A DNA stretch of 64,000 bases, from the NCBI GenBank assembly GCA_019695115.1, contig JAIBAP010000001.1:62001-126000 (forward strand). The letters are read 5' to 3'. Positions 1 to 64,000 of this stretch are shown here, piece by piece. Position 1 is the stretch's first letter, and the number at the start of each line of letters is the position of its first letter. The notes beneath the pieces are model-generated. The model searched no databases, had not been told where the DNA came from, and worked only from the letters and a program-made list of their open reading frames with translations. The stretch is from Caldilineales bacterium (lineage in GTDB: Bacteria; Chloroflexota; Anaerolineae; J102). Both the position numbers and the translations under genes were made by a program.

Positions 1-74
1 CCCGGTGGCGGCATGACGCCCGGCCATGAACTCCCATCCTGCCCCCTCTGGTGGCGCAGCAGCGCGAATCGCGG

Positions 75-80
75 TATAAT
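75..80 (+). promoter_or_regulatory. Candidate -10 box for the two-component operon
   Basis: A perfect TATAAT lies 26 nt before the chosen ATG of the histidine kinase. The -35 region (around 52-57) matches TTGACA poorly, so this is a -10-driven candidate only. The window starts 74 nt upstream, so other promoters could lie outside it. Confidence 0.4.
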
Positions 81-105
81 GGATTCGGTATTACCAACGC
101 GAACC

Positions 106-1695
106 ATGAACCTCATCTCGGCCTTCTTCGTCCGCAATATCATCGTTGTCTATTTCGTCTACGGCCTGGCCTTCTTCGCCCTCAGCCTGGCGCTGCTGCA
201 GGCCGGCCGGAGACGTTCGGACTTCCGCTTTGCCACGGCCATCCTGCCGCTGGCCGGGTTTGGCGCCCTGCACGGCACACACGAATGGATCGAGATGTTT
301 CAGAAGATCGGGTCGTTGACGGCCGGCTTCACCCCCAGCCTGGCGGCCGAGTGGCTGCGCACCACCTTTCTGATCGCCTCTTTCGTCCTGCTTTTGGTCT
401 TCGGCATGTATCTGCTGGCCGCACCTGGGCGCACCTGGCAACAACTGGCCCTGCCGCTCTTCTGCATCCTCAGCCTGTGGGCCGTATCCCTGGTCGTGAG
501 CGCACGGCTGTTGCATGCCGACGCCGCTGCGACGGTGGCGCTGGCCGATGTCCTGGGCCGCTACAGCCTCGGCATCCCCGGCGCTCTGGTGGGTACATGG
601 GCCTTGATGCGGCAACAACGCACCTTTCGCGAACATGGGATGCCGCAGTTTGGTCGCGATCTGGTGTGGGCGGCGACGGCGATGGCGCTGTTCGGCATCG
701 TCGGGCAGGTCTTCGTCCGCCAGACCGCCCTCGTCCCCTCCACCTTCCTCAATAGCGCCGCCTTCTTGCAATGGTTTGGTATCCCGATCCAGCTCTTTCG
801 GGCCATCACCGCCGCGGCCATGACCTGGTTCATCACCCGCGCCCTCAACGCCTTCGAATTGGAGAGCCGGCGACAACTCGACGCCGCCATTGGCGCCAAG
901 GCCCAGGCGCAGGAGATGCAACTGGCCAGCGAACGCCGCGACCGCCAGGAGATCGAACGTCTCTACCGCGAGGTGCAGGGCCGGGAGGACCGCCTGGGGC
1001 AGCTCCTGCGACGGATCGTCAGCGCGCAGGAGGCCGAACGGCAGCGCATCGCCCGCGAACTGCACGACGCCACCGGCCAATCGCTCACAGCTATCTCACT
1101 CGGTCTCAAAGGCGTGGAAACGAGGGCTTTCAACGAAGCCAGCCCGGTGGTGGCGCAAGTGCATGAATTGGGCGCCATGAGCACGCAAGCCCTGGGCGAA
1201 CTAAGGCAGATCATCGCCGACCTGCGCCCCTCCCATCTCGACGACCTGGGTCTGGCCCCGACCCTGCGCTGGTACCTGAAGCAATACGAGGCGCGCTGGC
1301 GCATCCAGACCCGCCTGGTCGTCGGCGATGAGCAGACACGCCTGCCGGCCGAATACGAGACCGTCCTCTTCCGTATCACCCAAGAGGCGCTGAACAACGT
1401 CGCCAAACACGCTCAGGCCCAGAACGTGACCGTGACGTTGGCGCTGAAATCGCCGGAGGCCACGCTCACGGTCGAGGACGATGGCTGCGGCTTCGACCCG
1501 GCGGCCGTACAGCCGCGCGACAGTCGCCAGGGCGGATGGGGTTTGCTGGGCATCCGCGAGCGAGCGACGCTGGTGGGCGGCCGTGTCGAAATCCTCTCCC
1601 GACCGGGTCAGGGAACCCGGCTGGTCGTTACCCTCCCCATGCCTTTGGAGTCCCAACATGCCGGACAAGAAGATCAAATTGCTGCTGGTGGATGA
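106..1695 (+). CDS. Membrane sensor histidine kinase, NarX/DesK type
   Basis: Sensor kinase of a two-component system. About seven hydrophobic segments fill residues 5-245 with no recognisable extracellular sensor domain; a coiled-coil linker (about 250-300) follows. The HisKA_3 helix carries RELHDATGQS with the phosphoacceptor His near residue 320. The HATPase_c domain shows the N-box EALNNVAKHA (about 428-437), DDGCGFD and GWGLLGIRERA. An in-frame ATG exists at 13, but ATG 106 is preferred because the protein then starts directly before the first membrane segment and a TATAAT at 75-80 stays upstream. The 3' end overlaps the response regulator by 38 nt, so the two are translationally coupled. 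The signal it senses cannot be read from the sequence. Confidence 0.88.
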   Translation: MNLISAFFVRNIIVVYFVYGLAFFALSLALLQAGRRRSDFRFATAILPLAGFGALHGTHEWIEMFQKIGSLTAGFTPSLAAEWLRTTFLIASFVLLLVFGMYLLAAPGRTWQQLALPLFCILSLWAVSLVVSARLLHADAAATVALADVLGRYSLGIPGALVGTWALMRQQRTFREHGMPQFGRDLVWAATAMALFGIVGQVFVRQTALVPSTFLNSAAFLQWFGIPIQLFRAITAAAMTWFITRALNAFELESRRQLDAAIGAKAQAQEMQLASERRDRQEIERLYREVQGREDRLGQLLRRIVSAQEAERQRIARELHDATGQSLTAISLGLKGVETRAFNEASPVVAQVHELGAMSTQALGELRQIIADLRPSHLDDLGLAPTLRWYLKQYEARWRIQTRLVVGDEQTRLPAEYETVLFRITQEALNNVAKHAQAQNVTVTLALKSPEATLTVEDDGCGFDPAAVQPRDSRQGGWGLLGIRERATLVGGRVEILSRPGQGTRLVVTLPMPLESQHAGQEDQIAAGG

Positions 1696-2323
1696 TCACG
1701 AAATCGTGCGCGCCGGTTTGCGCATGCTGTTCATGGCCGAGCCGGACTTGAACATCGTTGGCGAAGCGGCCACCGGCGAGGCGGCGCTGGCCGCGGTGCA
1801 GGAATTGAAGCCGGACGTGGTGCTGATGGACATTGCCATGCCCGGCATGAGCGGCATCGAGGCCACGCGGCGGATCAAGACCCTCAGCCCCAACACCGCC
1901 ATCCTGGCCCTGACCATGTACGAAGACGAACCCTATTTCTTCCAGATGCTAGAGGCGGGGGCGTCGGGCTATGTGCCCAAGCGGGCTGCGGCGGATGATC
2001 TGGTATCGGCCATTCGCGTGGTGGCGCAGGACAATGTCTTCCTCTACCCCTCACTGGCGCGGCTGCTGGTGGCCGATTATGTCCAGCGGGATAGCGGCGG
2101 CCACGCCGAACCCGCCGACCTTCTGACCCCGCGCGAGCGCGAGGTCCTCACCTACATCGCCGAAGGCTACACCAACCGCGAGATCGCCGAGGCGCTGGTG
2201 CTGAGCGTGAAGACGGTGGACCGGCACCGCGAGAACATCATGCAGAAGCTGGACTTGCACAGCCGGGTGGCGCTGGTGAAATACGCCATCGAGAAGGGGC
2301 TGATCTCTACTGCGTCGAGTTGA
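1658..2323 (+). CDS. NarL/FixJ-type response regulator
   Basis: DNA-binding partner of the upstream kinase (221 aa). The receiver domain (about 1-125) begins IKLLLVDDHEIV, has the phosphoacceptor Asp near residue 58 in VVLMDIAMPGMSG and the switch Thr and Lys in LALTMYEDE and GYVPKRA. A LuxR-type HTH (about 155-215) carries LTPREREVLTYIAEG and the recognition helix TNREIAEALVLSVKTVDRH. The ATG at 1658 lies inside the kinase gene, 7 nt after a GGAG (1647-1650), and gives a full-length receiver domain; longer in-frame readings would only translate kinase sequence. Target genes are unknown. Confidence 0.93.
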   Translation: MPDKKIKLLLVDDHEIVRAGLRMLFMAEPDLNIVGEAATGEAALAAVQELKPDVVLMDIAMPGMSGIEATRRIKTLSPNTAILALTMYEDEPYFFQMLEAGASGYVPKRAAADDLVSAIRVVAQDNVFLYPSLARLLVADYVQRDSGGHAEPADLLTPREREVLTYIAEGYTNREIAEALVLSVKTVDRHRENIMQKLDLHSRVALVKYAIEKGLISTASS

Positions 2324-2330
2324 GGGGGGC

Positions 2331-2518
2331 GTGTTCCGTGTTCCGTGTTCCGTGTTCCGTGTTCCGTGTTCTGTGTTCCGTGAAACGTGTTCCGTGGGGC
2401 GCGTTGCCTGAGAAGTGGCGGCGGTTTCTCACGTTTCACGCTTCACGAATCACGCAACACGCAACACCACCCGTTCGCACGTAGGCGTGCTCACTCCGCA
2501 ATTCACGTTTCACGCGCG
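2331..2518. repeat. Heptad tandem repeats: TTCCGTG array then CACG-type array
   Basis: From 2331 to 2399 the sequence is about nine near-perfect copies of GTTCCGT. After a 28 nt gap, 2428-2465 and 2501-2518 hold TTTCACG/CTTCACG/CAACACG variants. The two halves have opposite CGTG/CACG polarity and could fold back on each other in RNA. The stretch lies between the regulator stop codon and the tRNA terminator and contains no gene. The unit length and irregular drift resemble the short tandemly repeated repetitive (STRR) sequences known from cyanobacteria. Confidence 0.85.
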
Positions 2519-2540
2519 GCTGCCAGGAATGATGCTGGCA

Positions 2541-2578
2541 ACAAAAAACCCCTGCCGTGGCTGCCCCGGCAGGGGTTT
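2541..2578 (-). terminator. Rho-independent terminator of the tRNA-fMet/tRNA-Met transcript
   Basis: Read on the minus strand, a 12 bp stem (AAACCCCTGCCG paired with CGGCAGGGGTTT, arms 2567-2578 and 2546-2557) is followed directly by a run of six T before GTTG. This is a textbook intrinsic terminator 12 nt after the tRNA-Met CCA end. Confidence 0.9.
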
Positions 2579-2592
2579 CTTCATCTCGGTGG

Positions 2593-2665
2593 TGGCGACG
2601 GGTGGATTCGAACCGCCGACAGAGCGATTATGAGCCGCTTGCTCTACCGTCTGAGCTACGTCGCC
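2593..2665 (-). tRNA. tRNA-Met (CAT anticodon)
   Basis: A full cloverleaf on the minus strand: acceptor GGCGACG/CGTCGCC, TA at 8-9, D-stem GCTC/GAGC, anticodon stem AGCGG/TCGCT with loop CTCATAA, T-loop TTCGAAT, discriminator A, and an encoded CCA at 2592-2590. The T-stem GGCGG/CCACC holds one C.A mismatch at 51-63. The CAT anticodon reads Met, or Ile AUA if C34 is modified to lysidine; elongator Met is more likely. It is transcribed together with the neighbouring initiator tRNA. Confidence 0.9.
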
Positions 2666-2705
2666 ACAGAATTAGGCCCTGGCCTTGCAGCCAGGGCCTT
2701 TCAGG

Positions 2706-2777
<72 letters not shown>

Positions 2778-2788
2778 TCGTGAGAGTC

Positions 2789-2816
2789 ATTATACTGATT
2801 TTGGGCGGTGTGTCAA
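2789..2816 (-). promoter_or_regulatory. Consensus sigma-70-type promoter of the tRNA pair
   Basis: On the minus strand TTGACA (2816-2811), a 16 bp spacer and TATAAT (2794-2789) match the consensus perfectly. The expected start point (about 2782) lies 5 nt before the mature 5' end of the initiator tRNA. Confidence 0.9.
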
Positions 2817-2833
2817 AAAACACTGCCGACGAA

Positions 2834-3262
2834 TCATTCTTCAGCCGGCTGTTGCGGCGCAACGATCAGATTCCACCACAGCCGCCAGTTGGGCAGTTCG
2901 CGCTGGGGAGCAAGAGAAGGCGAGGGCGACTCATCCTGGGCGGGCGTCGTCGCGGCCGGGGCCGCCAACGTGACTACCTGCCGGTCGCCCGACTGGCCCC
3001 AATTCATCTCGTCGCGAGCAAAAGCCTCCACCGCCGGCGCATCATCCGCCTGGGCGATCCATGCCTGCACCTGCTGCTGAAACTGGCGCTGTTGCTCCAC
3101 CCGGCCCCTCATCTCGACCAACTGCTGCCGGGTGCGCGCCCCGGCCACGATGCGACCACTGTAGATGACGGCAAAGACCAGGCAGGCCAAGATGCCCAAC
3201 GCCACGACAAGTTGGCTGACAGTGCGCAGTTGGCGTTGCGGCGCCACCGGTGGTCTGATCAT
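2834..3262 (-). CDS. FtsB/DivIC-like septum formation initiator protein
   Basis: Small bitopic membrane protein (142 aa). A short basic N-terminus is followed by one membrane segment (about 15-36), a Gln/Arg-rich coiled coil (about 40-75, with RQQLVEMRGRVEQQRQFQQQ) and a conserved-looking segment ending in DEMNWGQSGD. This is the layout of the FtsB/DivIC cell-division family, where the protein bridges FtsL and FtsQ at the septum. The open frame extends further upstream but there it only translates tRNA-Leu, giving the well-known ADVAELADALRSG artefact, so ATG 3262 is chosen. Family assignment rests on topology rather than strong motifs. Confidence 0.7.
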   Translation of the reverse strand: MIRPPVAPQRQLRTVSQLVVALGILACLVFAVIYSGRIVAGARTRQQLVEMRGRVEQQRQFQQQVQAWIAQADDAPAVEAFARDEMNWGQSGDRQVVTLAAPAATTPAQDESPSPSLAPQRELPNWRLWWNLIVAPQQPAEE

Positions 3263-3289
3263 GAGCCCGAGTTCAGTCTCGACAAGTAA

Positions 3290-3319
3290 GAACCCCGCCG
3301 GGTGATTCCGGCGGGGTTC
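3290..3319 (-). terminator. Hairpin between tRNA-Leu and the FtsB-like gene
   Basis: A perfect 12 bp stem (GAACCCCGCCGG/CCGGCGGGGTTC) with a 6 nt loop lies just downstream of tRNA-Leu. On the minus strand it is followed by TTACTTG, a weak U-rich tail, so it may terminate or partly read through into the FtsB-like gene. Confidence 0.7.
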
Positions 3320-3328
3320 GATTCCGAG

Positions 3329-3412
3329 TGCCGATGGAGGGACTTGAACCCCCATGGGCGCCTGCCCACTGCGTCCTGAACGCAGCGCGTCTGCCAGTTC
3401 CGCCACATCGGC
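3329..3412 (-). tRNA. tRNA-Leu (CAG anticodon)
   Basis: An 84 nt class II tRNA: acceptor GCCGATG/CATCGGC with discriminator A, anticodon stem CTGCG/CGCAG with loop TTCAGGA (anticodon CAG), a long variable arm TGGGCAGGCGCCCA, and T-loop TTCAAGT. CCA is not encoded. It decodes CUG, a frequent Leu codon in the genes around it. Confidence 0.95.
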
Positions 3413-3451
3413 TTGTTGCTGACACCCAGCCAACCGATGTCAGCAAGGGCT

Positions 3452-3482
3452 ATTGTAAACCATCAGTCGGGGGTATTGTCAA
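3452..3482 (-). promoter_or_regulatory. Candidate promoter of tRNA-Leu
   Basis: On the minus strand TTGACA (3482-3477) and TACAAT (3457-3452) are separated by 19 bp. It overlaps the last codons of the binding-protein gene. A leader hairpin GCTGACA...TGTCAGC (3443-3417) lies between the predicted start and the mature tRNA. Confidence 0.6.
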
Positions 3483-5151
3483 GCTTGAGGGTGCGGCGTT
3501 CAGTGTGCGTGATCTTGCGTGTCTGGGTGTACCAGTCGGCGAAGGTGCGAAAGCGGTCGGCGGGCTGGTTCATCAACCCGATTTCGATGTCCTTGACCGC
3601 CGTGGTGACGGCGTAGGTGTAGAGCGGATAGGAGAGCAGGATGCCCGGCAGGTCCTGGGCAAAGAGAGTCTGGAATTCGCCGTACAGCTGGCGGCGCAGA
3701 TCGCGGTCGCCGGTGATACGGGCCTGCTCCATGAGGATGTCAGCCTGGCGATTCGCCCAGCCGGAGTAGTTCTGGCCATTGGGACTGACCTGGGTCGAGT
3801 GCCAGAGCGGGTAGGGGTCGGGATCGCCGACATACTCCCAATTGACAATGGCGGCCGCGAAGTTGCGCGGGGCAAGGATGTCGCGCACCAGGCCCGAGAG
3901 GGCAATCGGCTGTGGCACAACCCTGACGCCGATGGCAGCCCAGTCTTCGGCGATGGCGCGGGCGATGAGCCGCGAACGCGAGGAGTCGTCCACGTGTAGG
4001 ATGAACTCCATGCTGACGCCGTCTTTCTCACGCACGCCGTCGCCGTTGGCGTCGATCCAGCCGGCCTCGTCTAGCAGGGCGCGGGCGCGGGAGGGGTCGT
4101 AGGCATAGCTGGGGGTGTCGGGGTTGTAGGCCCAGGTGCCGGGCAGGATGGGGCTATTGGCCAACATGCCGGCGCCGGGAACGATGTCATCGAGCATGCG
4201 TTCGCGATCCAGGCCATAGGCCAGGGCCTGACGCACCTTCTGTTCGCTCAAGTAGGGCGCGTTGGGCGAGGTGAGGTTGAAGAGGACGAGGCTGTAGCCG
4301 GGGATGGGCGAGGTGAACAGCTGCAGATTGGGCATCGCCTCGGCTTGGGCCAGGAGTTCGGGCAAGACGCGGCTGACGCCGTGGATTTCGCCGCGATCGG
4401 CGGCGGCCAGCACGCTTTCGTAATCGGGGAAGAAACGGAAGACGAGGGCTTCCAGCATAGGTTGGTGCGAAAAGGCGGCCGGGACAGGCTCGAGCCGCAC
4501 ATGCTGGCTGTCGACTTCAGTCACGCGGAAGGGGCCGCTGCCGATGGGTTGCGTATTGAGCTGGGCGCGCGTCAATTCGCGCGGGCTGTAGCGCTGCCAG
4601 TAGTGTTTGGGCAGGACGCCAAACCAGCGGATGGTGGTGTAGTCGGGGAAGGGAGCGTAGGGTGAGCCGAGTTTGAAGACGACAGTGCGTTCGTCTACCT
4701 TCTCGGCGATGACTGTGCGCCAGAGGGTGGCCAGGTCGGGCAGCACCGGCAGGTTGGGGTCCTGCATCAACTGGGCGGTGAAGATGACATCATCCGCCGT
4801 CACCCGCAGGCCGTCGTGCCAGCGGGCGTCGGGACGCAGGGTAAAGGTGAAGACATCGCCGGCTGGGCTGGCCTGCCAGCTCTCAGCCAGATCGGGCTGC
4901 AGGTTGCCATGCTCGTCGAATTGAAGCAGGCCATCGAAGACGAGCGCACACAGGTCGCGGTCGACCTCGTTGAACTGGCAGATGACCGGGTTGATATATT
5001 GGGGGTTTCCCACCACCCCTTCGATGAACACTCCCCCGCGCGCCGGGACTTCCTCGGTGGTATAGGTGTAAGTAGCGTAGCTCAGCAGAGCGCCAACAAG
5101 GACAAGGCCCAGGACGGCGATGACTGCCTGCCAGCGTACATGACGGCTCAC
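3463..5151 (-). CDS. ABC transporter substrate-binding protein, SBP_bac_5 (peptide/opine) family
   Basis: Extracytoplasmic solute-binding protein of 562 aa, the usual size for the DppA/OppA family. A membrane segment at residues 8-30 anchors or exports it; no lipobox Cys is present, so it is probably an N-terminally anchored form. Typical family motifs are GNPQYINPVI, LVFDGLLQFDEHGNLQPDLAESW, FTLRPDARWHDGLRVTADDVIFT, VRQALAYGLDRERML and YDPSRARALLDEAGW. It starts with GTG at 5151. No permease or ATPase genes lie nearby, so the transporter partners are elsewhere. The substrate (peptide, opine, nickel or sugar) cannot be decided. Confidence 0.88.
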   Translation of the reverse strand: MSRHVRWQAVIAVLGLVLVGALLSYATYTYTTEEVPARGGVFIEGVVGNPQYINPVICQFNEVDRDLCALVFDGLLQFDEHGNLQPDLAESWQASPAGDVFTFTLRPDARWHDGLRVTADDVIFTAQLMQDPNLPVLPDLATLWRTVIAEKVDERTVVFKLGSPYAPFPDYTTIRWFGVLPKHYWQRYSPRELTRAQLNTQPIGSGPFRVTEVDSQHVRLEPVPAAFSHQPMLEALVFRFFPDYESVLAAADRGEIHGVSRVLPELLAQAEAMPNLQLFTSPIPGYSLVLFNLTSPNAPYLSEQKVRQALAYGLDRERMLDDIVPGAGMLANSPILPGTWAYNPDTPSYAYDPSRARALLDEAGWIDANGDGVREKDGVSMEFILHVDDSSRSRLIARAIAEDWAAIGVRVVPQPIALSGLVRDILAPRNFAAAIVNWEYVGDPDPYPLWHSTQVSPNGQNYSGWANRQADILMEQARITGDRDLRRQLYGEFQTLFAQDLPGILLSYPLYTYAVTTAVKDIEIGLMNQPADRFRTFADWYTQTRKITHTERRTLKLDNTPD

Positions 5152-5218
5152 TTGCGTTGCAACCGCTTAGCTTCTACTCCGGTCGCCTGACCGGAGCAGA
5201 AGCAGGCAAACGGAACGA

Positions 5219-5440
5219 TCAACCGGCGACCAGAACCGAGAAGATGGAGATGACGATGAAAACGATGCTGACGCCAATGGTGGCCTGGTAGAGGGTTTTT
5301 TCCAGGCCGCGGCGGGTGCGGTAGACGCTGGTATCGCTGCCGAACATGCTGCCGGCGCCGCTGGATTGTGTTTGCAGGACGACGAGCACGACGAGCAGAA
5401 CGGCGAGGATGATCTGAGCGATGAGAACGAAAGTTGTCAC
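5219..5440 (-). CDS. secG: Preprotein translocase subunit SecG
   Basis: Small SecYEG channel subunit (73 aa) with two membrane helices (about 4-23 and 52-71) and the loop motif QTQSSGAGSMFG followed by SDTSVYRTRRGLEK, both typical of SecG. GTG start at 5440 with AGGAGG 12 nt upstream. It lies between serA and the binding-protein gene with gaps of 77 and 67 bp on the same strand. Confidence 0.9.
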   Translation of the reverse strand: MTTFVLIAQIILAVLLVVLVVLQTQSSGAGSMFGSDTSVYRTRRGLEKTLYQATIGVSIVFIVISIFSVLVAG

Positions 5441-5517
5441 GGGTTGGGAATGCCTCCTGAGAAAGTCGAAAAGCGATTATAGCACCGCCAAACTTGCCCT
5501 GACAAAATCCGGCACGA

Positions 5518-7104
5518 TCAGAGCGAAACCGTGCGGGCGTGGTGGGTGGCGACGATGGCATCGACCAGCGGGATCAGGCGCGGGGGGACGGGTTCATCGG
5601 TGTTGAGCACCATGATCGCCTCCCCGCGCGGGTTGCGGCGCCCCACGTGCATGAAGGCGATGTTGATGTCGTTCTTGCCCAGCAGCGTGCCGATGGCGCC
5701 GATGACGCCGGGCCGGTCGCGGTGCCAGCTGAGCAGGAAGTTTCCGCGGGCCACGAAATCCACCCACATGTCTTCGATGGCGACGATGTACGGCTCCCCG
5801 GCCAACACACTGCCCCGCACGCTGGAAGCGACGCCATCGGCGCGCACACTGAGGCTGATCATGTTCTCGTAGCGTTCGTTGTGGTGGTGTTGGCGGCGCT
5901 CGGAGATGATGATGCCGCGCTGCTCGGCGATGAGACGGGCGTTGACGATGTTGACGCGTTCGACCACCACTTCGGCCAGCAACCCGCGCAGCGCCGCCGC
6001 CTGCAAAATGGAGGCGTCGTATTCGGCGATGGAGCCGAAGATGGCCAGTTCGACCTGCTCGATCTGCATAGGAGCGAACTGGCTGAGAAAACGGCCCAGG
6101 GTCTCGACCAGCTGCACGTAGGGTGTCAGCAGTTCGACCTGGCCAGGGGGAATGAGGGGGGCATTGACGGCGTAGCGCGCCGGCCGCCCGGCCAGGACAT
6201 CGATGACCTGGAGGACGGCGTCGATGGCCACCTGGTCTTGGGCCTCGGCTGTCGAGCCGCCGATGTGCGGGGTGACGATGAGACGGGGATGGCTGCGGAG
6301 GCGGGAATCGGGTGGGGGTGGCTCCTGGCAGAAGACATCCAGGGCGGCGCCGGCCACATGGCCGCTATCGAGGGCGGCCAGCAGGTCGGCTTCGTCGATG
6401 ATATCGCCGCGAGCGGTGTTGATGATGCGAACACCCGCCTTGCACTGCGCCAGGCGTTCGGCATTCAGCAGGCCGCGCGTCTGCTCGGTGAGGGGCAGAT
6501 GGATGGAGATGAAGTCGCTCTCGGCCAGCAGGCGGTCGAGATTGACCAGCTCGACGCCCAGGTTGTTGGCGTAATCGGCTGAGACGTAGGGGTCGTAGGC
6601 CAGGGTGCGCATGTCCAACCCCTGGGCGCGGCGGGCGACATTGCTGGCCACCCGGCCCAGTCCCAGCGTGCCCAGGGTCTTGTCGCGCAGTTCTACGCCC
6701 ATGAAGTCTTTGCGATTCCATTCCCCGCGGGCCATCGAGTGATGGGCGGCAGGGATGTGGCGGGCCAGAGCCAGGAGCAGGGCCACGGCGTGCTCGGCGG
6801 CGGCGACGACGTTGCCGGTGGGGGCGTTGGCAACGATGATGCCGCGCTGGCTGGCCGCCGGCACATCGACGTTGTCGATGCCAACACCGGCGCGGGCAAT
6901 GACCTTCAGGCGGTCGGCGGCGGCGATGAGGTCGGCCGTGACCTGGGTGCCGCTGCGCACCAGCAGGGCGTCGTACTCGGGGAGGATGGCCCGGAGTTGG
7001 TCGGGCTTCAGGTCGGTTTTGACATCGACCTGCAGCCCGGCCCGGGTCAGCATGTCTTGCCCGAGATCAGAGAGGGGGTCGGAGATGAGGACGCGATGGG
7101 GCAT
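5518..7104 (-). CDS. serA: D-3-phosphoglycerate dehydrogenase
   Basis: First enzyme of phosphorylated serine synthesis: 3-phosphoglycerate + NAD+ to 3-phosphohydroxypyruvate. The 528 aa length matches the long (type 1) form: catalytic domain split around a Rossmann domain with LGLGRVASNVARRAQG (about 148-163), catalytic Arg in NTARGDIIDEADL, His in TPHIGGSTAEAQ, then an allosteric substrate-binding (ASB) region and a C-terminal ACT domain (about 455-528, GVIGAIGTLLGKNDINIAFMHVGR). The ACT domain usually confers serine feedback. A heptad repeat array begins immediately upstream of its ATG. Confidence 0.95.
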   Translation of the reverse strand: MPHRVLISDPLSDLGQDMLTRAGLQVDVKTDLKPDQLRAILPEYDALLVRSGTQVTADLIAAADRLKVIARAGVGIDNVDVPAASQRGIIVANAPTGNVVAAAEHAVALLLALARHIPAAHHSMARGEWNRKDFMGVELRDKTLGTLGLGRVASNVARRAQGLDMRTLAYDPYVSADYANNLGVELVNLDRLLAESDFISIHLPLTEQTRGLLNAERLAQCKAGVRIINTARGDIIDEADLLAALDSGHVAGAALDVFCQEPPPPDSRLRSHPRLIVTPHIGGSTAEAQDQVAIDAVLQVIDVLAGRPARYAVNAPLIPPGQVELLTPYVQLVETLGRFLSQFAPMQIEQVELAIFGSIAEYDASILQAAALRGLLAEVVVERVNIVNARLIAEQRGIIISERRQHHHNERYENMISLSVRADGVASSVRGSVLAGEPYIVAIEDMWVDFVARGNFLLSWHRDRPGVIGAIGTLLGKNDINIAFMHVGRRNPRGEAIMVLNTDEPVPPRLIPLVDAIVATHHARTVSL

Positions 7105-7106
7105 GG

Positions 7107-7202
7107 GGGTGGGTGTTCCGTGTTCCGTGTTCCGTGGTGCGTGATGCGGGTTCCGTGTTCCGTGGTGCGTGGTGCGGGTTGCGTGGTGCGTGGTGCGGGT
7201 TC
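7107..7202. repeat. Heptad array (TTCCGTG/GGTGCGT types) upstream of serA
   Basis: Copies of GTTCCGT alternate with GGTGCGT/GGTGCGG variants directly upstream of the serA ATG (only 2 nt away). On the serA mRNA this reads as CACGGAA repeats, placing GGAA at Shine-Dalgarno distance. Orientation is the same as in the other TTCCGTG arrays of the window. Confidence 0.85.
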
Positions 7203-7261
7203 TAGGGCTGCGGAGCTGCAGCCAATTGCGCAGCGATTTGTTGCTTTCTACTCGCTACTTA

Positions 7262-7331
7262 CTGATAACTACTGATAACTACACCCTCATGATCGATTAC
7301 TGACCACTGACCACTGATTACTGACCACTCC
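7262..7331. repeat. Second repeat family: ACTGATA and ACTGACC units
   Basis: Between serA and argS, 10 bp units TACTGATAAC (7257-7282) are followed by 7 bp units ACTGACC/ACTGATT (7299-7331) that end just before the argS stop codon. No reading frame is present in 7105-7332. Confidence 0.75.
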
Positions 7332-7332
7332 C

Positions 7333-9036
7333 CTACATCACCTCCGGGGCCGACATGCCCATGAGGTCGAGGAGATGGGCCAGGGTGATCTTGAAGGCCT
7401 GGACGAGGGTCAGCCGGGCCAGGGTGATGGCGGCGTCGGCAGGGTCGCCGGAGAGGACGCGGCAGGCGTCGTAGAAGGCGGTGAAGGTCTTGGCCAGGTC
7501 GAGGGCGTAGTGGGGCAGGTGGTGGGGGGCAAGATGGCGCACGGCCTCGGCGATGGTCTCCGGCAGTTGCAGCATCTTGGCGAGCAGCATCTGCTCGGCG
7601 GGGTGAACAAGCAGGGTCAGGTCGGCGCGGCTGAAATCCAGCCCCTGTTCGGCCGCCTTGCGCAGGATGGAGGCGACGCGAGCATGGGCGTATTGCACAT
7701 AGTAGACGGGGTTTTCGCTGCTCTGGGCCACGGCCAGGTCGAGGTCGAAGTCGATGCGGGCCTCGTTGGAGTGGTTGAGGAGGAGGAAGCGGGCGGCGTC
7801 CGGCCCCACCTCGTCCAGCACCTCGCGCATGGTGATGATCTCGCCCTGCCGTTTGGAGATCTTGACCTCGACGCCCCCGCGTTTGAGGGTGACAAGGTCA
7901 TAGATGACGATGGCGAGGCGGCCGGGGTCGAGGCCGAGCGCCTTCATCATCGCCGGCATGCGGGCGGCCTGGTTCTGGTGGTCGACGGCCCAGACATCGA
8001 CGACGCGGTCGAAGCTGCGGGTCACGAGCTTGTGGTAGTGGTAGGCAATGTCGCTGGCGTAGTAGCCCGGTTCGCCGTTGGAGCGGATGAAGACCTCGTC
8101 GCGCTCGCTCTTGGGCAGGTATTTGCTGGCCAGGAACCAAGTGGCGCCCTCTTTCTCGTAGAGATCGCCCTGCTGCCGGAGGATGTCGCCCACCTGTTGA
8201 AAGGTTCCGTCGTCGTAAAGGCTCTGTTCCGAAAACCAGCTGTCGAAGAAGACGGCCATCCGCCCCAGGTCGTCGGCCAACTCGGCCATGACCAGGCTCA
8301 GCCCCAGCCGCCGGAAGATGGGGATGGCTTCGGAGTCGGTGAGGGGCAGAAGGCTGTCGCCAAGCTCGGTCTGGATGGCGCCGGCGTAGTCGATCATGTA
8401 GGCGCCGGGGTAGCCGTCGGCAGGGATGCTGACATCGAGGCCGAACAGCTGCTGGTAGCGCCGCCAGAGGGTGGCGGCGAAGATATCGACTTGCGCCCCG
8501 CGGTCGTTGATGTAGTATTCGCGCTGGACTTCGGCGCCGGCGGCCTCTAGCAGGCGGGCGAGGGTGTCGCCGATGGCGGCATTGCGGGCGCCGCCAAAGT
8601 GGAGGGGGCCGGTGGGGTTGGCGCTGACGAATTCGACCTGCACGCGGGCGGGCGCAGCAACAGCAGGCCGGAACCAGCCGGCCCCGAGCGCGGCGATTTC
8701 ACCGGCCTGCTGGGCCAGCCAGAGCGGGGAGAGGAAGATGTTGACGAAGCCCGGCGCGGCGACCTCGACCCGTTCGATGCAGGGGGACTCCGGCAGCCGG
8801 GCGGCGATGGCGGCGGCGATCTGCACGGGCGTGAGCCGGGCTTTCCCCGCCGCGGTCAGGGCATCGTTGACGGGCCGGGCCAGTTGCAGGGCCAGGGCGC
8901 AGGAGAAATCGCCCTTGTCCGCCTGTTTGGGCCGGGTGACGGCGATGGCGGGCAAAGGCACGGTCGGCAGGTCGCCCGCGCTCTGTGCGGCAGCGACGGC
9001 GCCGGTAATGAGGTCAGCAAGGAGGTCGGGGAGCAT
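7333..9036 (-). CDS. argS: Arginyl-tRNA synthetase
   Basis: Charges tRNA-Arg (567 aa, normal length). An N-terminal Add-domain-like region (about 1-100) precedes the class I catalytic core with SANPTGPLHFGGARNA, which is the HIGH-signature region. Here the signature reads HFGG instead of HVGH. The KMSK equivalent is VKISKRQGE. A C-terminal DALR anticodon-binding domain follows (NPVYYVQYAHARVASIL to LMGMSAPEVM). The frame is open further upstream, but ATG 9036 gives the usual N-terminus. It lies 22 bp after ruvB on the same strand, so the two are probably cotranscribed. Confidence 0.95.
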   Translation of the reverse strand: MLPDLLADLITGAVAAAQSAGDLPTVPLPAIAVTRPKQADKGDFSCALALQLARPVNDALTAAGKARLTPVQIAAAIAARLPESPCIERVEVAAPGFVNIFLSPLWLAQQAGEIAALGAGWFRPAVAAPARVQVEFVSANPTGPLHFGGARNAAIGDTLARLLEAAGAEVQREYYINDRGAQVDIFAATLWRRYQQLFGLDVSIPADGYPGAYMIDYAGAIQTELGDSLLPLTDSEAIPIFRRLGLSLVMAELADDLGRMAVFFDSWFSEQSLYDDGTFQQVGDILRQQGDLYEKEGATWFLASKYLPKSERDEVFIRSNGEPGYYASDIAYHYHKLVTRSFDRVVDVWAVDHQNQAARMPAMMKALGLDPGRLAIVIYDLVTLKRGGVEVKISKRQGEIITMREVLDEVGPDAARFLLLNHSNEARIDFDLDLAVAQSSENPVYYVQYAHARVASILRKAAEQGLDFSRADLTLLVHPAEQMLLAKMLQLPETIAEAVRHLAPHHLPHYALDLAKTFTAFYDACRVLSGDPADAAITLARLTLVQAFKITLAHLLDLMGMSAPEVM

Positions 9037-9058
9037 GGAGACGGCTGGGTGGGCAGGC

Positions 9059-10135
<1,077 letters not shown>

Positions 10136-10304
10136 CGTGGCGGCATTATAGCGCACGAACGAACGACCGCCTAAAGAACTTGTCGTCTCTCGTAGATGGG
10201 AGAATCCAGATGATTGACAAAGTGCATCCGCAGACATAGAATCAGCAGGACGAGTAGGATTCGCTGTCGAATGCGCATGATTCAGACTCCCACAGGTGAG
10301 GCCA

Positions 10305-10544
10305 ATGACCGTACACACGATGGAACTAACTCTCAGTGACGTACTCTTTCGCCGGCTCGAACGAGCCGCACGACCTGCCGGCGTCTCCGTCTCTGAGTTC
10401 GTTGTGCAGATGCTTAGGCGTGCACTTGGCGAGACAACAGTCGCTGAGCTAGAACAACAAGAGATCACCGCCTACAGGCAGTTGCCCGTTGTTGCAGGCG
10501 AGTTCGACGTATGGGAGGACGAACAGGCATGGGGTGAGTCGTGA
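10305..10544 (+). CDS. Ribbon-helix-helix-type antitoxin-like protein
   Basis: A 79 aa protein with [36 protein letters not shown] (two segments), a ribbon-helix-helix pattern, and an acidic C-terminus. ATG 10305 is chosen because AGGTGAGG precedes it; GTG 10296 or ATG 10320 are alternatives. The stop codon overlaps a GTG that begins the remnant of a MazF/PemK-like toxin, the usual antitoxin-toxin arrangement. With its toxin broken, the antitoxin may survive as an orphan regulator or be decaying. Confidence 0.65.
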
Positions 10545-10674
10545 TTTGCAGACAGTACCCAAAAGGAAGATCGGTCGCTTGATTACCACGCTCACTGATG
10601 AGACGATGAGAAAGGTTGGCGCAGCAGTCTGTTTTGCGCTTGGCATCGATCTTGGGGCTTTGCTTAACGAGTAG
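10541..10674 (+). pseudogene. MazF/PemK-like toxin remnant with internal deletion
   Basis: The GTG at 10541 begins VICRQ, the typical first residues of this toxin family. The frame is then lost within a few codons. In the -1 frame from 10556 on, the sequence VPKRKIGRLITT LTDETMRKV and a following hydrophobic helix up to the TAG at 10672 matches the family C-terminus. About 70 central residues, including the RNA-binding and catalytic strands, are missing, so this cannot be a working RNase. The reading is by family resemblance. Confidence 0.6.
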
Positions 10675-10753
10675 TCTTGGGATTGTGATTAATCGCAGTA
10701 GGAGGTGGGGGCCTGCCCACCGCGCCCACTGCCTGCGCGAACGTAAGATAGAG

Positions 10754-10782
10754 TTGACGCCGGCGGTCAGACGTGGTAAAAA
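10754..10782 (+). promoter_or_regulatory. Candidate promoter of the DksA-like gene
   Basis: TTGACG (10754-10759), 17 bp spacer, TAAAAA (10777-10782), about 100 nt before the ATG at 10887. Between 10675 and 10886 no other gene-like feature is visible. Confidence 0.35.
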
Positions 10783-10886
10783 GGCGCGCCGTTCTTTTCG
10801 GACCACCGAAGGCATTCCACATCGGGAATCCCGCTAACGATATTGCGGCCATCATACTGTCTTCAAGAAAAAGTTACTGTCATCCT

Positions 10887-11303
10887 ATGTCAAATAGCGC
10901 CACTACTACCATCGAACGAGAGCCATTGCTCAACCAACGTGCTGAGTTGATTTCGGACATCCAATTGCTCAAAGAATCGCTCCAGGGCGAGGTCGACGTC
11001 GATCTCGACGAAGGCGATCCTGATGTCATCGAACGAGAGAAGAGCGCCGCCCTGCTTTCGACCCTGGAAGCCAGCCTGGCCTCGGTCGAGGATGCCCTGC
11101 GCGCCATCGACCGCGGCAGCTATGGCGTCTGTGAACGCTGTGGAAAACCGATCCCGCCCGAACGGCTCGAGGTCAAGCCCGACGCCACCATGTGCGTCAG
11201 CTGCCAGACCGAGGTCGAGCGTTTGCAGCGCCGCGGGTTGGTGGCCGCGCAGCGACCGCGTTGGGGTTTGGACGCTGAGCCGGGGCAGCAGGAGGAGGAG
11301 TAA
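10887..11303 (+). CDS. DksA/TraR-type C4 zinc finger protein
   Basis: 138 aa. Residues 1-80 form a long acidic coiled coil (LLNQRAELISDIQLLKESLQ, DVDLDEGDPDVIEREKSAAL). Residues 90-125 hold the zinc finger: YGVCERCGKPIPPERL and TMCVSCQTEVE give a CxxC-x17-CxxC site preceded by the family signature AIDRGSYGVC. DksA/TraR proteins insert the coiled coil into the RNA polymerase secondary channel to modulate initiation, often with ppGpp. The DxxDA tip motif of E. coli DksA is not obvious, so a TraR/YocK-like role is equally possible. The C-terminus is an acidic/Gln tail. Confidence 0.85.
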   Translation: MSNSATTTIEREPLLNQRAELISDIQLLKESLQGEVDVDLDEGDPDVIEREKSAALLSTLEASLASVEDALRAIDRGSYGVCERCGKPIPPERLEVKPDATMCVSCQTEVERLQRRGLVAAQRPRWGLDAEPGQQEEE

Positions 11304-11325
11304 GCCATCGCTGTCCACAAGCCAA

Positions 11326-11365
11326 GAGAGGAGGCGAGCGCCCACAAGGGCTTTCGCCTCCTCTC
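11326..11365 (+). terminator. Large GC-rich hairpin after the DksA-like gene
   Basis: GAGAGGAGGCGA (11326-11337) pairs with TCGCCTCCTCTC (11354-11365), and an inner GCCC-ACAA-GGGC extends the stem. No real T-run follows, so it is a terminator-like or mRNA-protective hairpin. Confidence 0.6.
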
Positions 11366-11541
11366 CCGCTTTCGGCGGCAGGGCAAGAAGGCGGCGCGGG
11401 TAAGAGCGGCGGCGGCTGGCAACATCTAGGCAAGTAGCTCAACACCGAAACCCTTGTCGGGTCGTGGAATGCTTCACACCAGCAAGGACTTGAATGGTGT
11501 TCGCCCGGATCCCCCATATGATAGTCGGAAGCGCAGACGTC

Positions 11542-11550
11542 TGCTATAAT
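11542..11550 (+). promoter_or_regulatory. Extended -10 promoter of ftsH
   Basis: TGCTATAAT is a perfect extended -10 (TGnTATAAT) about 56 nt before the ftsH start; the -35 area matches poorly. The rest of the 302 bp gap 11304-11605 holds only the hairpin at 11326-11365 and nothing gene-like. Confidence 0.65.
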
Positions 11551-11605
11551 ACAGCGCATCCGCTGTTCCCGACCGGGATCCGCATCCCGCCCTTGGAGAT
11601 TCTTC

Positions 11606-13555
<1,950 letters not shown>

Positions 13556-13580
13556 GCGCCGCACCTGCGGCCAGACGAGG

Positions 13581-13647
13581 GACGAAAGACGATGGACCAA
13601 GCGTCTCGTTTGAAGGGAGGAATCGCTTTCGTCTATCGTCTTTCGTC
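13581..13647. terminator. Inverted repeat between convergent ftsH and aldehyde dehydrogenase genes
   Basis: GACGAAAGACGAT (13581-13593) and ATCGTCTTTCGTC (13635-13647) form a perfect 13 bp stem with a 41 nt loop. The position between two convergent genes fits a bidirectional stop or mRNA-end hairpin. Confidence 0.55.
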
Positions 13648-13687
13648 ACACCAGAAGTGCAACCCAGGTTTTCGAACTGACCTCGGT

Positions 13688-15211
13688 TTAGTCGCCAAAC
13701 TTGATCCCCTGGGCCAGGGGAAGCTGGGTGGACCAATTGATGGTGTTGGTCTGGCGGCGCATGTAGGCTTTCCAGGCGTCGGAGCCGGATTCGCGGCCCC
13801 CGCCCGTCTCCTTCTCGCCGCCAAAGGCGCCGCCGATCTCGGCGCCGGAGGTGCCGATGTTGACGTTGGCGATGCCGCAGTCCGAGCCGGTGGCGGCCAG
13901 GAAGCGTTCCAACGTGCGCATGCTGTCAGTGAAGATGGCGCTGGATAGCCCCTGGGGGACGCCGTTATGCAGGTCGATGGCCTCGTCCAGGCTCTCGTAC
14001 GCCAACAAATAGAGGATGGGGGCGAAGGTTTCCTGCTTGACGATTTCTGTCTGGCCGGGCATACGGACGATGGTGGGTTCGACGAAGTTGGGGCCGAGGT
14101 CGGGGAGCATGTGGCCGCCGCAGACGACGGCGCCGCCCTGGGCTTTGGCCTTGTCGAGGGCATCGAGCATGTCTTCCACTGCTTTTCCATCCACCAGCGG
14201 CCCCATCAGCGTGCCCTCGGCCAGAGGGTCGCCGATGCGCACCTGGCTGTAGGCTCGCACCAGGCGGGCTTCGAGTTCGGCGGCGATGTCTTTGTGGGCG
14301 ATGATGCGGCGGGTGGAGGTGCAGCGCTGGCCGGCGGTGCCGACGGCGCCGAAGAGGATGGCGCGCGTGGCCATGTCCAGGTCGGCGTCAGCGGCGACGA
14401 TGATGCCGTTGTTGCCACCGAGTTCGAGGATGGAGCGGCCAAAACGCCCGGCCACGGCCTCGGCCACGCGCTTGCCCACGCCGGTCGAGCCGGTGAAGGA
14501 GATGAGGGGCAGGCGGTGGTCGTTGAGCATCTGCTCACCCACATCGCGGCCCGAACCGATGGCCAGGGTGAAGATGCCGCTAAGGCCGTGGTCGGCCATC
14601 ACCCGGTTGGCGATGTGCTGGACGGCGATGGCAGTGAGAGGGGTGCTGGACGAGGGTTTCCAGACCACAGTGTCGCCGCAAACGGCAGCGAGGGTGCTGT
14701 TCCAGGCCCAGACGGCGGTGGGGAAGTTGAAGGAGGTGATGAGACCGAGGACGCCGAGGGGATGCCACTGTTCGTACATCCGGTGTTGGGGGCGCTCGGA
14801 GTGCATGCTCAGGCCGTAGAGCTGGCGGGAGAGGCCGACGGCGAAATCGGCGATGTCGATCATCTCCTGGACTTCACCCAGGCCCTCGGCCCGGATCTTG
14901 CCCATTTCCAGCGTGACCAGCTCGCCCAGCGGTTCTTTCATCTCGCGCAGGGCGTTGCCCAGGTCGCGCACGACTTCGCCGCGCTTGGGCGCCGGCGCGC
15001 TGCGCCAAGTCAGAAAAGCCTGATGCGCGGCGGAAACGACGGTTTCGTAGGTCGCGGGCGTGGCCTGGACGATGCTGGCGATGGCGGCGTTGGTGGTGGG
15101 GTTGTAGGAGACGAGTTGTTTGCCCCTGGGGTCGGCGATCCAGCCGTCGGGGCCGGTGCAGGCGCCGGGGTTGGTTTCCTGGAGGCCGAGTTGGGTCAAG
15201 AGTGCTTTCAT
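13688..15211 (-). CDS. NAD(P)-dependent aldehyde dehydrogenase, ALDH7 (antiquitin/AmaB) type
   Basis: 507 aa, full length. Catalytic Cys297 lies in GTAGQRCTSTRR and the general base Glu263 in ILELGGNNG; the cofactor-binding region shows ISFTGSTGVGKRV and the conserved SFNFPTAVWAWN. The QRCTSTRR form and SGAEIGGAFGGEKETGGGRE are characteristic of the ALDH7 branch, which oxidises alpha-aminoadipic semialdehyde/piperideine-6-carboxylate in lysine breakdown. No other lysine-catabolic gene is next to it, so the substrate is a family-level inference. A pair of palindromes sits directly upstream. Confidence 0.9.
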   Translation of the reverse strand: MKALLTQLGLQETNPGACTGPDGWIADPRGKQLVSYNPTTNAAIASIVQATPATYETVVSAAHQAFLTWRSAPAPKRGEVVRDLGNALREMKEPLGELVTLEMGKIRAEGLGEVQEMIDIADFAVGLSRQLYGLSMHSERPQHRMYEQWHPLGVLGLITSFNFPTAVWAWNSTLAAVCGDTVVWKPSSSTPLTAIAVQHIANRVMADHGLSGIFTLAIGSGRDVGEQMLNDHRLPLISFTGSTGVGKRVAEAVAGRFGRSILELGGNNGIIVAADADLDMATRAILFGAVGTAGQRCTSTRRIIAHKDIAAELEARLVRAYSQVRIGDPLAEGTLMGPLVDGKAVEDMLDALDKAKAQGGAVVCGGHMLPDLGPNFVEPTIVRMPGQTEIVKQETFAPILYLLAYESLDEAIDLHNGVPQGLSSAIFTDSMRTLERFLAATGSDCGIANVNIGTSGAEIGGAFGGEKETGGGRESGSDAWKAYMRRQTNTINWSTQLPLAQGIKFGD

Positions 15212-15235
15212 GTCGAGAGTTCCTCTGAGGTAACA

Positions 15236-15310
15236 AGGTGCGACGCACTTGGGAAGTGCGTCGCACCTGGTGGTGGCGAAGTGCGACGCACTTGGGAAGT
15301 GCGTCGCACT
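15236..15310. repeat. Two tandem palindromes built on GTGCGACGCACTT
   Basis: 15236-15268 is AGGTGCGACGCACTT-GGG-AAGTGCGTCGCACCT, a perfect 15 bp inverted repeat with a 3 nt loop. 15280-15310 is a second copy with 14 bp arms and the same GGG loop. The same arm recurs at 42175 and 42243. They lie upstream of the aldehyde dehydrogenase start. The remainder of 15311-15473 has no gene. Confidence 0.9.
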
Positions 15311-15375
15311 GCTGAGTTTATCACAAGCCCTGATAAGCCCCTAGCCTGATTCGTATTCTCAAAGCTATCTGGTTT

Positions 15376-15403
15376 TTGATGGACACCGCCACGGCATTAC
15401 ACT
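15376..15403 (+). promoter_or_regulatory. Weak candidate promoter of the kinase-GNAT pair
   Basis: TTGATG (15376-15381), 16 bp spacer, TACACT (15398-15403), about 70 nt before the ATG at 15474. Each box matches consensus at four of six positions. Confidence 0.35.
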
Positions 15404-15473
15404 TTCCGCCCGTCCATGCCACCAACAGCATCGAATCCATCACACCCAACCTTGACTTTGACAGCCATCGCCG

Positions 15474-16154
15474 ATGAAACGCTCTGACTTGATCGAGAAA
15501 CTGGTCGAGCGAATCGCCCAGGTCGACTGTCCTCACCCCGTCCGCGTCGCCATCGACGGCGTCGATGGCGTGGGCAAGACGAGCCTGGCCGATGAATTGG
15601 CCCCGGCAGTGCACAAGCTCGGCCGGCCCGTGATCCGCGCCTCTGGCGATGGCTTTCATCATCCCCGTCATGTGCGCTACAGCCGTGGTCGCGATTCAGC
15701 CGAGGGCTACTTTTTGGACTCGTTCGACCATACCGCGCTCATATCCGTCCTGCTGGCGCCGCTCGGGCCCGGCGGCACGCGCCTTTACCGGCGCGCAGTC
15801 TTCGACTACCGAAGCGACTCGGAAGTGATGACGCCTTACGAGCAAGCAAGCCCCGACGCCGTCCTGCTCTTCGACGGCATCTTTCTGCACCGCCCGGAAG
15901 TGCTCCCATATTGGGATCTCAGCATCTTCCTGGATGCGCCCTTCGAGGTCACGGTGGCGCGCATGGCTGCTCGTGATGGGGGTTCGCCAGACGCGCAGGC
16001 GGCCGAGAACCGGCGCTATGTCGAAGGCCAGCAAATCTATCTGCGGACTTGCGAACCAAAGAGGGCAGCGACGATCATGATCGACAACGAACTTCTGGCG
16101 TCGCCTGAGATCCTCCGCTGGCAGGCCTTGCAGCAGGACGAACAGTTGCCATGA
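15474..16154 (+). CDS. Uridine kinase-like P-loop NTPase
   Basis: 226 aa. A P-loop VAIDGVDGVGKTSLADELA lies at about 24-42, followed by the substrate-site motif SGDGFHHPRHVRYSRGRDS and LFDGIFLHRPEVLPYWDLSIFLD. This is the pattern of uridine kinase-like proteins of the UDK/PRK superfamily that phosphorylate a small alcohol. The final ATGA overlaps the start of the following acetyltransferase by 4 nt. The phosphate acceptor is not identifiable. Confidence 0.8.
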   Translation: MKRSDLIEKLVERIAQVDCPHPVRVAIDGVDGVGKTSLADELAPAVHKLGRPVIRASGDGFHHPRHVRYSRGRDSAEGYFLDSFDHTALISVLLAPLGPGGTRLYRRAVFDYRSDSEVMTPYEQASPDAVLLFDGIFLHRPEVLPYWDLSIFLDAPFEVTVARMAARDGGSPDAQAAENRRYVEGQQIYLRTCEPKRAATIMIDNELLASPEILRWQALQQDEQLP

Positions 16155-16672
16155 GCGCCGCCCCTGCGGTTCGACCCTTCGCCCCACATGAATGGTCAAT
16201 CTACAGAGAACTACGCCTGCGCGCCCTGGCCGATGCACCCGACGCCTTCGGCAGCACGCTGGCCGCCGAGCAGGAGCGGGCGGACGAAGATTGGGCGGGC
16301 CGGCTGGCAGCGGCGGACGAGTCGGGCCGGGATTTACCGCTGGTGGCGGAGATGGATGGCGAGCCGGTTGGGCTGGGCTGGGGGCGCATCGAAGCGGACC
16401 ATCTCGGCGTGGCGCATCTGTACCAGATGTGGGTGGCGCCGGGCAGCCGGAATCTGGGGGTCGGGCGGATGCTGCTCGAAGCGGTCATCGCCTGGGCGAA
16501 GGAGAAGAACGCCCGTTATCTCGACCTGGGCGTGACGTATCGGGAGAGTTCGGCGATGCGGCTGTACCGGCGCGCAGGCTTCGAGCCGGCTGGAGACCCC
16601 GAACCGCTGCGACCGGGGTCGAAATGGTTGTTCCTACCGATGCGGCTCGACTTGCGAAGCGACACAAGCTAA
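16151..16672 (+). CDS. GNAT-family N-acetyltransferase
   Basis: 173 aa single GNAT domain. The acetyl-CoA binding motif A is LYQMWVAPGSRNLGVGRMLLEAV (split here as LYQMWVAPGS and RNLGVGRMLLEAV), and motif B follows in YRESSAMRLYRRAGFEPAG. It starts inside the stop of the uridine-kinase-like gene (ATGA overlap), so the two are cotranslated. The acceptor is unknown. Confidence 0.88.
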   Translation: MSAAPAVRPFAPHEWSIYRELRLRALADAPDAFGSTLAAEQERADEDWAGRLAAADESGRDLPLVAEMDGEPVGLGWGRIEADHLGVAHLYQMWVAPGSRNLGVGRMLLEAVIAWAKEKNARYLDLGVTYRESSAMRLYRRAGFEPAGDPEPLRPGSKWLFLPMRLDLRSDTS

Positions 16673-16705
16673 CAGCCATATCATGCAGCTCAAGCCGGCC
16701 AAGGA

Positions 16706-16734
16706 TTGACCATTGATCTTCGAGAGTTTATACT
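16706..16734 (+). promoter_or_regulatory. Promoter of the DUF4160/DUF2442 pair
   Basis: TTGACC (16706-16711), 17 bp, TATACT (16729-16734): each box differs from consensus at one base. The expected start point is about 16741, and GGAGGA precedes the ATG at 16757. Confidence 0.75.
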
Positions 16735-16756
16735 TCAGATCAGTCTGGAGGACGCT

Positions 16757-17023
16757 ATGCCCACGATCTCGATGTTCTACGGCATCATCATTCGCATGTA
16801 CTATGCCCCAGGTGAGCACAATCCCCCCCATTTCCACGCCTATTACAACGATTATACGGCAACGATTGCTCTGGATACGCTAGAGACCCTGGAAGGTGAG
16901 CTACCCAGGAAGCAGTTGCGACTCGTTCAGGCTTGGGCGGAGTTGCGCATCGATGAATTATGGGGTGATTGGAAGCTGGCAATGAACGGTGAAACACTTT
17001 ACAAAATCGCGCCATTGCAATAA
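16757..17023 (+). CDS. DUF4160 family protein
   Basis: 88 aa. The start MPTISMFYGIIIRMYY and the motif HNPPHFHAYYNDYTATI are diagnostic of DUF4160. The His-rich HNPPHFHA is the conserved core. It is the first gene of a two-gene unit with a DUF2442 protein 15 bp downstream. Such pairs recur in many bacteria and behave as candidate toxin-antitoxin-type modules, but no biochemical role is asserted here. Base composition is visibly AT-richer than the surroundings, which suggests transfer. Confidence 0.88.
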   Translation: MPTISMFYGIIIRMYYAPGEHNPPHFHAYYNDYTATIALDTLETLEGELPRKQLRLVQAWAELRIDELWGDWKLAMNGETLYKIAPLQ

Positions 17024-17038
17024 AAGGAGTTATTTTTC

Positions 17039-17311
17039 ATGTATACGAGTGTTATCGCTGTTCATGCAACTGATGATCATACGTTGATCTTGACATTCAA
17101 GAACAACGAACGTCGCATTTTCGACATTTCACCCTACTTGAATATCGGGCGTTTTCGTGAGCTACAAGATCTCAGGGCTTTCAAGCAAGTCAGTGTTTCG
17201 TTCGATACGGTAGAATGGGAGAACGAACTGGATATCGATCCAGAGTTTCTTTATGCCAGAAGCAAGGCAATCGACGACGGAAGCGCCATTTCCGTTTCGC
17301 CATTAGACTGA
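17039..17311 (+). CDS. DUF2442 family protein
   Basis: 90 aa, small beta-rich domain with LILTFKNNERRIFDISPYL and VEWENELDIDPEFLYARS, typical of DUF2442 proteins. AAGGAG lies 10 nt before the ATG. Partner of the upstream DUF4160 gene; both share low GC compared with their neighbours. Function unknown. Confidence 0.88.
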   Translation: MYTSVIAVHATDDHTLILTFKNNERRIFDISPYLNIGRFRELQDLRAFKQVSVSFDTVEWENELDIDPEFLYARSKAIDDGSAISVSPLD

Positions 17312-17327
17312 GCAAAAGCGAAGTCCA

Positions 17328-17711
17328 ATGGCGGCACAGTCGCTCATCGATACGATAGCCGATCGGATCGCAGGTGTGGGCGGAGTCAGTGCGGTGGTGT
17401 TGGGCGGGTCGAGGGCGCGGGGGACGCACACGCCCGGCTCCGACATCGACCTCGGCATCTACTATCACCCCGACCGCCCGCTCGATTTGCAGGTCCTTGC
17501 GCAGCTCGCCACAGAACAAGTAGTGATCGTGCTCCAGCGACCAGTCTTCGGGAGCATCGATGGCTCCGGCCAGGGCTTCGAGCACCTGCCAGGCATCGAG
17601 GTCGGCGGCTGGCTCGGCCTGAATAGTAATCCGGTAGCGTTTATCCTTCTCGAGGGCGATTGCTGTTTCAGGATACAAGGCCCGGCCATTGTAAACAGCG
17701 GAAAAGTCTGA
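17328..17711 (+). pseudogene. Truncated nucleotidyltransferase-domain gene
   Basis: Residues 1-60 are a clear minimal nucleotidyltransferase (AVVLGGSRARGTHTPGSDID, then LGIYYHPDRPLDLQVL), with the GGS and DxD active-site motifs. From about nt 17510 onward the frame stays open but the sequence is the antisense of an antitoxin-like gene (next entry), so the remaining 60 codons are not native. The normal protein would be more than 200 aa with C-terminal helices. I call it a 3'-truncated remnant fused to unrelated DNA. Confidence 0.65.
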
Positions 17712-17716
17712 AGCAT
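17505..17716 (-). pseudogene. Frameshifted AF2212-like antitoxin remnant
   Basis: On the minus strand, ATG 17716 starts MLQTF. A one-base frame change then gives AVYNGRALYPETAIALEKDK and RYRITIQ, DAWQVLEALAGAIDAPEDWS, LEHDHYLF. This is the layout of AF2212-like/DUF104 antitoxins, whose C-terminus is typically AxDWAxEHDHYLYG. The match ends at about 17510 where the nucleotidyltransferase remnant of the opposite strand begins. No intact toxin lies next to it. Confidence 0.6.
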
Positions 17717-17943
17717 GGGTTTGGCTCCGGTAGAAATGACCTGATCGAACCCTATCATACTACAATGCCGTCCACCAGGCAGTGCAACTCCGCGTTTCCC
17801 TATCCGCGCCCACAGACGTAAGGCTTTCGTGAACACAGCCTGGGCGGTATTTGAGACCGCGCGGCCATTTGACCACACCCCACCCCGGCATTAGAATGGG
17901 ACATTATCGCTCCCATCCCTTTCACCCACACTCGGAGGTCAAC

Positions 17944-18936
<993 letters not shown>

Positions 18937-18937
18937 G

Positions 18938-19219
18938 ATGCCCGCACACCCCTCGCCCAAATTCTACCTGGGCGCCATCACCATCCTGCAAGACGCCGAG
19001 GCCGCCCTGCGGCTGACAGGCGAACCGGCGGCGGCCTACCTGTACGAGCACGCCTACAACACCGCCGACGACGCCATCGACCCCGACCAGCCGGTGGTCA
19101 ACGCCTACACCCTGCCCAACGGCGTACAACTCATCGTCATCACCGACCGCACCCGCACCCAGACCGTAGTCCTGACCCCCCGCGACCGTCCCACCACTCC
19201 AAACCCTCAAGCTTTCTGA
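18938..19219 (+). CDS. Hypothetical protein
   Basis: 93 aa, starting 2 nt after the stop of the oxidoreductase. It contains FYLGAITILQDAEAALRLTG and a short beta-like segment LPNGVQLIVITDRTRTQTVV. No family recognised. Its stop codon lies in the loop of the terminator hairpin at 19201-19233, which supports it being the last gene of the unit. Confidence 0.5.
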   Translation: MPAHPSPKFYLGAITILQDAEAALRLTGEPAAAYLYEHAYNTADDAIDPDQPVVNAYTLPNGVQLIVITDRTRTQTVVLTPRDRPTTPNPQAF

Positions 19220-19233
19220 AACCTTGAGGGTTT
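19201..19233 (+). terminator. Hairpin terminator after the oxidoreductase unit
   Basis: AAACCCTCAAG (19201-19211) pairs with CTTGAGGGTTT (19223-19233), an 11 bp stem with an 11 nt loop, ending in TTT. The stop codon of the preceding gene is inside the loop. Confidence 0.7.
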
Positions 19234-19291
19234 GCCAGCACCCAACCCTTTCCCTTCCCCCGCACCTCTTTCAAGGAGAAAAAGACGACAA

Positions 19292-19948
19292 ATGGCTCTA
19301 GATGACATTCTCAACGCCTTCATTGGCGGCGGCATCCCTGCGCAAGGGCAGACGCCTGCCGCCAGCGACCCCCTGGCCGACATCCTACAGGGCATCCTGG
19401 GCGGCGGAACCGCGCCAGGCGGCGGTAGGTCCGGCATGGGCAGTGACCCGCTCGGCGGCCTGCTCGAAGGCATCCTGGGCGGCGGCATGGCCTCTGGCGG
19501 GTCGCAGGGCGGCATCGGCCTGCTGCCCGGCATGGGCGGCGACCCCAGCATGAACGGCCTCTTGGCGCCGCTGGCCGACGCCCTGGCCCAGAAACTGGGC
19601 CTGCCACCCGAAATTGCGATGATGGTGGTCAGCTTCCTGGGCGCCAAACTGCTGAGCGGCGCCGGTGGGGCCGCCGGCAGCGCCTCAGGCGCCAGCAAGG
19701 GCAAATCGGCGCGTTCACAAGCAACGCAACCCCAATCGCTCGACCTCGACTCGCTGCTGGAAACGATGGGCAGCGACAAAGGAACGGCGCGAGAACTGGC
19801 CGAGCAGACCGGCCTCGACCCGGCCACGGCCGAGCGCACCCTGCAAGAAGCCATCGGCATGATCGGCGGCGCACAAAGGACCCGCAAACCCCAACCCAGC
19901 AATCGCCCCAGTGGCGGCGGTCTCGACAACCTGCTGGACACCTGGTAA
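19292..19948 (+). CDS. DUF937/YidB-like glycine-rich protein
   Basis: 218 aa. The N-terminal half has Gly-rich repeats DPLADILQGILGGG, DPLGGLLEGILGGG; the middle LADALAQKLGLPPEIAMMVV resembles the DUF937 (YidB-like) helical core; the C-terminus LDSLLETMGSDKGTARELAE with TGLDPATAERTLQEAI looks like a second helical repeat. ATG 19292 follows AAGGAG by 14 nt. The trypsin-like protease follows 15 bp downstream. Function unknown; DUF937 members are small cytosolic proteins. Confidence 0.7.
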   Translation: MALDDILNAFIGGGIPAQGQTPAASDPLADILQGILGGGTAPGGGRSGMGSDPLGGLLEGILGGGMASGGSQGGIGLLPGMGGDPSMNGLLAPLADALAQKLGLPPEIAMMVVSFLGAKLLSGAGGAAGSASGASKGKSARSQATQPQSLDLDSLLETMGSDKGTARELAEQTGLDPATAERTLQEAIGMIGGAQRTRKPQPSNRPSGGGLDNLLDTW

Positions 19949-19963
19949 AAGGAGATCCGAACC

Positions 19964-21514
19964 ATGGCTCAAGCAACCATGTACGGCGATCTGCCGGAAC
20001 GCGCTGTGATCGAAAAAACCATGCACGGCGTCGTGCAGATCGTCGCCCTTCAGAAGGCGCTCTTCGGTAACATGCAGCCGGCCTGGACTGGCTCCGGCAC
20101 CATCGTCCACCCCAGCGGCATCGTCTTGACGAACTGCCATGTGGCCAACCCCCGCGCCATGGGCATGCCGGCGCCGGCGGCCAACGCCCTGGCTGTGGCC
20201 GTCACTGCGCGCTCAGACGACCCCCCAGCCCTGACGTACCTGGCCGAGGTGGTGACCTTCTCGCCCGAGCTCGACCTGGCCGTGTTGCGCCTGGCGGCCA
20301 CGCTAGATGGCAAGGCGGTGAGGAACCTCAACCTGCCATACGTCCCCATTGGCGATTCCGACGCCCTGGAGCTGGCCGACACCCTGGCCATTTTCGGCTA
20401 CCCCGGCATCGGCGGCGAGACCGTCACCTTCACGAGTGGCAGCGTTTCGGGCTTCTCGCGCGAGGAAGGCATCAGCGACCATCGCGCCTGGATCAAGACC
20501 GACGCCACCATCGCCGGTGGCAACAGCGGCGGCACCGCCATCGACAAGCAGGGCCAACTCGTCGGCGTCCCCACTCAGGCTGCCGCCGGGGCGGGGGTCA
20601 CACCGGTGGATGCGCGACCGGTGGTGGACACCAATCGTGATGGCCGCGTCGACCAGCGGGATACACCGATGGCGATTGGCGGCTTCATCAACGGGCTGCG
20701 ACCGGTCAACCTGGCCAAGCCCCTGCTGGCCAAAGCCGGCGTCGACACCACCGTCCGGCCGTCCGCGCCGGCTTCGCCGCCGTCAGGGGCGACGCAGACT
20801 GCGCCGGCCAAACCGGCCCCCGTCAAACCGGTCCCAGCCCAACCGGTCGCCAAAGGCCCGGCCATCACCAACCTGATGTTCAGCCTCAAAGTCACGGAAG
20901 ATGGCAGGCCGGTGGCCCCGGCGGCCGTCTTACCCAGCGGCGCCAAACAGCTCTTTGCCACCTTTATGTTCAGTGGCATGAAGAACGGCGCCGAATGGAC
21001 CACCGTGTGGGCCTACGACGGCAAACCGATCGTCAACCAATCGGCGAAGTGGGAAGATGGCGCCAGCGGTCGCAAGGCCCTGGTGCTGGCCAACCAGCGC
21101 GGGCTGCCTGATGGCGAATACCACCTGGTGATCACCGTCGACCGGGCGATCGTGGCCGAGGGCCGGGTGACGGCCGGCAAACGCGTGGACGACACCGATT
21201 CGGAGATCTCAGGCTCGGTGGTGGATGCCGGCAGCGGGCAGGGCATCGCCGGCGCTCTGGTCATCGCCCTCAAACCCGGCGTCAAGGTGCAGGACTTCAT
21301 CCGGGCGCAGGACAAAACCATGGCCTTCACCTCGGCCCGCACCGCTCAGGATGGCAGCTTCACCTTCCCGCAGCAACTGCCCAAGGGCCAGGCGTATGGC
21401 CTGGTAGTGGTGGCGCGCGGCTACCAGGATATGGCCATCGAATCGGCCTTGCGCGTGAGCGCCAGCGCGCCAGAACGGGCGCAGATCAACCCGATCCCGA
21501 TGCAACGCGGCTGA
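19964..21514 (+). CDS. Trypsin-like serine protease with dockerin-like motif and C-terminal beta domains
   Basis: 516 aa. Catalytic triad: His in IVLTNCHVA (about 60), Asp in SPELDLAVLRL (about 106) and Ser in TIAGGNSGGTAID (about 187). The segment PVVDTNRDGRVDQRDTPMAI (about 222-241) is a calcium-binding dockerin/EF-hand-like loop. A Pro/Ala linker (about 263-295) leads to an Ig-like domain and a carboxypeptidase-regulatory-like beta domain (EISGSVVDAGSGQGIAGALV). No signal peptide is visible at the chosen ATG, which is odd for such architecture; export or a cytosolic role both remain possible. Cotranscribed with the DUF937 gene. Confidence 0.82.
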   Translation: MAQATMYGDLPERAVIEKTMHGVVQIVALQKALFGNMQPAWTGSGTIVHPSGIVLTNCHVANPRAMGMPAPAANALAVAVTARSDDPPALTYLAEVVTFSPELDLAVLRLAATLDGKAVRNLNLPYVPIGDSDALELADTLAIFGYPGIGGETVTFTSGSVSGFSREEGISDHRAWIKTDATIAGGNSGGTAIDKQGQLVGVPTQAAAGAGVTPVDARPVVDTNRDGRVDQRDTPMAIGGFINGLRPVNLAKPLLAKAGVDTTVRPSAPASPPSGATQTAPAKPAPVKPVPAQPVAKGPAITNLMFSLKVTEDGRPVAPAAVLPSGAKQLFATFMFSGMKNGAEWTTVWAYDGKPIVNQSAKWEDGASGRKALVLANQRGLPDGEYHLVITVDRAIVAEGRVTAGKRVDDTDSEISGSVVDAGSGQGIAGALVIALKPGVKVQDFIRAQDKTMAFTSARTAQDGSFTFPQQLPKGQAYGLVVVARGYQDMAIESALRVSASAPERAQINPIPMQRG

Positions 21515-21552
21515 GCGGAACGCCTGCAACCCGATCTGAAAGCAGTTCAACG

Positions 21553-21587
21553 CAGAGTTGCCAACTTTTGGAGAGTTGGCAACTCTG
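21553..21587. terminator. Bidirectional hairpin between convergent genes
   Basis: CAGAGTTGCCAACT (21553-21566) and AGTTGGCAACTCTG (21574-21587) form a perfect 14 bp stem with a 7 nt loop between the protease gene (plus) and the ZIP gene (minus). Confidence 0.75.
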
Positions 21588-21605
21588 CTGGGTTTCGCTC
21601 GAATG

Positions 21606-22808
21606 CTACTTGATCAGCAACCCGGTGATGTAGAGGAGTAACATCCCGCTGGTCACACCGCCGAAGATGGTGAGGGGCATGGGGCGTTTGACGGCATCGC
21701 GCTGGATGATCTTGGCGATCTCGTAGACGACCTCAAAGATGGCGCCGGCGCCGATGGCCAGGAAGAGCACGGCCAAAGTCTGCGAATAGGTCAGGCCGCC
21801 AATCCAGGCGCCCACGATGGCAGGCCCGCCGCCGATTAGGCCCAACCAGGCCAGGCTCGACAGCGGAGGTCGGTCCTTGATGACGGGGGCGATGATGCCC
21901 AACCCTTCGGTGATATTCTGGAGGATGAAACCAACGACCAGGAACGTCCCCAGGGCGGCGGCGCCGGTGCTGAAGGCGGCGCCGATGGCCAGGCCCTCGC
22001 CCAGGTTATGCAGGCCGATGCCCAGGGCAATCATGAAGGCAACGGTGAGCCGCTGCTGCGCCTCGCTGCGTCCCAAGCCTACCTGGCGGCGGGAGATGGC
22101 GTCGAGCAGCAGGAAGGTGGCGACGATGCCAATGCCCACCAATCCCACCCCCTGGAACGGCCCTCCCAGCACGCCTGCGATCTCCAGCGCCTCGGACACC
22201 GTGTCGATGCCCAGGAAGATGAGCAGGCCAGCGGTCAACGCCATCAGGAACATCATCGCCCGCGGCCCCAGGCGGCGAAGCACCGGCAGCCAGCACATAC
22301 CGAGCACGATGGGGATGACGCCAACATACAGGCCGATAAGGGTGTAGCTGATCAGGGCGCCGGAGCCGGCTGTCACTGTCGGCGCAGCCACGTCGATGGC
22401 GGTCGTGAACGGTATGGAGTTGGAGGAGAAGAGCGTGATCTCGTAGGCTTCGCCGTGCACCCAGGGATAGGTGATGGCGATGACGCCGCGGCCCAGGCGG
22501 GGAAGGGTCTGGGCGGGGGTCATTGTGAAGGGAACGATGCCATCATCGACATTGATCTGGGCGATGGTGATTTCCTGGGGACTGGTGTTGCGCACGTGCA
22601 GCAGGAGCTGATCGGGCTGGAGGATGGTGCGGTCGAAGGTCAGACTCTCGATGGGTGCAGCCGGCTCGACCTTCAAGCCGGCGCCGTTGCTCCACAAGAA
22701 GAGGGTGATGACAGCCAACAACAGGATAACCGGCAACGCCGCGAGCGCGAGCGTACGCAGGGCGCCGGCACGGGCGGGGGTGGTTTTTTCGGGGACGGTT
22801 GCGCTCAT
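21606..22808 (-). CDS. ZIP-family divalent metal permease
   Basis: 400 aa. An N-terminal membrane anchor (about 18-40) and an extracytoplasmic beta domain of about 110 residues precede eight membrane segments. The ZIP metal-site helices are visible: ALGIGLHNLGEGLAIGAAF (helix IV HNxxEG) and ILQNITEGLGIIAPV (helix V). ZIP proteins import Zn, Fe or Mn. The extra N-terminal domain is unusual for the family. It lies 3 bp after the multicopper oxidase gene and shares its promoter and operator. Confidence 0.85.
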   Translation of the reverse strand: MSATVPEKTTPARAGALRTLALAALPVILLLAVITLFLWSNGAGLKVEPAAPIESLTFDRTILQPDQLLLHVRNTSPQEITIAQINVDDGIVPFTMTPAQTLPRLGRGVIAITYPWVHGEAYEITLFSSNSIPFTTAIDVAAPTVTAGSGALISYTLIGLYVGVIPIVLGMCWLPVLRRLGPRAMMFLMALTAGLLIFLGIDTVSEALEIAGVLGGPFQGVGLVGIGIVATFLLLDAISRRQVGLGRSEAQQRLTVAFMIALGIGLHNLGEGLAIGAAFSTGAAALGTFLVVGFILQNITEGLGIIAPVIKDRPPLSSLAWLGLIGGGPAIVGAWIGGLTYSQTLAVLFLAIGAGAIFEVVYEIAKIIQRDAVKRPMPLTIFGGVTSGMLLLYITGLLIK

Positions 22809-22811
22809 GAT

Positions 22812-23855
22812 TTACGCCTCCACCTGGAAGTTGCCGGTCCAGCCCAGTTCGGCGAATTCGGTCTTGTGGGCATGGAACATGTATTTGCCAGGAAATTTGT
22901 AGCGAAATTCGAGCATCCCGCGCTGCGCCTGCATCTGGGCGATCATGTCTGTGTATTCGCTAGGGGTCAGGCTGGTGCCGGTCGGATAGTAATGGAACAG
23001 GTTGGCATGGAGGTGAAAGGAATTGATGGGGTCGAATTCCAAGATGTTGACCAGGAAGATGCGCACCAACTCGCCGACCTTGATGGCGATAGGATGGCGG
23101 TCGTAGTGAAAAGGTATCGTATTGACCGCGTACACATCGTTGGCCATGTCGAAATCCAGATCGAAGCCGTTCAGCACCATCACGAGTTCGCGGTCTGCCT
23201 GCGGCCAGCCTCCCGGCGGCTCGACGATGAAGGCGCCGTAGAGACCGCGGCTGATATGGGTGGCGAGGGGCATGATGTGGCAGTGGTAGAGATGGACGCC
23301 GAACGGCTCGGCGTCGAACTCATAGACGAATTGGCCCCCTGGCGGCACCGGCTCGAAGACGCCATCCATGCTACCCGGGTGGATGCCGTGGAAGTGGATG
23401 GTGTGGGGGTGGCCGGTGGCATTGAGAAAGTTGATGCGGATGCGGTCACCCTGGCGGGCGCGGATGGTGGGGCCGGGCACGCGGCCATTGTAGGTCCAGG
23501 CCTGGTAGACGATGCCGGGGACGACTTCGATATCCTTGATCTGGGCGACGAACAAAAACTCGCGCAGGGTCTGGCCGCTGGGTAAGGTGCTGACGGTCCC
23601 GTAGTCGAAATCGGTAAGGATGTCGGTGGGGTTGAAGCCGTTGGCAGCGTGGTCGACTTCGCCCACCGTGCCGGGCATGAACATGTGCTGGCCGTGGCCT
23701 CCACCTTGTGCGGGTGGGTGGGCTGGCAGAGATGCGGCCAGGGCCTGCCCCTGCTGGTTGGCTTTGAGCGCGACCCCGCCAGCAAGGCCCAGCAGACCCA
23801 GTGCACCGGCGCGGAGGAAGCTTCGGCGGTTGAGTTGATTGGAGCGAAATGGCAT
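22812..23855 (-). CDS. Tat-exported two-domain multicopper oxidase
   Basis: 347 aa. A Tat signal RRSFLR lies at 10-15. Copper ligands are visible: HTIHFHGIHPG (His154, His156), HLYHCHIMP (His188, His191, Cys192, His193, with Met195 as possible T1 axial ligand), FHLHANLF (His281, His283) and MFHAHKTEF (His328, His330). This gives one type 1 site in domain 1 and the trinuclear-site histidines of a small, two-domain oxidase that would act as a trimer. It is the first gene of an operon with a ZIP permease behind an iron/manganese-type operator, so a metallo-oxidase role in metal uptake or defence is likely. Confidence 0.88.
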   Translation of the reverse strand: MPFRSNQLNRRSFLRAGALGLLGLAGGVALKANQQGQALAASLPAHPPAQGGGHGQHMFMPGTVGEVDHAANGFNPTDILTDFDYGTVSTLPSGQTLREFLFVAQIKDIEVVPGIVYQAWTYNGRVPGPTIRARQGDRIRINFLNATGHPHTIHFHGIHPGSMDGVFEPVPPGGQFVYEFDAEPFGVHLYHCHIMPLATHISRGLYGAFIVEPPGGWPQADRELVMVLNGFDLDFDMANDVYAVNTIPFHYDRHPIAIKVGELVRIFLVNILEFDPINSFHLHANLFHYYPTGTSLTPSEYTDMIAQMQAQRGMLEFRYKFPGKYMFHAHKTEFAELGWTGNFQVEA

Positions 23856-23872
23856 GATGACCTCTGATCAGA

Positions 23873-23903
23873 TTTAGGTGTGGCTAAATTAGTATAGCCT
23901 AAA
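23873..23903. promoter_or_regulatory. DtxR/MntR-like operator upstream of the oxidase-ZIP operon
   Basis: The 31 bp segment begins TTTAGG and ends CCTAAA with inner half-sites GGCTAAA and TTAG, giving overlapping dyads of the TTAGGN(n)CCTAA kind used by DtxR/IdeR/MntR metalloregulators. It covers the -10 box of the promoter below. No regulator gene of this family lies in the window. Confidence 0.65.
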
Positions 23904-23918
23904 ATATGCGCAGGTCAA
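23891..23918 (-). promoter_or_regulatory. Promoter of the multicopper oxidase-ZIP operon
   Basis: On the minus strand TTGACC (23918-23913), 16 bp, TATACT (23896-23891). The start point would fall near 23884, inside the operator, so a bound repressor would block initiation. Confidence 0.75.
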
Positions 23919-24060
23919 AAAGCGCTTGGGCGGCGCGCCAAATAACCTCGTTACCCGGCACCTTCCCGATCTGGCAATCTGCCAGGCGGGTGACGCTGGT
24001 ACAAGTCAATCACCGCGGCATCGCTGCCGATTTGCTGGCGAAAGTCGAGGCCGCCCCCAC

Positions 24061-24089
24061 TGGACACAGGGGGTGAAGGCGTTTAGAAT
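24061..24089 (+). promoter_or_regulatory. Promoter of the thioredoxin-like gene
   Basis: TGGACA (24061-24066), 17 bp spacer, TAGAAT (24084-24089); each box is one base off consensus. It lies 42 nt upstream of the ATG at 24131. The rest of 23919-24060 shows no gene. Confidence 0.65.
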
Positions 24090-24130
24090 CCCGTTTCATG
24101 CCCATTCGTGCATCTGGCACACTCCGACCG

Positions 24131-24520
24131 ATGCGAACAAACGTAGCGTTCTTCCTTCTTCTCGCCGGCGTCGCCCTCCTCAACGCCTGCGGGGGGCAGC
24201 AGACGCCCTCTCCCTTCGCCCCCGCCGGCCAATCCCAGGGCATGCCGACGCTGCTGTACGTGTTTGCCGACCCCTGACCGGCCTGAGAGCAGATGACGCC
24301 CATCGTGAATGGGCTGGAAGCTGAGTACGGCGAGCGCATCATCTTCGTGAAACTGGATGCCAACACGCCAGAGGGACGTCAGGCGATGCAGGCCTACCAG
24401 CTGCGCGGGCACCCGGCCATCGTGCTGTTCGATTCTGCCGGCGATGTGGCCTGGCAAAGCCTGGGCCTGCAAGGGCGCGAGGAGGTGGCCGCGGCTATCG
24501 CTCAGCTGGTCGAGCCTTGA
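24131..24520 (+). CDS. Thioredoxin-like lipoprotein with two in-frame TGA codons (candidate selenoprotein, UxxU)
   Basis: Read through two TGA codons, this is a continuous 129-residue protein. Residues 1-20 are a lipoprotein signal peptide with lipobox LNAC (Cys20). The strand LLYVFADP is followed by TGA-Pro-Ala-TGA at residues 49-52 (24275-24277 and 24284-24286), then EQMTPIVNGLEAEYGERIIF and VKLDANTPEGRQAMQAYQLR and GHPAIVLFD. That is a complete thioredoxin fold with the cis-Pro in GHPA, and the TGAs stand exactly at the CxxC cysteines. A perfect hairpin 11 nt after the second TGA fits a bacterial SECIS. Known from other families: Sec replaces Cys in redox motifs. Inferred: both TGAs are decoded as Sec. 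The alternative is a pseudogene or two read errors, which would have to hit both Cys codons. Confidence 0.72.
24298..24314 (+). promoter_or_regulatory. Candidate bacterial SECIS hairpin of the thioredoxin-like gene
   Basis: GCCCAT-CGTGA-ATGGGC: a perfect 6 bp stem with a 5 nt loop containing GU, starting 11 nt after the second TGA and 20 nt after the first. Spacing and a GU-bearing loop match the known requirements for SelB recognition; the loop CGUG is shared with the rhodanese hairpin. Confidence 0.6.
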
Positions 24521-24547
24521 TCAGCCGGTGGTCGATCTCCCCAAACG

Positions 24548-24820
24548 TCAGTCTCCATTCCAGTCTCCGTCAATGGCCGTGCCATTGGCAACTGCTTGCG
24601 TGCGTATGCGTTCCAGGGTGTCACGAAACCGCAGCATGACTTCGTCACTTGAGAGATGCGCCATCTCAGACGCAAGTCGCTCGGCCTCGTTCCGAATCTC
24701 GGTTGCGCTCGTCTGACGCTCGGCAGTCATGCGTTCGTCCGTCAGACGGCGAACGAATTCCATCACCCGCGCCACGTCTGGTTCGGGCAGAAGCGCTACT
24801 TTAGTTTGCTGTCCTTTCAC
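24548..24820 (-). CDS. Hypothetical protein downstream of the rhodanese
   Basis: 90 aa, GTG start overlapping the rhodanese stop by 4 nt. The sequence is charged and helical (VMEFVRRLTDERMTAERQT, NEAERLASEMAHLSSDEVML) without membrane segment, Cys or recognised domain. The overlap suggests it is translated as the third gene of the Hdr-rhodanese unit. It converges with the thioredoxin-like gene, leaving 27 nt between them. Confidence 0.5.
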   Translation of the reverse strand: MKGQQTKVALLPEPDVARVMEFVRRLTDERMTAERQTSATEIRNEAERLASEMAHLSSDEVMLRFRDTLERIRTQAVANGTAIDGDWNGD

Positions 24821-25343
24821 CCACCCTCCACCGCATACCCCGCCTCCTCCCAAACGGCAAAACCGCCCAACAGCGGCGTCACACGGCTGAAACCTGCCTC
24901 CAACATCATCTGCGCCGCACGGGCGCTGGTCTCTTCGGCCGGTCAGGTGCAGTAGGTGATGATCCACCGCCCCTTGTCCAACTTGCCCAGCTCCTGTTCG
25001 AGCCGGGTCAGGGGGATGGACTCGGCCCCAGCGATGTGGCTGGTCTCATACGAGCCGGCATCGCGCACATCCAGGAACAGGGCGCTGCCGGCGTCGAAGG
25101 CGGCTTTGGCCTCGGCCAGGGTGGCGCGTGGGATATCAGAGACGTTGACCGCAACGGGCGCAGCCGGGGTGGGGGCCAGGGCAGGCGGCGCCAGGGCAGG
25201 CGGCGCCAGGGCAGGCGGCGCCAGGGCAGGCGGCGCCAGGGCAGGCGGCGCCAGAGCCAGGGCGATCACCAAGATCAGCAGGGCCAGGCCCGCGCCCACC
25301 AGGATCAACGGCCAGCGCGAGGGAGAGGGCTTTGGGGAGGGTT

Positions 25344-25347
<4 letters not shown>
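24817..25347 (-). CDS. Membrane-anchored rhodanese with in-frame TGA (candidate selenoprotein, YCxU)
   Basis: A 176-residue protein if TGA at 24945-24943 is read through. It has an N-terminal membrane anchor (about 12-32), five Ala-Pro-Pro-Ala-Leu repeats (about 33-57) as a linker, and a rhodanese domain with ALFLDVRDAGSYETSHIAGA and GRWIITYCT-TGA-PAEETSA, then ARAAQMMLEAGFSRVTPLLG and GFAVWEEAGYAV ending at a normal TGA. Cysteine homologues have YCxCP at this site, so the TGA (residue 135) replaces the second Cys and the sequence after it is clearly rhodanese. The catalytic-loop Cys133 remains. A perfect hairpin follows 16 nt later. The gene start overlaps the Hdr-like gene stop by 4 nt. Sec decoding is inferred. 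Confidence 0.75.
24912..24926 (-). promoter_or_regulatory. Candidate bacterial SECIS hairpin of the rhodanese gene
   Basis: Read on the minus strand: GCGCC-CGTGC-GGCGC, a perfect 5 bp stem with a 5 nt loop containing GU, beginning 16 nt after the TGA. It has the same CGUG loop core as the hairpin in the thioredoxin-like gene. Confidence 0.55.
25176..25250. repeat. Five perfect 15 bp repeats in the rhodanese linker
   Basis: The unit CCAGGGCAGGCGGCG is repeated five times and encodes the Ala-Pro-Pro-Ala-Leu linker between membrane anchor and rhodanese domain. Identical copies make copy-number variation by slippage likely. Confidence 0.95.
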
Positions 25348-27350
<2,003 letters not shown>

Positions 27351-27449
27351 CGGGCTGGGACTCCTTGCGAGGACGATGAACGAGAAAGCGACGTTGCTTT
27401 AGTGTAGCCAAATGCACTCGCCGGCGCTATGACACCGATCATAGACCAG

Positions 27450-27482
27450 CTTGCACCCAACTATACCCGAAGCGGGTGCAAG
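27450..27482. repeat. Inverted repeat in the gap between PRTase and Hdr-like genes
   Basis: CTTGCACCC (27450-27458) and GGGTGCAAG (27474-27482) form a 9 bp stem with a 15 nt loop in the 222 bp gap 27351-27572. It could end the upstream operon's mRNA, though no T-run follows on the minus strand. Nothing else gene-like is visible there. Confidence 0.5.
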
Positions 27483-27572
27483 TGTCCAATTTTCCCGTTT
27501 TTCTAACGCAACGCGTCACACTGACGTCGCGATCCCCCCCGGCGACTGTTCGGCGTCCCGGCGGCTGTGCGT

Positions 27573-28082
27573 CTACGAGAGCACCATCACCCGGTCGGGC
27601 AGGGCAAAATCCGGGCCGCGGTCGATCTCCCAGGGATAGATAATCCAGCGGTCGGTGACGGCGCCGTAATAATCGGGGCGACGGTCGCGGAAACGCGAGC
27701 GCTGCGGCTTGTAGTGCAGCACACAGGTGCGGGGATGGCCGCCGGCCGCCTCCACCCGACCGCGCACGGTGTTGATCGTGCGGCCGCTGTCCCACACGTC
27801 ATCGACGATGAGGATGCGGCGGCCCTCGAGCAGTTCGTCGGCGGGGAATTGCAGGAAGTTCGGCCAGGCGAAGCGGTCGATCTCGGGGTCGCGCGGGAAC
27901 TCGACCGCCGCTGTCAGCACATCGCGGATGCCCAGGCTCTCGGCCAGCATGCCGCCGGGGATGATGCCGCCGCGGGTGACCATGAGGATGACATCGAAAT
28001 AGCCCGCCACCTGCGGCAAGATGTGGTCGATGAGGGCCTCGAAATCCCCCCAACTGAGTTCTTCGCGTTGCATAGGCGTCAT
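27573..28082 (-). CDS. Phosphoribosyltransferase-family protein
   Basis: 169 aa type I PRTase. The PRPP-binding motif RRILIVDDVWDSGRTI lies at about 89-104, and the N-terminal hood segment FDVILMVTRGGIIPGGMLAE at 29-48. The combination resembles xanthine/hypoxanthine phosphoribosyltransferases (purine salvage), but the base specificity is not readable. ATG 28082 or ATG 28073 can start it. Last gene of a seven-gene minus-strand run that begins at surE. Confidence 0.85.
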   Translation of the reverse strand: MTPMQREELSWGDFEALIDHILPQVAGYFDVILMVTRGGIIPGGMLAESLGIRDVLTAAVEFPRDPEIDRFAWPNFLQFPADELLEGRRILIVDDVWDSGRTINTVRGRVEAAGGHPRTCVLHYKPQRSRFRDRRPDYYGAVTDRWIIYPWEIDRGPDFALPDRVMVLS

Positions 28083-28095
28083 AGAAGCAACTGAG

Positions 28096-28491
28096 CTATC
28101 GTGGCGGTGTGCTGCGGGCGGCCAGGCGGCTGCCCAGCACCGCCGCCGGCAGGCACATCAGCAAGGTGATGAGGTTGGCGCCCCACTGGGCGGGCGTGAA
28201 GATGAACGGGAGCAGACCGGCGCCGAAGCCGATGAGCAGACCGTGCAGGCTATGGCGGGAGGCCTGGTCGGGGGTGAGGGTGCGAAGGGCGAAGAAGGCG
28301 CCCCAGGCCGCCGCCAGGGCTGTGATCATGCTGGCGGCAAAACCGTAGCGCGGGATGGACTGCGCCTCTTGGATGGTCTGGGCCGAACTGAAGGCGATGA
28401 GGATGGTGATCAGCCCGCCCAACAGCAGCACGCCCGCCAGAAAACTGCCGATGACGCCAACCATGACCCGCGACCAACGGATGCCCTTCAT
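28096..28491 (-). CDS. Small membrane protein, four helices
   Basis: 131 aa with about four hydrophobic segments (10-33, 47-68, 80-95, 102-122) and short basic termini. No family recognised. The start overlaps the TPR gene stop by 4 nt and its stop lies 13 bp before the PRTase start. Confidence 0.7.
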   Translation of the reverse strand: MKGIRWSRVMVGVIGSFLAGVLLLGGLITILIAFSSAQTIQEAQSIPRYGFAASMITALAAAWGAFFALRTLTPDQASRHSLHGLLIGFGAGLLPFIFTPAQWGANLITLLMCLPAAVLGSRLAARSTPPR

Positions 28492-29345
28492 CGCCGGCCT
28501 GCCTTTTTGGCGACGGCCAGATCGAGCCGGAGTTCCTTCAGGCTGGCGTCGGCCGGCCAGGCGGCGCTGATTTCATCGAAATCGTCGAGATGTTGGCGGA
28601 GTTCGGCGTCGCCGCGGTCTTGCAGACGGGCAAGGCGGTAGCGCTCTTTGGCGGCGTCATGGTCGCCCTGTAGCCAAGTTGCCAGCGCCTGATTGTAGCG
28701 CGCCCGCAGGAAATCGGCGTCCAGCGAAAGACAGGCGGCCAGGTCGGTCTGGGCGGTGGCCAGGTCGCCGAGGAGGATGCCCAGGTAGCCGCGGTTGTTG
28801 TAGACTTCGGCGTAGTCGGGTTTGAGGGCGATGGCGCGGCCAAAGGCGTCGCGCCCGTCCGCCAGGCGTTTGCCAAAGTAGTAGAGATAGCCGAGCGAGG
28901 CGAAGACATCGCCGTCCTCGCTCCCCGCCGCCGCTGCAGACTCCAGGGCCTTGATCGCCTCGGTCTGCTTGTTGGCCTTGTAGAAGTTGAAGCCCAGGGC
29001 AGCCTGATAGTCGGCGTTTTCCGGCTCGGCGGCGGCGGCCAGACGCAGGTTTTCCTCGCCCTGGGGCAGCAGGCCGCTGTCGGTCTGCACCGTGCCCAGG
29101 TGGTAGCGGGCCAGGATGTCGCCGGGGGCGAGTTCGACCGCCCGCTTGAGAGCGCGCAGGGCGTCGCGCGGTTGCTCGAAGCTGAGGTAGGTCAGGCCCA
29201 AGGCCAGCTGGACGGGGGCCTCGTCGGGCAGGGTGGGGGCCAGATGGCGGAGGGCCTTGCGCGCGGCTTTTTCGTCCTGCTGAGCCTGGCCGAGGATGGC
29301 GTCGAGGGGGGGGTAGTGGGTGGTAGGAGGGGTGGAGGAGGTCAT
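28488..29345 (-). CDS. TPR-repeat protein
   Basis: 285 aa made largely of tetratricopeptide repeats between residues 30 and 250, e.g. PVQLALGLTYLSFEQPRDAL, DILARYHLGTVQTDSGLLPQ, DVFASLGYLYYFGKRLADGR, AEVYNNRGYLGILLGDLATA. No signal peptide or membrane segment. TPR arrays are protein-interaction scaffolds; the partner is not known, but the gene is coupled by a 4 nt overlap to the following membrane-protein gene. Confidence 0.85.
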   Translation of the reverse strand: MTSSTPPTTHYPPLDAILGQAQQDEKAARKALRHLAPTLPDEAPVQLALGLTYLSFEQPRDALRALKRAVELAPGDILARYHLGTVQTDSGLLPQGEENLRLAAAAEPENADYQAALGFNFYKANKQTEAIKALESAAAAGSEDGDVFASLGYLYYFGKRLADGRDAFGRAIALKPDYAEVYNNRGYLGILLGDLATAQTDLAACLSLDADFLRARYNQALATWLQGDHDAAKERYRLARLQDRGDAELRQHLDDFDEISAAWPADASLKELRLDLAVAKKAGRR

Positions 29346-29371
29346 GGCGGGTGGAGCCTGGCCGTCATGGC

Positions 29372-30142
29372 TCAGGAAATGGCCGGGGAGCCGGGGGAGC
29401 GGGGGAGGTCATAGAGGCCGCGCCAGGCGTCGATGCGGATGCGGAGCACATCCCAGAACATGTTCCAGGTGTCGCGCACGGCTTCGACGCGGCTGTCGGG
29501 GTTGAAGTACCAATGGATGGGCACCTCGACGACGCGGGCGCCGTCGGCAATGGCGAGATACAGGGCTTCGACATCGAACGTCCAGCCGGTGACGCGCTGG
29601 CGGGAGAAGACGTTGAGCGCCGTCTCGCGACGGAACATCTTGAAGCCGCATTGGGTGTCCTGGAAACCGGGGATGGCGAGGACGCGGACGATGAGGTTGA
29701 AGACCCGGCCCATGATGTGTCGGTAGGTCGGCTCGTTGTAGCGAACGGCGCCGGGCGCCTCGCGGCTGCCGATGGCGACATCAAAACCCGTCAGGCGCGG
29801 CGGCAGGAATTTTTCCACTTCTTCGATCGGCATGGAGAGGTCGGAATCGCAGATGAACAAGTAGTCGCCGCGTCCGTTCAACATGCCGGCGCGCACGGCT
29901 GCGCCTTTGCCTTTGGGGCTGTGCAAGAGGCGCAGGTTGGGGTGCGAGGCAGCGTAGGCTTCGGCGACGGCGGTGGTGGCGTCGCTGCTGCCGTTTTCGA
30001 TGATGACGATCTCGACATCATAGGGAACCGTCTCTCGCCAGGCCAGGATTTTGTCGAGCGAGGCGGGCAGGCGCTTCTCTTCGTTGTAGGCCGGGATGAG
30101 AAGGCTGAGGAGCGGTCGGATGGGGTCGGGTGCGGAAGTCAT
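29372..30142 (-). CDS. Family 2 glycosyltransferase, polyprenyl-phosphate type
   Basis: 256 aa GT-A fold: SLLIPAYNEEKRLPASL at the N-terminus, the nucleotide-binding IIENGSSDATT, the metal motif ICDSDLSMPIEE (DxD), and CGFKMFRRE. The pattern resembles Alg5/dolichyl-phosphate beta-glucosyltransferases, which load a sugar onto a lipid carrier. There are no C-terminal membrane helices. Its start overlaps the DUF92 gene stop by 4 nt. Confidence 0.88.
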   Translation of the reverse strand: MTSAPDPIRPLLSLLIPAYNEEKRLPASLDKILAWRETVPYDVEIVIIENGSSDATTAVAEAYAASHPNLRLLHSPKGKGAAVRAGMLNGRGDYLFICDSDLSMPIEEVEKFLPPRLTGFDVAIGSREAPGAVRYNEPTYRHIMGRVFNLIVRVLAIPGFQDTQCGFKMFRRETALNVFSRQRVTGWTFDVEALYLAIADGARVVEVPIHWYFNPDSRVEAVRDTWNMFWDVLRIRIDAWRGLYDLPRSPGSPAIS

Positions 30143-30975
30143 GCAGAAGAGAGGAAGGCGCTCAGGCCAACGGCAACGAGTGCGCCGGCCAGGGTGGCAA
30201 AGGTGTTGACGAGGTCGTTATCGAGCCATCTCCGGCCGCGCACCAGGCGGGTGGGGGCGCCGCAATGGTGGACGGTTTGTTCGGTGGTCTTGGCGCAGGT
30301 GGGGCAGTAGTAGGCGGCTTGCCAGGTTGCTCCCAGGAGGGAATCGAAGGCGGCGCCGATGAAGCCGGCGATGGCGCCGATGGCCGGAAGCAGCCAGGAA
30401 GCGGGGGCAGAGGTGAGAATGAGGAGAAGGTAGGCGCAAAAGCCGATGAAGGTTCCACCCGCCAGGCTGGCCGCGAGGCCTAATGGCGTCACGCCGCCCG
30501 AAGCGCCGGCCGGGGCCGGGCGGCCGGTGGTGATCAGCCGCGGCGGTTGGGCCGAGAGGATGCCAATCTCGGTGGCCCAGGTGTCGGCCGTGGCCGCGCT
30601 GAGGGCGCCGAGAAAGGCCAGGAAGCAAATAGGATACCAGCGGCTGTCGGGAGTGACAATTCCGGCGCCAGCGGCGAAAAGGGCCGCCAGGCCGCCGTTG
30701 GCCAGGGTCTGAGCCAGGTCGCGACGCTCGCCTTTGGCAAATTCGCGGACAACCTGTGCTTTGGCCCGACGGCGAAAGGCGGAGAGCAGGCTGCTGCTGA
30801 GGAAGAAGGCGATCAGAACCAGGCCCCAGACCACGCCGCCCAAGCCGAAGACCAGGCCGCCGATGAGCGCAGCCCCGGCGGCGCCGCTACGGCTCAAGGC
30901 CCCGCGCTTCAGGCTCAGCCAGCCGATGAGGGCCGCCAGCGCCAGGCCGAGGAGAAGGCGGAGGGGGAGGGTCAT
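30139..30975 (-). CDS. DUF92 family integral membrane protein (phytyl-phosphate kinase-like)
   Basis: 278 aa with about six or seven membrane helices and the DUF92 signatures RRDLAQTLANGGLAALFAAG, SAATADTWATEIGIL and SGGVTPLGLAASLAGG. A small Cys cluster YYCPTCAKTTEQTVHHCG sits in a loop. Plant VTE6 of this family phosphorylates phytyl phosphate, so a prenyl-phosphate kinase role is possible and fits the neighbouring lipid-carrier-type glycosyltransferase. The long upstream open extension is rejected because ATG 30975 begins at the first helix. Confidence 0.85.
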   Translation of the reverse strand: MTLPLRLLLGLALAALIGWLSLKRGALSRSGAAGAALIGGLVFGLGGVVWGLVLIAFFLSSSLLSAFRRRAKAQVVREFAKGERRDLAQTLANGGLAALFAAGAGIVTPDSRWYPICFLAFLGALSAATADTWATEIGILSAQPPRLITTGRPAPAGASGGVTPLGLAASLAGGTFIGFCAYLLLILTSAPASWLLPAIGAIAGFIGAAFDSLLGATWQAAYYCPTCAKTTEQTVHHCGAPTRLVRGRRWLDNDLVNTFATLAGALVAVGLSAFLSSA

Positions 30976-30995
30976 GGCGTGGGTGAGAGATGGGT

Positions 30996-31973
30996 TCAGC
31001 TCATCAGCTGAAACAGGTTGCGGCCGATCAGCAGGCCGGCGATCTGGACGGCCAGGGCATTGCCCCACAGCAGATAGGCAGCCAGTGGCCGGCGTTCGTA
31101 GAAGACAAAGCCAATCACGACATTGAAGAACCAGATCAGCAGGGCGACGGACGGCAACAGCATGAGGGCGCGGCGAGGGCCAATGCGATCGACCAGGCCG
31201 CGGGCATCGAAATGCAGGGGCGTCTGGTCGGGCAGGGTGGGGTAGCGCCAGAGGAAGTAGCCAAGCAAGAGGAGGCCGGCCAGGAGGCTGCCGGCGAGCA
31301 GGAACTGAGCGACGCGGTCGCGCCGGAGCCAATGTTCGTGCAGGGCCGAAGGCTCGACCGTTTCGGGCAGGGCGCGCAGGGGGCCGAGTTGGCGGCGGGT
31401 GTGAAAGGCGGCGAGAAAGGCGGCGGGATCGGCGGGCGAGATCAGGTAGGTGCAGTCGGCCATGACCACAACCAGACAATCGGCCGGAGCCTGCGTGGCA
31501 TAGATGGCGCGGGGGCTGTCCACCCGCCGCGGTTCCACCCAGCCCAGAGGCCAGCGCAGCCAGTTGGGGCGAGGGGGGATGGCATTGCGCTCCCCGATCC
31601 GCCCATCCCGGTCAATCCGCCCACCTGCCACCTGGTTGGGGCGAGGGGCGTCGGGAGGGGGATCGGTTTGTTGGCCGCGCCTGATGGCGGTGATGCGGTC
31701 GAGGGGGAGGGTGATGAGGTCGCCCGCCCAGTGGATGCGGAGGGCGTCGCGGTCGAGCCAGTAATCCAGGCCAAAGAGCTGCCAGACGCGCCAGGCCAGG
31801 AGGAGGGTGAGGGTGAAGACCGGCAGCAGCAGGGCCAGGAAGATGACCGTCTTGGGGCCAACCGGTCGCGCTGCCACCATCTGCTCGGCCAGGAGAAGGG
31901 TCAGCGCCGCCAGTCCAAGCAGGACAAAGATGGCGTAGAGACGGTCGCGGCTGAAGAGAGGTCGGAATGCCAC
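30996..31973 (-). CDS. Membrane protein with bacterial PH-like and DUF1648-like regions
   Basis: 325 aa. Two N-terminal helices (about 13-30 and 40-62) are followed by a bacterial PH-type beta domain (LDYWLDRDALRIHWAGDLIT through VMADCTYLISPADPAAFL) and three C-terminal helices. The segment PTLPDQTPLHFDARGLVDRI is the DUF1648 signature. Role unknown. It lies 3 bp after surE and 20 bp before the DUF92 gene. Confidence 0.7.
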   Translation of the reverse strand: MAFRPLFSRDRLYAIFVLLGLAALTLLLAEQMVAARPVGPKTVIFLALLLPVFTLTLLLAWRVWQLFGLDYWLDRDALRIHWAGDLITLPLDRITAIRRGQQTDPPPDAPRPNQVAGGRIDRDGRIGERNAIPPRPNWLRWPLGWVEPRRVDSPRAIYATQAPADCLVVVMADCTYLISPADPAAFLAAFHTRRQLGPLRALPETVEPSALHEHWLRRDRVAQFLLAGSLLAGLLLLGYFLWRYPTLPDQTPLHFDARGLVDRIGPRRALMLLPSVALLIWFFNVVIGFVFYERRPLAAYLLWGNALAVQIAGLLIGRNLFQLMS

Positions 31974-31976
31974 CGG

Positions 31977-32750
31977 TCAGAGTCCAGAAACGTCGAGGCT
32001 GATGGCGTCGAGCAAGGGGCGGTGGGTCATGTCCATGTGCAGGGGCGTGACCGAAACGTAGCCGTGGCTGAGCGCTTCCAGGTCGGTGCCGGCTTCTTGC
32101 AGGCCGGTGGGTGGGTCGCCGCCGATCCAGTAGTAGGGCGCGCCGCGGGGATCGGTTCGCTCGACGAGCACATCGCGGTAGACGCGCTGTCCCAGCCGGG
32201 TGGCGCGATAGCCTTTGATCGCGGCCAGGGGCAGGTTGGGGACGTTGACATTGAGCAGGGTGTTGGCAGGCAGGCCGCGGCGCAACACCCAGCCGGCGAT
32301 GACAACGGCGCTGGCGGCGGCAGTGTGCCAATGGCGAACGCCGCCACCAGCATCATCATAGTCGAGCGAAACGGCGATGCCCGGCCAGCCGCTGATGGCC
32401 GCCTCCATCGCCGCCGCCACCGTGCCCGAATAGGTGACATCGTAGCCGAGGTTGGGCGTGGTGTTGATGCCAGAGACCACCAGATCGATCCCGGTCTTGA
32501 CGAGGCCCAGGGCGGCCAGGGCCACGCAATCGGAGGGGGCGCCGTCCGAGGTCAGGGCTTCGGAGCCATCTTCGAGGGTGACAGGCCAGGCGCGCAAGGG
32601 CTTGTGCATGGTTTTGCTGTGGCCGGCCACCGACCAGTTGTGGTTGGGAGCGAAGACGGTCACCTGCCCCAGGCCGCGCAGGGCCTGCGCCAGGGCCAGG
32701 AGTCCGGGCGCTTCGACGCCGTCATCGTTGGTGACAAGGATGTGGGGCAT
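31977..32750 (-). CDS. surE: 5'/3'-nucleotidase SurE
   Basis: Metal-dependent nucleoside monophosphate phosphatase (257 aa). The N-terminus ILVTNDDGVEAPGL carries the metal-binding Asp pair; further conserved sites are APNHNWSVAGHS, SDGAPSDCV and VSGINTTPNLGYDVTYSGTV. ATG 32750 is used: the frame continues upstream, but only through the heptad repeat array. First gene of the minus-strand operon running to the PRTase. Confidence 0.95.
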   Translation of the reverse strand: MPHILVTNDDGVEAPGLLALAQALRGLGQVTVFAPNHNWSVAGHSKTMHKPLRAWPVTLEDGSEALTSDGAPSDCVALAALGLVKTGIDLVVSGINTTPNLGYDVTYSGTVAAAMEAAISGWPGIAVSLDYDDAGGGVRHWHTAAASAVVIAGWVLRRGLPANTLLNVNVPNLPLAAIKGYRATRLGQRVYRDVLVERTDPRGAPYYWIGGDPPTGLQEAGTDLEALSHGYVSVTPLHMDMTHRPLLDAISLDVSGL

Positions 32751-32754
32751 GGGT

Positions 32755-32918
32755 TTCGTGTTCCGTGTTCCGTGTTCCGTGTTTCGTGTTTCGTGTTCCG
32801 TGGTGCGGGGTGCGGGGTGCGGGGTGCGGGGTGCGGATGAATCAAGAGAAGTGCCAATACGCGTCACGTTTCACGTTTCACGCCTCACGTTTCACGTTTC
32901 ACGCCTCACGTTTCACGG
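32755..32918. repeat. Heptad arrays TTCCGTG and TTTCACG between the PBP and surE genes
   Basis: 32755-32807 is a run of GTTCCGT/GTTTCGT, 32808-32832 five GTGCGGG units of similar size, and 32862-32918 nine units of TTTCACG/CCTCACG. The first array starts 4 nt upstream of the surE ATG; the last reaches into the final codons of the PBP gene (stop at 32899), so the repeat has contributed coding sequence. Confidence 0.9.
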
Positions 32919-35900
32919 GCAGCAGCACATGTTCGGGCAGGTTGGCTTGGGCGCGGGGTTTGGGGCCTTTGTCCTTCTTGTGTTGGACGAAAATGCGGAT
33001 CGACTCGCTCTCGGTCTTGTTGCCGGCGCTGTCGTAGCCGATGGCTTTGATCACGTGCGTCTCGGTGTAGCCCTTGCTGTCGTGGATGATGCCAAAGCCG
33101 GTTTCGGGGTCGGTGAAGGTGAGGCGGCTGGGGTCGTTGGGTGCGATCGTGCCCGTGGACGGGGGCCGGTCGATCATCGTCATCGTCCACTTGCCCGCAT
33201 AGGGGGCCACGGTGGTGGTGATCACCGGGCTGCTGTCCACCAGAAAGACGACTTTGTCCATCGACCAGTCATCCGTCGCCAGGGCATTCAGGTTCACCCA
33301 TTCCTCATCCTCCATCACATACGCGCGTCCGTTTTCGGGGTTGGTGAGGACGATGGTGGGGGGGGTGTTGTCGATCGTGACCGGTACGTTCACCTGGCGC
33401 ACATTGCCGCTGTTCTCGATCACGCTCAGGCGCAGGGTGTGCGGGCCGTTGAGTCCGGTCGTGTCCCAGATCTCCAGGCTGGACTTGTCGATCTGGTTGT
33501 AGTGGTCGGGGCCGACCTGCTGCCAGGCGCCCGGCTCGAATCCGGCCCCGAAGTGTAGCTGATACAGCCGGAAATCGCCGCTGCGGGCATTGCCCAGCAC
33601 ATCCACCAGCCCGTGCGTGTAGCTGAAGGGGGTGGGCGAGGCGATGGCCACCTCATCGTTGGTGAACACCGGCCCTGACAACGAGGCTTCGGGGCGCGGC
33701 GGCTGCTGGAGCGCGCCGGCTTCCACCTGCTCGCGCACCCAGTCGTTGGCAATGGCCGGGTAGACCGGGTAGACTCGGCGCTCGATCAACTCCGGTGGGG
33801 TGGTGGCGTCGGCCAATTGCCCGGTGGCAGTGTTGATCTCGAAGACCTGCCAGGTGGTGTCGTAGTCTTTCGGCTCGGTGCCAGCGATGAACAATTCGGA
33901 GTGGCGACGGCCGCAGAGGTCGGTCGGGCGCAGGCCGCTGTCCGAACAGACGGTGGCGCGGGTCATACCCTCCGGCTCCTGCCAGTCCACCACCGGCAGC
34001 TGGCGGTGAGCATAGAGCATGATGTCGTGCAGGATGGGCGCCGCTCCGACCGAACCGGAAATACGGTCCATGGGTGTGTTGTCGGCGTTGCCCACCCACA
34101 CGCCGGCAGCGATCTGCGGGCTGGCGGCCAGGGTCCAGCTGTCGCGATAGTCGTTGGTGGTGCCCGTCTTGGCGATGAGGCGACGGTCGGGCAGGGTGAG
34201 CAGATCGGAATACTGGCCGAAGGCAGCCGGGCGCGGCCTGGGGTCGCTAAGCACATCCACCGTCAGATAGGCCAACTGCGGGCTGACGACGCGATTTCGC
34301 TGCGGACCGGCGAAGGCATACACGGTCTGGCCGTCCTTGTCTTTGACTTCCAGGATGGAAACCGGGTCGAGGGTGCGATAGCCGGGGCGCAGCCGTTCGA
34401 TCGGGACCACTTCGCCGGCCATCTCGCCCAGGTTGGCGAGGGTGGCAAAAACATAGGTCAGATCGATCAGCTTGATCTCGCCCCCGCCCAACGTCAGGCT
34501 GAGGCCGTAGTAGTCCTTGTTCAGGCTGGTGATGCCCAGGCGGTGGGCCATCTCGACCACTCGCTTCACCCCCACCTGGTTCATCACCCACACCGCCGGG
34601 ATGTTGTAGGAACGCTGCAAGGCCGTGCGCAGGTTGACGGGGCCGTGGTATTTGCGGTCGTAGTTTTCCGGCGCGTAGGGTTCGACTGCATCCGGGAAGA
34701 CCTGGCGCACATCCATGACCACGGTGGCTGCGGTGAGGCCCTGGCTGAAACCGGTGGCATAGGTAATGGGCTTGAAGGCTGAGCCGGGCTGTCGTTCGGC
34801 CAGGGCGATGTTCACTTCGCCGTCGATGTCCTTGTTGTTATAGTCCAGCGAGCCGAGCATGGCCAGGATCTCGCCGGTGTCGGTGCGCATCACCACCGCT
34901 GCCGCATTCGAAACCGGAGGGTCGCCCTCCTTGCGCACCTTCAGGCCCGCAGCCGGCTCCAGTTTGGTGCAGCCGGGCAGGGTGGGGTTCTGGTTGTTGA
35001 CATGGGCGATGCGCTGGCGGGCGATGCAGGTGACCTCGTGCTGCATATTCACATCCAGCGTCGTGCGCACGATCAGGCCGTTGCGCCAGATGTAGTACGG
35101 GTCTTCCGGCGTGTTGTAGCGGTTCTTGAGTTCGTCCAGCACCGCCAGGGCGAAGTGGGGGGCGGTGTCGTTCTCGAATTTCTCCAGGGCCGACTCGCGC
35201 ACCTTCAGTTCCTGGGCAAAGGCAGCGTCGGCCTCAGCCTGGGTGATATAGCCGGCGTCGGCCATGGCTTGCAGCACCTTGCCCTGCCGTCGTTTGGCGT
35301 CTGCGGGCGCCTGGAAAGGGTTGAGGCCGGGATACTGGGGCAGGGCGGCCAGCATGGCGGCTTCGGACAGGTTCAGGTCGCTGGCGGGCTTGTCGAAATA
35401 GACATGGGCGGCGGATTCGATGCCATAGCTGAAATTGCCGTAGAAGTTATTGTTGAGATACCACTCCAGGATCTGTTCTTTGCTGTAGTGGCGCGTGATT
35501 TCCAGCGCCGTCAACGCTTCTTTGATCTTGCGCGTATAGGATCGCTGGTAGCGCAGCTCCGGGTCGATCAGAACATTCTTGATCAACTGCTGCGTGATGC
35601 TCGAAGCGCCCTGCACACCCCCGCCCTGGATATTCTGGATGAGGGCGCGGGCCAGACCGCGCAGATTGACGCCGGGATTGTCCCAGAACGAGCGGTCTTC
35701 GAGGGCGACGGTGGCATTGATCAGATGCGGGCTGATCTCGGCCAGGGCCACATAGGTGCGGTCGCCGCGAAAGGGGCGGGGGTCGATGGATTCGTACAGC
35801 AGGTGCTCGCCCGTGCGGTCGTAGATCTTGACCGTCTCGAAGCTCTCCTGCTCGGTGACGATGGCGGTGGGGTCGGGCAGGTCGCGGGTGAAGTAGTAGT

Positions 35901-36072
35901 ACACGCCGCCGGCCACGGCGGCCGCCGTGGCCGCCCCGGCCGCAGTGCTTCCCACCACCACCAGCAGGGCGATGCCGATGATCGAGGCGATGAGGTTGCG
36001 GCTGGGGGTGTGGTAGCGGCCAAAACGCCGTCGCTGACGGCGGAGGATGAAAGTGCGGGAGGAGCGGTTCAT
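32899..36072 (-). CDS. Class A penicillin-binding protein (PBP1a-like) with C-terminal beta domains
   Basis: Bifunctional peptidoglycan synthase (1057 aa). A basic cytosolic N-terminus and one membrane anchor (about 25-58) precede the GT51 glycosyltransferase (VALEDRSFWDNPGVNLRGLA, QGASSITQQLIKN, YLNNNFYG) and the transpeptidase with nucleophile motif GSAFKP, second motif SYN and third motif KTGTTNDYRD. After about residue 750 a long extension holds Ig-like/Big-type repeats (DNTPPTIVLTNPENG). ATG 36072 is favoured over TTG 36084. It follows a terminator and a heptad array separates it from surE. Confidence 0.95.
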   Translation of the reverse strand: MNRSSRTFILRRQRRRFGRYHTPSRNLIASIIGIALLVVVGSTAAGAATAAAVAGGVYYYFTRDLPDPTAIVTEQESFETVKIYDRTGEHLLYESIDPRPFRGDRTYVALAEISPHLINATVALEDRSFWDNPGVNLRGLARALIQNIQGGGVQGASSITQQLIKNVLIDPELRYQRSYTRKIKEALTALEITRHYSKEQILEWYLNNNFYGNFSYGIESAAHVYFDKPASDLNLSEAAMLAALPQYPGLNPFQAPADAKRRQGKVLQAMADAGYITQAEADAAFAQELKVRESALEKFENDTAPHFALAVLDELKNRYNTPEDPYYIWRNGLIVRTTLDVNMQHEVTCIARQRIAHVNNQNPTLPGCTKLEPAAGLKVRKEGDPPVSNAAAVVMRTDTGEILAMLGSLDYNNKDIDGEVNIALAERQPGSAFKPITYATGFSQGLTAATVVMDVRQVFPDAVEPYAPENYDRKYHGPVNLRTALQRSYNIPAVWVMNQVGVKRVVEMAHRLGITSLNKDYYGLSLTLGGGEIKLIDLTYVFATLANLGEMAGEVVPIERLRPGYRTLDPVSILEVKDKDGQTVYAFAGPQRNRVVSPQLAYLTVDVLSDPRPRPAAFGQYSDLLTLPDRRLIAKTGTTNDYRDSWTLAASPQIAAGVWVGNADNTPMDRISGSVGAAPILHDIMLYAHRQLPVVDWQEPEGMTRATVCSDSGLRPTDLCGRRHSELFIAGTEPKDYDTTWQVFEINTATGQLADATTPPELIERRVYPVYPAIANDWVREQVEAGALQQPPRPEASLSGPVFTNDEVAIASPTPFSYTHGLVDVLGNARSGDFRLYQLHFGAGFEPGAWQQVGPDHYNQIDKSSLEIWDTTGLNGPHTLRLSVIENSGNVRQVNVPVTIDNTPPTIVLTNPENGRAYVMEDEEWVNLNALATDDWSMDKVVFLVDSSPVITTTVAPYAGKWTMTMIDRPPSTGTIAPNDPSRLTFTDPETGFGIIHDSKGYTETHVIKAIGYDSAGNKTESESIRIFVQHKKDKGPKPRAQANLPEHVLLPVKREA

Positions 36073-36078
36073 AAGAGA

Positions 36079-36131
36079 TAACAAACCCTAAAGGTCGCCG
36101 GCGAACCTGAGGATCGCATAACCTTTAGGGT
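36079..36131 (-). terminator. Terminator of the NYN-LOTUS gene
   Basis: On the minus strand ACCCTAAAGGT (36131-36121) pairs with ACCTTTAGGGT (36095-36085), followed by TTGTTAT. An 11 bp stem with a 25 nt loop lies between the NYN stop and the PBP start. Confidence 0.65.
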
Positions 36132-36180
36132 CGAGAGGAGATTCTAGCACGGAGGCGCAGGAAGGGCAAGGGACGCCGCC

Positions 36181-38148
36181 TTAGCGTTCGGTCATCAGGG
36201 CTATGATGCGGTCGGCCACAGCCAGATAGGCGGGCTGGTCGGCATTGTTATGTCGAATCTGTTCGACCACCCGGCGCAAGACATCGGCGTTGACCCTGCC
36301 GAGGGCGCGGGTGCGCTCTTCCCAACGGGCGCGTAATTCTGGGTTCTCGTGTGTGGCCGTCAAGACGGCGATCTGGGCGGGCGAGGCCGAGCTGAGGTTC
36401 CATTCGGCCATGTTGATCCCCAGCTCGCGCCCGGCGTTGGCCCAGTAGTACGAGAGCATCGGGTTCATCAAGCCACGCATCCGACTCCAAAGCGGGTCGT
36501 CCTCCTGCACCAGGGCGAAGAAGGCCAGGTAGTAGGGGCGAGACCCGGCGTAGTCGCGCTCGACCTGCGAAAGCTCACCCGCGCGCACCGACGCGTACGA
36601 GGCCATGAACCAACGCAGGTCTTCTAGTGTGGCGCCCGGCTCGTTGTTCTCGACCGCATCCCATTGCAGCCGGCAGGCCAGCAGATAGCTGCGGCCCGAG
36701 GCAGAGAAATCCTGCGAGCGTTGGATCATCGCCCGCTTGGCCAGCAATTGCGCCGTTTCGGGGCTGCGCGGCAGGTTGTCGGGCAGTTGCACCTGCTCGA
36801 TGTCGCGCGTCAGGCGGTTCAGGGCGGGTTCGTCGCGGAAGGGGATGGCCGTGCGCCCGGCCAGGCGATAGCGACCGCCCTCGTTCGCGACGAGATGCCG
36901 AGCTTCCAGGTCATCGAGCAACTTCTGGATGTAATCGCTCTGGTCGCGGTCATTCACCAACACCGCCGCCAGATCGCCGGTGTCGATCTCGTGGCCGGCG
37001 TGGATCACGGCGAAGACAAAGCCCGCCTCGGCCCGCTGCACGAAATCGGCCTCGCTCTCGATGCCCTCGGCCAGCGACACCGGCACCCGCACCGAAGCCA
37101 TCTGGTCGCCATAGCTAAAGGCTCGCTGGCGAAAGCCCATCTGCCAGATGTGGCGCAGCATCGTCTTGCTGCGGCTGAGACCCTGCGCTTCATAGCGTTC
37201 GCGCAGTTCTTCCAGCAGCGTATCGGTGGTGTAGACGCCCGGCTTGTCGTGCAGCTCGCGGTAGATGTCGCGCAGGACATCGCGGCGGGTCGAGAAATCG
37301 GCCGACGTCATCTTCAGGCGGCTGAAGACATGGCGATACTGCTGTTCCGGCGTCTGCTCCTGCCCGCTCATCTCTTCTTCGGGCCGGGCCAAGACGGTGT
37401 GCCGGGCCATGCCGGGGTCGGTGAGGGCGCCAAAGCCCCGCGGCGCGACGTGGAGTTGCATGTCCTTGACATAGAGATCGATGACCTCGGTGTTGGCCTC
37501 CAGCCAGTCCTTGAACTGAGCATAGCCAAAATTGGCCTCGTTGAAGGTCGAATCCATCGAGAGCATGGTCGATTTCAGCCGTGAGGCCAACACCGGCGCC
37601 TCGCCGCGCTGGCCATGGGCCTGCAGGGCCTTGTTCAGCAGGCTGCGGGCCGTCTCCTGGTCGGCGCCGGCGCGCTCGCTCACATCCGGCGTCTCGCCCA
37701 ACAGGGTTTCGAGATAGACGAACTCGTCGCACGACTTGACCAGCAGGCGGTGGGTGATGTTGCGCGGGCCGATGCCCAGCGTGTACTTGCCGTACTCGCG
37801 CAGCTTGGTCACCAGGGCGCCGAAGTCGCTGTCGCCGGAGATGATGACCAGCGTCTGGATGTGCGGCCGGCTCATGGCTACTTCCAGGGCGTCTACGGCC
37901 ATGCGGATGTCGGCCCGGTTCTTGCCCGCGCGTACACTGTACATCTGGATGAGATCGATGGCGTTCTCCATCAACTCATCGCGATAGTGCGCAAAACGAC
38001 TCCAGTCGGCGTAGGCCCGCTTGGTCACCACCGGCCCCCGGCTCTGCAGGTATTCCATGATCGGCGTGATCTCGAAATCGAGAAACACATCCTCAGCCCA
38101 GCGGGCAACATTTTCAAAATCGATAAAGACTGCCAATTGTTCTGCCAT
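36181..38148 (-). CDS. NYN (LabA/DUF88) nuclease-like protein with LOTUS-type domains
   Basis: 655 aa. The N-terminal NYN/PIN-like domain has VFIDFENVARW, RADIRMAVDALE and IISGDSDFGALVTKLREYGK, keeping the acidic residues expected of a metal-dependent RNase. The segment ANFGYAQFKDWLEANTEVID and a later RLKMTSADFSTRRDVLRDIY region look like OST-HTH/LOTUS RNA-binding domains. The C-terminal 300 residues are helical and unassigned. LOTUS domains bind G-quadruplex or other RNA in eukaryotes; in bacteria LabA-type fusions are widespread but poorly understood. It has its own promoter. Confidence 0.82.
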   Translation of the reverse strand: MAEQLAVFIDFENVARWAEDVFLDFEITPIMEYLQSRGPVVTKRAYADWSRFAHYRDELMENAIDLIQMYSVRAGKNRADIRMAVDALEVAMSRPHIQTLVIISGDSDFGALVTKLREYGKYTLGIGPRNITHRLLVKSCDEFVYLETLLGETPDVSERAGADQETARSLLNKALQAHGQRGEAPVLASRLKSTMLSMDSTFNEANFGYAQFKDWLEANTEVIDLYVKDMQLHVAPRGFGALTDPGMARHTVLARPEEEMSGQEQTPEQQYRHVFSRLKMTSADFSTRRDVLRDIYRELHDKPGVYTTDTLLEELRERYEAQGLSRSKTMLRHIWQMGFRQRAFSYGDQMASVRVPVSLAEGIESEADFVQRAEAGFVFAVIHAGHEIDTGDLAAVLVNDRDQSDYIQKLLDDLEARHLVANEGGRYRLAGRTAIPFRDEPALNRLTRDIEQVQLPDNLPRSPETAQLLAKRAMIQRSQDFSASGRSYLLACRLQWDAVENNEPGATLEDLRWFMASYASVRAGELSQVERDYAGSRPYYLAFFALVQEDDPLWSRMRGLMNPMLSYYWANAGRELGINMAEWNLSSASPAQIAVLTATHENPELRARWEERTRALGRVNADVLRRVVEQIRHNNADQPAYLAVADRIIALMTER

Positions 38149-38297
38149 TTTCTGCCTTCCCTATCAAAAGAGGGCGATCGCTTTCCCAATCGAGGCGCAT
38201 CAAGACACGAGGACAGAACCACGGGCCAGGTGTCGGCTGCTGCCATCGCACCGGGAACAAAAAGTGAAAAGGCCGCCGCAAAAACGGTGGGGGCCTG

Positions 38298-38326
38298 ACT
38301 GTAGGAGAAAGTTGGGTTGGTGTCAA
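38298..38326 (-). promoter_or_regulatory. Promoter of the NYN-LOTUS gene
   Basis: On the minus strand TTGACA (38326-38321), 17 bp, TACAGT (38303-38298), giving a leader of about 140 nt. The rest of the 323 bp gap 38149-38471 between the divergent NYN and MscS genes shows no coding sequence. Confidence 0.7.
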
Positions 38327-38471
38327 GTAGCGGCAGGGCGGCGAAAGCTGCTTCCCGCTGCCGGCCGTGGTTTTGCTCTGCTGGCCGCGCTCTGGCGCCA
38401 AACCGCCGTTTGCTCGTGTTCGCCGGCTGGTGATACAGTGGAAGCCGATTCCGTGCTTGCGGTTGCCAACC

Positions 38472-39287
38472 ATGACGCCACCCACCCTCAGCTCGTTCCA
38501 GAATGCCCTCTCCCAGAACACGTGGTGGAGCTATCTGCTGCTAGTCGCCACTTTGCTGGTTGTCGCCCTCATCTTCCACCGCTTGTCGTGGTGGATCGCC
38601 GGTCGCATCGTCCGCCTCAACCGCATCAGTCGCCGCGGTCGCACGCTCAGCCCCGAACGCCTGCGCACCGTCCAGGCGTTGCTGGCAAACAGCATCAGCT
38701 TCGTCGCCCTCGGCGTGGCGGCTGTTGTGGCGCTGGCGCGGCTGGCAGGCGTGGCCAACGTCATCTGGATGATCGGTCTCTTCGGCGCCGCCTTTGGCAT
38801 CGGCGCCAGCCAGCACATCCGCGACCTGCTGACCGGCGTCAGCTTCATGTTCGAGGATTCGCTGGCCGTGGGCGAGAAAGTGGAGGTGGCGGGGATTTCG
38901 GGCGTGGTCGAGGCCGTCCACCTGCGCACCACCCTGATGCGCTCCCCCACCGGCGAACTCTACACCGTCCCCAACGGCGACATCCGCCTCATCCGCAATT
39001 TCAGTCGCGGGCGCTACTCGATGATCGAGATGACCCTAAAACTGGCATCGGCAGACCTGAGCCGGGCGCTGTCGGTGCTCGACGACTTGGGCAAAGAGAC
39101 GCTCAACACCGAGCCGGACTTGCTGGAGCCCTGGCAGATTCTCACCGAGAGCGGCGTCCTGGCCCAGACCACCGACCTCAAATTGCTGGCCAAGGCGCGC
39201 TGGGGTCGCGGGGCCGAGATGCGGCCGCATCTGCTGGCGCTCCTTCACCAGCGGCTGGCCGAGGCGGGGGTGGAGATGGCGAACTGA
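38472..39287 (+). CDS. MscS-family mechanosensitive channel
   Basis: 271 aa small-conductance mechanosensitive channel. Three membrane segments (about 18-38, 70-90, 93-120) lead into the pore-lining helix and beta domain: GAAFGIGASQHIRDLLTGVS, then FEDSLAVGEKVEVAGISGVV, LRTTLMRSPTGELYTVPNGD. The C-terminal alpha-beta domain is short. ATG 38472 is chosen; the longer frame upstream has no membrane-protein character. It protects against hypo-osmotic shock. Confidence 0.92.
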   Translation: MTPPTLSSFQNALSQNTWWSYLLLVATLLVVALIFHRLSWWIAGRIVRLNRISRRGRTLSPERLRTVQALLANSISFVALGVAAVVALARLAGVANVIWMIGLFGAAFGIGASQHIRDLLTGVSFMFEDSLAVGEKVEVAGISGVVEAVHLRTTLMRSPTGELYTVPNGDIRLIRNFSRGRYSMIEMTLKLASADLSRALSVLDDLGKETLNTEPDLLEPWQILTESGVLAQTTDLKLLAKARWGRGAEMRPHLLALLHQRLAEAGVEMAN

Positions 39288-39357
39288 TTCGGCCTTGCCG
39301 GGCGGGCGCAGGTTGCACCACGCCCCGCATCCCACCTGCCCGCCGGGCTGCGGGTTG

Positions 39358-42144
<2,787 letters not shown>

Positions 42145-42174
42145 TGTTTCGCCTACGGAAGGGGTGAACGATAG

Positions 42175-42257
42175 AGGTGCGACGCACTTCGCGAGCGTAA
42201 ATGACTCGGGTTTCAGCACAATGCAGGTTCTAAAGCCGCTCAAAGTGCGTCGCACCT
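42175..42257. repeat. Inverted repeat with AGGTGCGACGCACTT arms
   Basis: AGGTGCGACGCACTT (42175-42189) and AAGTGCGTCGCACCT (42243-42257) are the same 15 bp arms as in the palindrome at 15236-15268, here separated by 53 bp instead of GGG. It lies upstream of the P-type ATPase and after the DUF4435 gene. Confidence 0.9.
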
Positions 42258-42281
42258 GAACTGATACCAGACAGGTATGAC

Positions 42282-43154
42282 CTAACCATCTGAGCTGGCA
42301 TCAACGTCGGCAATGATTCTGCCTATGATTTGAGCTAAATCTGCAGGCGCATCAGGGCACTCTCGGAGGTAAAGGTTCAGATAGTGGGATAGACCGAACC
42401 GTCCTGCCTTACGTAAGCGTGGGAAACGGTTATGCAAAAGTCCCAACACGTGCTTACCGGAAACCAACTGCTGCCAACCGGCCAGCCCCAAGCTATCTAG
42501 TCCGGCCCGCTTTTCTGCAAAAAGCCGCCCCAAGTCTTCGGAACAACCGATCTCTTGTCCCCACTGCGAAAGTGAGCGGGCTGGATCTTCCCCTTTGAAG
42601 GCGTCGGGGTGGTGGTGATAGCCGCGAACTGAGCTCACGTCTGCCGACTCTGGGTAGTGCTCAGCGCAGCGTTTGACGACCTGATTGTACGCTGTCAAAT
42701 CCAGGCACGCTCTGAAGGCGGCCTCAATATGATTCCGCGCCTGTTCTGGCTGATCCCATCCATCCGGCGCAACATTCTGGCGGCGAAAGATGAAGCGAAA
42801 TACGGCTGCCCAGCAAGCGGGATCGAGCAGATAGTTTTCGAGGGTGTAGGCTGGTGTTCGTATGATACCCAGGGTAATGAAGTCTGAGTCAAGCTCCTCA
42901 TCCTCCGCAAAATCGCGATCAATGATGCCATAGATAGGGATATCGGGACAACGCCTACGCAGTTCAGCAACCGCATCGATAACACGTGGCCAACCATTTT
43001 GAGGAAAAAACGTCACCTGACTCGCACGGTCCCCAAACCACTGATTGTAAAACCACGGATCTTCTTCGGCGTTTTGGCCCTCGACAATGATGGCGACACC
43101 CCGACCGGCTCGAACCGTCACCTCCAACTCGTCTATAGCCAAATAGCCGTTCAT
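42282..43154 (-). CDS. DUF4435 TOPRIM-like protein (AriB-like)
   Basis: 290 aa. The start contains VAIIVEGQNAEEDPWFYNQW with Glu25 and later IYGIIDRDFAEDEELD, i.e. the Glu and DxD of a TOPRIM fold; SDFITLGIIRTPAYTLENYL is the typical DUF4435 strand. In PARIS defence systems a DUF4435 TOPRIM nuclease (AriB) is held by an AAA ATPase (AriA) and released on phage trigger. Here it overlaps the AAA gene by 4 nt (ATGA), with the ATPase first, the same order. Codon use is less GC-biased than the neighbours, which fits horizontal acquisition. Confidence 0.78.
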   Translation of the reverse strand: MNGYLAIDELEVTVRAGRGVAIIVEGQNAEEDPWFYNQWFGDRASQVTFFPQNGWPRVIDAVAELRRRCPDIPIYGIIDRDFAEDEELDSDFITLGIIRTPAYTLENYLLDPACWAAVFRFIFRRQNVAPDGWDQPEQARNHIEAAFRACLDLTAYNQVVKRCAEHYPESADVSSVRGYHHHPDAFKGEDPARSLSQWGQEIGCSEDLGRLFAEKRAGLDSLGLAGWQQLVSGKHVLGLLHNRFPRLRKAGRFGLSHYLNLYLRECPDAPADLAQIIGRIIADVDASSDG

Positions 43155-44242
43155 GTCGAGATTTCCTCGCTGTCGCGGTCAAGTTGATCCAACGAAATCC
43201 GCTCCGATTCATGAACCGCGCGCAATACCTCCAGTGAGTGTGTTGCCAAGATCACCTGCATTTCCCAATCACGGGCGAAACGACGAAGCTGATGAACGAC
43301 TTGGCGTTGTAGTGTTGGATGCAGGCTGATCTCCGGCTCATCAATCATCAGTATCGCTCCCTTACGGCAGCGGCGCGCCAATTCACCGAATAGAAGCAAC
43401 ACTTGCTGCTCGCCCGAAGGTAGTTGGTCGAGGCGAAGCCATCCCTCGCTTGTTCCGCCATCGCGCCATGTTGGACGAATCAAAGCACGACCAGCTGAAA
43501 CGTGTATCGTGCGATGGGGCCCAAGGACCGTCTCTACTGTCTCGACAAACGGCTGAAGTGATAGTCGTCCCTCCAAACCTCGTTCCAGATCCAGATAGTT
43601 CTGCCAGACCCATAATTGCTCCAGGCTACCCGGCCACTTATCGCTGGCGGTATGGCGGAACAGCCAAGAGCGCTGTTCAGGTGGTGGCTCAATGGAACCG
43701 CCTCTCTCCGTCACTGTCAATCGGCGATCATGTGGAAAATAGAGCAGGCCACCCTCAAGCGGTGACTGACTCTGCAGCATGCTCGATACCTGTTCTCGCA
43801 GCTGCTTCCCAAGACGAGATTGGCGGCGTAAGGGCGGACCCTGTTTTCCCCGCTGGACCAGCCAGCACACTAAGTTGGGCCACTCGCGTTCGGGCTTTGT
43901 TGGCGCCAAATCGCGTCGACCTACAGCTATGTGCAATACCGACGGGACAAGACGGGGTAGTATGGCGACCTGTCCATTAGCAGACGGCAGATCCACCTCT
44001 ACGCTCAGATGGATCAGACCTGTTTCCATTGCCTCTCGCACCAAATCGCGCGGTTGGTCAGGATCCAGCGCGAAAGCCAGCAGCGCCTCAACTGATTCAA
44101 GAATAGTGGTCTTGCCAGTGCCGTTCGTCCCCGCCAATATACTAATTGGCATGCTCGCTTCTGTAAGTGTGTCCAAAAACGATATCCTGCGCTGGCCTCG
44201 GAAGGAACGGAAGTCACGAAAAGTGATTTCACGGATGCGCAT
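43151..44242 (-). CDS. AAA ATPase with RecF/ABC-type head (AriA-like)
   Basis: 363 aa. N-terminal FRDFRSFRGQRRISF and Walker A LAGTNGTGKTTILESVEAL (about 37-55), a middle region of about 180 residues, then the signature-like LPSGEQQVLLLFGELARRC, Walker B ILMIDEPEISLHPTLQRQVV and the H-loop VILATHSLEVLRAV. This is the ABC/OLD-type ATPase group (AAA_15/AAA_21). Translationally coupled to the DUF4435 gene. Together they look like PARIS, though this ATPase is shorter than typical AriA; a related AAA-TOPRIM system is the alternative. GGAGAG precedes the ATG. Confidence 0.8.
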   Translation of the reverse strand: MRIREITFRDFRSFRGQRRISFLDTLTEASMPISILAGTNGTGKTTILESVEALLAFALDPDQPRDLVREAMETGLIHLSVEVDLPSANGQVAILPRLVPSVLHIAVGRRDLAPTKPEREWPNLVCWLVQRGKQGPPLRRQSRLGKQLREQVSSMLQSQSPLEGGLLYFPHDRRLTVTERGGSIEPPPEQRSWLFRHTASDKWPGSLEQLWVWQNYLDLERGLEGRLSLQPFVETVETVLGPHRTIHVSAGRALIRPTWRDGGTSEGWLRLDQLPSGEQQVLLLFGELARRCRKGAILMIDEPEISLHPTLQRQVVHQLRRFARDWEMQVILATHSLEVLRAVHESERISLDQLDRDSEEIST

Positions 44243-44358
44243 AGTCTGTTCTCTCCTATTTCACTGGGTTACAGACATTTTCAGCTCATGGCGTGTGGAC
44301 CCCAGGCTGCCAGATGGAAATAATGAGTGTAAATACCCTTACGAAGTAAGTGAGCATT

Positions 44359-45363
44359 TCACACCTGCGGCAGGAACCGCCGCATCACCTCGATATTCTC
44401 CAGCGCCTTACCGGCGCCGATGGCCACGCAGGCGATGGGGTTTTCGGCCACGAAACAGGGCACGCCGGTCTCGCGAGTCAGCAGTTTGTCGATGTTGCGC
44501 AATTGGGCGCCGCCGCCAGTCAGCACCATGCCGCGGTCGATAATGTCGGCGGCCAGTTCGGGCGGCGTCTTCTCCAGCGTCTGTCGCACGGCGCCGACGA
44601 TGGCCATCAACGGTTCCTCGATGGCGCCGGTGGCTTCGTCGGAGGTGACGGTGATGGTGCGCGGCAGCCCGGCCACCTGGTCGCGCCCGCGCACTTCCAG
44701 GGTCAGGGGGTCTTCCAGCGGCAGGGCCGAGCCGATCTGGATCTTGATCTCCTCCGCCGTCTGCTCGCCGATGATCAGGTTGTACTTCTTGCGCACGAAG
44801 TTGATGATGGCCTGGTCGATGCGGTTGCCGCCCACGCGCACACTGCTCCAAACGACGATGTCGTGCATCGCCACCACGGCCGCCTCGCTGGTGCCGCCGC
44901 CGATATCGACGACCATGTTGCCGGTGGGGGTGTGGATGGGGAGGCCGGCGCCCAAGGCCGCCGCCTGCGGCTCCGGGATCAGGTAGGCTTCTTTGGCGCC
45001 GGCCTGGATGGCGGCATCGTAAACGGCCCGCTGTTCGACGCTGGTGACACCCTTGGGGGTGCTCATCATCACCTGCGGGCGTAGCATGGGGTTGCGGCCG
45101 ATCACGCGGCGGATGAAGTGCCGCAGCATGGCTTCCGTCACCCAGTAGTCGGCGATGACGCCATCGCGCACCGGTCGCGAGACCTCGATGCTTTCGGGCA
45201 CGCGGCCGATCATCTCGGCGGCGTCTTTGCCCACGGCCACGATCTTGTTGTCGCGGACCGAGATCGCCACGACGCTAGGTTCCTGGAGCACTACGCCCTT
45301 GCCCCGTACATACACCAGTACGTTGACGGTGCCCAGATCGATGCCAATTTGTTTTTCGAACAT
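44359..45363 (-). CDS. mreB: Rod-shape actin homologue MreB
   Basis: 334 aa, full length. Actin-fold nucleotide motifs: [15 protein letters not shown] (phosphate 1; usual GTANT is GTVNV here), [18 protein letters not shown] (phosphate 2), and [19 protein letters not shown] (adenosine). Also the conserved [16 protein letters not shown]. MreB filaments organise cell-wall synthesis for rod shape. The upstream in-frame extension lies in a repeat and is rejected; ATG 45363. Lies downstream of the ATP synthase cluster and has its own candidate promoter; mreC/mreD are not adjacent. Confidence 0.95.
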
Positions 45364-45392
45364 GAAGGATAGGCCTTTTTCTGCTTCGGAGA

Positions 45393-45492
45393 CCCCTTCG
45401 ACTTCGCTCAGGGCAGGCTCTTCACTGGCTGATCGAAGCAACAAAGTGCAAGATCGACCCGTTCAGAGCCTGCCCTGAGTGTAACGAAGGGG
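45393..45492. repeat. Long inverted repeat upstream of mreB
   Basis: 45393-45420 (beginning CCCCTTCGACTTCGCTCAGG) and 45466-45492 (ending GTAACGAAGGGG) are near-complementary over about 27 bp with a 45 bp centre. The arm resembles the dispersed CCCTTCGAC...CTCAGGGCAGGCTC element found in many bacterial genomes. It lies in the 370 bp gap 45364-45733 inside the predicted mreB leader. Confidence 0.75.
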
Positions 45493-45618
45493 TGACAAAA
45501 TGAGGGTGGTTTCTCTCACGGACACATGCGGCCGCCTGGCATCTGGCATTCAGAATGACACCATGGGGGCTTTGTTGTTGACCGAGGCACAGGCCGCGCA
45601 GAGATGACAGCGGCGGGG

Positions 45619-45649
45619 ATTATACTACAAGGTGATCAGGCGGGGTCAA
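45619..45649 (-). promoter_or_regulatory. Candidate promoter of mreB
   Basis: On the minus strand TTGACC (45649-45644), 19 bp, TATAAT (45624-45619). The resulting leader would be about 250 nt and contain the long inverted repeat. Confidence 0.5.
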
Positions 45650-45669
45650 TGAGGAGGGGGGAAAAGGAC

Positions 45670-45700
45670 AAACAAAACCGGGCGCCAGTGCAGCGCCCGG
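45670..45700 (-). terminator. Rho-independent terminator of the ATP synthase cluster
   Basis: On the minus strand CCGGGCGC-TGCACTG-GCGCCCGG (45700-45678) is followed by TTTTGTTTG (45677-45669), a strong intrinsic terminator 34 nt after the atpC stop. Confidence 0.9.
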
Positions 45701-45733
45701 TGAAGCTCGCAAGACGAGGAAACCGCCCTCCCC

Positions 45734-46198
45734 TCATTCCGAGGGCGTGAAATCGACCCCGCGCCGGCCCGGTGTTCGTCCGCCGTGACGACGATGGGCG
45801 ATTTGCAGACGGGCGGCCGAGCGCCGGAGCGCGGCCTCCATCGCCACCCGTACTTCGGGGTCGCGGGCGTGTTCGGGGCTGGCCAGGAATTCCTCGGCCC
45901 GGCGCTTGGCGGCTTCGGCCCGGACGACGTCGATCTCCGCGGACGATTCGCCCGACCGGGCCAGGAGGATGACCTTGTCGGGGCGCACCTCGACAAAACC
46001 GCCGCCGGTGACGAAAAACTGGTCGGCTTCGCCCTCTTTGCGCACCAACACCTCGCCAGGGTTCACCACCGCCATCAAGGGTGCATGTTTGGGCAACACA
46101 CCGATGACGCCGTCGGCGCCCGGCACGAGCACCATGCTGGCATCGCCCTTGTAGACAACCCGATCCTGGGTGACGAACTCGAAATGGATGGTGGACAT
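45734..46198 (-). CDS. atpC: ATP synthase epsilon subunit
   Basis: F1 central-stalk subunit (154 aa). The N-terminal beta sandwich has IHFEFVTQDRVVYKGDASMV and GVLPKHAPLMAVVNPGEVLV; the C-terminal helices (about 88-135) include SAEIDVVRAEAAKRRAEEFL. The C-terminal 20 residues are basic and longer than in most relatives. ATG 46198 with AAGGAA upstream. Last gene of the cluster. Confidence 0.93.
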   Translation of the reverse strand: MSTIHFEFVTQDRVVYKGDASMVLVPGADGVIGVLPKHAPLMAVVNPGEVLVRKEGEADQFFVTGGGFVEVRPDKVILLARSGESSAEIDVVRAEAAKRRAEEFLASPEHARDPEVRVAMEAALRRSAARLQIAHRRHGGRTPGRRGVDFTPSE

Positions 46199-46263
46199 TG
46201 TTCCTTCCTTCGCGAACAAGCAGTCCGAGCGCTGCGGGCGCTCCGACCGCTTTGATCGCTGCC

Positions 46264-47772
<1,509 letters not shown>

Positions 47773-47799
47773 CTAGCGGTCTACATGCCTACCGGCATA

Positions 47800-48714
47800 C
47801 TAACTTGTCTGTACGGCATTGACGGCGCCGGCAATATCCAGCAGGGCCATCGTGATCGATTGTTGGCGGGCCTTGTTGTAGGTCAGGGTCAGGTCGGCCA
47901 TCAGTTCTTCGGCGGCGTCGGTGGCATTGCGCATGGCCACCATGCGGGCCGAATGCTCGCTGGCGATAGCCTCGTACAGAGCCTGCAAGATCTGCACCTC
48001 GGTGAAGCCAGCCAGGGCCTGGTCGAGGACGGTGGCCACATCCGGCTCGAAGATGTAATCCGCCGCCATTTTGACTTCGTTTTCTTCTTCGGGGATGATG
48101 GGCAGCAGTTGGCGCAGCATCGGCTCCTGGCGGACGGTGCTGTAGAAGCGGGTGAAGCCAAGATAGATGGCGTCGTAGCGGTCGCCGGTGAAGTCGTCGA
48201 TCACAAGCCGGGAAATGGGGCCGACCGAAACGCTCTGGCTCACCTGCATGCCGCCCTTGCCGATGAAACTGCTGGTGGGGCGGTCGCCCAGGCCGATGAA
48301 CTCGGCCCGCGTGGGCGGCCCAAAGCGGCGCATCCAGTCGCGACCCTTCTTGCCAACGGCGATGATCTCGACCTGCTTGCCTTCGTCCTGCCAGCGGCGG
48401 ATGTGTTGCACGGCAAAGCGGATCATGTTGCTGTTTAGCCCCCCGGCCAGACCACGGTCGGCGGTGATCAGCACCAGGCCGACGCGCTTGATCTCGCGCT
48501 GCTGGAGCAAGGGCTGCTCTTTGGCCTCAGAGCCGCGCAGCCGAGCCAGGAACGACAGGATCTCCAGCGCCTTTTCGGCATAGGGGCGGGTGGAATGCAC
48601 CTGAGCCTGGGCGCGGCGCATCTTGGAGGCCGAGACGGCCTCCATCGCCTTTGTCACCTGGGCGATGTTCTTGACGCTGCGGATACGCCGCTTGATCTCG
48701 CGGGTAGTTGCCAA
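47800..48714 (-). CDS. atpG: ATP synthase gamma subunit
   Basis: Rotary shaft subunit (304 aa). N-terminal TREIKRRIRSVKNIAQVTKAM and C-terminal ELMADLTLTYNKARQQSITM with VALLDIAGAVNAVQ-type end are the classic gamma termini that form the coiled coil inside the alpha-beta hexamer. The central Rossmann-like part has LITADRGLAGGLNSNMIRFA. Confidence 0.95.
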   Translation of the reverse strand: MATTREIKRRIRSVKNIAQVTKAMEAVSASKMRRAQAQVHSTRPYAEKALEILSFLARLRGSEAKEQPLLQQREIKRVGLVLITADRGLAGGLNSNMIRFAVQHIRRWQDEGKQVEIIAVGKKGRDWMRRFGPPTRAEFIGLGDRPTSSFIGKGGMQVSQSVSVGPISRLVIDDFTGDRYDAIYLGFTRFYSTVRQEPMLRQLLPIIPEEENEVKMAADYIFEPDVATVLDQALAGFTEVQILQALYEAIASEHSARMVAMRNATDAAEELMADLTLTYNKARQQSITMALLDIAGAVNAVQTS

Positions 48715-48768
48715 ATCCTTACCCTCCGGGAGGAGAGGCGGGCAGAAAACCCCGCCCCAACAACCGAA

Positions 48769-50274
<1,506 letters not shown>

Positions 50275-50328
50275 AGATCCTCCTACTACTATCGCTTGCA
50301 AACGGCCAGAGCGCCGGACTCGCCGGCC

Positions 50329-50853
50329 TCAACGCCTGACTCCCAACGATTGGCGCAGGGCGTCGATGCGACCACGCACGCTGTCGTCGATCAGTTTGTC
50401 GCCCACGCGTACGACCAGCCCGCCCAGAATGTCCGCATCCACCCGGAAGTCGATGTTCAGGTTGGCGCCAAACTGCGTGGCCAGTTGGGCGGCCAGCTTG
50501 CTTTGCTCGTCGGCTGCAAGCGGGACGGCGCTGGTGACGGTGGCGGCCAGGGGGCCGGCGGTCTCGGCGGTGATGACGCTCGCCAGGGTGGCTTGAACCT
50601 CGTCCAACAGGCGCAGGTCGCCATGGGCCGTCAGTACGCCCAGGAAGTTGCCCAGTTCGGCGGGCGCGCCGGTGGGCGCCAGCGTCTGCAAGAGCGCCAT
50701 CCTGGCCTCTGGGTCCAGGGCGGCGTCGTCGAGCCTGGCGCGCAGGTTGCCGTCGTGGCGCAGGGCGTCGCCAACCTTGCCCAGACCATCGACCCACGGC
50801 TCCAGCACGGCGGCCAGGATGCCATGGGCGTAAGCTTGAGGCGTCCTTTCCAT
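50329..50853 (-). CDS. atpH: ATP synthase delta subunit
   Basis: Peripheral-stalk F1 subunit (174 aa): an N-terminal helical bundle (AYAHGILAAVLEPWVDGLGK) and the C-terminal family signature DFRVDADILGGLVVRVGDKLIDDSVRGRI (in two parts). The middle is Ala-rich and divergent. Lies 2 bp after atpF. Confidence 0.93.
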   Translation of the reverse strand: MERTPQAYAHGILAAVLEPWVDGLGKVGDALRHDGNLRARLDDAALDPEARMALLQTLAPTGAPAELGNFLGVLTAHGDLRLLDEVQATLASVITAETAGPLAATVTSAVPLAADEQSKLAAQLATQFGANLNIDFRVDADILGGLVVRVGDKLIDDSVRGRIDALRQSLGVRR

Positions 50854-50855
50854 AA

Positions 50856-51347
50856 TCAGTTCAAACTCGTTTCGGAGAGGAAATCGGCGATGAGTTGCCG
50901 CTGAACTTTCTCATCCAGCCCGCGGCGAACCACGCGCTCGGTGGCCATCACGGTCAGTTCGGCGATCTGCTTCTGCGCCTCGGCCAGGATGCGCTGTTTC
51001 TCGGCTTCGGCCTCTTCGACGGCTTTGGTCTTGATGGCCTCGGCCTCGCGGCGAGCCTCGGCCAGGATGTCGGCCTTGACGCGCTCGGCCTGGGCCGAAG
51101 CGGCGGCCACGCGCTGTTGCGCCTCGGCCCGCTCGGCTTCGATCTGCGCCATCAGACGGGCGCGTTCGCCCTCGGCCTCTTTGCGGGCCACATCCGCCGC
51201 CGCCAGGCCCTCGGCAATCCGCTGTCGGCGCTGGTCGAGCATCTTGACCAGAGGCGGAAACAGAAAGCGCCTGAGCAACAGGAAGAGGACAACGAAGTTG
51301 ATAATCTGTGCGAGCAGGAACGGGCCATTGATACCCAATTGCGCCAT
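50856..51347 (-). CDS. atpF: ATP synthase b subunit
   Basis: Peripheral-stalk subunit (163 aa): one N-terminal membrane helix (IINFVVLFLLLRRFLFPPLV) then a long Ala/Glu/Arg-rich coiled coil (about 35-140) and the C-terminal RQLIADFLSETSLN. Only one b gene is present in the cluster, so the stator is a b homodimer. Confidence 0.95.
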   Translation of the reverse strand: MAQLGINGPFLLAQIINFVVLFLLLRRFLFPPLVKMLDQRRQRIAEGLAAADVARKEAEGERARLMAQIEAERAEAQQRVAAASAQAERVKADILAEARREAEAIKTKAVEEAEAEKQRILAEAQKQIAELTVMATERVVRRGLDEKVQRQLIADFLSETSLN

Positions 51348-51394
51348 GCCAGCACCTCCTTAGGATGGGTTAGGTGGACGGATCGCGGCGAGGG

Positions 51395-52785
<1,391 letters not shown>

Positions 52786-52797
52786 TAGAACCTCTCC

Positions 52798-53094
52798 TTA
52801 TGTCTCTCTGGAATCCTCGGGAGGGGCGGCCGCCCGATAGCGGCCCAAGACGGTGATGACGACGATGAAGGTAGCGATGAAGATGCCGGCGCCGACGCCG
52901 CACAAGGAGGCCCAGGGCGACGAACCGGCCCAGCTATCGAGCCAAAGCCCCAGGAGGAGCGGCGCCGCTAACGCCAGACCGAGGCCGAGCGCCAGGCGGA
53001 ACGCGAGGTGTGACCAGGCTGATGGCGTCTTTGCGGGGGGGCGTGGTTGCAAGCTGCCGGGTTCTCCGGGCGCAGGGGCCGGGGTGACAAACAA
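52798..53094 (-). CDS. AtpI/AtpZ-like small membrane protein
   Basis: 98 aa: Pro-rich cytosolic N-terminus, helix 1 (FRLALGLGLALAAPLLLGLW), then WLDSWAGSSPWASLCGVGAG and helix 2. It resembles the AtpI/AtpZ (YjgN-like F0F1-ATPase subunit, AtpZ_AtpI) proteins that lead many atp operons and assist c-ring assembly or Mg/Ca uptake. The only start giving the full N-terminus is TTG 53094, so the true start is uncertain. Confidence 0.7.
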   Translation of the reverse strand: MFVTPAPAPGEPGSLQPRPPAKTPSAWSHLAFRLALGLGLALAAPLLLGLWLDSWAGSSPWASLCGVGAGIFIATFIVVITVLGRYRAAAPPEDSRET

Positions 53095-53140
53095 GAGCGA
53101 GGCGTCAGAGGAAGTCTGGTTCTAACGCAACGCGGCGGGG

Positions 53141-53169
53141 AGTATACCCCAGGTGGTGGTATCGTGCAA
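53141..53169 (-). promoter_or_regulatory. Candidate promoter of the ATP synthase operon
   Basis: On the minus strand TTGCAC (53169-53164), 17 bp, TATACT (53146-53141), about 47 nt before the first gene. It is the only good -10 in the 77 bp gap to the next plus-strand feature. Confidence 0.55.
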
Positions 53170-53199
53170 AAATGAACAATGGCGGAGAGAGGAAGGGGG

Positions 53200-53456
53200 G
53201 TGACTCGAAGCAGCCGACGCCTACTCTGCTCAACACGGCGCCAAACCCTTGCTGGCAACGGGTTGAGTGCAGGCATACCGGGCCGGCGACAGGAACCTGC
53301 ACCATGAACTTCAGCGAACTCAAAGCGCAAGTCGCCCTGGGCGAGGACAGCCACCGCCAGCTCAAGCGCGACGCGACTAACATCGACAGCCTGGCGGCGG
53401 AGATGGCGGCCTTCATTGCCGTCGAGACTGGCAATAGTCTCGGTTACGAATCTTGA
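53200..53456 (+). pseudogene. Truncated duplicate of the antitoxin 3' end and AlbA_2 gene 5' end
   Basis: 53200-53413 is a diverged copy of 54250-54467. It contains the last codons of a higA-type gene (CCGACGCCTACTCTGCTCAA, GGGTTGA stop) and then ATG 53304 with NFSELKAQVALGEDSHRQLK and RDATNIDSLAAEMAAF, matching the first 37 residues of the downstream AlbA_2 protein. After GCGGCCTTC the similarity ends and the frame stops at 53456. It is a dead fragment, useful as a marker of rearrangement. Confidence 0.85.
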
Positions 53457-53555
53457 AGACCTTGTTCGTCAAGCAGGTTTTCAAGACAAGTGCTGGCTAA
53501 ACGGACATTACACTACGATAAATGCCCACGCATTCTGCGTCACTGCCAGATCGAT

Positions 53556-53584
53556 TTGACTGCATCACAAAATTGTTGTACGCT
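53556..53584 (+). promoter_or_regulatory. Candidate promoter of the HigBA-type pair
   Basis: TTGACT (53556-53561), 17 bp, TACGCT (53579-53584), 22 nt before the toxin ATG. The -35 is good, the -10 moderate. Upstream, GAGACT...AGTCTC (53424-53441) is a small hairpin. Confidence 0.45.
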
Positions 53585-53606
53585 TTGATTACAGCAGGAG
53601 AGGCGT

Positions 53607-53969
53607 ATGGAGTTTTCCGTTGAGTTCTACGAAACAGCAGACGGCCGGCCCGTGGTCGAGGACGAACTGGAGAATCTCGAAGGCACTGCGCCGGTGCTCT
53701 ACGATCTGCTGGTGGCAGGGCTGAATAAGCTGCGCCGCCGTGAATACCACCGGCCGCCGTTGTGCGAGCCACTTGGCGGTGGGCTGTTCGAACTGCGGGT
53801 GGGGCGCAAAGATATCGCCCGCGCTGCCTGGTTCTTCCAATCAGGACAACGGATTGTGGTGGTGCGCTGTTTCGTCAAGAAATCGCGCAAGACGCCGCCA
53901 GGTGAGCTTGAGTTGGCCCGCAAGCGGATGACCGAATATCTCAGCCGTTCATCGGCAGGAGGTGCATGA
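53607..53969 (+). CDS. HigB/RelE-type (Gp49-like, DUF891) toxin
   Basis: 120 aa. MEFSVEFYETADGRPVVEDE at the start, then KLRRREYHRPPLCEPLGGGL and FELRVGRKDIARAAWFFQSG, VVVRCFVKKSRKTPPGELE. These are the conserved strands of Gp49/DUF891 HigB-like toxins, ribosome-dependent mRNA interferases of the RelE fold. AGGAGAGG precedes the ATG. It overlaps the HTH antitoxin by 4 nt; toxin first is the typical hig order. Confidence 0.9.
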   Translation: MEFSVEFYETADGRPVVEDELENLEGTAPVLYDLLVAGLNKLRRREYHRPPLCEPLGGGLFELRVGRKDIARAAWFFQSGQRIVVVRCFVKKSRKTPPGELELARKRMTEYLSRSSAGGA

Positions 53970-54319
53970 TGCAAGACCCAAAGACCAATTTCGACCGTTT
54001 TCTGGAGCGCAAACTGAAGGATCCTGAGTATCGCGCCCGCTTCGAGGCAGCCGACCATGCCTGGGACATTGCCTTGCAACTCGCGGCCTTACGCCAGGCC
54101 CGCGGGTTGACGCAAAAACAGGTCGCCGATCTGCTGGGCACCAGGCAACAGGCCATTGCCCGCCTCGAAGACCCGACCTACAGCGGCCACAGTCTGAGCA
54201 TGGTGCGCCGCTACGTCGAGGCCCTCGGCGCGAGCCTGGATGTGGTCGTGGTGCCGCTCGAAAGAGCCGACGCCTATTCTGCTCAACACGGCGTCAAACC
54301 CTTGCTGGCAACGGGTTGA
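53966..54319 (+). CDS. HigA-type XRE-family antitoxin
   Basis: 117 aa. An N-terminal helical region (DRFLERKLKDPEYRARFEAA) is followed by a Cro/CI-type HTH (ALRQARGLTQKQVADLLGTR, QQAIARLEDPTYSGHSLSMV). Such antitoxins neutralise the toxin and autoregulate the operon. The last 20 codons lie in the segment that is duplicated at 53200. Confidence 0.9.
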   Translation: MMQDPKTNFDRFLERKLKDPEYRARFEAADHAWDIALQLAALRQARGLTQKQVADLLGTRQQAIARLEDPTYSGHSLSMVRRYVEALGASLDVVVVPLERADAYSAQHGVKPLLATG

Positions 54320-54467
54320 GTGCAAGCATACCGGACCGGCGCCAGGAACTTTGACCCATGAACCTCAGCGAACTCAAAGCCCAGGTCGCCCTGGGCGAGG
54401 ACAGCCGCCGCCAGTTCAAGCGCGATGTGACCAACATCGACAGTCTGGCGGCGGAGATGGCGGCCTT
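54250..54467 (+). repeat. Second copy of the ~210 bp duplicated segment
   Basis: Direct repeat of 53200-53413, spanning the end of the antitoxin gene and the first 37 codons of the AlbA_2 gene. The two copies flank the toxin-antitoxin pair at a distance of about 1050 bp. Confidence 0.85.
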
Positions 54468-55764
54468 CTCCAACTCCGAAGGCGGCGTCATCTACCTGGG
54501 CGTGGCCGATGACGGCGAACTGGCAGGATTGACGCTCGCCGACGTTGCGCGCCTCAATCAGTTGATCGCCAACGCCGCCTCCCAACACATCCGCAGCCCG
54601 ATCACGGTGCAGACCGAAAACCTGGAAGTGGAAAACGGGCGGCTGGTGATCGTCCTGACCGTCTCCAAGGGGATCGACAGGCCCTACTTCGACCGCAACG
54701 GCGTCATCTGGCTGAAGAGCGGCGCCGACAAACGCCGCATCAACTCCAAAGAGGAGCTACGCCGTCTGTTCCAGAGCGTCGACCAGTTCCACGCCGATGA
54801 ACTGCCGACCAAAGCCGGCATCGACAAGCTCGATAAGCTGCGCTTCCGCGACTTTTTGCGCGATGAGTACAAGCTGGACTATCCCGACTCGCCCCAGGAG
54901 CGGCTGACGCTGCTGCAAAACATGAACCTGGCCGCCGATGACGGGCAGCTCAACCTGGCGGGAGTGCTGCTCTTTGCCGAGCGACCAGAATGGATCAAGC
55001 CGCAGTTCATCGTCAAGGCCATCCGCTATCCGGGCAACGCCATTCACGTCAGCGAATATCTGGACAGCGAGGACTTCGCCGGACCGCTGCCACAGCAGTT
55101 CGCCGGCGCGCTGGCCTTTGTCATGCGCAACCTGCGCAAAGTGCAGGCCGGGCAGGGGGTCAACGCACCGGGCGCGCCGGAGATTCCGCCCACGGTCTTC
55201 GAGGAACTGCTGGTCAATGCCCTGGCGCATCGCGACTATCTGATCAGCGCGCCGATCCGCCTCTTTGTCTTCGACAACCGCATCGAGATCATCAGCCCGG
55301 GCCACCTGCCCGACAACCTGACCGTGCCGAAGATTCTGGCGGGCAACTCCATCATCCGCAACCCCATCCTGGTCTCCTATATCGCCAAGGGCTTGCTGCC
55401 CTACCGTGGTCTCGGCTCAGGCATCAAGCGGGCGTTGGAGGATTGGCCGCAGATCGAGTTTAGCGATGATCGAGATGGCAACCTGTTCACCGCCACGGTT
55501 CACCGAAAAGAGGTGATTGATGCTGAGAGTGACGGGGGTAGCGAACAAACGCCGGTGAAAACGCCGGTGAAAACGCCGGTGAAAACGCCAGAAAAGATTC
55601 TGTCGCTGTTGAAGGAAAACCCCAACTGGGCTATTCCTGACCTTGCGGCGAACATCGGGAAATCAGAAAGCGCGGTCGAGCGAGCCATCCGCCGCTTGCG
55701 CGAACAGAATCGCTTGCAGCGCATCGGCCCCGCCAAGGGTGGACATTGGCAAGTGATCGGCTGA
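54358..55764 (+). CDS. AlbA_2/COG2865 ATP-binding regulator
   Basis: 468 aa. The N-terminal AlbA_2 (Schlafen-like) domain has ESRRQF-type start DSRRQFKRDVTNIDSLAAEM, AFSNSEGGVIYLGVADDGEL. The C-terminal half has the HATPase_c_4-type motif FEELLVNALAHRDYLISAPI, ISPGHLPDNLTVPKI and GLGSGIKRALEDW. After a (KTPV)n linker (about 397-411) comes a winged helix (ILSLLKENPNWAIPDLAANI, RRLREQNRLQRIGPAKGGHW). Proteins of this build are putative transcription regulators, often next to mobile or defence genes. It directly follows the toxin-antitoxin pair. Confidence 0.85.
   Translation: MNLSELKAQVALGEDSRRQFKRDVTNIDSLAAEMAAFSNSEGGVIYLGVADDGELAGLTLADVARLNQLIANAASQHIRSPITVQTENLEVENGRLVIVLTVSKGIDRPYFDRNGVIWLKSGADKRRINSKEELRRLFQSVDQFHADELPTKAGIDKLDKLRFRDFLRDEYKLDYPDSPQERLTLLQNMNLAADDGQLNLAGVLLFAERPEWIKPQFIVKAIRYPGNAIHVSEYLDSEDFAGPLPQQFAGALAFVMRNLRKVQAGQGVNAPGAPEIPPTVFEELLVNALAHRDYLISAPIRLFVFDNRIEIISPGHLPDNLTVPKILAGNSIIRNPILVSYIAKGLLPYRGLGSGIKRALEDWPQIEFSDDRDGNLFTATVHRKEVIDAESDGGSEQTPVKTPVKTPVKTPEKILSLLKENPNWAIPDLAANIGKSESAVERAIRRLREQNRLQRIGPAKGGHWQVIG
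55549..55590. repeat. 12 bp coding repeat ACGCCGGTGAAA
   Basis: Three perfect copies and one degenerate copy encode Thr-Pro-Val-Lys repeats in the linker between the ATPase-like and winged-helix domains of the AlbA_2 protein. Confidence 0.9.
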
Positions 55765-55825
55765 TCCCCCGCAAACAAGACTTGGGCTGAGCAAATTGTA
55801 CATTGCGGGCCGGCGCGCCGCGCGC

Positions 55826-56701
55826 TCAGCCCCCCACAAAATGCACCCTCCACCCCGCCGGATCCACCACCGTCAGCCGGCCATCCTCCCCGAACAGCGG
55901 CGGGTAGCCGGGCGAGTAGCCGGGCGAGTAGCCGGGCGAGTAGCCGGGCGAATAGCCGGGCGGGTAGCCGGGCGGGTAGCCGGGCGAATAGCCGGCGGCG
56001 GCCAGGCGGGCGGCCAGCGCTTCGACCCCTCCCCCACCCGGCGGGATGCCAATGACCAGCTCGGTCGAGTGCAGGGCGCCGGGCGTCTTGCAGCGCCAAT
56101 TCACCCCGCGCACCACCAGCGGCGCATTCTCCATCACCAAATGGACATGGCCGAAGTATGCTAACCCCACCGGCAGCCCCACCAGGTCGCGATAGAAACG
56201 CACACTGCTCGTTATGTCATGTGTGTAGACCGTGACCTCCTCCAGCGGGCCGAGGGCGAGAGGGGCAGCCGGGGCCAGGTCGCGGCGGGCTTTGGTGCGC
56301 AACAGGCGGCGCTCGGAGATATCCCAGGCGGCGGGGTCGGTGGGCTGCGCCAGTTCAACCGGGTTGGCGTCGGGGTCGAGGAAGATCAGCAGGCTCATCC
56401 CCGGCAGGATCTCCTCGAACACGATCGGGATCTCGTGCGCCAGCAGGTAGCCGCGCGCCTGCCCGAAATCCGCCACCTGGAACGACGGCAGCGCGCCATG
56501 CGGCCCCCGCGTCCCGCAGGGCGCGCCGCCCGGCAGCAACGCCCAGGTCACCTGGCCGCCGCCCGCCGCCGGTACAGAAAAGGCGGCGGGCTCAGTGGTC
56601 GGGCGCAGGCCAAAGTGCTCGGCCCAGAAGTCCGGCGCCGTCGCCGGCGAACGAACGTAGGTGTGGATGGCTTGCAGCCTCGGCAACGAACCGGGGTTCA
56701 T
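55826..56701 (-). CDS. Two-domain glyoxalase/VOC-family protein
   Basis: 291 aa with two vicinal-oxygen-chelate modules. Domain 1 (about 8-120): LQAIHTYVRSPATAPDFWAE to LLIFLDPDANPVELAQP with Glu metal ligand. Domain 2 (about 150-291): EEVTVYTHDITSSVRFYRDL to LTVVDPAGWRVHFVGG. An insertion of eight Gly-Tyr-Ser/Pro-Pro repeats (about 238-268) interrupts domain 2 between its strands. The substrate is unknown. The start overlaps the redoxin gene stop by 4 nt. Confidence 0.85.
   Translation of the reverse strand: MNPGSLPRLQAIHTYVRSPATAPDFWAEHFGLRPTTEPAAFSVPAAGGGQVTWALLPGGAPCGTRGPHGALPSFQVADFGQARGYLLAHEIPIVFEEILPGMSLLIFLDPDANPVELAQPTDPAAWDISERRLLRTKARRDLAPAAPLALGPLEEVTVYTHDITSSVRFYRDLVGLPVGLAYFGHVHLVMENAPLVVRGVNWRCKTPGALHSTELVIGIPPGGGGVEALAARLAAAGYSPGYPPGYPPGYSPGYSPGYSPGYSPGYPPLFGEDGRLTVVDPAGWRVHFVGG
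55899..55996. repeat. 12 bp coding repeat (GGGTAGCCGGGC type) in the VOC protein
   Basis: About eight units alternating GAG/GGG/GAA encode Gly-Tyr-Ser-Pro or Gly-Tyr-Pro-Pro repeats in frame. The near-identical units suggest recent expansion by slippage. Confidence 0.95.
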
Positions 56702-57372
56702 CCCTCATCTTCTTCGAGGTCGAAAACCGGCTCCGGCTCGGCCACGTAGGTGAACTCGACCCCCGTCTCGGCCTCCGGCTCTGGCTCCTCCGCTTCGGCC
56801 ACGGCCTCCTCGGCCCGGCGCCCGGCATACCACGGCTGGTCGGGCAGGAGATAGCGGCCGGGTTCGCGCCCGTCGGCCACATCCAGGGCCATGAGCAACC
56901 GCTCGAAATCATGCACCGGGTCGGTCTCCGGCAGGATCGAGAGGATGCGCTCCTCTTGCAGGATCAAGGCGACGTGGGTGCGGAAATTGTGGCCCTCGAC
57001 CTGTTTGATCGGTATCCCCGCCCGATTGGTGAACTCCCGCCCGGCGTCGCTGAGCGCGTAGATATCCAGCCCGGCCAGTTCCAGCCAGCTGGCCAGCCGC
57101 GGCAGATCGAGGCCACTGATGACGAAGAGACTGACCCGGCGCTCCTTGAGCATGGCAAGACGCCGGGTCAGGTCCACCCCGCGCGGCGGCAGCGGGAAGG
57201 GATTGACTTCGGACGGGCTGTAGATGCACACGGCCAGCGCGTTCTCATCCACCAGATCGGCGGGCGTCAGCAACGGCCCGGCCAGGCTGGGGAGACGGAC
57301 GCGGGGGATGAAGCCGCCCACCATCAGGTTGAGGCCGGCCATGCGCGCAGGAAGATCCAGAGTTTGCGTCAC
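56698..57372 (-). CDS. Redoxin-like (AhpC/TSA fold) protein without active-site Cys
   Basis: 224 aa. Residues 18-160 follow the peroxiredoxin fold (FIPRVRLPSLAGPLLTPADL, ALAVCIYSPSEVNPFPLPPR, RRVSLFVISGLDLPRLASWL, HVALILQEERILSI), but the position of the peroxidatic TxxC is occupied by PFPLPP and no Cys is present apart from one in the strand. The C-terminal 40 residues are acidic (EEAVAEAEEPEPEAETGVEF). It is probably a non-catalytic relative. Placed between the enoyl-CoA hydratase and VOC genes on the same strand, 1 nt after the former. Confidence 0.65.
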   Translation of the reverse strand: MTQTLDLPARMAGLNLMVGGFIPRVRLPSLAGPLLTPADLVDENALAVCIYSPSEVNPFPLPPRGVDLTRRLAMLKERRVSLFVISGLDLPRLASWLELAGLDIYALSDAGREFTNRAGIPIKQVEGHNFRTHVALILQEERILSILPETDPVHDFERLLMALDVADGREPGRYLLPDQPWYAGRRAEEAVAEAEEPEPEAETGVEFTYVAEPEPVFDLEEDEG

Positions 57373-57373
57373 C

Positions 57374-58150
57374 TTAGCGACCCGTCCATTGCGCTTTGCG
57401 CTTCTCGATGAAGGCGGCCATGCCTTCCTTCTGGTCGGAACTGGCGAACAGCATCTGGAACAGCCGGCGTTCGAGGGCCAGGCCTTCGCTCAGGCTCAGT
57501 TCCATCGACTTCTTGACCGCCTCTTTGCCCAGCCGCACCGCCAACGGCGCCTGAGCAGCGATGCGGGCGGCCAGCTTGAGGGCCTCATCGAGATAGGTCT
57601 CGACCGGGACGACGTGGTTGGCCAGCCCGACGGCCTGGGCCTCGTCTGCGGTCAGCCGCCGGTCGAGCAGCACCATCTCCAGGGCCAGGTTCTTGCCCAC
57701 CAGCCGGGTGAGGCGCTGGCTGCCGCCAAAACCGGGGATGACGCCCAGGTTGATCTCTGGCTGGCCGAAGACGGCGCTCTCGCTGGCCACGATCATATCG
57801 CAGGCCAGGGCCAGTTCGCAGCCGCCGCCCAGACAAAAGCCACTGACAGCAGCGATGATCGGTTTGTGGATGTCGTTGATCGTCTCCCAGCGGGCGATGA
57901 GGTCATCGGTGAGCATGTCCACGGCGCTGGCCCCGGCCATGGCTTTGATGTCGGCCCCGGCGGCAAAAGCGCGCTCGGAGCCGGTGATGACGATGCAGCC
58001 CACGTTGGGGTCGGCGTCGAAGGCCGTCAGGGCCTGGCCTAACTCGACCATGAGATCGGGACTGAGGGCATTCAGGGCCTTGGGGCGATTCAGCCGGATG
58101 AGACCGACGCGATCAGCGGTCATCTCGACAAGGATATTTTCGTATGACAT
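57374..58150 (-). CDS. Enoyl-CoA hydratase/isomerase (crotonase family)
   Basis: 258 aa, typical length. CoA-binding and oxyanion-hole motifs: ERAFAAGADIKAMAG and GFCLGGGCELALACDM; catalytic Glu in GQPEINLGVIPGFGGSQRLT (both usual Glu positions region). Hydrates 2-enoyl-CoA in beta-oxidation or a related pathway. No thiolase or acyl-CoA dehydrogenase gene lies adjacent. Confidence 0.93.
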   Translation of the reverse strand: MSYENILVEMTADRVGLIRLNRPKALNALSPDLMVELGQALTAFDADPNVGCIVITGSERAFAAGADIKAMAGASAVDMLTDDLIARWETINDIHKPIIAAVSGFCLGGGCELALACDMIVASESAVFGQPEINLGVIPGFGGSQRLTRLVGKNLALEMVLLDRRLTADEAQAVGLANHVVPVETYLDEALKLAARIAAQAPLAVRLGKEAVKKSMELSLSEGLALERRLFQMLFASSDQKEGMAAFIEKRKAQWTGR

Positions 58151-58256
58151 AGGTCATGCTCCGTTTGGTTGATGGTTTGGCGCCGTTCGTGCGTCTGTAG
58201 CGTGAACCGTGATGGGTGGAGGCGGGGATTGGTGCGGCAAGCATACCACATCGGCG

Positions 58257-60797
58257 TCATCCGCGTTCATCGGCGTAGCCTCGCAGAAAAGCAGCGACGG
58301 CGGCGCGCACGGCGGCGCCATCGGGCAGATCGAGGACGCGGCGGGCCAGGCTTTGCGCTTCGGGCAGGGTCAGCTTCGCCAACAGCATCTTGGCGCTGGC
58401 GATGGCGGGCGCGGCCATGCTGAACTCGTCCAGGCCCAGGCCCAGGAGGATGGGGATGGCCTGCGGCTGCCCGGCCAGCTCGCCGCACAGGCCCACCCAC
58501 TTGCCCCGGCTGTGGGCGGCGTCGATGACGCCGGCGATCTGCCGCAGCAGGGCCGGGTGCAGAGGGTCGGCCAGGGCCGCCACGCGAGCGTTGCCGCGGT
58601 CGACGGCAAAGGTGTATTGGGTGAGGTCGTTGGTGCCGATGCTGAAGAAATCGACCAGCGGGGCCAGTTGGTCGGCCAGGGTTACAGCCGAGGGGACTTC
58701 GATCATGATCCCGGTCGGGATCGCAGCCCGGTGCTCGACCCCTGCCGCCGCCAACTCCGCCGTCGCTTCGGCCAGCAAAGCCTGCGCGGCCAGCACCTCG
58801 GCCGGGATGCTGATCATCGGGAACATCACCCGCACATCGCCCGCCACCGCCGCCCGCAAAATCGCCCGCAACTGCACCTTGAAGAAATCGGGCAGGGCCA
58901 GCGAGATGCGGATCGCCCGCCAGCCCAGGAAGGGGTTGGCCTCGGCCGGCAGGTTCAGATAGGGGGCCGGTTTATCGCCGCCGATGTCGAGCGTGCGGAT
59001 GATGACCGGTCGCGGAGACATGGCGCGGGCGACCTGGGCATAGACCTCGGTCTGCTCGTCCTCGCTGGGCGGCGCCAGCCGATCCTGGAACAGGAATTCC
59101 GTCCGCAGCAGGCCCACGCCCTCGGCCCCGGCCGCGATGGCGGCCTGCGCTTCGGCGGCCACGGCCAGATTCGCCACCACCTCCACCCGCCTGCCATCCT
59201 TCGTCCTGCCTTCTGCCTGCGCCAGGCGTTGGGCAACCTGTCGCCGCGCTGCTTCCTCGGCCTGCTGTGTTCGGTACGACACCTGCGTGGCTTCGTCCGG
59301 CTCCAGGAAGAGGACCCCCGCGGCGCCGTCGATGGCCAAGCGGTCGCCCTCCTTGATCTGGCGCAGATTCTCCTCGCCCAACCCCACCACCGCCGGGATG
59401 CCCAGGCTGCGGGCGAGGATGGCGGTATGTGCGGTCGGCCCGCCCAGGGCGATGCCAAAACCGGCCACCTTGCTGCGGTCGAGGTTAGCGGTTTGAGAGG
59501 GAGTCAGGTCGAGGGCCAGCAGGATGGCCTCGTCGGGCAGATCCAGGCGCGTCTCCCCGGCCCCGGCCAGCAGGCGGAGGACGCGCGCCCCCACATCGCG
59601 CAGATCGGCGGCGCGCTCCTGGAAGCGGGGGCCGGTCATCGCCTGGTAGCCGCGGGCGGCGACCTCGGTCGCTTCGAACACAGCTGCTTCGGCGCTGGCA
59701 GCTCGCTCGAAGATGGCGGCGCGGATGGCTGCCTCCAGGTCGGGGTCGGCCAGGGCCAGGGCATGGGCCTGAAAGATGCGGGCCTGCGCCTCGCCCAGCT
59801 CGCGCCCCATGCGTCCGGCCAACGCCGCCAGGTCCTCTCGGGCCTGTTGGCTGGCCGCCGTAAAGCGCGCCCATTCGACCGCGGGATCGGCGGCTGTGGC
59901 CGGATACTGCCCCGCCCCCGCGCCCCCGGCCTCTGCCAGCCAGACGGCCCGGCCCACGGCCAGCCCCGGCGAGCCGGCCAGCCCGCGCAGGACGGCCCGA
60001 CCCGACCCGGTGGGCGACTCTGCGGCCACGGGCGCGGCCATTGGCGGCGCTTCGGCCTCGCCAAACCCTGCCTCGACCAGAGCCACCAGCGCCGCCAGCG
60101 CCGCTTCGGCCTCCGGCCCAAACGCGGCCAGATCGATCACGTGCCCCTGCTCGGCCCCCAGCGCCAGCACCTGATTGAACCGTTTGGCGTCGGCCGGCCC
60201 CGCGCCCGTGCTCAGGTTGCGGACGCCGATCTCAGCCGGGAAGGTGGCGGCCAGCTGGACGAACTGCACAGCCGGCCCAAAATGCAGCCCGGCCGGATTG
60301 ACCAACCTCACCCTCGCCGTCACCTGCCCGCCGATCATACTCCCCTCTCCAATCTCCAATCTCTCATCTCCCATCTCCAATCCCCGCTCCCCCCCCAACG
60401 CCTCCCGCTTCGGCGCCATCGCCTCGGCCGCCTCGCGCTGCACCGCCGCCAAATCGGCGCCGATGGATGCCTGCACGGCCGCTGCCATGGCGCCTTCGAT
60501 GAACGGCCCGGCGCTGAGCCGAACCCGCGCCGCCTGCTCAGGGTCCATGAATTCCAGGGCGGTCTCGGCGCTGAGGATGGCGCTGCCCAAATCCATCAGC
60601 ACCAGCACGCCGTCGTCGTCATACACCGACTGGATGGCCTCGAGGATGGCCAGGGCATCGGTGCCGAAGGGGAAATCGGGGTCGCCAGTGCCGCCGACCG
60701 CAGCGAGGGCCGCCCGGCCCTGCACCTGCTGCCCGGCCAGTGCTTTGGCCGCCTGCGCCAGTTCATGGCTATGGGAAACGAGGACGATGCCGACCAT
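58257..60797 (-). CDS. DhaM-HPr-EI fusion phosphotransferase
   Basis: 846 aa. Domain 1 (1-130) is an EIIA-mannose/DhaM domain with IVLVSHSHELAQ (phospho-His near 10) and VLVLMDLGSAILSAETAL. A linker (134-151) is coded by repeats. Domain 2 (about 155-240) is HPr-like with NPAGLHFGPAVQFV (His kept, the usual Ala-Arg after it is Phe-Gly). Domain 3 is enzyme I: ALGGPTAHTAILARSLGIPA (phospho-His), GVGLLRTEFLFQDR, FFSIGTNDLTQYTFAVDR, WVGLCGELAGQP. Such fusions pass phosphate from PEP to DhaL-ADP for dihydroxyacetone phosphorylation. dhaK and dhaL are not in the window. ATG 60797. Confidence 0.92.
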   Translation of the reverse strand: MVGIVLVSHSHELAQAAKALAGQQVQGRAALAAVGGTGDPDFPFGTDALAILEAIQSVYDDDGVLVLMDLGSAILSAETALEFMDPEQAARVRLSAGPFIEGAMAAAVQASIGADLAAVQREAAEAMAPKREALGGERGLEMGDERLEIGEGSMIGGQVTARVRLVNPAGLHFGPAVQFVQLAATFPAEIGVRNLSTGAGPADAKRFNQVLALGAEQGHVIDLAAFGPEAEAALAALVALVEAGFGEAEAPPMAAPVAAESPTGSGRAVLRGLAGSPGLAVGRAVWLAEAGGAGAGQYPATAADPAVEWARFTAASQQAREDLAALAGRMGRELGEAQARIFQAHALALADPDLEAAIRAAIFERAASAEAAVFEATEVAARGYQAMTGPRFQERAADLRDVGARVLRLLAGAGETRLDLPDEAILLALDLTPSQTANLDRSKVAGFGIALGGPTAHTAILARSLGIPAVVGLGEENLRQIKEGDRLAIDGAAGVLFLEPDEATQVSYRTQQAEEAARRQVAQRLAQAEGRTKDGRRVEVVANLAVAAEAQAAIAAGAEGVGLLRTEFLFQDRLAPPSEDEQTEVYAQVARAMSPRPVIIRTLDIGGDKPAPYLNLPAEANPFLGWRAIRISLALPDFFKVQLRAILRAAVAGDVRVMFPMISIPAEVLAAQALLAEATAELAAAGVEHRAAIPTGIMIEVPSAVTLADQLAPLVDFFSIGTNDLTQYTFAVDRGNARVAALADPLHPALLRQIAGVIDAAHSRGKWVGLCGELAGQPQAIPILLGLGLDEFSMAAPAIASAKMLLAKLTLPEAQSLARRVLDLPDGAAVRAAVAAFLRGYADERG
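60340..60395. repeat. STRR-type CCAATCTC array inside the DhaM-HPr-EI coding sequence
   Basis: About seven units of the 7 bp TCCAATC/TCCCATC type, the same family as the intergenic atpB-atpE array. It is translated in frame as the linker GLEMGDERLEIGEG between the EIIA and HPr domains. Confidence 0.85.
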
Positions 60798-60801
60798 GTT
60801 G

Positions 60802-61329
60802 TTACTGGCCCGCCAACGCCGCCACCAACTCGCGATTGAAATCGGGGATGTCCTCGACCACCCGCCCCCAAACAATGTTGCCATCGCGGAAGGCGGGGGC
60901 CTCGACCCAGGTGGCGCCGGCGTTTTCCAGGTCGTCCTTGATCCCCAGCGAACCGGTGGCCCGGCCCCCGGCTACAATCCGGGCGGAGATGCCCACCAGC
61001 CCGGCATGGCAGATCATGCCGATGATCTTGCCCTGCCGGTGGACGGCGCGCACCAGCCCGGTGACGGCGGGGTAGCGACGAATTTTGTCGGGCGCCCAGC
61101 CGCCGGGGATGACCAGGGCATCGAACTGGCTGGCATCGACCTCAGAGGCGGCGACAGCGGCCGTGGCGGTCAGGCCGCCGCTCTTGGAGGGGTAGACCTC
61201 GCCTGCTTTGAGGCCGACGGTGACGACCCGCGCCCCTTCTTCGACCAGGCGCATGTAGACAACCCAGAATTCGAGGTCCTCGAAGCCGGGACCGACAAGG
61301 AAAGCGATGGTTTTGTTGTGGAGGGGCAT
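60802..61329 (-). CDS. DJ-1/PfpI family protein
   Basis: 175 aa. The nucleophile elbow is GMICHAGLVGISARI (Cys with following His), the acidic partner lies in VGPGFEDLEFWVVYMRLVEE, and DALVIPGGWAPDKIRRYP is the typical strand. Members are glyoxalases/deglycases, amidases or proteases. It starts within 1 nt of a heptad array and its stop lies 4 nt before the DhaM-HPr-EI gene, so both share a transcript. Confidence 0.9.
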   Translation of the reverse strand: MPLHNKTIAFLVGPGFEDLEFWVVYMRLVEEGARVVTVGLKAGEVYPSKSGGLTATAAVAASEVDASQFDALVIPGGWAPDKIRRYPAVTGLVRAVHRQGKIIGMICHAGLVGISARIVAGGRATGSLGIKDDLENAGATWVEAPAFRDGNIVWGRVVEDIPDFNRELVAALAGQ

Positions 61330-61450
61330 GTTGCGTGTTCCGTGGTGCGTGTTCCGGGTTCCGTGGTGCGTGTTCCGTGATGCGTGGGCGTAGCAGGGCT
61401 ATGCGTGCCATTCGTACATTCGTGTCATTCGTCCATTCGTGTCATTCGTG
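61330..61450. repeat. Heptad arrays TTCCGTG and CATTCGT upstream of the DJ-1 gene
   Basis: 61330-61386 holds GTTCCGT/GGTGCGT units starting directly at the DJ-1 ATG; 61409-61450 holds TCATTCGT/CCATTCGT units of 7-8 bp. The second set borders the MazEF promoter. No gene in the gap. Confidence 0.85.
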
Positions 61451-61463
61451 ATGGCCAGAGCTT

Positions 61464-61493
61464 TTGACAAGGCAGGACGAATGGTAGTAGGAT
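61464..61493 (+). promoter_or_regulatory. Promoter of the MazEF pair, possibly leaderless
   Basis: TTGACA (61464-61469), 18 bp, TAGGAT (61488-61493). The expected start point is at or within a base or two of the antitoxin ATG at 61500, which would give a leaderless mRNA. Confidence 0.55.
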
Positions 61494-61499
61494 GGTAGG

Positions 61500-61733
61500 A
61501 TGAAAGTCAAGACATCGATCACTTTGTCCGAGGCGCTGCTGATCGCCATCGACGAGCGGGCCGAACTGGAGGGCAAGAACCGCTCGGAGTACATCGAAAG
61601 CGCGGTCTGGGCCACCATCCGGCGGGCCGAACGCGAGGAGCAGGAAGCAAGCGACCGTGAAATCCTGGTCCGGCGGGCCGCGGGCATCAACCAAGAGCTC
61701 GCCCAGGCACTGGCGCAGCAGGGGGTGCGATGA
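61500..61733 (+). CDS. Ribbon-helix-helix antitoxin (MazE/CopG-like)
   Basis: 77 aa. MKVKTSITLSEALLIAIDER forms the ribbon and first helix, GKNRSEYIESAVWATIRRAE the second; the acidic/Ala-rich tail should bind the toxin. It overlaps the toxin start by 4 nt. In these modules the antitoxin represses its own promoter, here directly in front of the start codon. Confidence 0.88.
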   Translation: MKVKTSITLSEALLIAIDERAELEGKNRSEYIESAVWATIRRAEREEQEASDREILVRRAAGINQELAQALAQQGVR

Positions 61734-62059
61734 GGCGGGGCGATGTCTATCTGGTCGAGCAGACGAACGGCGGGCTGAGGCGCGGGCGCTTATTCGTCGT
61801 CCTCGGCCGCCAACTGGCGCTGGATTCCGATCTGGCGACCGTTATCTGCGCGCCGATTGTCAATAGCTATGTCGGGCTGGCGACGCAGACGCCGGTCGGG
61901 GCGGCGGATGGGCTGCCGGTGGAGGGTGGCATCTACTGCGAGGCGCTGGTGAGCCTGCCGAAGACGGCGCTGACGCGGCTGGTGGCCTGCCTGGGGGCTG
62001 AGAAGCTGAAGGCGGTGGAGAAGGCGCTGGCGGTGGCGCTGGATCTGCCTGTTCGCTGA
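61730..62059 (+). CDS. MazF/PemK-type mRNA interferase toxin
   Basis: 109 aa. MRRGDVYLVEQTNGGLRRGR then LFVVLGRQLALDS, VICAPIVNSYVGLATQTPVG and the C-terminal SLPKTALTRLVACLGAEKLK. These are the conserved strands of the CcdB/MazF fold: the start RRGDVYLV and VICAPI positions fit PemK/MazF RNases. Full length, in contrast to the broken relative at 10541. Confidence 0.9.
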   Translation: MRRGDVYLVEQTNGGLRRGRLFVVLGRQLALDSDLATVICAPIVNSYVGLATQTPVGAADGLPVEGGIYCEALVSLPKTALTRLVACLGAEKLKAVEKALAVALDLPVR

Positions 62060-62099
62060 TCTTGGTACGCGGATGAACGCGGAGAAACGCGGATAGCTA

Positions 62100-62648
62100 T
62101 TATTGGCAGGTCGGGCAGCCTTCGACATCGACGGTGGCGGCAAGGATGGCATCGGTGAGGGCGGCGGAGTCGCAGTCGAGGAAGCCGGTGGCGCCGCAGC
62201 GGCGGCAAGCGTACCATCCCGCCCTCACGTCCGCAAACGCTGCGCCCGGCCCCAGATCGATGACCTCCACCCCCATCCGCCAGCGGGCATTGGTGACCAG
62301 ACGCTGGCAACCGGCGGCGCGCAGCTTCTGTACATAGAGGGCATAGTGCGTGCAATGCCGCATCAGCAGCACGGTCAGGGTCACGCCGGGCGGGATCGGT
62401 TCGCTGCGGGCATCGGTGCAGCGGGCGTGCAGGTTGGGCGGGAGCGGGAAAACGGCGCCAGCGAGCACATCCGGCTGGTTCTCCCAGGCGAAAACGCGCC
62501 GGGCGACAGACGCCAACCGCCGCGCCAGCCGCAAATCCCCGGCCCCGATCTCCAGGACGACATCGGTGGGGTGGACGGCAGCCAGCACGGCGGCGTAGGT
62601 GGCCTCGTCGTAGGGCGCCCAGCGCGCTTCCCAACTATCCAGGGACAT
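62100..62648 (-). CDS. SAM-dependent methyltransferase-like protein with C-terminal zinc ribbon
   Basis: 182 aa. VVLEIGAGDLRLARRLASVA is the SAM-binding glycine-rich loop of a Rossmann methyltransferase; the domain is short and lacks a clear catalytic NPPY/DPPY motif. The C-terminus has WYACRRCGATGFLDCDSAAL and DVEGCPTC, four to six Cys that could bind zinc. Substrate unknown. It lies 3 bp after the GlpC-like gene on the same strand. Confidence 0.65.
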   Translation of the reverse strand: MSLDSWEARWAPYDEATYAAVLAAVHPTDVVLEIGAGDLRLARRLASVARRVFAWENQPDVLAGAVFPLPPNLHARCTDARSEPIPPGVTLTVLLMRHCTHYALYVQKLRAAGCQRLVTNARWRMGVEVIDLGPGAAFADVRAGWYACRRCGATGFLDCDSAALTDAILAATVDVEGCPTCQ

Positions 62649-62651
62649 CGC

Positions 62652-63920
62652 TCAGGCCGTGGTCAACTTCCGCTTCTCCAAATCATACAGCCCATAGGCC
62701 GCGGCCAGCACCTCGATCGGGTGGCGGCAGGGGAGACCGGTGCCGGCTTCGATCTGCCAGCGACAGGTCTCGGAGGTGCAGGCCGTCATCTTGACGGCGT
62801 CGCCCTGCTCGCGCACGAAGCGGAACAACTCCTCGCCCACGTCCATGGCGATCTGGTATTTCTCTTTCTTGTAGACGTAGGTGCCGGCGCCGCCGCAACA
62901 GCGGGCGCAACTCTCGCGCAGGTCGAGGCCGGGGATCAGCGAGAGCACCTCCATCACCGGTGAGCCGAGGTGATGGGCGCGGTACTGGCAGGGGGCGTGA
63001 TAGGGCAGCACCATGTCCAACCGCTTGAAGTCGGTGCGCAGTTGGCCCTGGTCGTACAGGTCGCGCAACCACTCGAACATATCCCACACCGCCATCTTCA
63101 GGTCATGGGCGGGTTGGGTGTGGATGTCGAGCATGTCCGGCGCTTCTTCTTTCAGGGTCAGGGTGCAGCTGGTGCTGGTGCCGACGATGACATGGCCCTG
63201 TTGGGCCAGCGGCGCCAGCTTCTCCAGGTTGCCCTGGTGATATTTTTCGGCGGTCGGGAAGTCGGCGTTGTTCAACAGCGGCAGGCCGCAGCAGTTCTGC
63301 GGCGGGACGATGACTTCGTAGCCGTGGTGCTCGAACACCGCCACCGCCGCCTTGCCCACGAACGGCTCGTAGTACATGGTCGAACAGCCGTGGAAATAGA
63401 CCACCTTCTTATCCGCTTTCAGGCGCTGGCCGGCCGTGCGCTGAAGCCAGGAAGCAAACGTGCCCTCGGTGCTCCAGCGCGGCATCTGCGCCTGGCTGGA
63501 AATGCCCATCACTTTCTCGGCCATCGTCCGCGCCAGGCCGTTGTTCATGGCAAAGTTGGCCAGGCCGGGGGCGATCATGCCCATCCGCCCCAGCATATCG
63601 CTGCGCCCCAGCAGCCGGTTGCGCAAGGGGATGCCGTGCTCGGCGGCAAGGGCGGCGCGGGCGCGGGTATTGATCTCGGCGATGCGCACCCCGGTCGGGC
63701 AGACTTCGTTGCAGACGCGGCAGCCAGAGCAGTAGTCGACCGAATGGTCGGGTGAGTGCGGTTGGCCGTTCTCGCGAAAGCGTTGGGCCTGGGGGCCGAC
63801 ATATTTGGGGCCGGGGAAAAGGTCGGTGACCTCAGCAACCGGACAATAGCTGCTACAGATATTGCACTTGATGCATTCGTCCAGGGTAGGGCCTACCGAT
63901 TCCCAGCTTGTTGTGTGCAT
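62652..63920 (-). CDS. glpC: GlpC-like iron-sulfur subunit of anaerobic glycerol-3-phosphate dehydrogenase
   Basis: 422 aa. Two 4Fe-4S motifs, CIKCNICSSYCPV (about 16-28) and CSGCRVCNEVCPTG (about 64-77), then two CCG-type domains: YFHGCSTMYYEPFVG with PPQNCCGLPLLNN, and YHAPCQYRAHHLGSP with SCARCCGGAGTYVYKK. The order and HGCSTMYYEP resemble GlpC, which passes electrons from GlpAB to the quinone pool. glpA and glpB are expected upstream on the minus strand, outside the window. Other HdrD-like subunits (LutA/GlcF) are less likely. Confidence 0.85.
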   Translation of the reverse strand: MHTTSWESVGPTLDECIKCNICSSYCPVAEVTDLFPGPKYVGPQAQRFRENGQPHSPDHSVDYCSGCRVCNEVCPTGVRIAEINTRARAALAAEHGIPLRNRLLGRSDMLGRMGMIAPGLANFAMNNGLARTMAEKVMGISSQAQMPRWSTEGTFASWLQRTAGQRLKADKKVVYFHGCSTMYYEPFVGKAAVAVFEHHGYEVIVPPQNCCGLPLLNNADFPTAEKYHQGNLEKLAPLAQQGHVIVGTSTSCTLTLKEEAPDMLDIHTQPAHDLKMAVWDMFEWLRDLYDQGQLRTDFKRLDMVLPYHAPCQYRAHHLGSPVMEVLSLIPGLDLRESCARCCGGAGTYVYKKEKYQIAMDVGEELFRFVREQGDAVKMTACTSETCRWQIEAGTGLPCRHPIEVLAAAYGLYDLEKRKLTTA

Positions 63921-63924
63921 AAGA

Positions 63925-64000
63925 GGTTCCTTGTTTCGTATTTCGTGTTTCGTGTTGCGTATTGCGTATCGATTGAGTTGTTTTACGGAATACGCAACAC
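63925..64000. repeat. Heptad array (TTTCGTG/TTGCGTA) upstream of the GlpC-like gene
   Basis: Units GTTTCGT, ATTTCGT, GTTGCGT, ATTGCGT follow one another from 5 nt upstream of the glpC ATG. ATTGCGTA and TACGCAAC near 63961 and 63991 form an inverted pair. The array continues to the window edge. Confidence 0.8.

Follow-up and report, generated by a model that had tools for sequence, protein, structure and literature searches.

The window, which is the whole 64,000-nt stretch of DNA analysed here, contains a gene for a thioredoxin-like lipoprotein that most probably (we estimate about 0.93) carries selenocysteine (Sec) at both active-site positions, forming a UxxU motif. Insertion of Sec is inferred, as no mass spectrometry is available, and the inference is near-certain; it is based on the conserved reading frame with both of its TGA codons, the Sec machinery of the genome, and a downstream hairpin showing covariation. 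As far as sequences can tell, the double-Sec thioredoxin is a family and not an oddity.

Translation of positions 24131-24520 (+) yielded a single frame, MRTNVAFFLLLAGVALLNAC...FADP-U-PA-U-EQMTPIVNGLE...LVEP-stop (Table 1), whose terminator at 24518-24520 is likewise TGA. The lipobox reads LLNAC; the Asn at -2 is atypical, and the Cys is invariant in an alignment of 12 sequences. With U read as Cys, the protein passed the Pfam cutoff for thioredoxin (PF00085; 34.4 versus 23.5 bits) and missed the NCBIfam equivalog cutoff of cytoplasmic TrxA with its CGPC motif (TIGR01068; 38.5 versus 96.8 bits), from which it also differs by the lipoprotein signal and the UPAU motif. None of the NCBIfam profiles matched the window protein above cutoff, and the NF041115 profile was absent from its NCBIfam matches (P0001) up to an E value of 1. 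The AlphaFold2 model displayed the helix and strand order of thioredoxin with pLDDT values >90 across most of the domain, and placed a helix (residues 50-66, pLDDT 86) directly after the active-site motif. The best matches in the PDB, by sequence-profile search as well as Foldseek, were thioredoxins. At the cis-Pro position, Gly-His-Pro (GHP) is invariant in the 12 aligned sequences and aligns with VPT/IPT of relatives; this assignment comes from the alignment alone, without geometry. The sequence-only reading had described a lipoprotein signal peptide, TGA-Pro-Ala-TGA, and a thioredoxin domain in one frame, which the frame check and the PF00085 score confirmed. Its interpretation as an exported double-Sec UxxU thioredoxin-like lipoprotein is, given the homologs and the Sec machinery, now the best-supported one. 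The promoter it had called good does exist as a site with 10/12 consensus matches, but the word "good" has no basis beyond that match. No obvious Shine-Dalgarno sequence was seen for the UxxU gene.

Table 1. Features of the UxxU locus and its neighbours (window coordinates)
Feature	Position	Strand	Remark
Multicopper oxidase gene, divergent	22812..23855	-	Adjoins UxxU gene
Sigma-70-like promoter match TGGACA-17-TAGAAT	24061..24089	+	Consensus match only
UxxU thioredoxin-like lipoprotein gene	24131..24520	+	129 aa, 129 codons, terminator TGA
Lipoprotein signal peptide MRTNVAFFLLLAGVALLNAC	24131..24190	+	Lipobox Cys20 invariant in 12-sequence alignment
First (inferred) Sec codon TGA, residue 49, N-terminal active-site position	24275..24277	+	Invariant in 54 genes
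Second (inferred) Sec codon TGA, residue 52, resolving position	24284..24286	+	Invariant in 54 genes
SECIS-like hairpin GCCCAU-CGUGA-AUGGGC	24298..24314	+	Covariation, loop conservation, spacing
Gly-His-Pro, His preceding cis-Pro position	24407..24415	+	Clade marker of UxxU family
Rhodanese-like gene, convergent, in-frame TGA 24943-24945 (motif CTU)	24815..25347	-	
Fe-S/CCG-domain oxidoreductase gene, convergent, directly upstream of rhodanese on its strand	25344..27350	-	4-bp overlap with rhodanese gene

Homologs were sought with Cys and Sec scored alike, so that the searches were not biased toward TGA. The window protein with Cys in place of U served as the first query and uncovered two-TGA homologs in a search of 100 relatives. 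A profile of 12 two-TGA sequences was then run on the same Chloroflexota class, represented by 396 genomes. Overall, the searches gave 54 distinct homologous genes carrying TGA at each of the two active-site positions, distributed over approximately 50 of these genomes. Almost every match above approximately 102 bits carried two TGAs, and relatives with other motifs (31 UxxC and 12 CxxC) had lower scores. The distribution is patchy: the two same-genus relatives that were searched lack the gene, and it is present in seven genomes of the organism's family, its own among them. A plasmid collection contained only distant ordinary thioredoxins.

In a tree built with both motif residues masked, 52 UxxU genes formed one clade (UFboot 97 / SH-aLRT 68), which also takes in a single UxxC sequence on a long branch, derived from an Actinomycetota bin. 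The USHU gene L026 occupies a long branch, and its placement is unsure. A UPTU thioredoxin (L128, genome G216) lies inside a UPTC clade, where it has AQP and no His before the cis-Pro; it represents an apparent separate second gain of UxxU, judged from its sequence. Within the class, His preceding the cis-Pro was present in 52/52 assessable main-family UxxU proteins versus 0/43 UxxC/CxxC proteins, leaving out L019, whose sequence ends before that site. A search of 400 genomes of the phylum revealed GHP-bearing homologs outside the class, one with CPFC (G409, L167) and one with UPVC (G660, L172). GHP therefore marks the clade and not the second Sec, and a strict tie between the two was rejected. 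The in-frame UGAs align with Cys residues of homologs, the CPFC protein of G409 among them. Genome G409 retains SelA, and its CPFC gene, a member of the GHP clade, keeps the CGTG sequence with a broken stem, a possible relic or precursor of a SECIS element. Whether the change proceeded from CxxC via UxxC to UxxU or was locally reversed is not settled.

Genes within 3 kb were counted for 51 UxxU loci and for 27 controls, consisting of UxxC/CxxC genes and the UPTU gene L128. A cytochrome c resembling subunit III of the cbb3 type occurred near 22/51 UxxU loci versus 0/27 controls (p=1e-5), a heavy-metal P-type ATPase near 17/51 versus 1/27 (p=0.004), and a DsbA-like protein near 11/51 versus 1/27 (p=0.05), all values being uncorrected for relatedness. 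Two representative neighbour ATPases scored above the cutoff of the copper-translocating model TIGR01511, and cupredoxin, PCYCGC, and DUF2085 proteins were recurrent near UxxU genes. Rhodanese was considered as a constant partner and rejected, as it is present at few UxxU loci only. One locus (L051, genome G068, 1158-1961 (-)) encodes a natural fusion of a UxxU thioredoxin and a c-type cytochrome domain (P0003). At three others (L045, L046, and L047), a DsbA-like gene follows shortly downstream of the UxxU gene; it has an in-frame TGA (DYT-U-PYC) as well as a strong hairpin and is a candidate for another selenoprotein. In L045, a CPFC-type second domain comes after the DsbA-like UPYC part.

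On the window contig, the associated types of copper ATPase and cytochrome c are both missing from the vicinity of the gene, and the multicopper oxidase alone adjoins it. The rhodanese of the window is a candidate second selenoprotein. Its hairpin, GCGCC-CGUGC-GGCGC, has a CGUG loop as in the thioredoxin gene, and so has the rhodanese hairpin of L044. The protein is close to the NCBIfam entry NF041203, "rhodanese-related (seleno)protein," but below its cutoff, and CxU is a published motif of rhodanese selenoproteins (PMC13188914). A fivefold 15-bp tandem repeat at 25185-25255 in the same gene encodes an Ala-Leu-Ala-Pro-Pro linker.

From the copper-type P-type ATPase, cbb3-type cytochrome c, DsbA-like, and cupredoxin neighbours, we infer a role in copper- or respiration-related thiol chemistry of the envelope. 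The UxxU protein would be an envelope oxidoreductase acting on thiols of copper sites or respiratory proteins; its redox chemistry is likewise inferred, oxidation being expected to yield a diselenide of very low potential that nevertheless reacts fast. This copper/cytochrome redox role is a hypothesis with roughly even chances of being correct. In view of the low potential of the UxxU diselenide (PMC6054048), strong reducing power is expected of the reduced protein, unless it acts as a ligand of soft metals instead.

The second option deserves consideration, and we regard it as possible but rather doubtful. The lipoprotein might serve mainly as a ligand or chaperone for Cu(I) or other soft metals and not as an oxidoreductase, its two selenols binding Cu(I) that comes from the P-type ATPase encoded nearby. 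Selenolates are soft and strong ligands of Cu(I), copper-type P-type ATPases and cupredoxins are associated with the family, and UxxU is also the motif of the metal-binding NF041115 selenoproteins (PMC13188914). However, the protein has a bona fide thioredoxin fold with the cis-Pro position, the cytochrome c and DsbA-like neighbours suit redox work equally well, and the locus of the window has no copper ATPase in its vicinity. We give about even odds to the comprehensive picture, namely, a widespread natural family of diselenide thioredoxins that would be lipid-anchored outside the cell, use two UGAs per shared SECIS, and function in copper handling or the maturation of respiratory proteins alongside a copper ATPase and a cytochrome c, with a DsbA-like protein as partner.

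The recoding signal is presumably the hairpin downstream of the second TGA (Table 1). The published model of bacterial SECIS elements requires a loop of 3-9 nt in which G occupies one of the first two positions, a stem of 4-16 bp, a distance of 16-37 nt from the UGA, and an MFE <= -7.5 (PMC13188914). Counted to the start of its loop, the window hairpin lies 17 nt downstream of the second TGA and 26 nt downstream of the first, and meets the rule for both UGAs. With both codons inside 16-37 nt, one SECIS can serve both, which we infer to be the case. A loop beginning with CGUG was found in 54/54 UxxU genes. Owing to this invariant loop, the Val codon within it is pinned to GUG (54/54), as compared to 66/164 GUG among the Val codons elsewhere in the same genes. 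The stem codons are linked as well: ATC goes with AAT, GAT, or CAT (51/51) and GTC with AAC (3/3), a largely nucleotide-level relationship. In UxxU and UxxC genes, the folding excess over synonymous-codon shuffles peaked 12-45 nt after the first TGA, with little further downstream; the mean z values in this interval were -1.33 for UxxU (n=54) and -1.55 for UxxC (n=30), whereas CxxC genes showed no excess (0.12, n=12). Two-sided stem changes (12 in UxxU, involving 4 pairs, with 0/500 shuffles; 26 in UxxC, involving 5 pairs) were more numerous than in all, or in nearly all, of the shuffles. Far fewer cells were paired in slid controls. In UxxU and UxxC genes, 89-90% of the stem cells were paired versus 58% in CxxC genes, where the hairpin is broken. 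On the weaker side, our strict automatic version of the bSECIS rule was passed by only 29/54 family genes, versus 21/216 control positions, RNAalifold returned no consensus structure for the UxxU set, and the corresponding 64 nt of the window, folded freely, favoured a different pairing (z -0.98). An Rfam search of the locus gave nothing meaningful.

According to our model, SelB would insert Sec at UGA 49 and UGA 52 of the membrane-anchored extracytoplasmic thioredoxin, directed by a single SECIS hairpin just 3' of the second UGA that leaves both codons within SelB reach. As the hairpin was already in range of both codons, the second Sec would have been accessible by a single change, which is again an inference. 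Probably, the codon of the resolving Cys in a UxxC ancestor turned from TGC/TGT into TGA within the range of the existing SECIS, and the second Sec would afterwards have been kept by selection.

Sec insertion is inefficient in bacteria, and the hairpin sits at the same position in the UxxC relatives, where the first codon alone is TGA. Both facts are compatible with a situation in which just one TGA is efficiently decoded (the second, or the first as in the UxxC relatives), while the other often terminates translation or takes another residue, UxxU being a tolerated, partly processed variant. We consider this very improbable, because neither TGA varies among the 54 genes, reversion to Cys is not seen in any Anaerolineae member of the main UxxU clade, and both UGAs comply with the spacing rule.

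Sec at both positions is also what the gene content of the organism permits. The genome (G000; 6.0 Mb, 100% complete) encodes tRNA-Sec (73 bits), SelA (553 bits), SelB (above cutoff, 307 bits), and SelD (353 bits), the last from a gene with an in-frame TGA of its own. Its named relatives place the organism in the Chloroflexota, within the Anaerolineae/Caldilineae group. Lack of selA, selB, selD, and tRNA-Sec would have refuted the sequence-only reading, and all four were found; its other potential refuter, TGA misread from TGC/TGT, is excluded by the same TGAs in independent genomes. Occurrence of the same two codons in 54 homologs reflects neither chance nor sequencing error. A code change that makes UGA an ordinary amino acid, or a pseudogene or sequencing artefact, could account for three TGAs in the region, stop included, but was rejected with hardly any residual doubt, as the Sec machinery is complete, the TGAs are confined to redox-Cys positions in independent genomes, relatives have TAA or TAG as terminator at the corresponding alignment position, and the protein sequence is conserved on both sides of the motif.

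Sec normally replaces one of two redox cysteines and, given how difficult a diselenide is to reduce, the benefit of a second Sec is not self-evident. The approximately 50 genes that keep both Sec codons provide a natural test case in which CxxC, UxxC, and UxxU forms can be compared, and the neighbouring copper-ATPase and cytochrome genes hint at what the UxxU thioredoxin may do. The same genes are well suited to the question of whether a single bacterial SECIS can recode two UGAs nine nucleotides apart. Since a standard gene caller would cut them at codon 48, many annotations probably lack the family or contain it in truncated form, although this is an expectation only.

We found no report of a UxxU family within PF00085, or of this Chloroflexota clade, in the open-licence literature searched. 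In the prokaryotic selenoprotein inventory of 2026, PF00085 thioredoxins are entered as UxxC only, and UxxU is given for PF00578, NF041115, and FmdB (PMC13188914); CxxU has been reported for one metagenomic Trx-like 1 family (PMC13188914, PMC2398784). Thus, UxxC thioredoxins and UxxU in other folds are known, and UxxU in the thioredoxin family is not listed there. With the UxxC thioredoxins of PF00085, the window protein shares the fold, Sec at the N-terminal active-site position, and a bacterial SECIS after the Sec codon, but it differs in having Sec at both positions, in being a lipoprotein, and in the His before the cis-Pro. The UxxU proteins of other families (the Prx-like thiol:disulfide oxidoreductases of PF00578, GOS Prx-like 2, NF041115, and FmdB-like proteins) likewise carry two Sec two residues apart, but belong to peroxiredoxin-like, metal-binding, or FmdB-type regulator families. 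The NF041057 Rcas_1661 family (DsbA/DsbG-like) also comprises thioredoxin-like (seleno)lipoproteins, and a related DsbA-like protein is often encoded next to the UxxU gene; unlike the UxxU proteins, that family is DsbA-like (PF13462), with a match in L166 that remains below the NCBIfam cutoff and a UPYC form in L045-L047. Finally, synthetic UxxU peptides combine two Sec in a redox motif with a low-potential diselenide (PMC6054048). Whereas those peptides are man-made, the double Sec inferred for the family described here is natural and widely conserved.

Follow-up and report, generated by a model that had tools for sequence, protein, structure and literature searches.

A rhodanese gene of a Caldilineales bacterium (Chloroflexota) contains an in-frame TGA that, to judge from comparison across species, is almost certainly decoded as selenocysteine (Sec, U). 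The gene lies in a 64,000-nucleotide stretch of contig JAIBAP010000001.1 (positions 62,001 to 126,000), the whole of which we call the window, from a source genome of 5.99 Mb in 135 contigs. Taking all lines of evidence together, the product is very probably a membrane-held, extracytoplasmic rhodanese in which a SECIS element directs Sec into a Cys133/Sec135 pair.

Translated with TGA as U, the minus strand of the window reads MKPSPKPSPSRW...ITYCTUPAEETSARAAQ...AVEGG and closes with an ordinary TGA stop. The U stands at residue 135, with 41 codons between it and that stop, which bears out the coordinates and counts given in an earlier sequence-only reading of the same DNA. The rhodanese domain (residues 77-168) scores 53.6 bits with PF00581 against a gathering score of 22.2, and its D/R and GG-x-x-W landmarks do not vary in the alignment. 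In a profile match, Cys133 falls in the active-site loop on the YC of 3tp9, the loop being two residues longer than in 3tp9. It is the Cys of this loop that carries the persulfide in rhodaneses. The single-domain rhodaneses GlpE, PspE and YgaP share the fold and the position of the persulfide Cys (as aligned from 3tp9), and we know of no second Cys or Sec at +2 in them.

Table 1. Features of the rhodanese locus, in window coordinates.
Feature	Position	Strand	Basis
Thioredoxin-like lipoprotein gene, UPAU active site, two in-frame TGAs	24131..24520	+	PF00085 2.3e-8; two-TGA relatives
TGA codon 49, first U of UPAU	24275..24277	+	coordinates computed
TGA codon 52, second U of UPAU	24284..24286	+	coordinates computed
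SECIS-like hairpin GCCCAU-CGUGA-AUGGGC after second UGA of thioredoxin-like gene	24298..24314	+	
Sec-containing rhodanese gene, 176 codons and TGA stop	24817..25347	-	translation; Pfam PF00581 3.3e-14; AlphaFold; PDB rhodanese matches
SECIS-like hairpin GCGCC-CGUGC-GGCGC, starting 19 nt after first base of UGA	24912..24926	-	permutation control; covariation; tree changes
In-frame TGA, codon 135, U of YCTUP	24943..24945	-	translation; TGA at equivalent column in relatives
Cys133 codon, aligned with catalytic (persulfide-forming) Cys of rhodaneses	24949..24951	-	invariant in alignment; on YC of 3tp9 (profile match)
Tandem repeat of a 15-bp unit (5.3 perfect copies) that codes for the (PALAP)n linker joining anchor and domain	25175..25254	-	
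Predicted N-terminal membrane helix, residues 17-31	25255..25299	-	AlphaFold helix; hydrophobic sequence WPLILVGAGLALLILVIALAL
Upstream gene with 4Fe-4S dicluster and two CCG (HdrD/HdrB-like) domains after N-terminal hydrophobic segments	25344..27350	-	

Conservation of the TGA was followed in 20 genomes of the order, which all belong to a single family, and more widely in a 400-genome sample of the phylum together with a scan of species genomes. Besides the gene itself, six orthologues (42-64% identity) were found among the 20 family genomes, each with exactly one TGA that the translated loci place at the same YCTU column, and the lower-scoring ordinary rhodaneses in these genomes have no TGA. 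About 60 distinct Sec sequences (61 tree rows) were recovered from the sampled Chloroflexota, Desulfobacterota, Acidobacteriota and Poribacteria, and after duplicates and partial rows had been dropped the tree set comprised 55 CxU, 6 UxU and 27 CxC rows, the CxU rows coming from Chloroflexota, Desulfobacterota and other phyla and the CxC rows mostly from Acidobacteriota. The 27 non-Sec relatives have CxC where the Sec relatives carry TGA, and with TGA translated as Cys, all 37 rows of the alignment have both C133 and C135. The sequence-only reading had proposed that Sec replaces the second Cys of a YCxC motif, and this is supported both by the Cys at the TGA column in homologues, the Acidobacteriota rows included, and by the TGA at this column in the six family genomes and the wider sample. 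Sequence is conserved on both sides of the TGA across species and the downstream part is kept in all relatives; none was seen to stop at the TGA without conserved downstream sequence, an outcome that the same reading had set against its own proposal. Six relatives (L090, L094, L096, L097, L136 and L138) contain two TGAs in a YU-x-U motif, which would put Sec both at the catalytic Cys position and at +2. In two further relatives the matched rhodanese frame contains one in-frame TAG and no TGA (G240:C30:98290-98607 and G278:C94:192060-192377). A search of viral contigs for the rhodanese returned no relative.

The UGA is followed by a hairpin that, with the U of the UGA counted as 0, has a stem of five base pairs (positions 19-23 with 29-33) and a loop at positions 24-28. 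Two of the pairs, 20-32 and 23-29, join third codon positions, so the protein sequence does not oblige their two sides to agree. Of 63 Sec sequences, 50 have C-G, 10 have T-A and 1 has A-T at pair 20-32, and 60 have C-G and 3 have T-A at pair 23-29; pair 22-30 shows one change, on both sides. In total, 314 of 315 cells are paired in the 63 sequences, compared to 299 on average and 305 at most when synonymous codons were exchanged between sequences 1000 times, and the complete five-pair stem is present in 62 of the 63 (all six UxU rows carry the hairpin) versus 0 of 33 Cys homologues. Mapped on the tree, the C-G/T-A switches at the two third-position pairs amount to about 6 and 3 changes, to which no p-value is attached because few branches are strongly supported. 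The Arg codon in the loop is CGT in 59/63 sequences, as opposed to 11/53 for the remaining Arg codons of these stretches. Measured against synonymous shuffles, the folding energy of the whole region 3' of the TGA was no more distinctive in the Sec sequences than in the Cys control (mean z of -0.47 and -0.44, respectively); the SECIS signal is confined to the specific hairpin and its third-position covariation. By sequence, then, the element has the properties of a structure-conserved SECIS hairpin shortly 3' of the UGA. At gathering scores, Rfam reported only tRNAs within the window.

The Sec machinery, whose presence the sequence-only reading had left to be checked, was found in the source genome: selA (552.8 bits), selB (main match 306.7 bits, 334.9 bits when its neighbour in frame is added), selD (353.1 bits) and a tRNA-Sec above the Rfam cut-off whose anticodon is TCA according to ARAGORN, i.e. 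UCA. The genome thereby contains the selA, selB, selC and selD set by which bacterial selenoprotein genes are judged, and a tRNA-Sec is present in 19 of the 20 family genomes. The selD gene (L019 1501-2436; G000:C3:3875-4810) itself has one in-frame TGA, and SelD of the source genome is probably a selenoprotein too, as is common for SelD.

These data bear on two other readings of the TGA. That the gene is a rhodanese pseudogene whose TGA arose by nonsense mutation or sequencing error, or that its genuine product is cut short at 134 residues, would fit with standard gene calling, which ends the frame at codon 134, but is extremely improbable given that dozens of divergent sequences share this TGA and stay conserved beyond it and that a covarying hairpin lies inside this post-TGA sequence. 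Readthrough, or reassignment of TGA to another amino acid such as Trp, has to be considered because an open frame across a TGA cannot by itself name the residue; yet the rhodanese gene also terminates at TGA, relatives without the TGA have Cys rather than Trp at the column, and complete Sec machinery is present along with the SECIS-like hairpin, which makes it very improbable. On the basis of the cross-species conservation of the TGA and the downstream domain, and of the covariation, we rejected the pseudogene, error and readthrough readings in favour of Sec. The end that gene calling with table 11 would set at codon 134 also implies that such genes are easily missed in uncultured genomes.

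The membrane anchor postulated earlier is likewise predicted by the AlphaFold2 model, in which a single helix (residues 17-31) is followed by a linker of lower confidence and then by a domain modelled with high confidence (pLDDT above 90) whose best PDB matches are rhodaneses. Lysines N-terminal to the helix suggest that the rhodanese domain would face outward. The PALAP repeat of the linker is absent from the family relatives that were read, and its copy number may vary between strains.

With respect to known selenoproteins, the interpretation of the gene as a Sec rhodanese stands, while the principle is not new, as CxU rhodanese selenoproteins have already been catalogued (PMC9312934; PMC13188914, as NCBIfam NF041203). 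The latter family (rhodanese_LYCAU, 'rhodanese-related (seleno)protein') resembles the window protein in its rhodanese domain and in a Cys-x-Sec motif at the same place (LYCAU and TYCTU, respectively), whereas the long (PALAP)n linker sets the window copy apart. Although it has the Cys-x-Sec motif (YCTU), the window protein scores 71.2 bits against the NF041203 cut-off of 115 bits, and because of this score we file it in the wider CxU kind and not in NF041203 as curated. Three Chloroflexota relatives scored 69-88 bits, also under 115, and four others exceed the cut-off (L130, L132, L138 and L139, of which L138 is UxU). Rhodanese selenoproteins with UxxS or UxxG motifs and TsoB (UxxxxU) have also been described (PMC13188914); they too are bacterial rhodanese-domain selenoproteins but place Sec elsewhere, whereas the window protein keeps the catalytic Cys and has Sec at +2 (CxU), with UxU in some relatives. 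'UxU' was not found in the text of PMC9312934 or PMC13188914, our coverage of the relevant literature being incomplete. Within the literature checked, the Chloroflexota clade, its hairpin and the six sampled double-Sec relatives are new.

The adjacent gene is probably recoded as well, as the sequence-only reading had claimed: two in-frame TGAs, in FADPUPAUEQMTP, stand for both thioredoxin cysteines of a protein with a lipoprotein-like start (LLNAC). Two-TGA relatives were found in six other family genomes and a few more from the phylum, and further relatives are UxxC. Its hairpin has the CGUG loop in common with that of the rhodanese, and in relatives the loop is kept while both sides of the stem have changed (CCCGU/ACGGG in L179, CCUGUC/GACAGG in L197). 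Known UxxU selenoproteins include a Prx-like thiol:disulfide oxidoreductase, a MerA-like metal-binding protein and an FmdB-like protein (PMC13188914), which share with the UPAU protein the two Sec of UxxU; the latter differs in being a PF00085 lipoprotein, and the thioredoxin row of that catalogue gives UxxC only. The rhodanese and UxxU genes are close together in the source genome, but the idea that they form a fixed pair is weakened by their separation by about 5.5 kb in G007 and their location on separate contigs in G005 and G010. A short open stretch on the minus strand (about 24550..24820), KVALLPEPDVARVMEFVRRLTDERM..., lies between the two Sec genes and is possibly a small separate protein. 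In three genomes, UxxU genes share short loci with frames that by eye are DsbA-like and contain one TGA in VIYEWSDYTUPYCG (L059 on the minus strand, L061 and L062 on the plus strand), and a strong hairpin follows each.

On the other side, the stop of the upstream Fe-S gene overlaps the rhodanese start as ATGA, and the overlap suggests that the two are translationally coupled. No match to the Fe-S gene was found beside the rhodanese in the same-genus genome, so the window by itself does not define a pathway; an operon function drawn from this neighbour is only partly supported. Downstream of the rhodanese, a CCG-domain protein is encoded at more than ten Anaerolineae-type loci, in the loci read with a DUF1573-like lipoprotein (family assigned by eye) between the two, and at other loci a second small rhodanese-like lipoprotein comes after the rhodanese (L106, L112 and L113). 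The association with redox enzymes of the Fe-S/disulfide type is recurrent, not fixed. Anaerolineae-type loci also encode, ahead of the Sec rhodanese, a short exported peptide whose conserved cysteines read CC...DCLxC (about 2380-2712 in L102, L104 and L110).

How might such a protein work? UGA codon 135 would be decoded as Sec under the control of the hairpin that begins 19 nt downstream, and the one N-terminal helix would hold the rhodanese at the membrane with its domain outside the cytoplasm, as sequence and model indicate. Sec135, at +2 from Cys133 in the lengthened loop, would replace the second Cys of a CxC pair. In the mechanism that we consider most likely, Cys133 would take up sulfane sulfur as a persulfide carrier, after which Sec135 could attack the persulfide, yielding a Cys-Sec selenenylsulfide and sulfide, or the pair could pass the sulfur on. 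A thiol/selenol reductase, for example the thioredoxin-like lipoprotein, might then re-reduce the Cys-Sec pair. We infer every catalytic step of this scheme, and give Sec135 as the resolving residue of the Cys133 persulfide a little less than an even chance. There is also a substantial minority chance that the protein is a selenoprotein whose CxU has a dithiol-like role in reduction or oxidation, or serves in binding or transfer of selenium or metal, and whose function is not sulfur transfer. Homologous selenoproteins have been predicted as redox enzymes in general (PMC9312934), some relatives adjoin genes that by eye are P-type ATPase-like (L112 and L115), and UxU in place of CxU in some relatives would also suit metal or redox chemistry. 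Against a role apart from sulfur, Cys133 sits where the catalytic Cys of the rhodanese fold is found, and neither the D/R nor the GG-x-x-W landmark varies. A broader extension of the persulfide scheme, an extracytoplasmic selenium sulfur relay in which membrane CxU/UxU rhodaneses are reduced by UxxU thioredoxin-like lipoproteins and UxU carries sulfur on Sec, is conceivable though unlikely.

Our analysis adds a large, hairpin-supported Chloroflexota clade to the CxU rhodanese selenoproteins, and a Sec rhodanese paired with a thioredoxin-like lipoprotein that has an unusual UxxU motif and a hairpin with the same loop. With CxC, CxU and UxU, nature offers a series on one scaffold that makes the benefit of Sec over Cys directly testable, and if the relay were true, the UxU forms would be sulfurtransferases whose entire redox pair is selenium.
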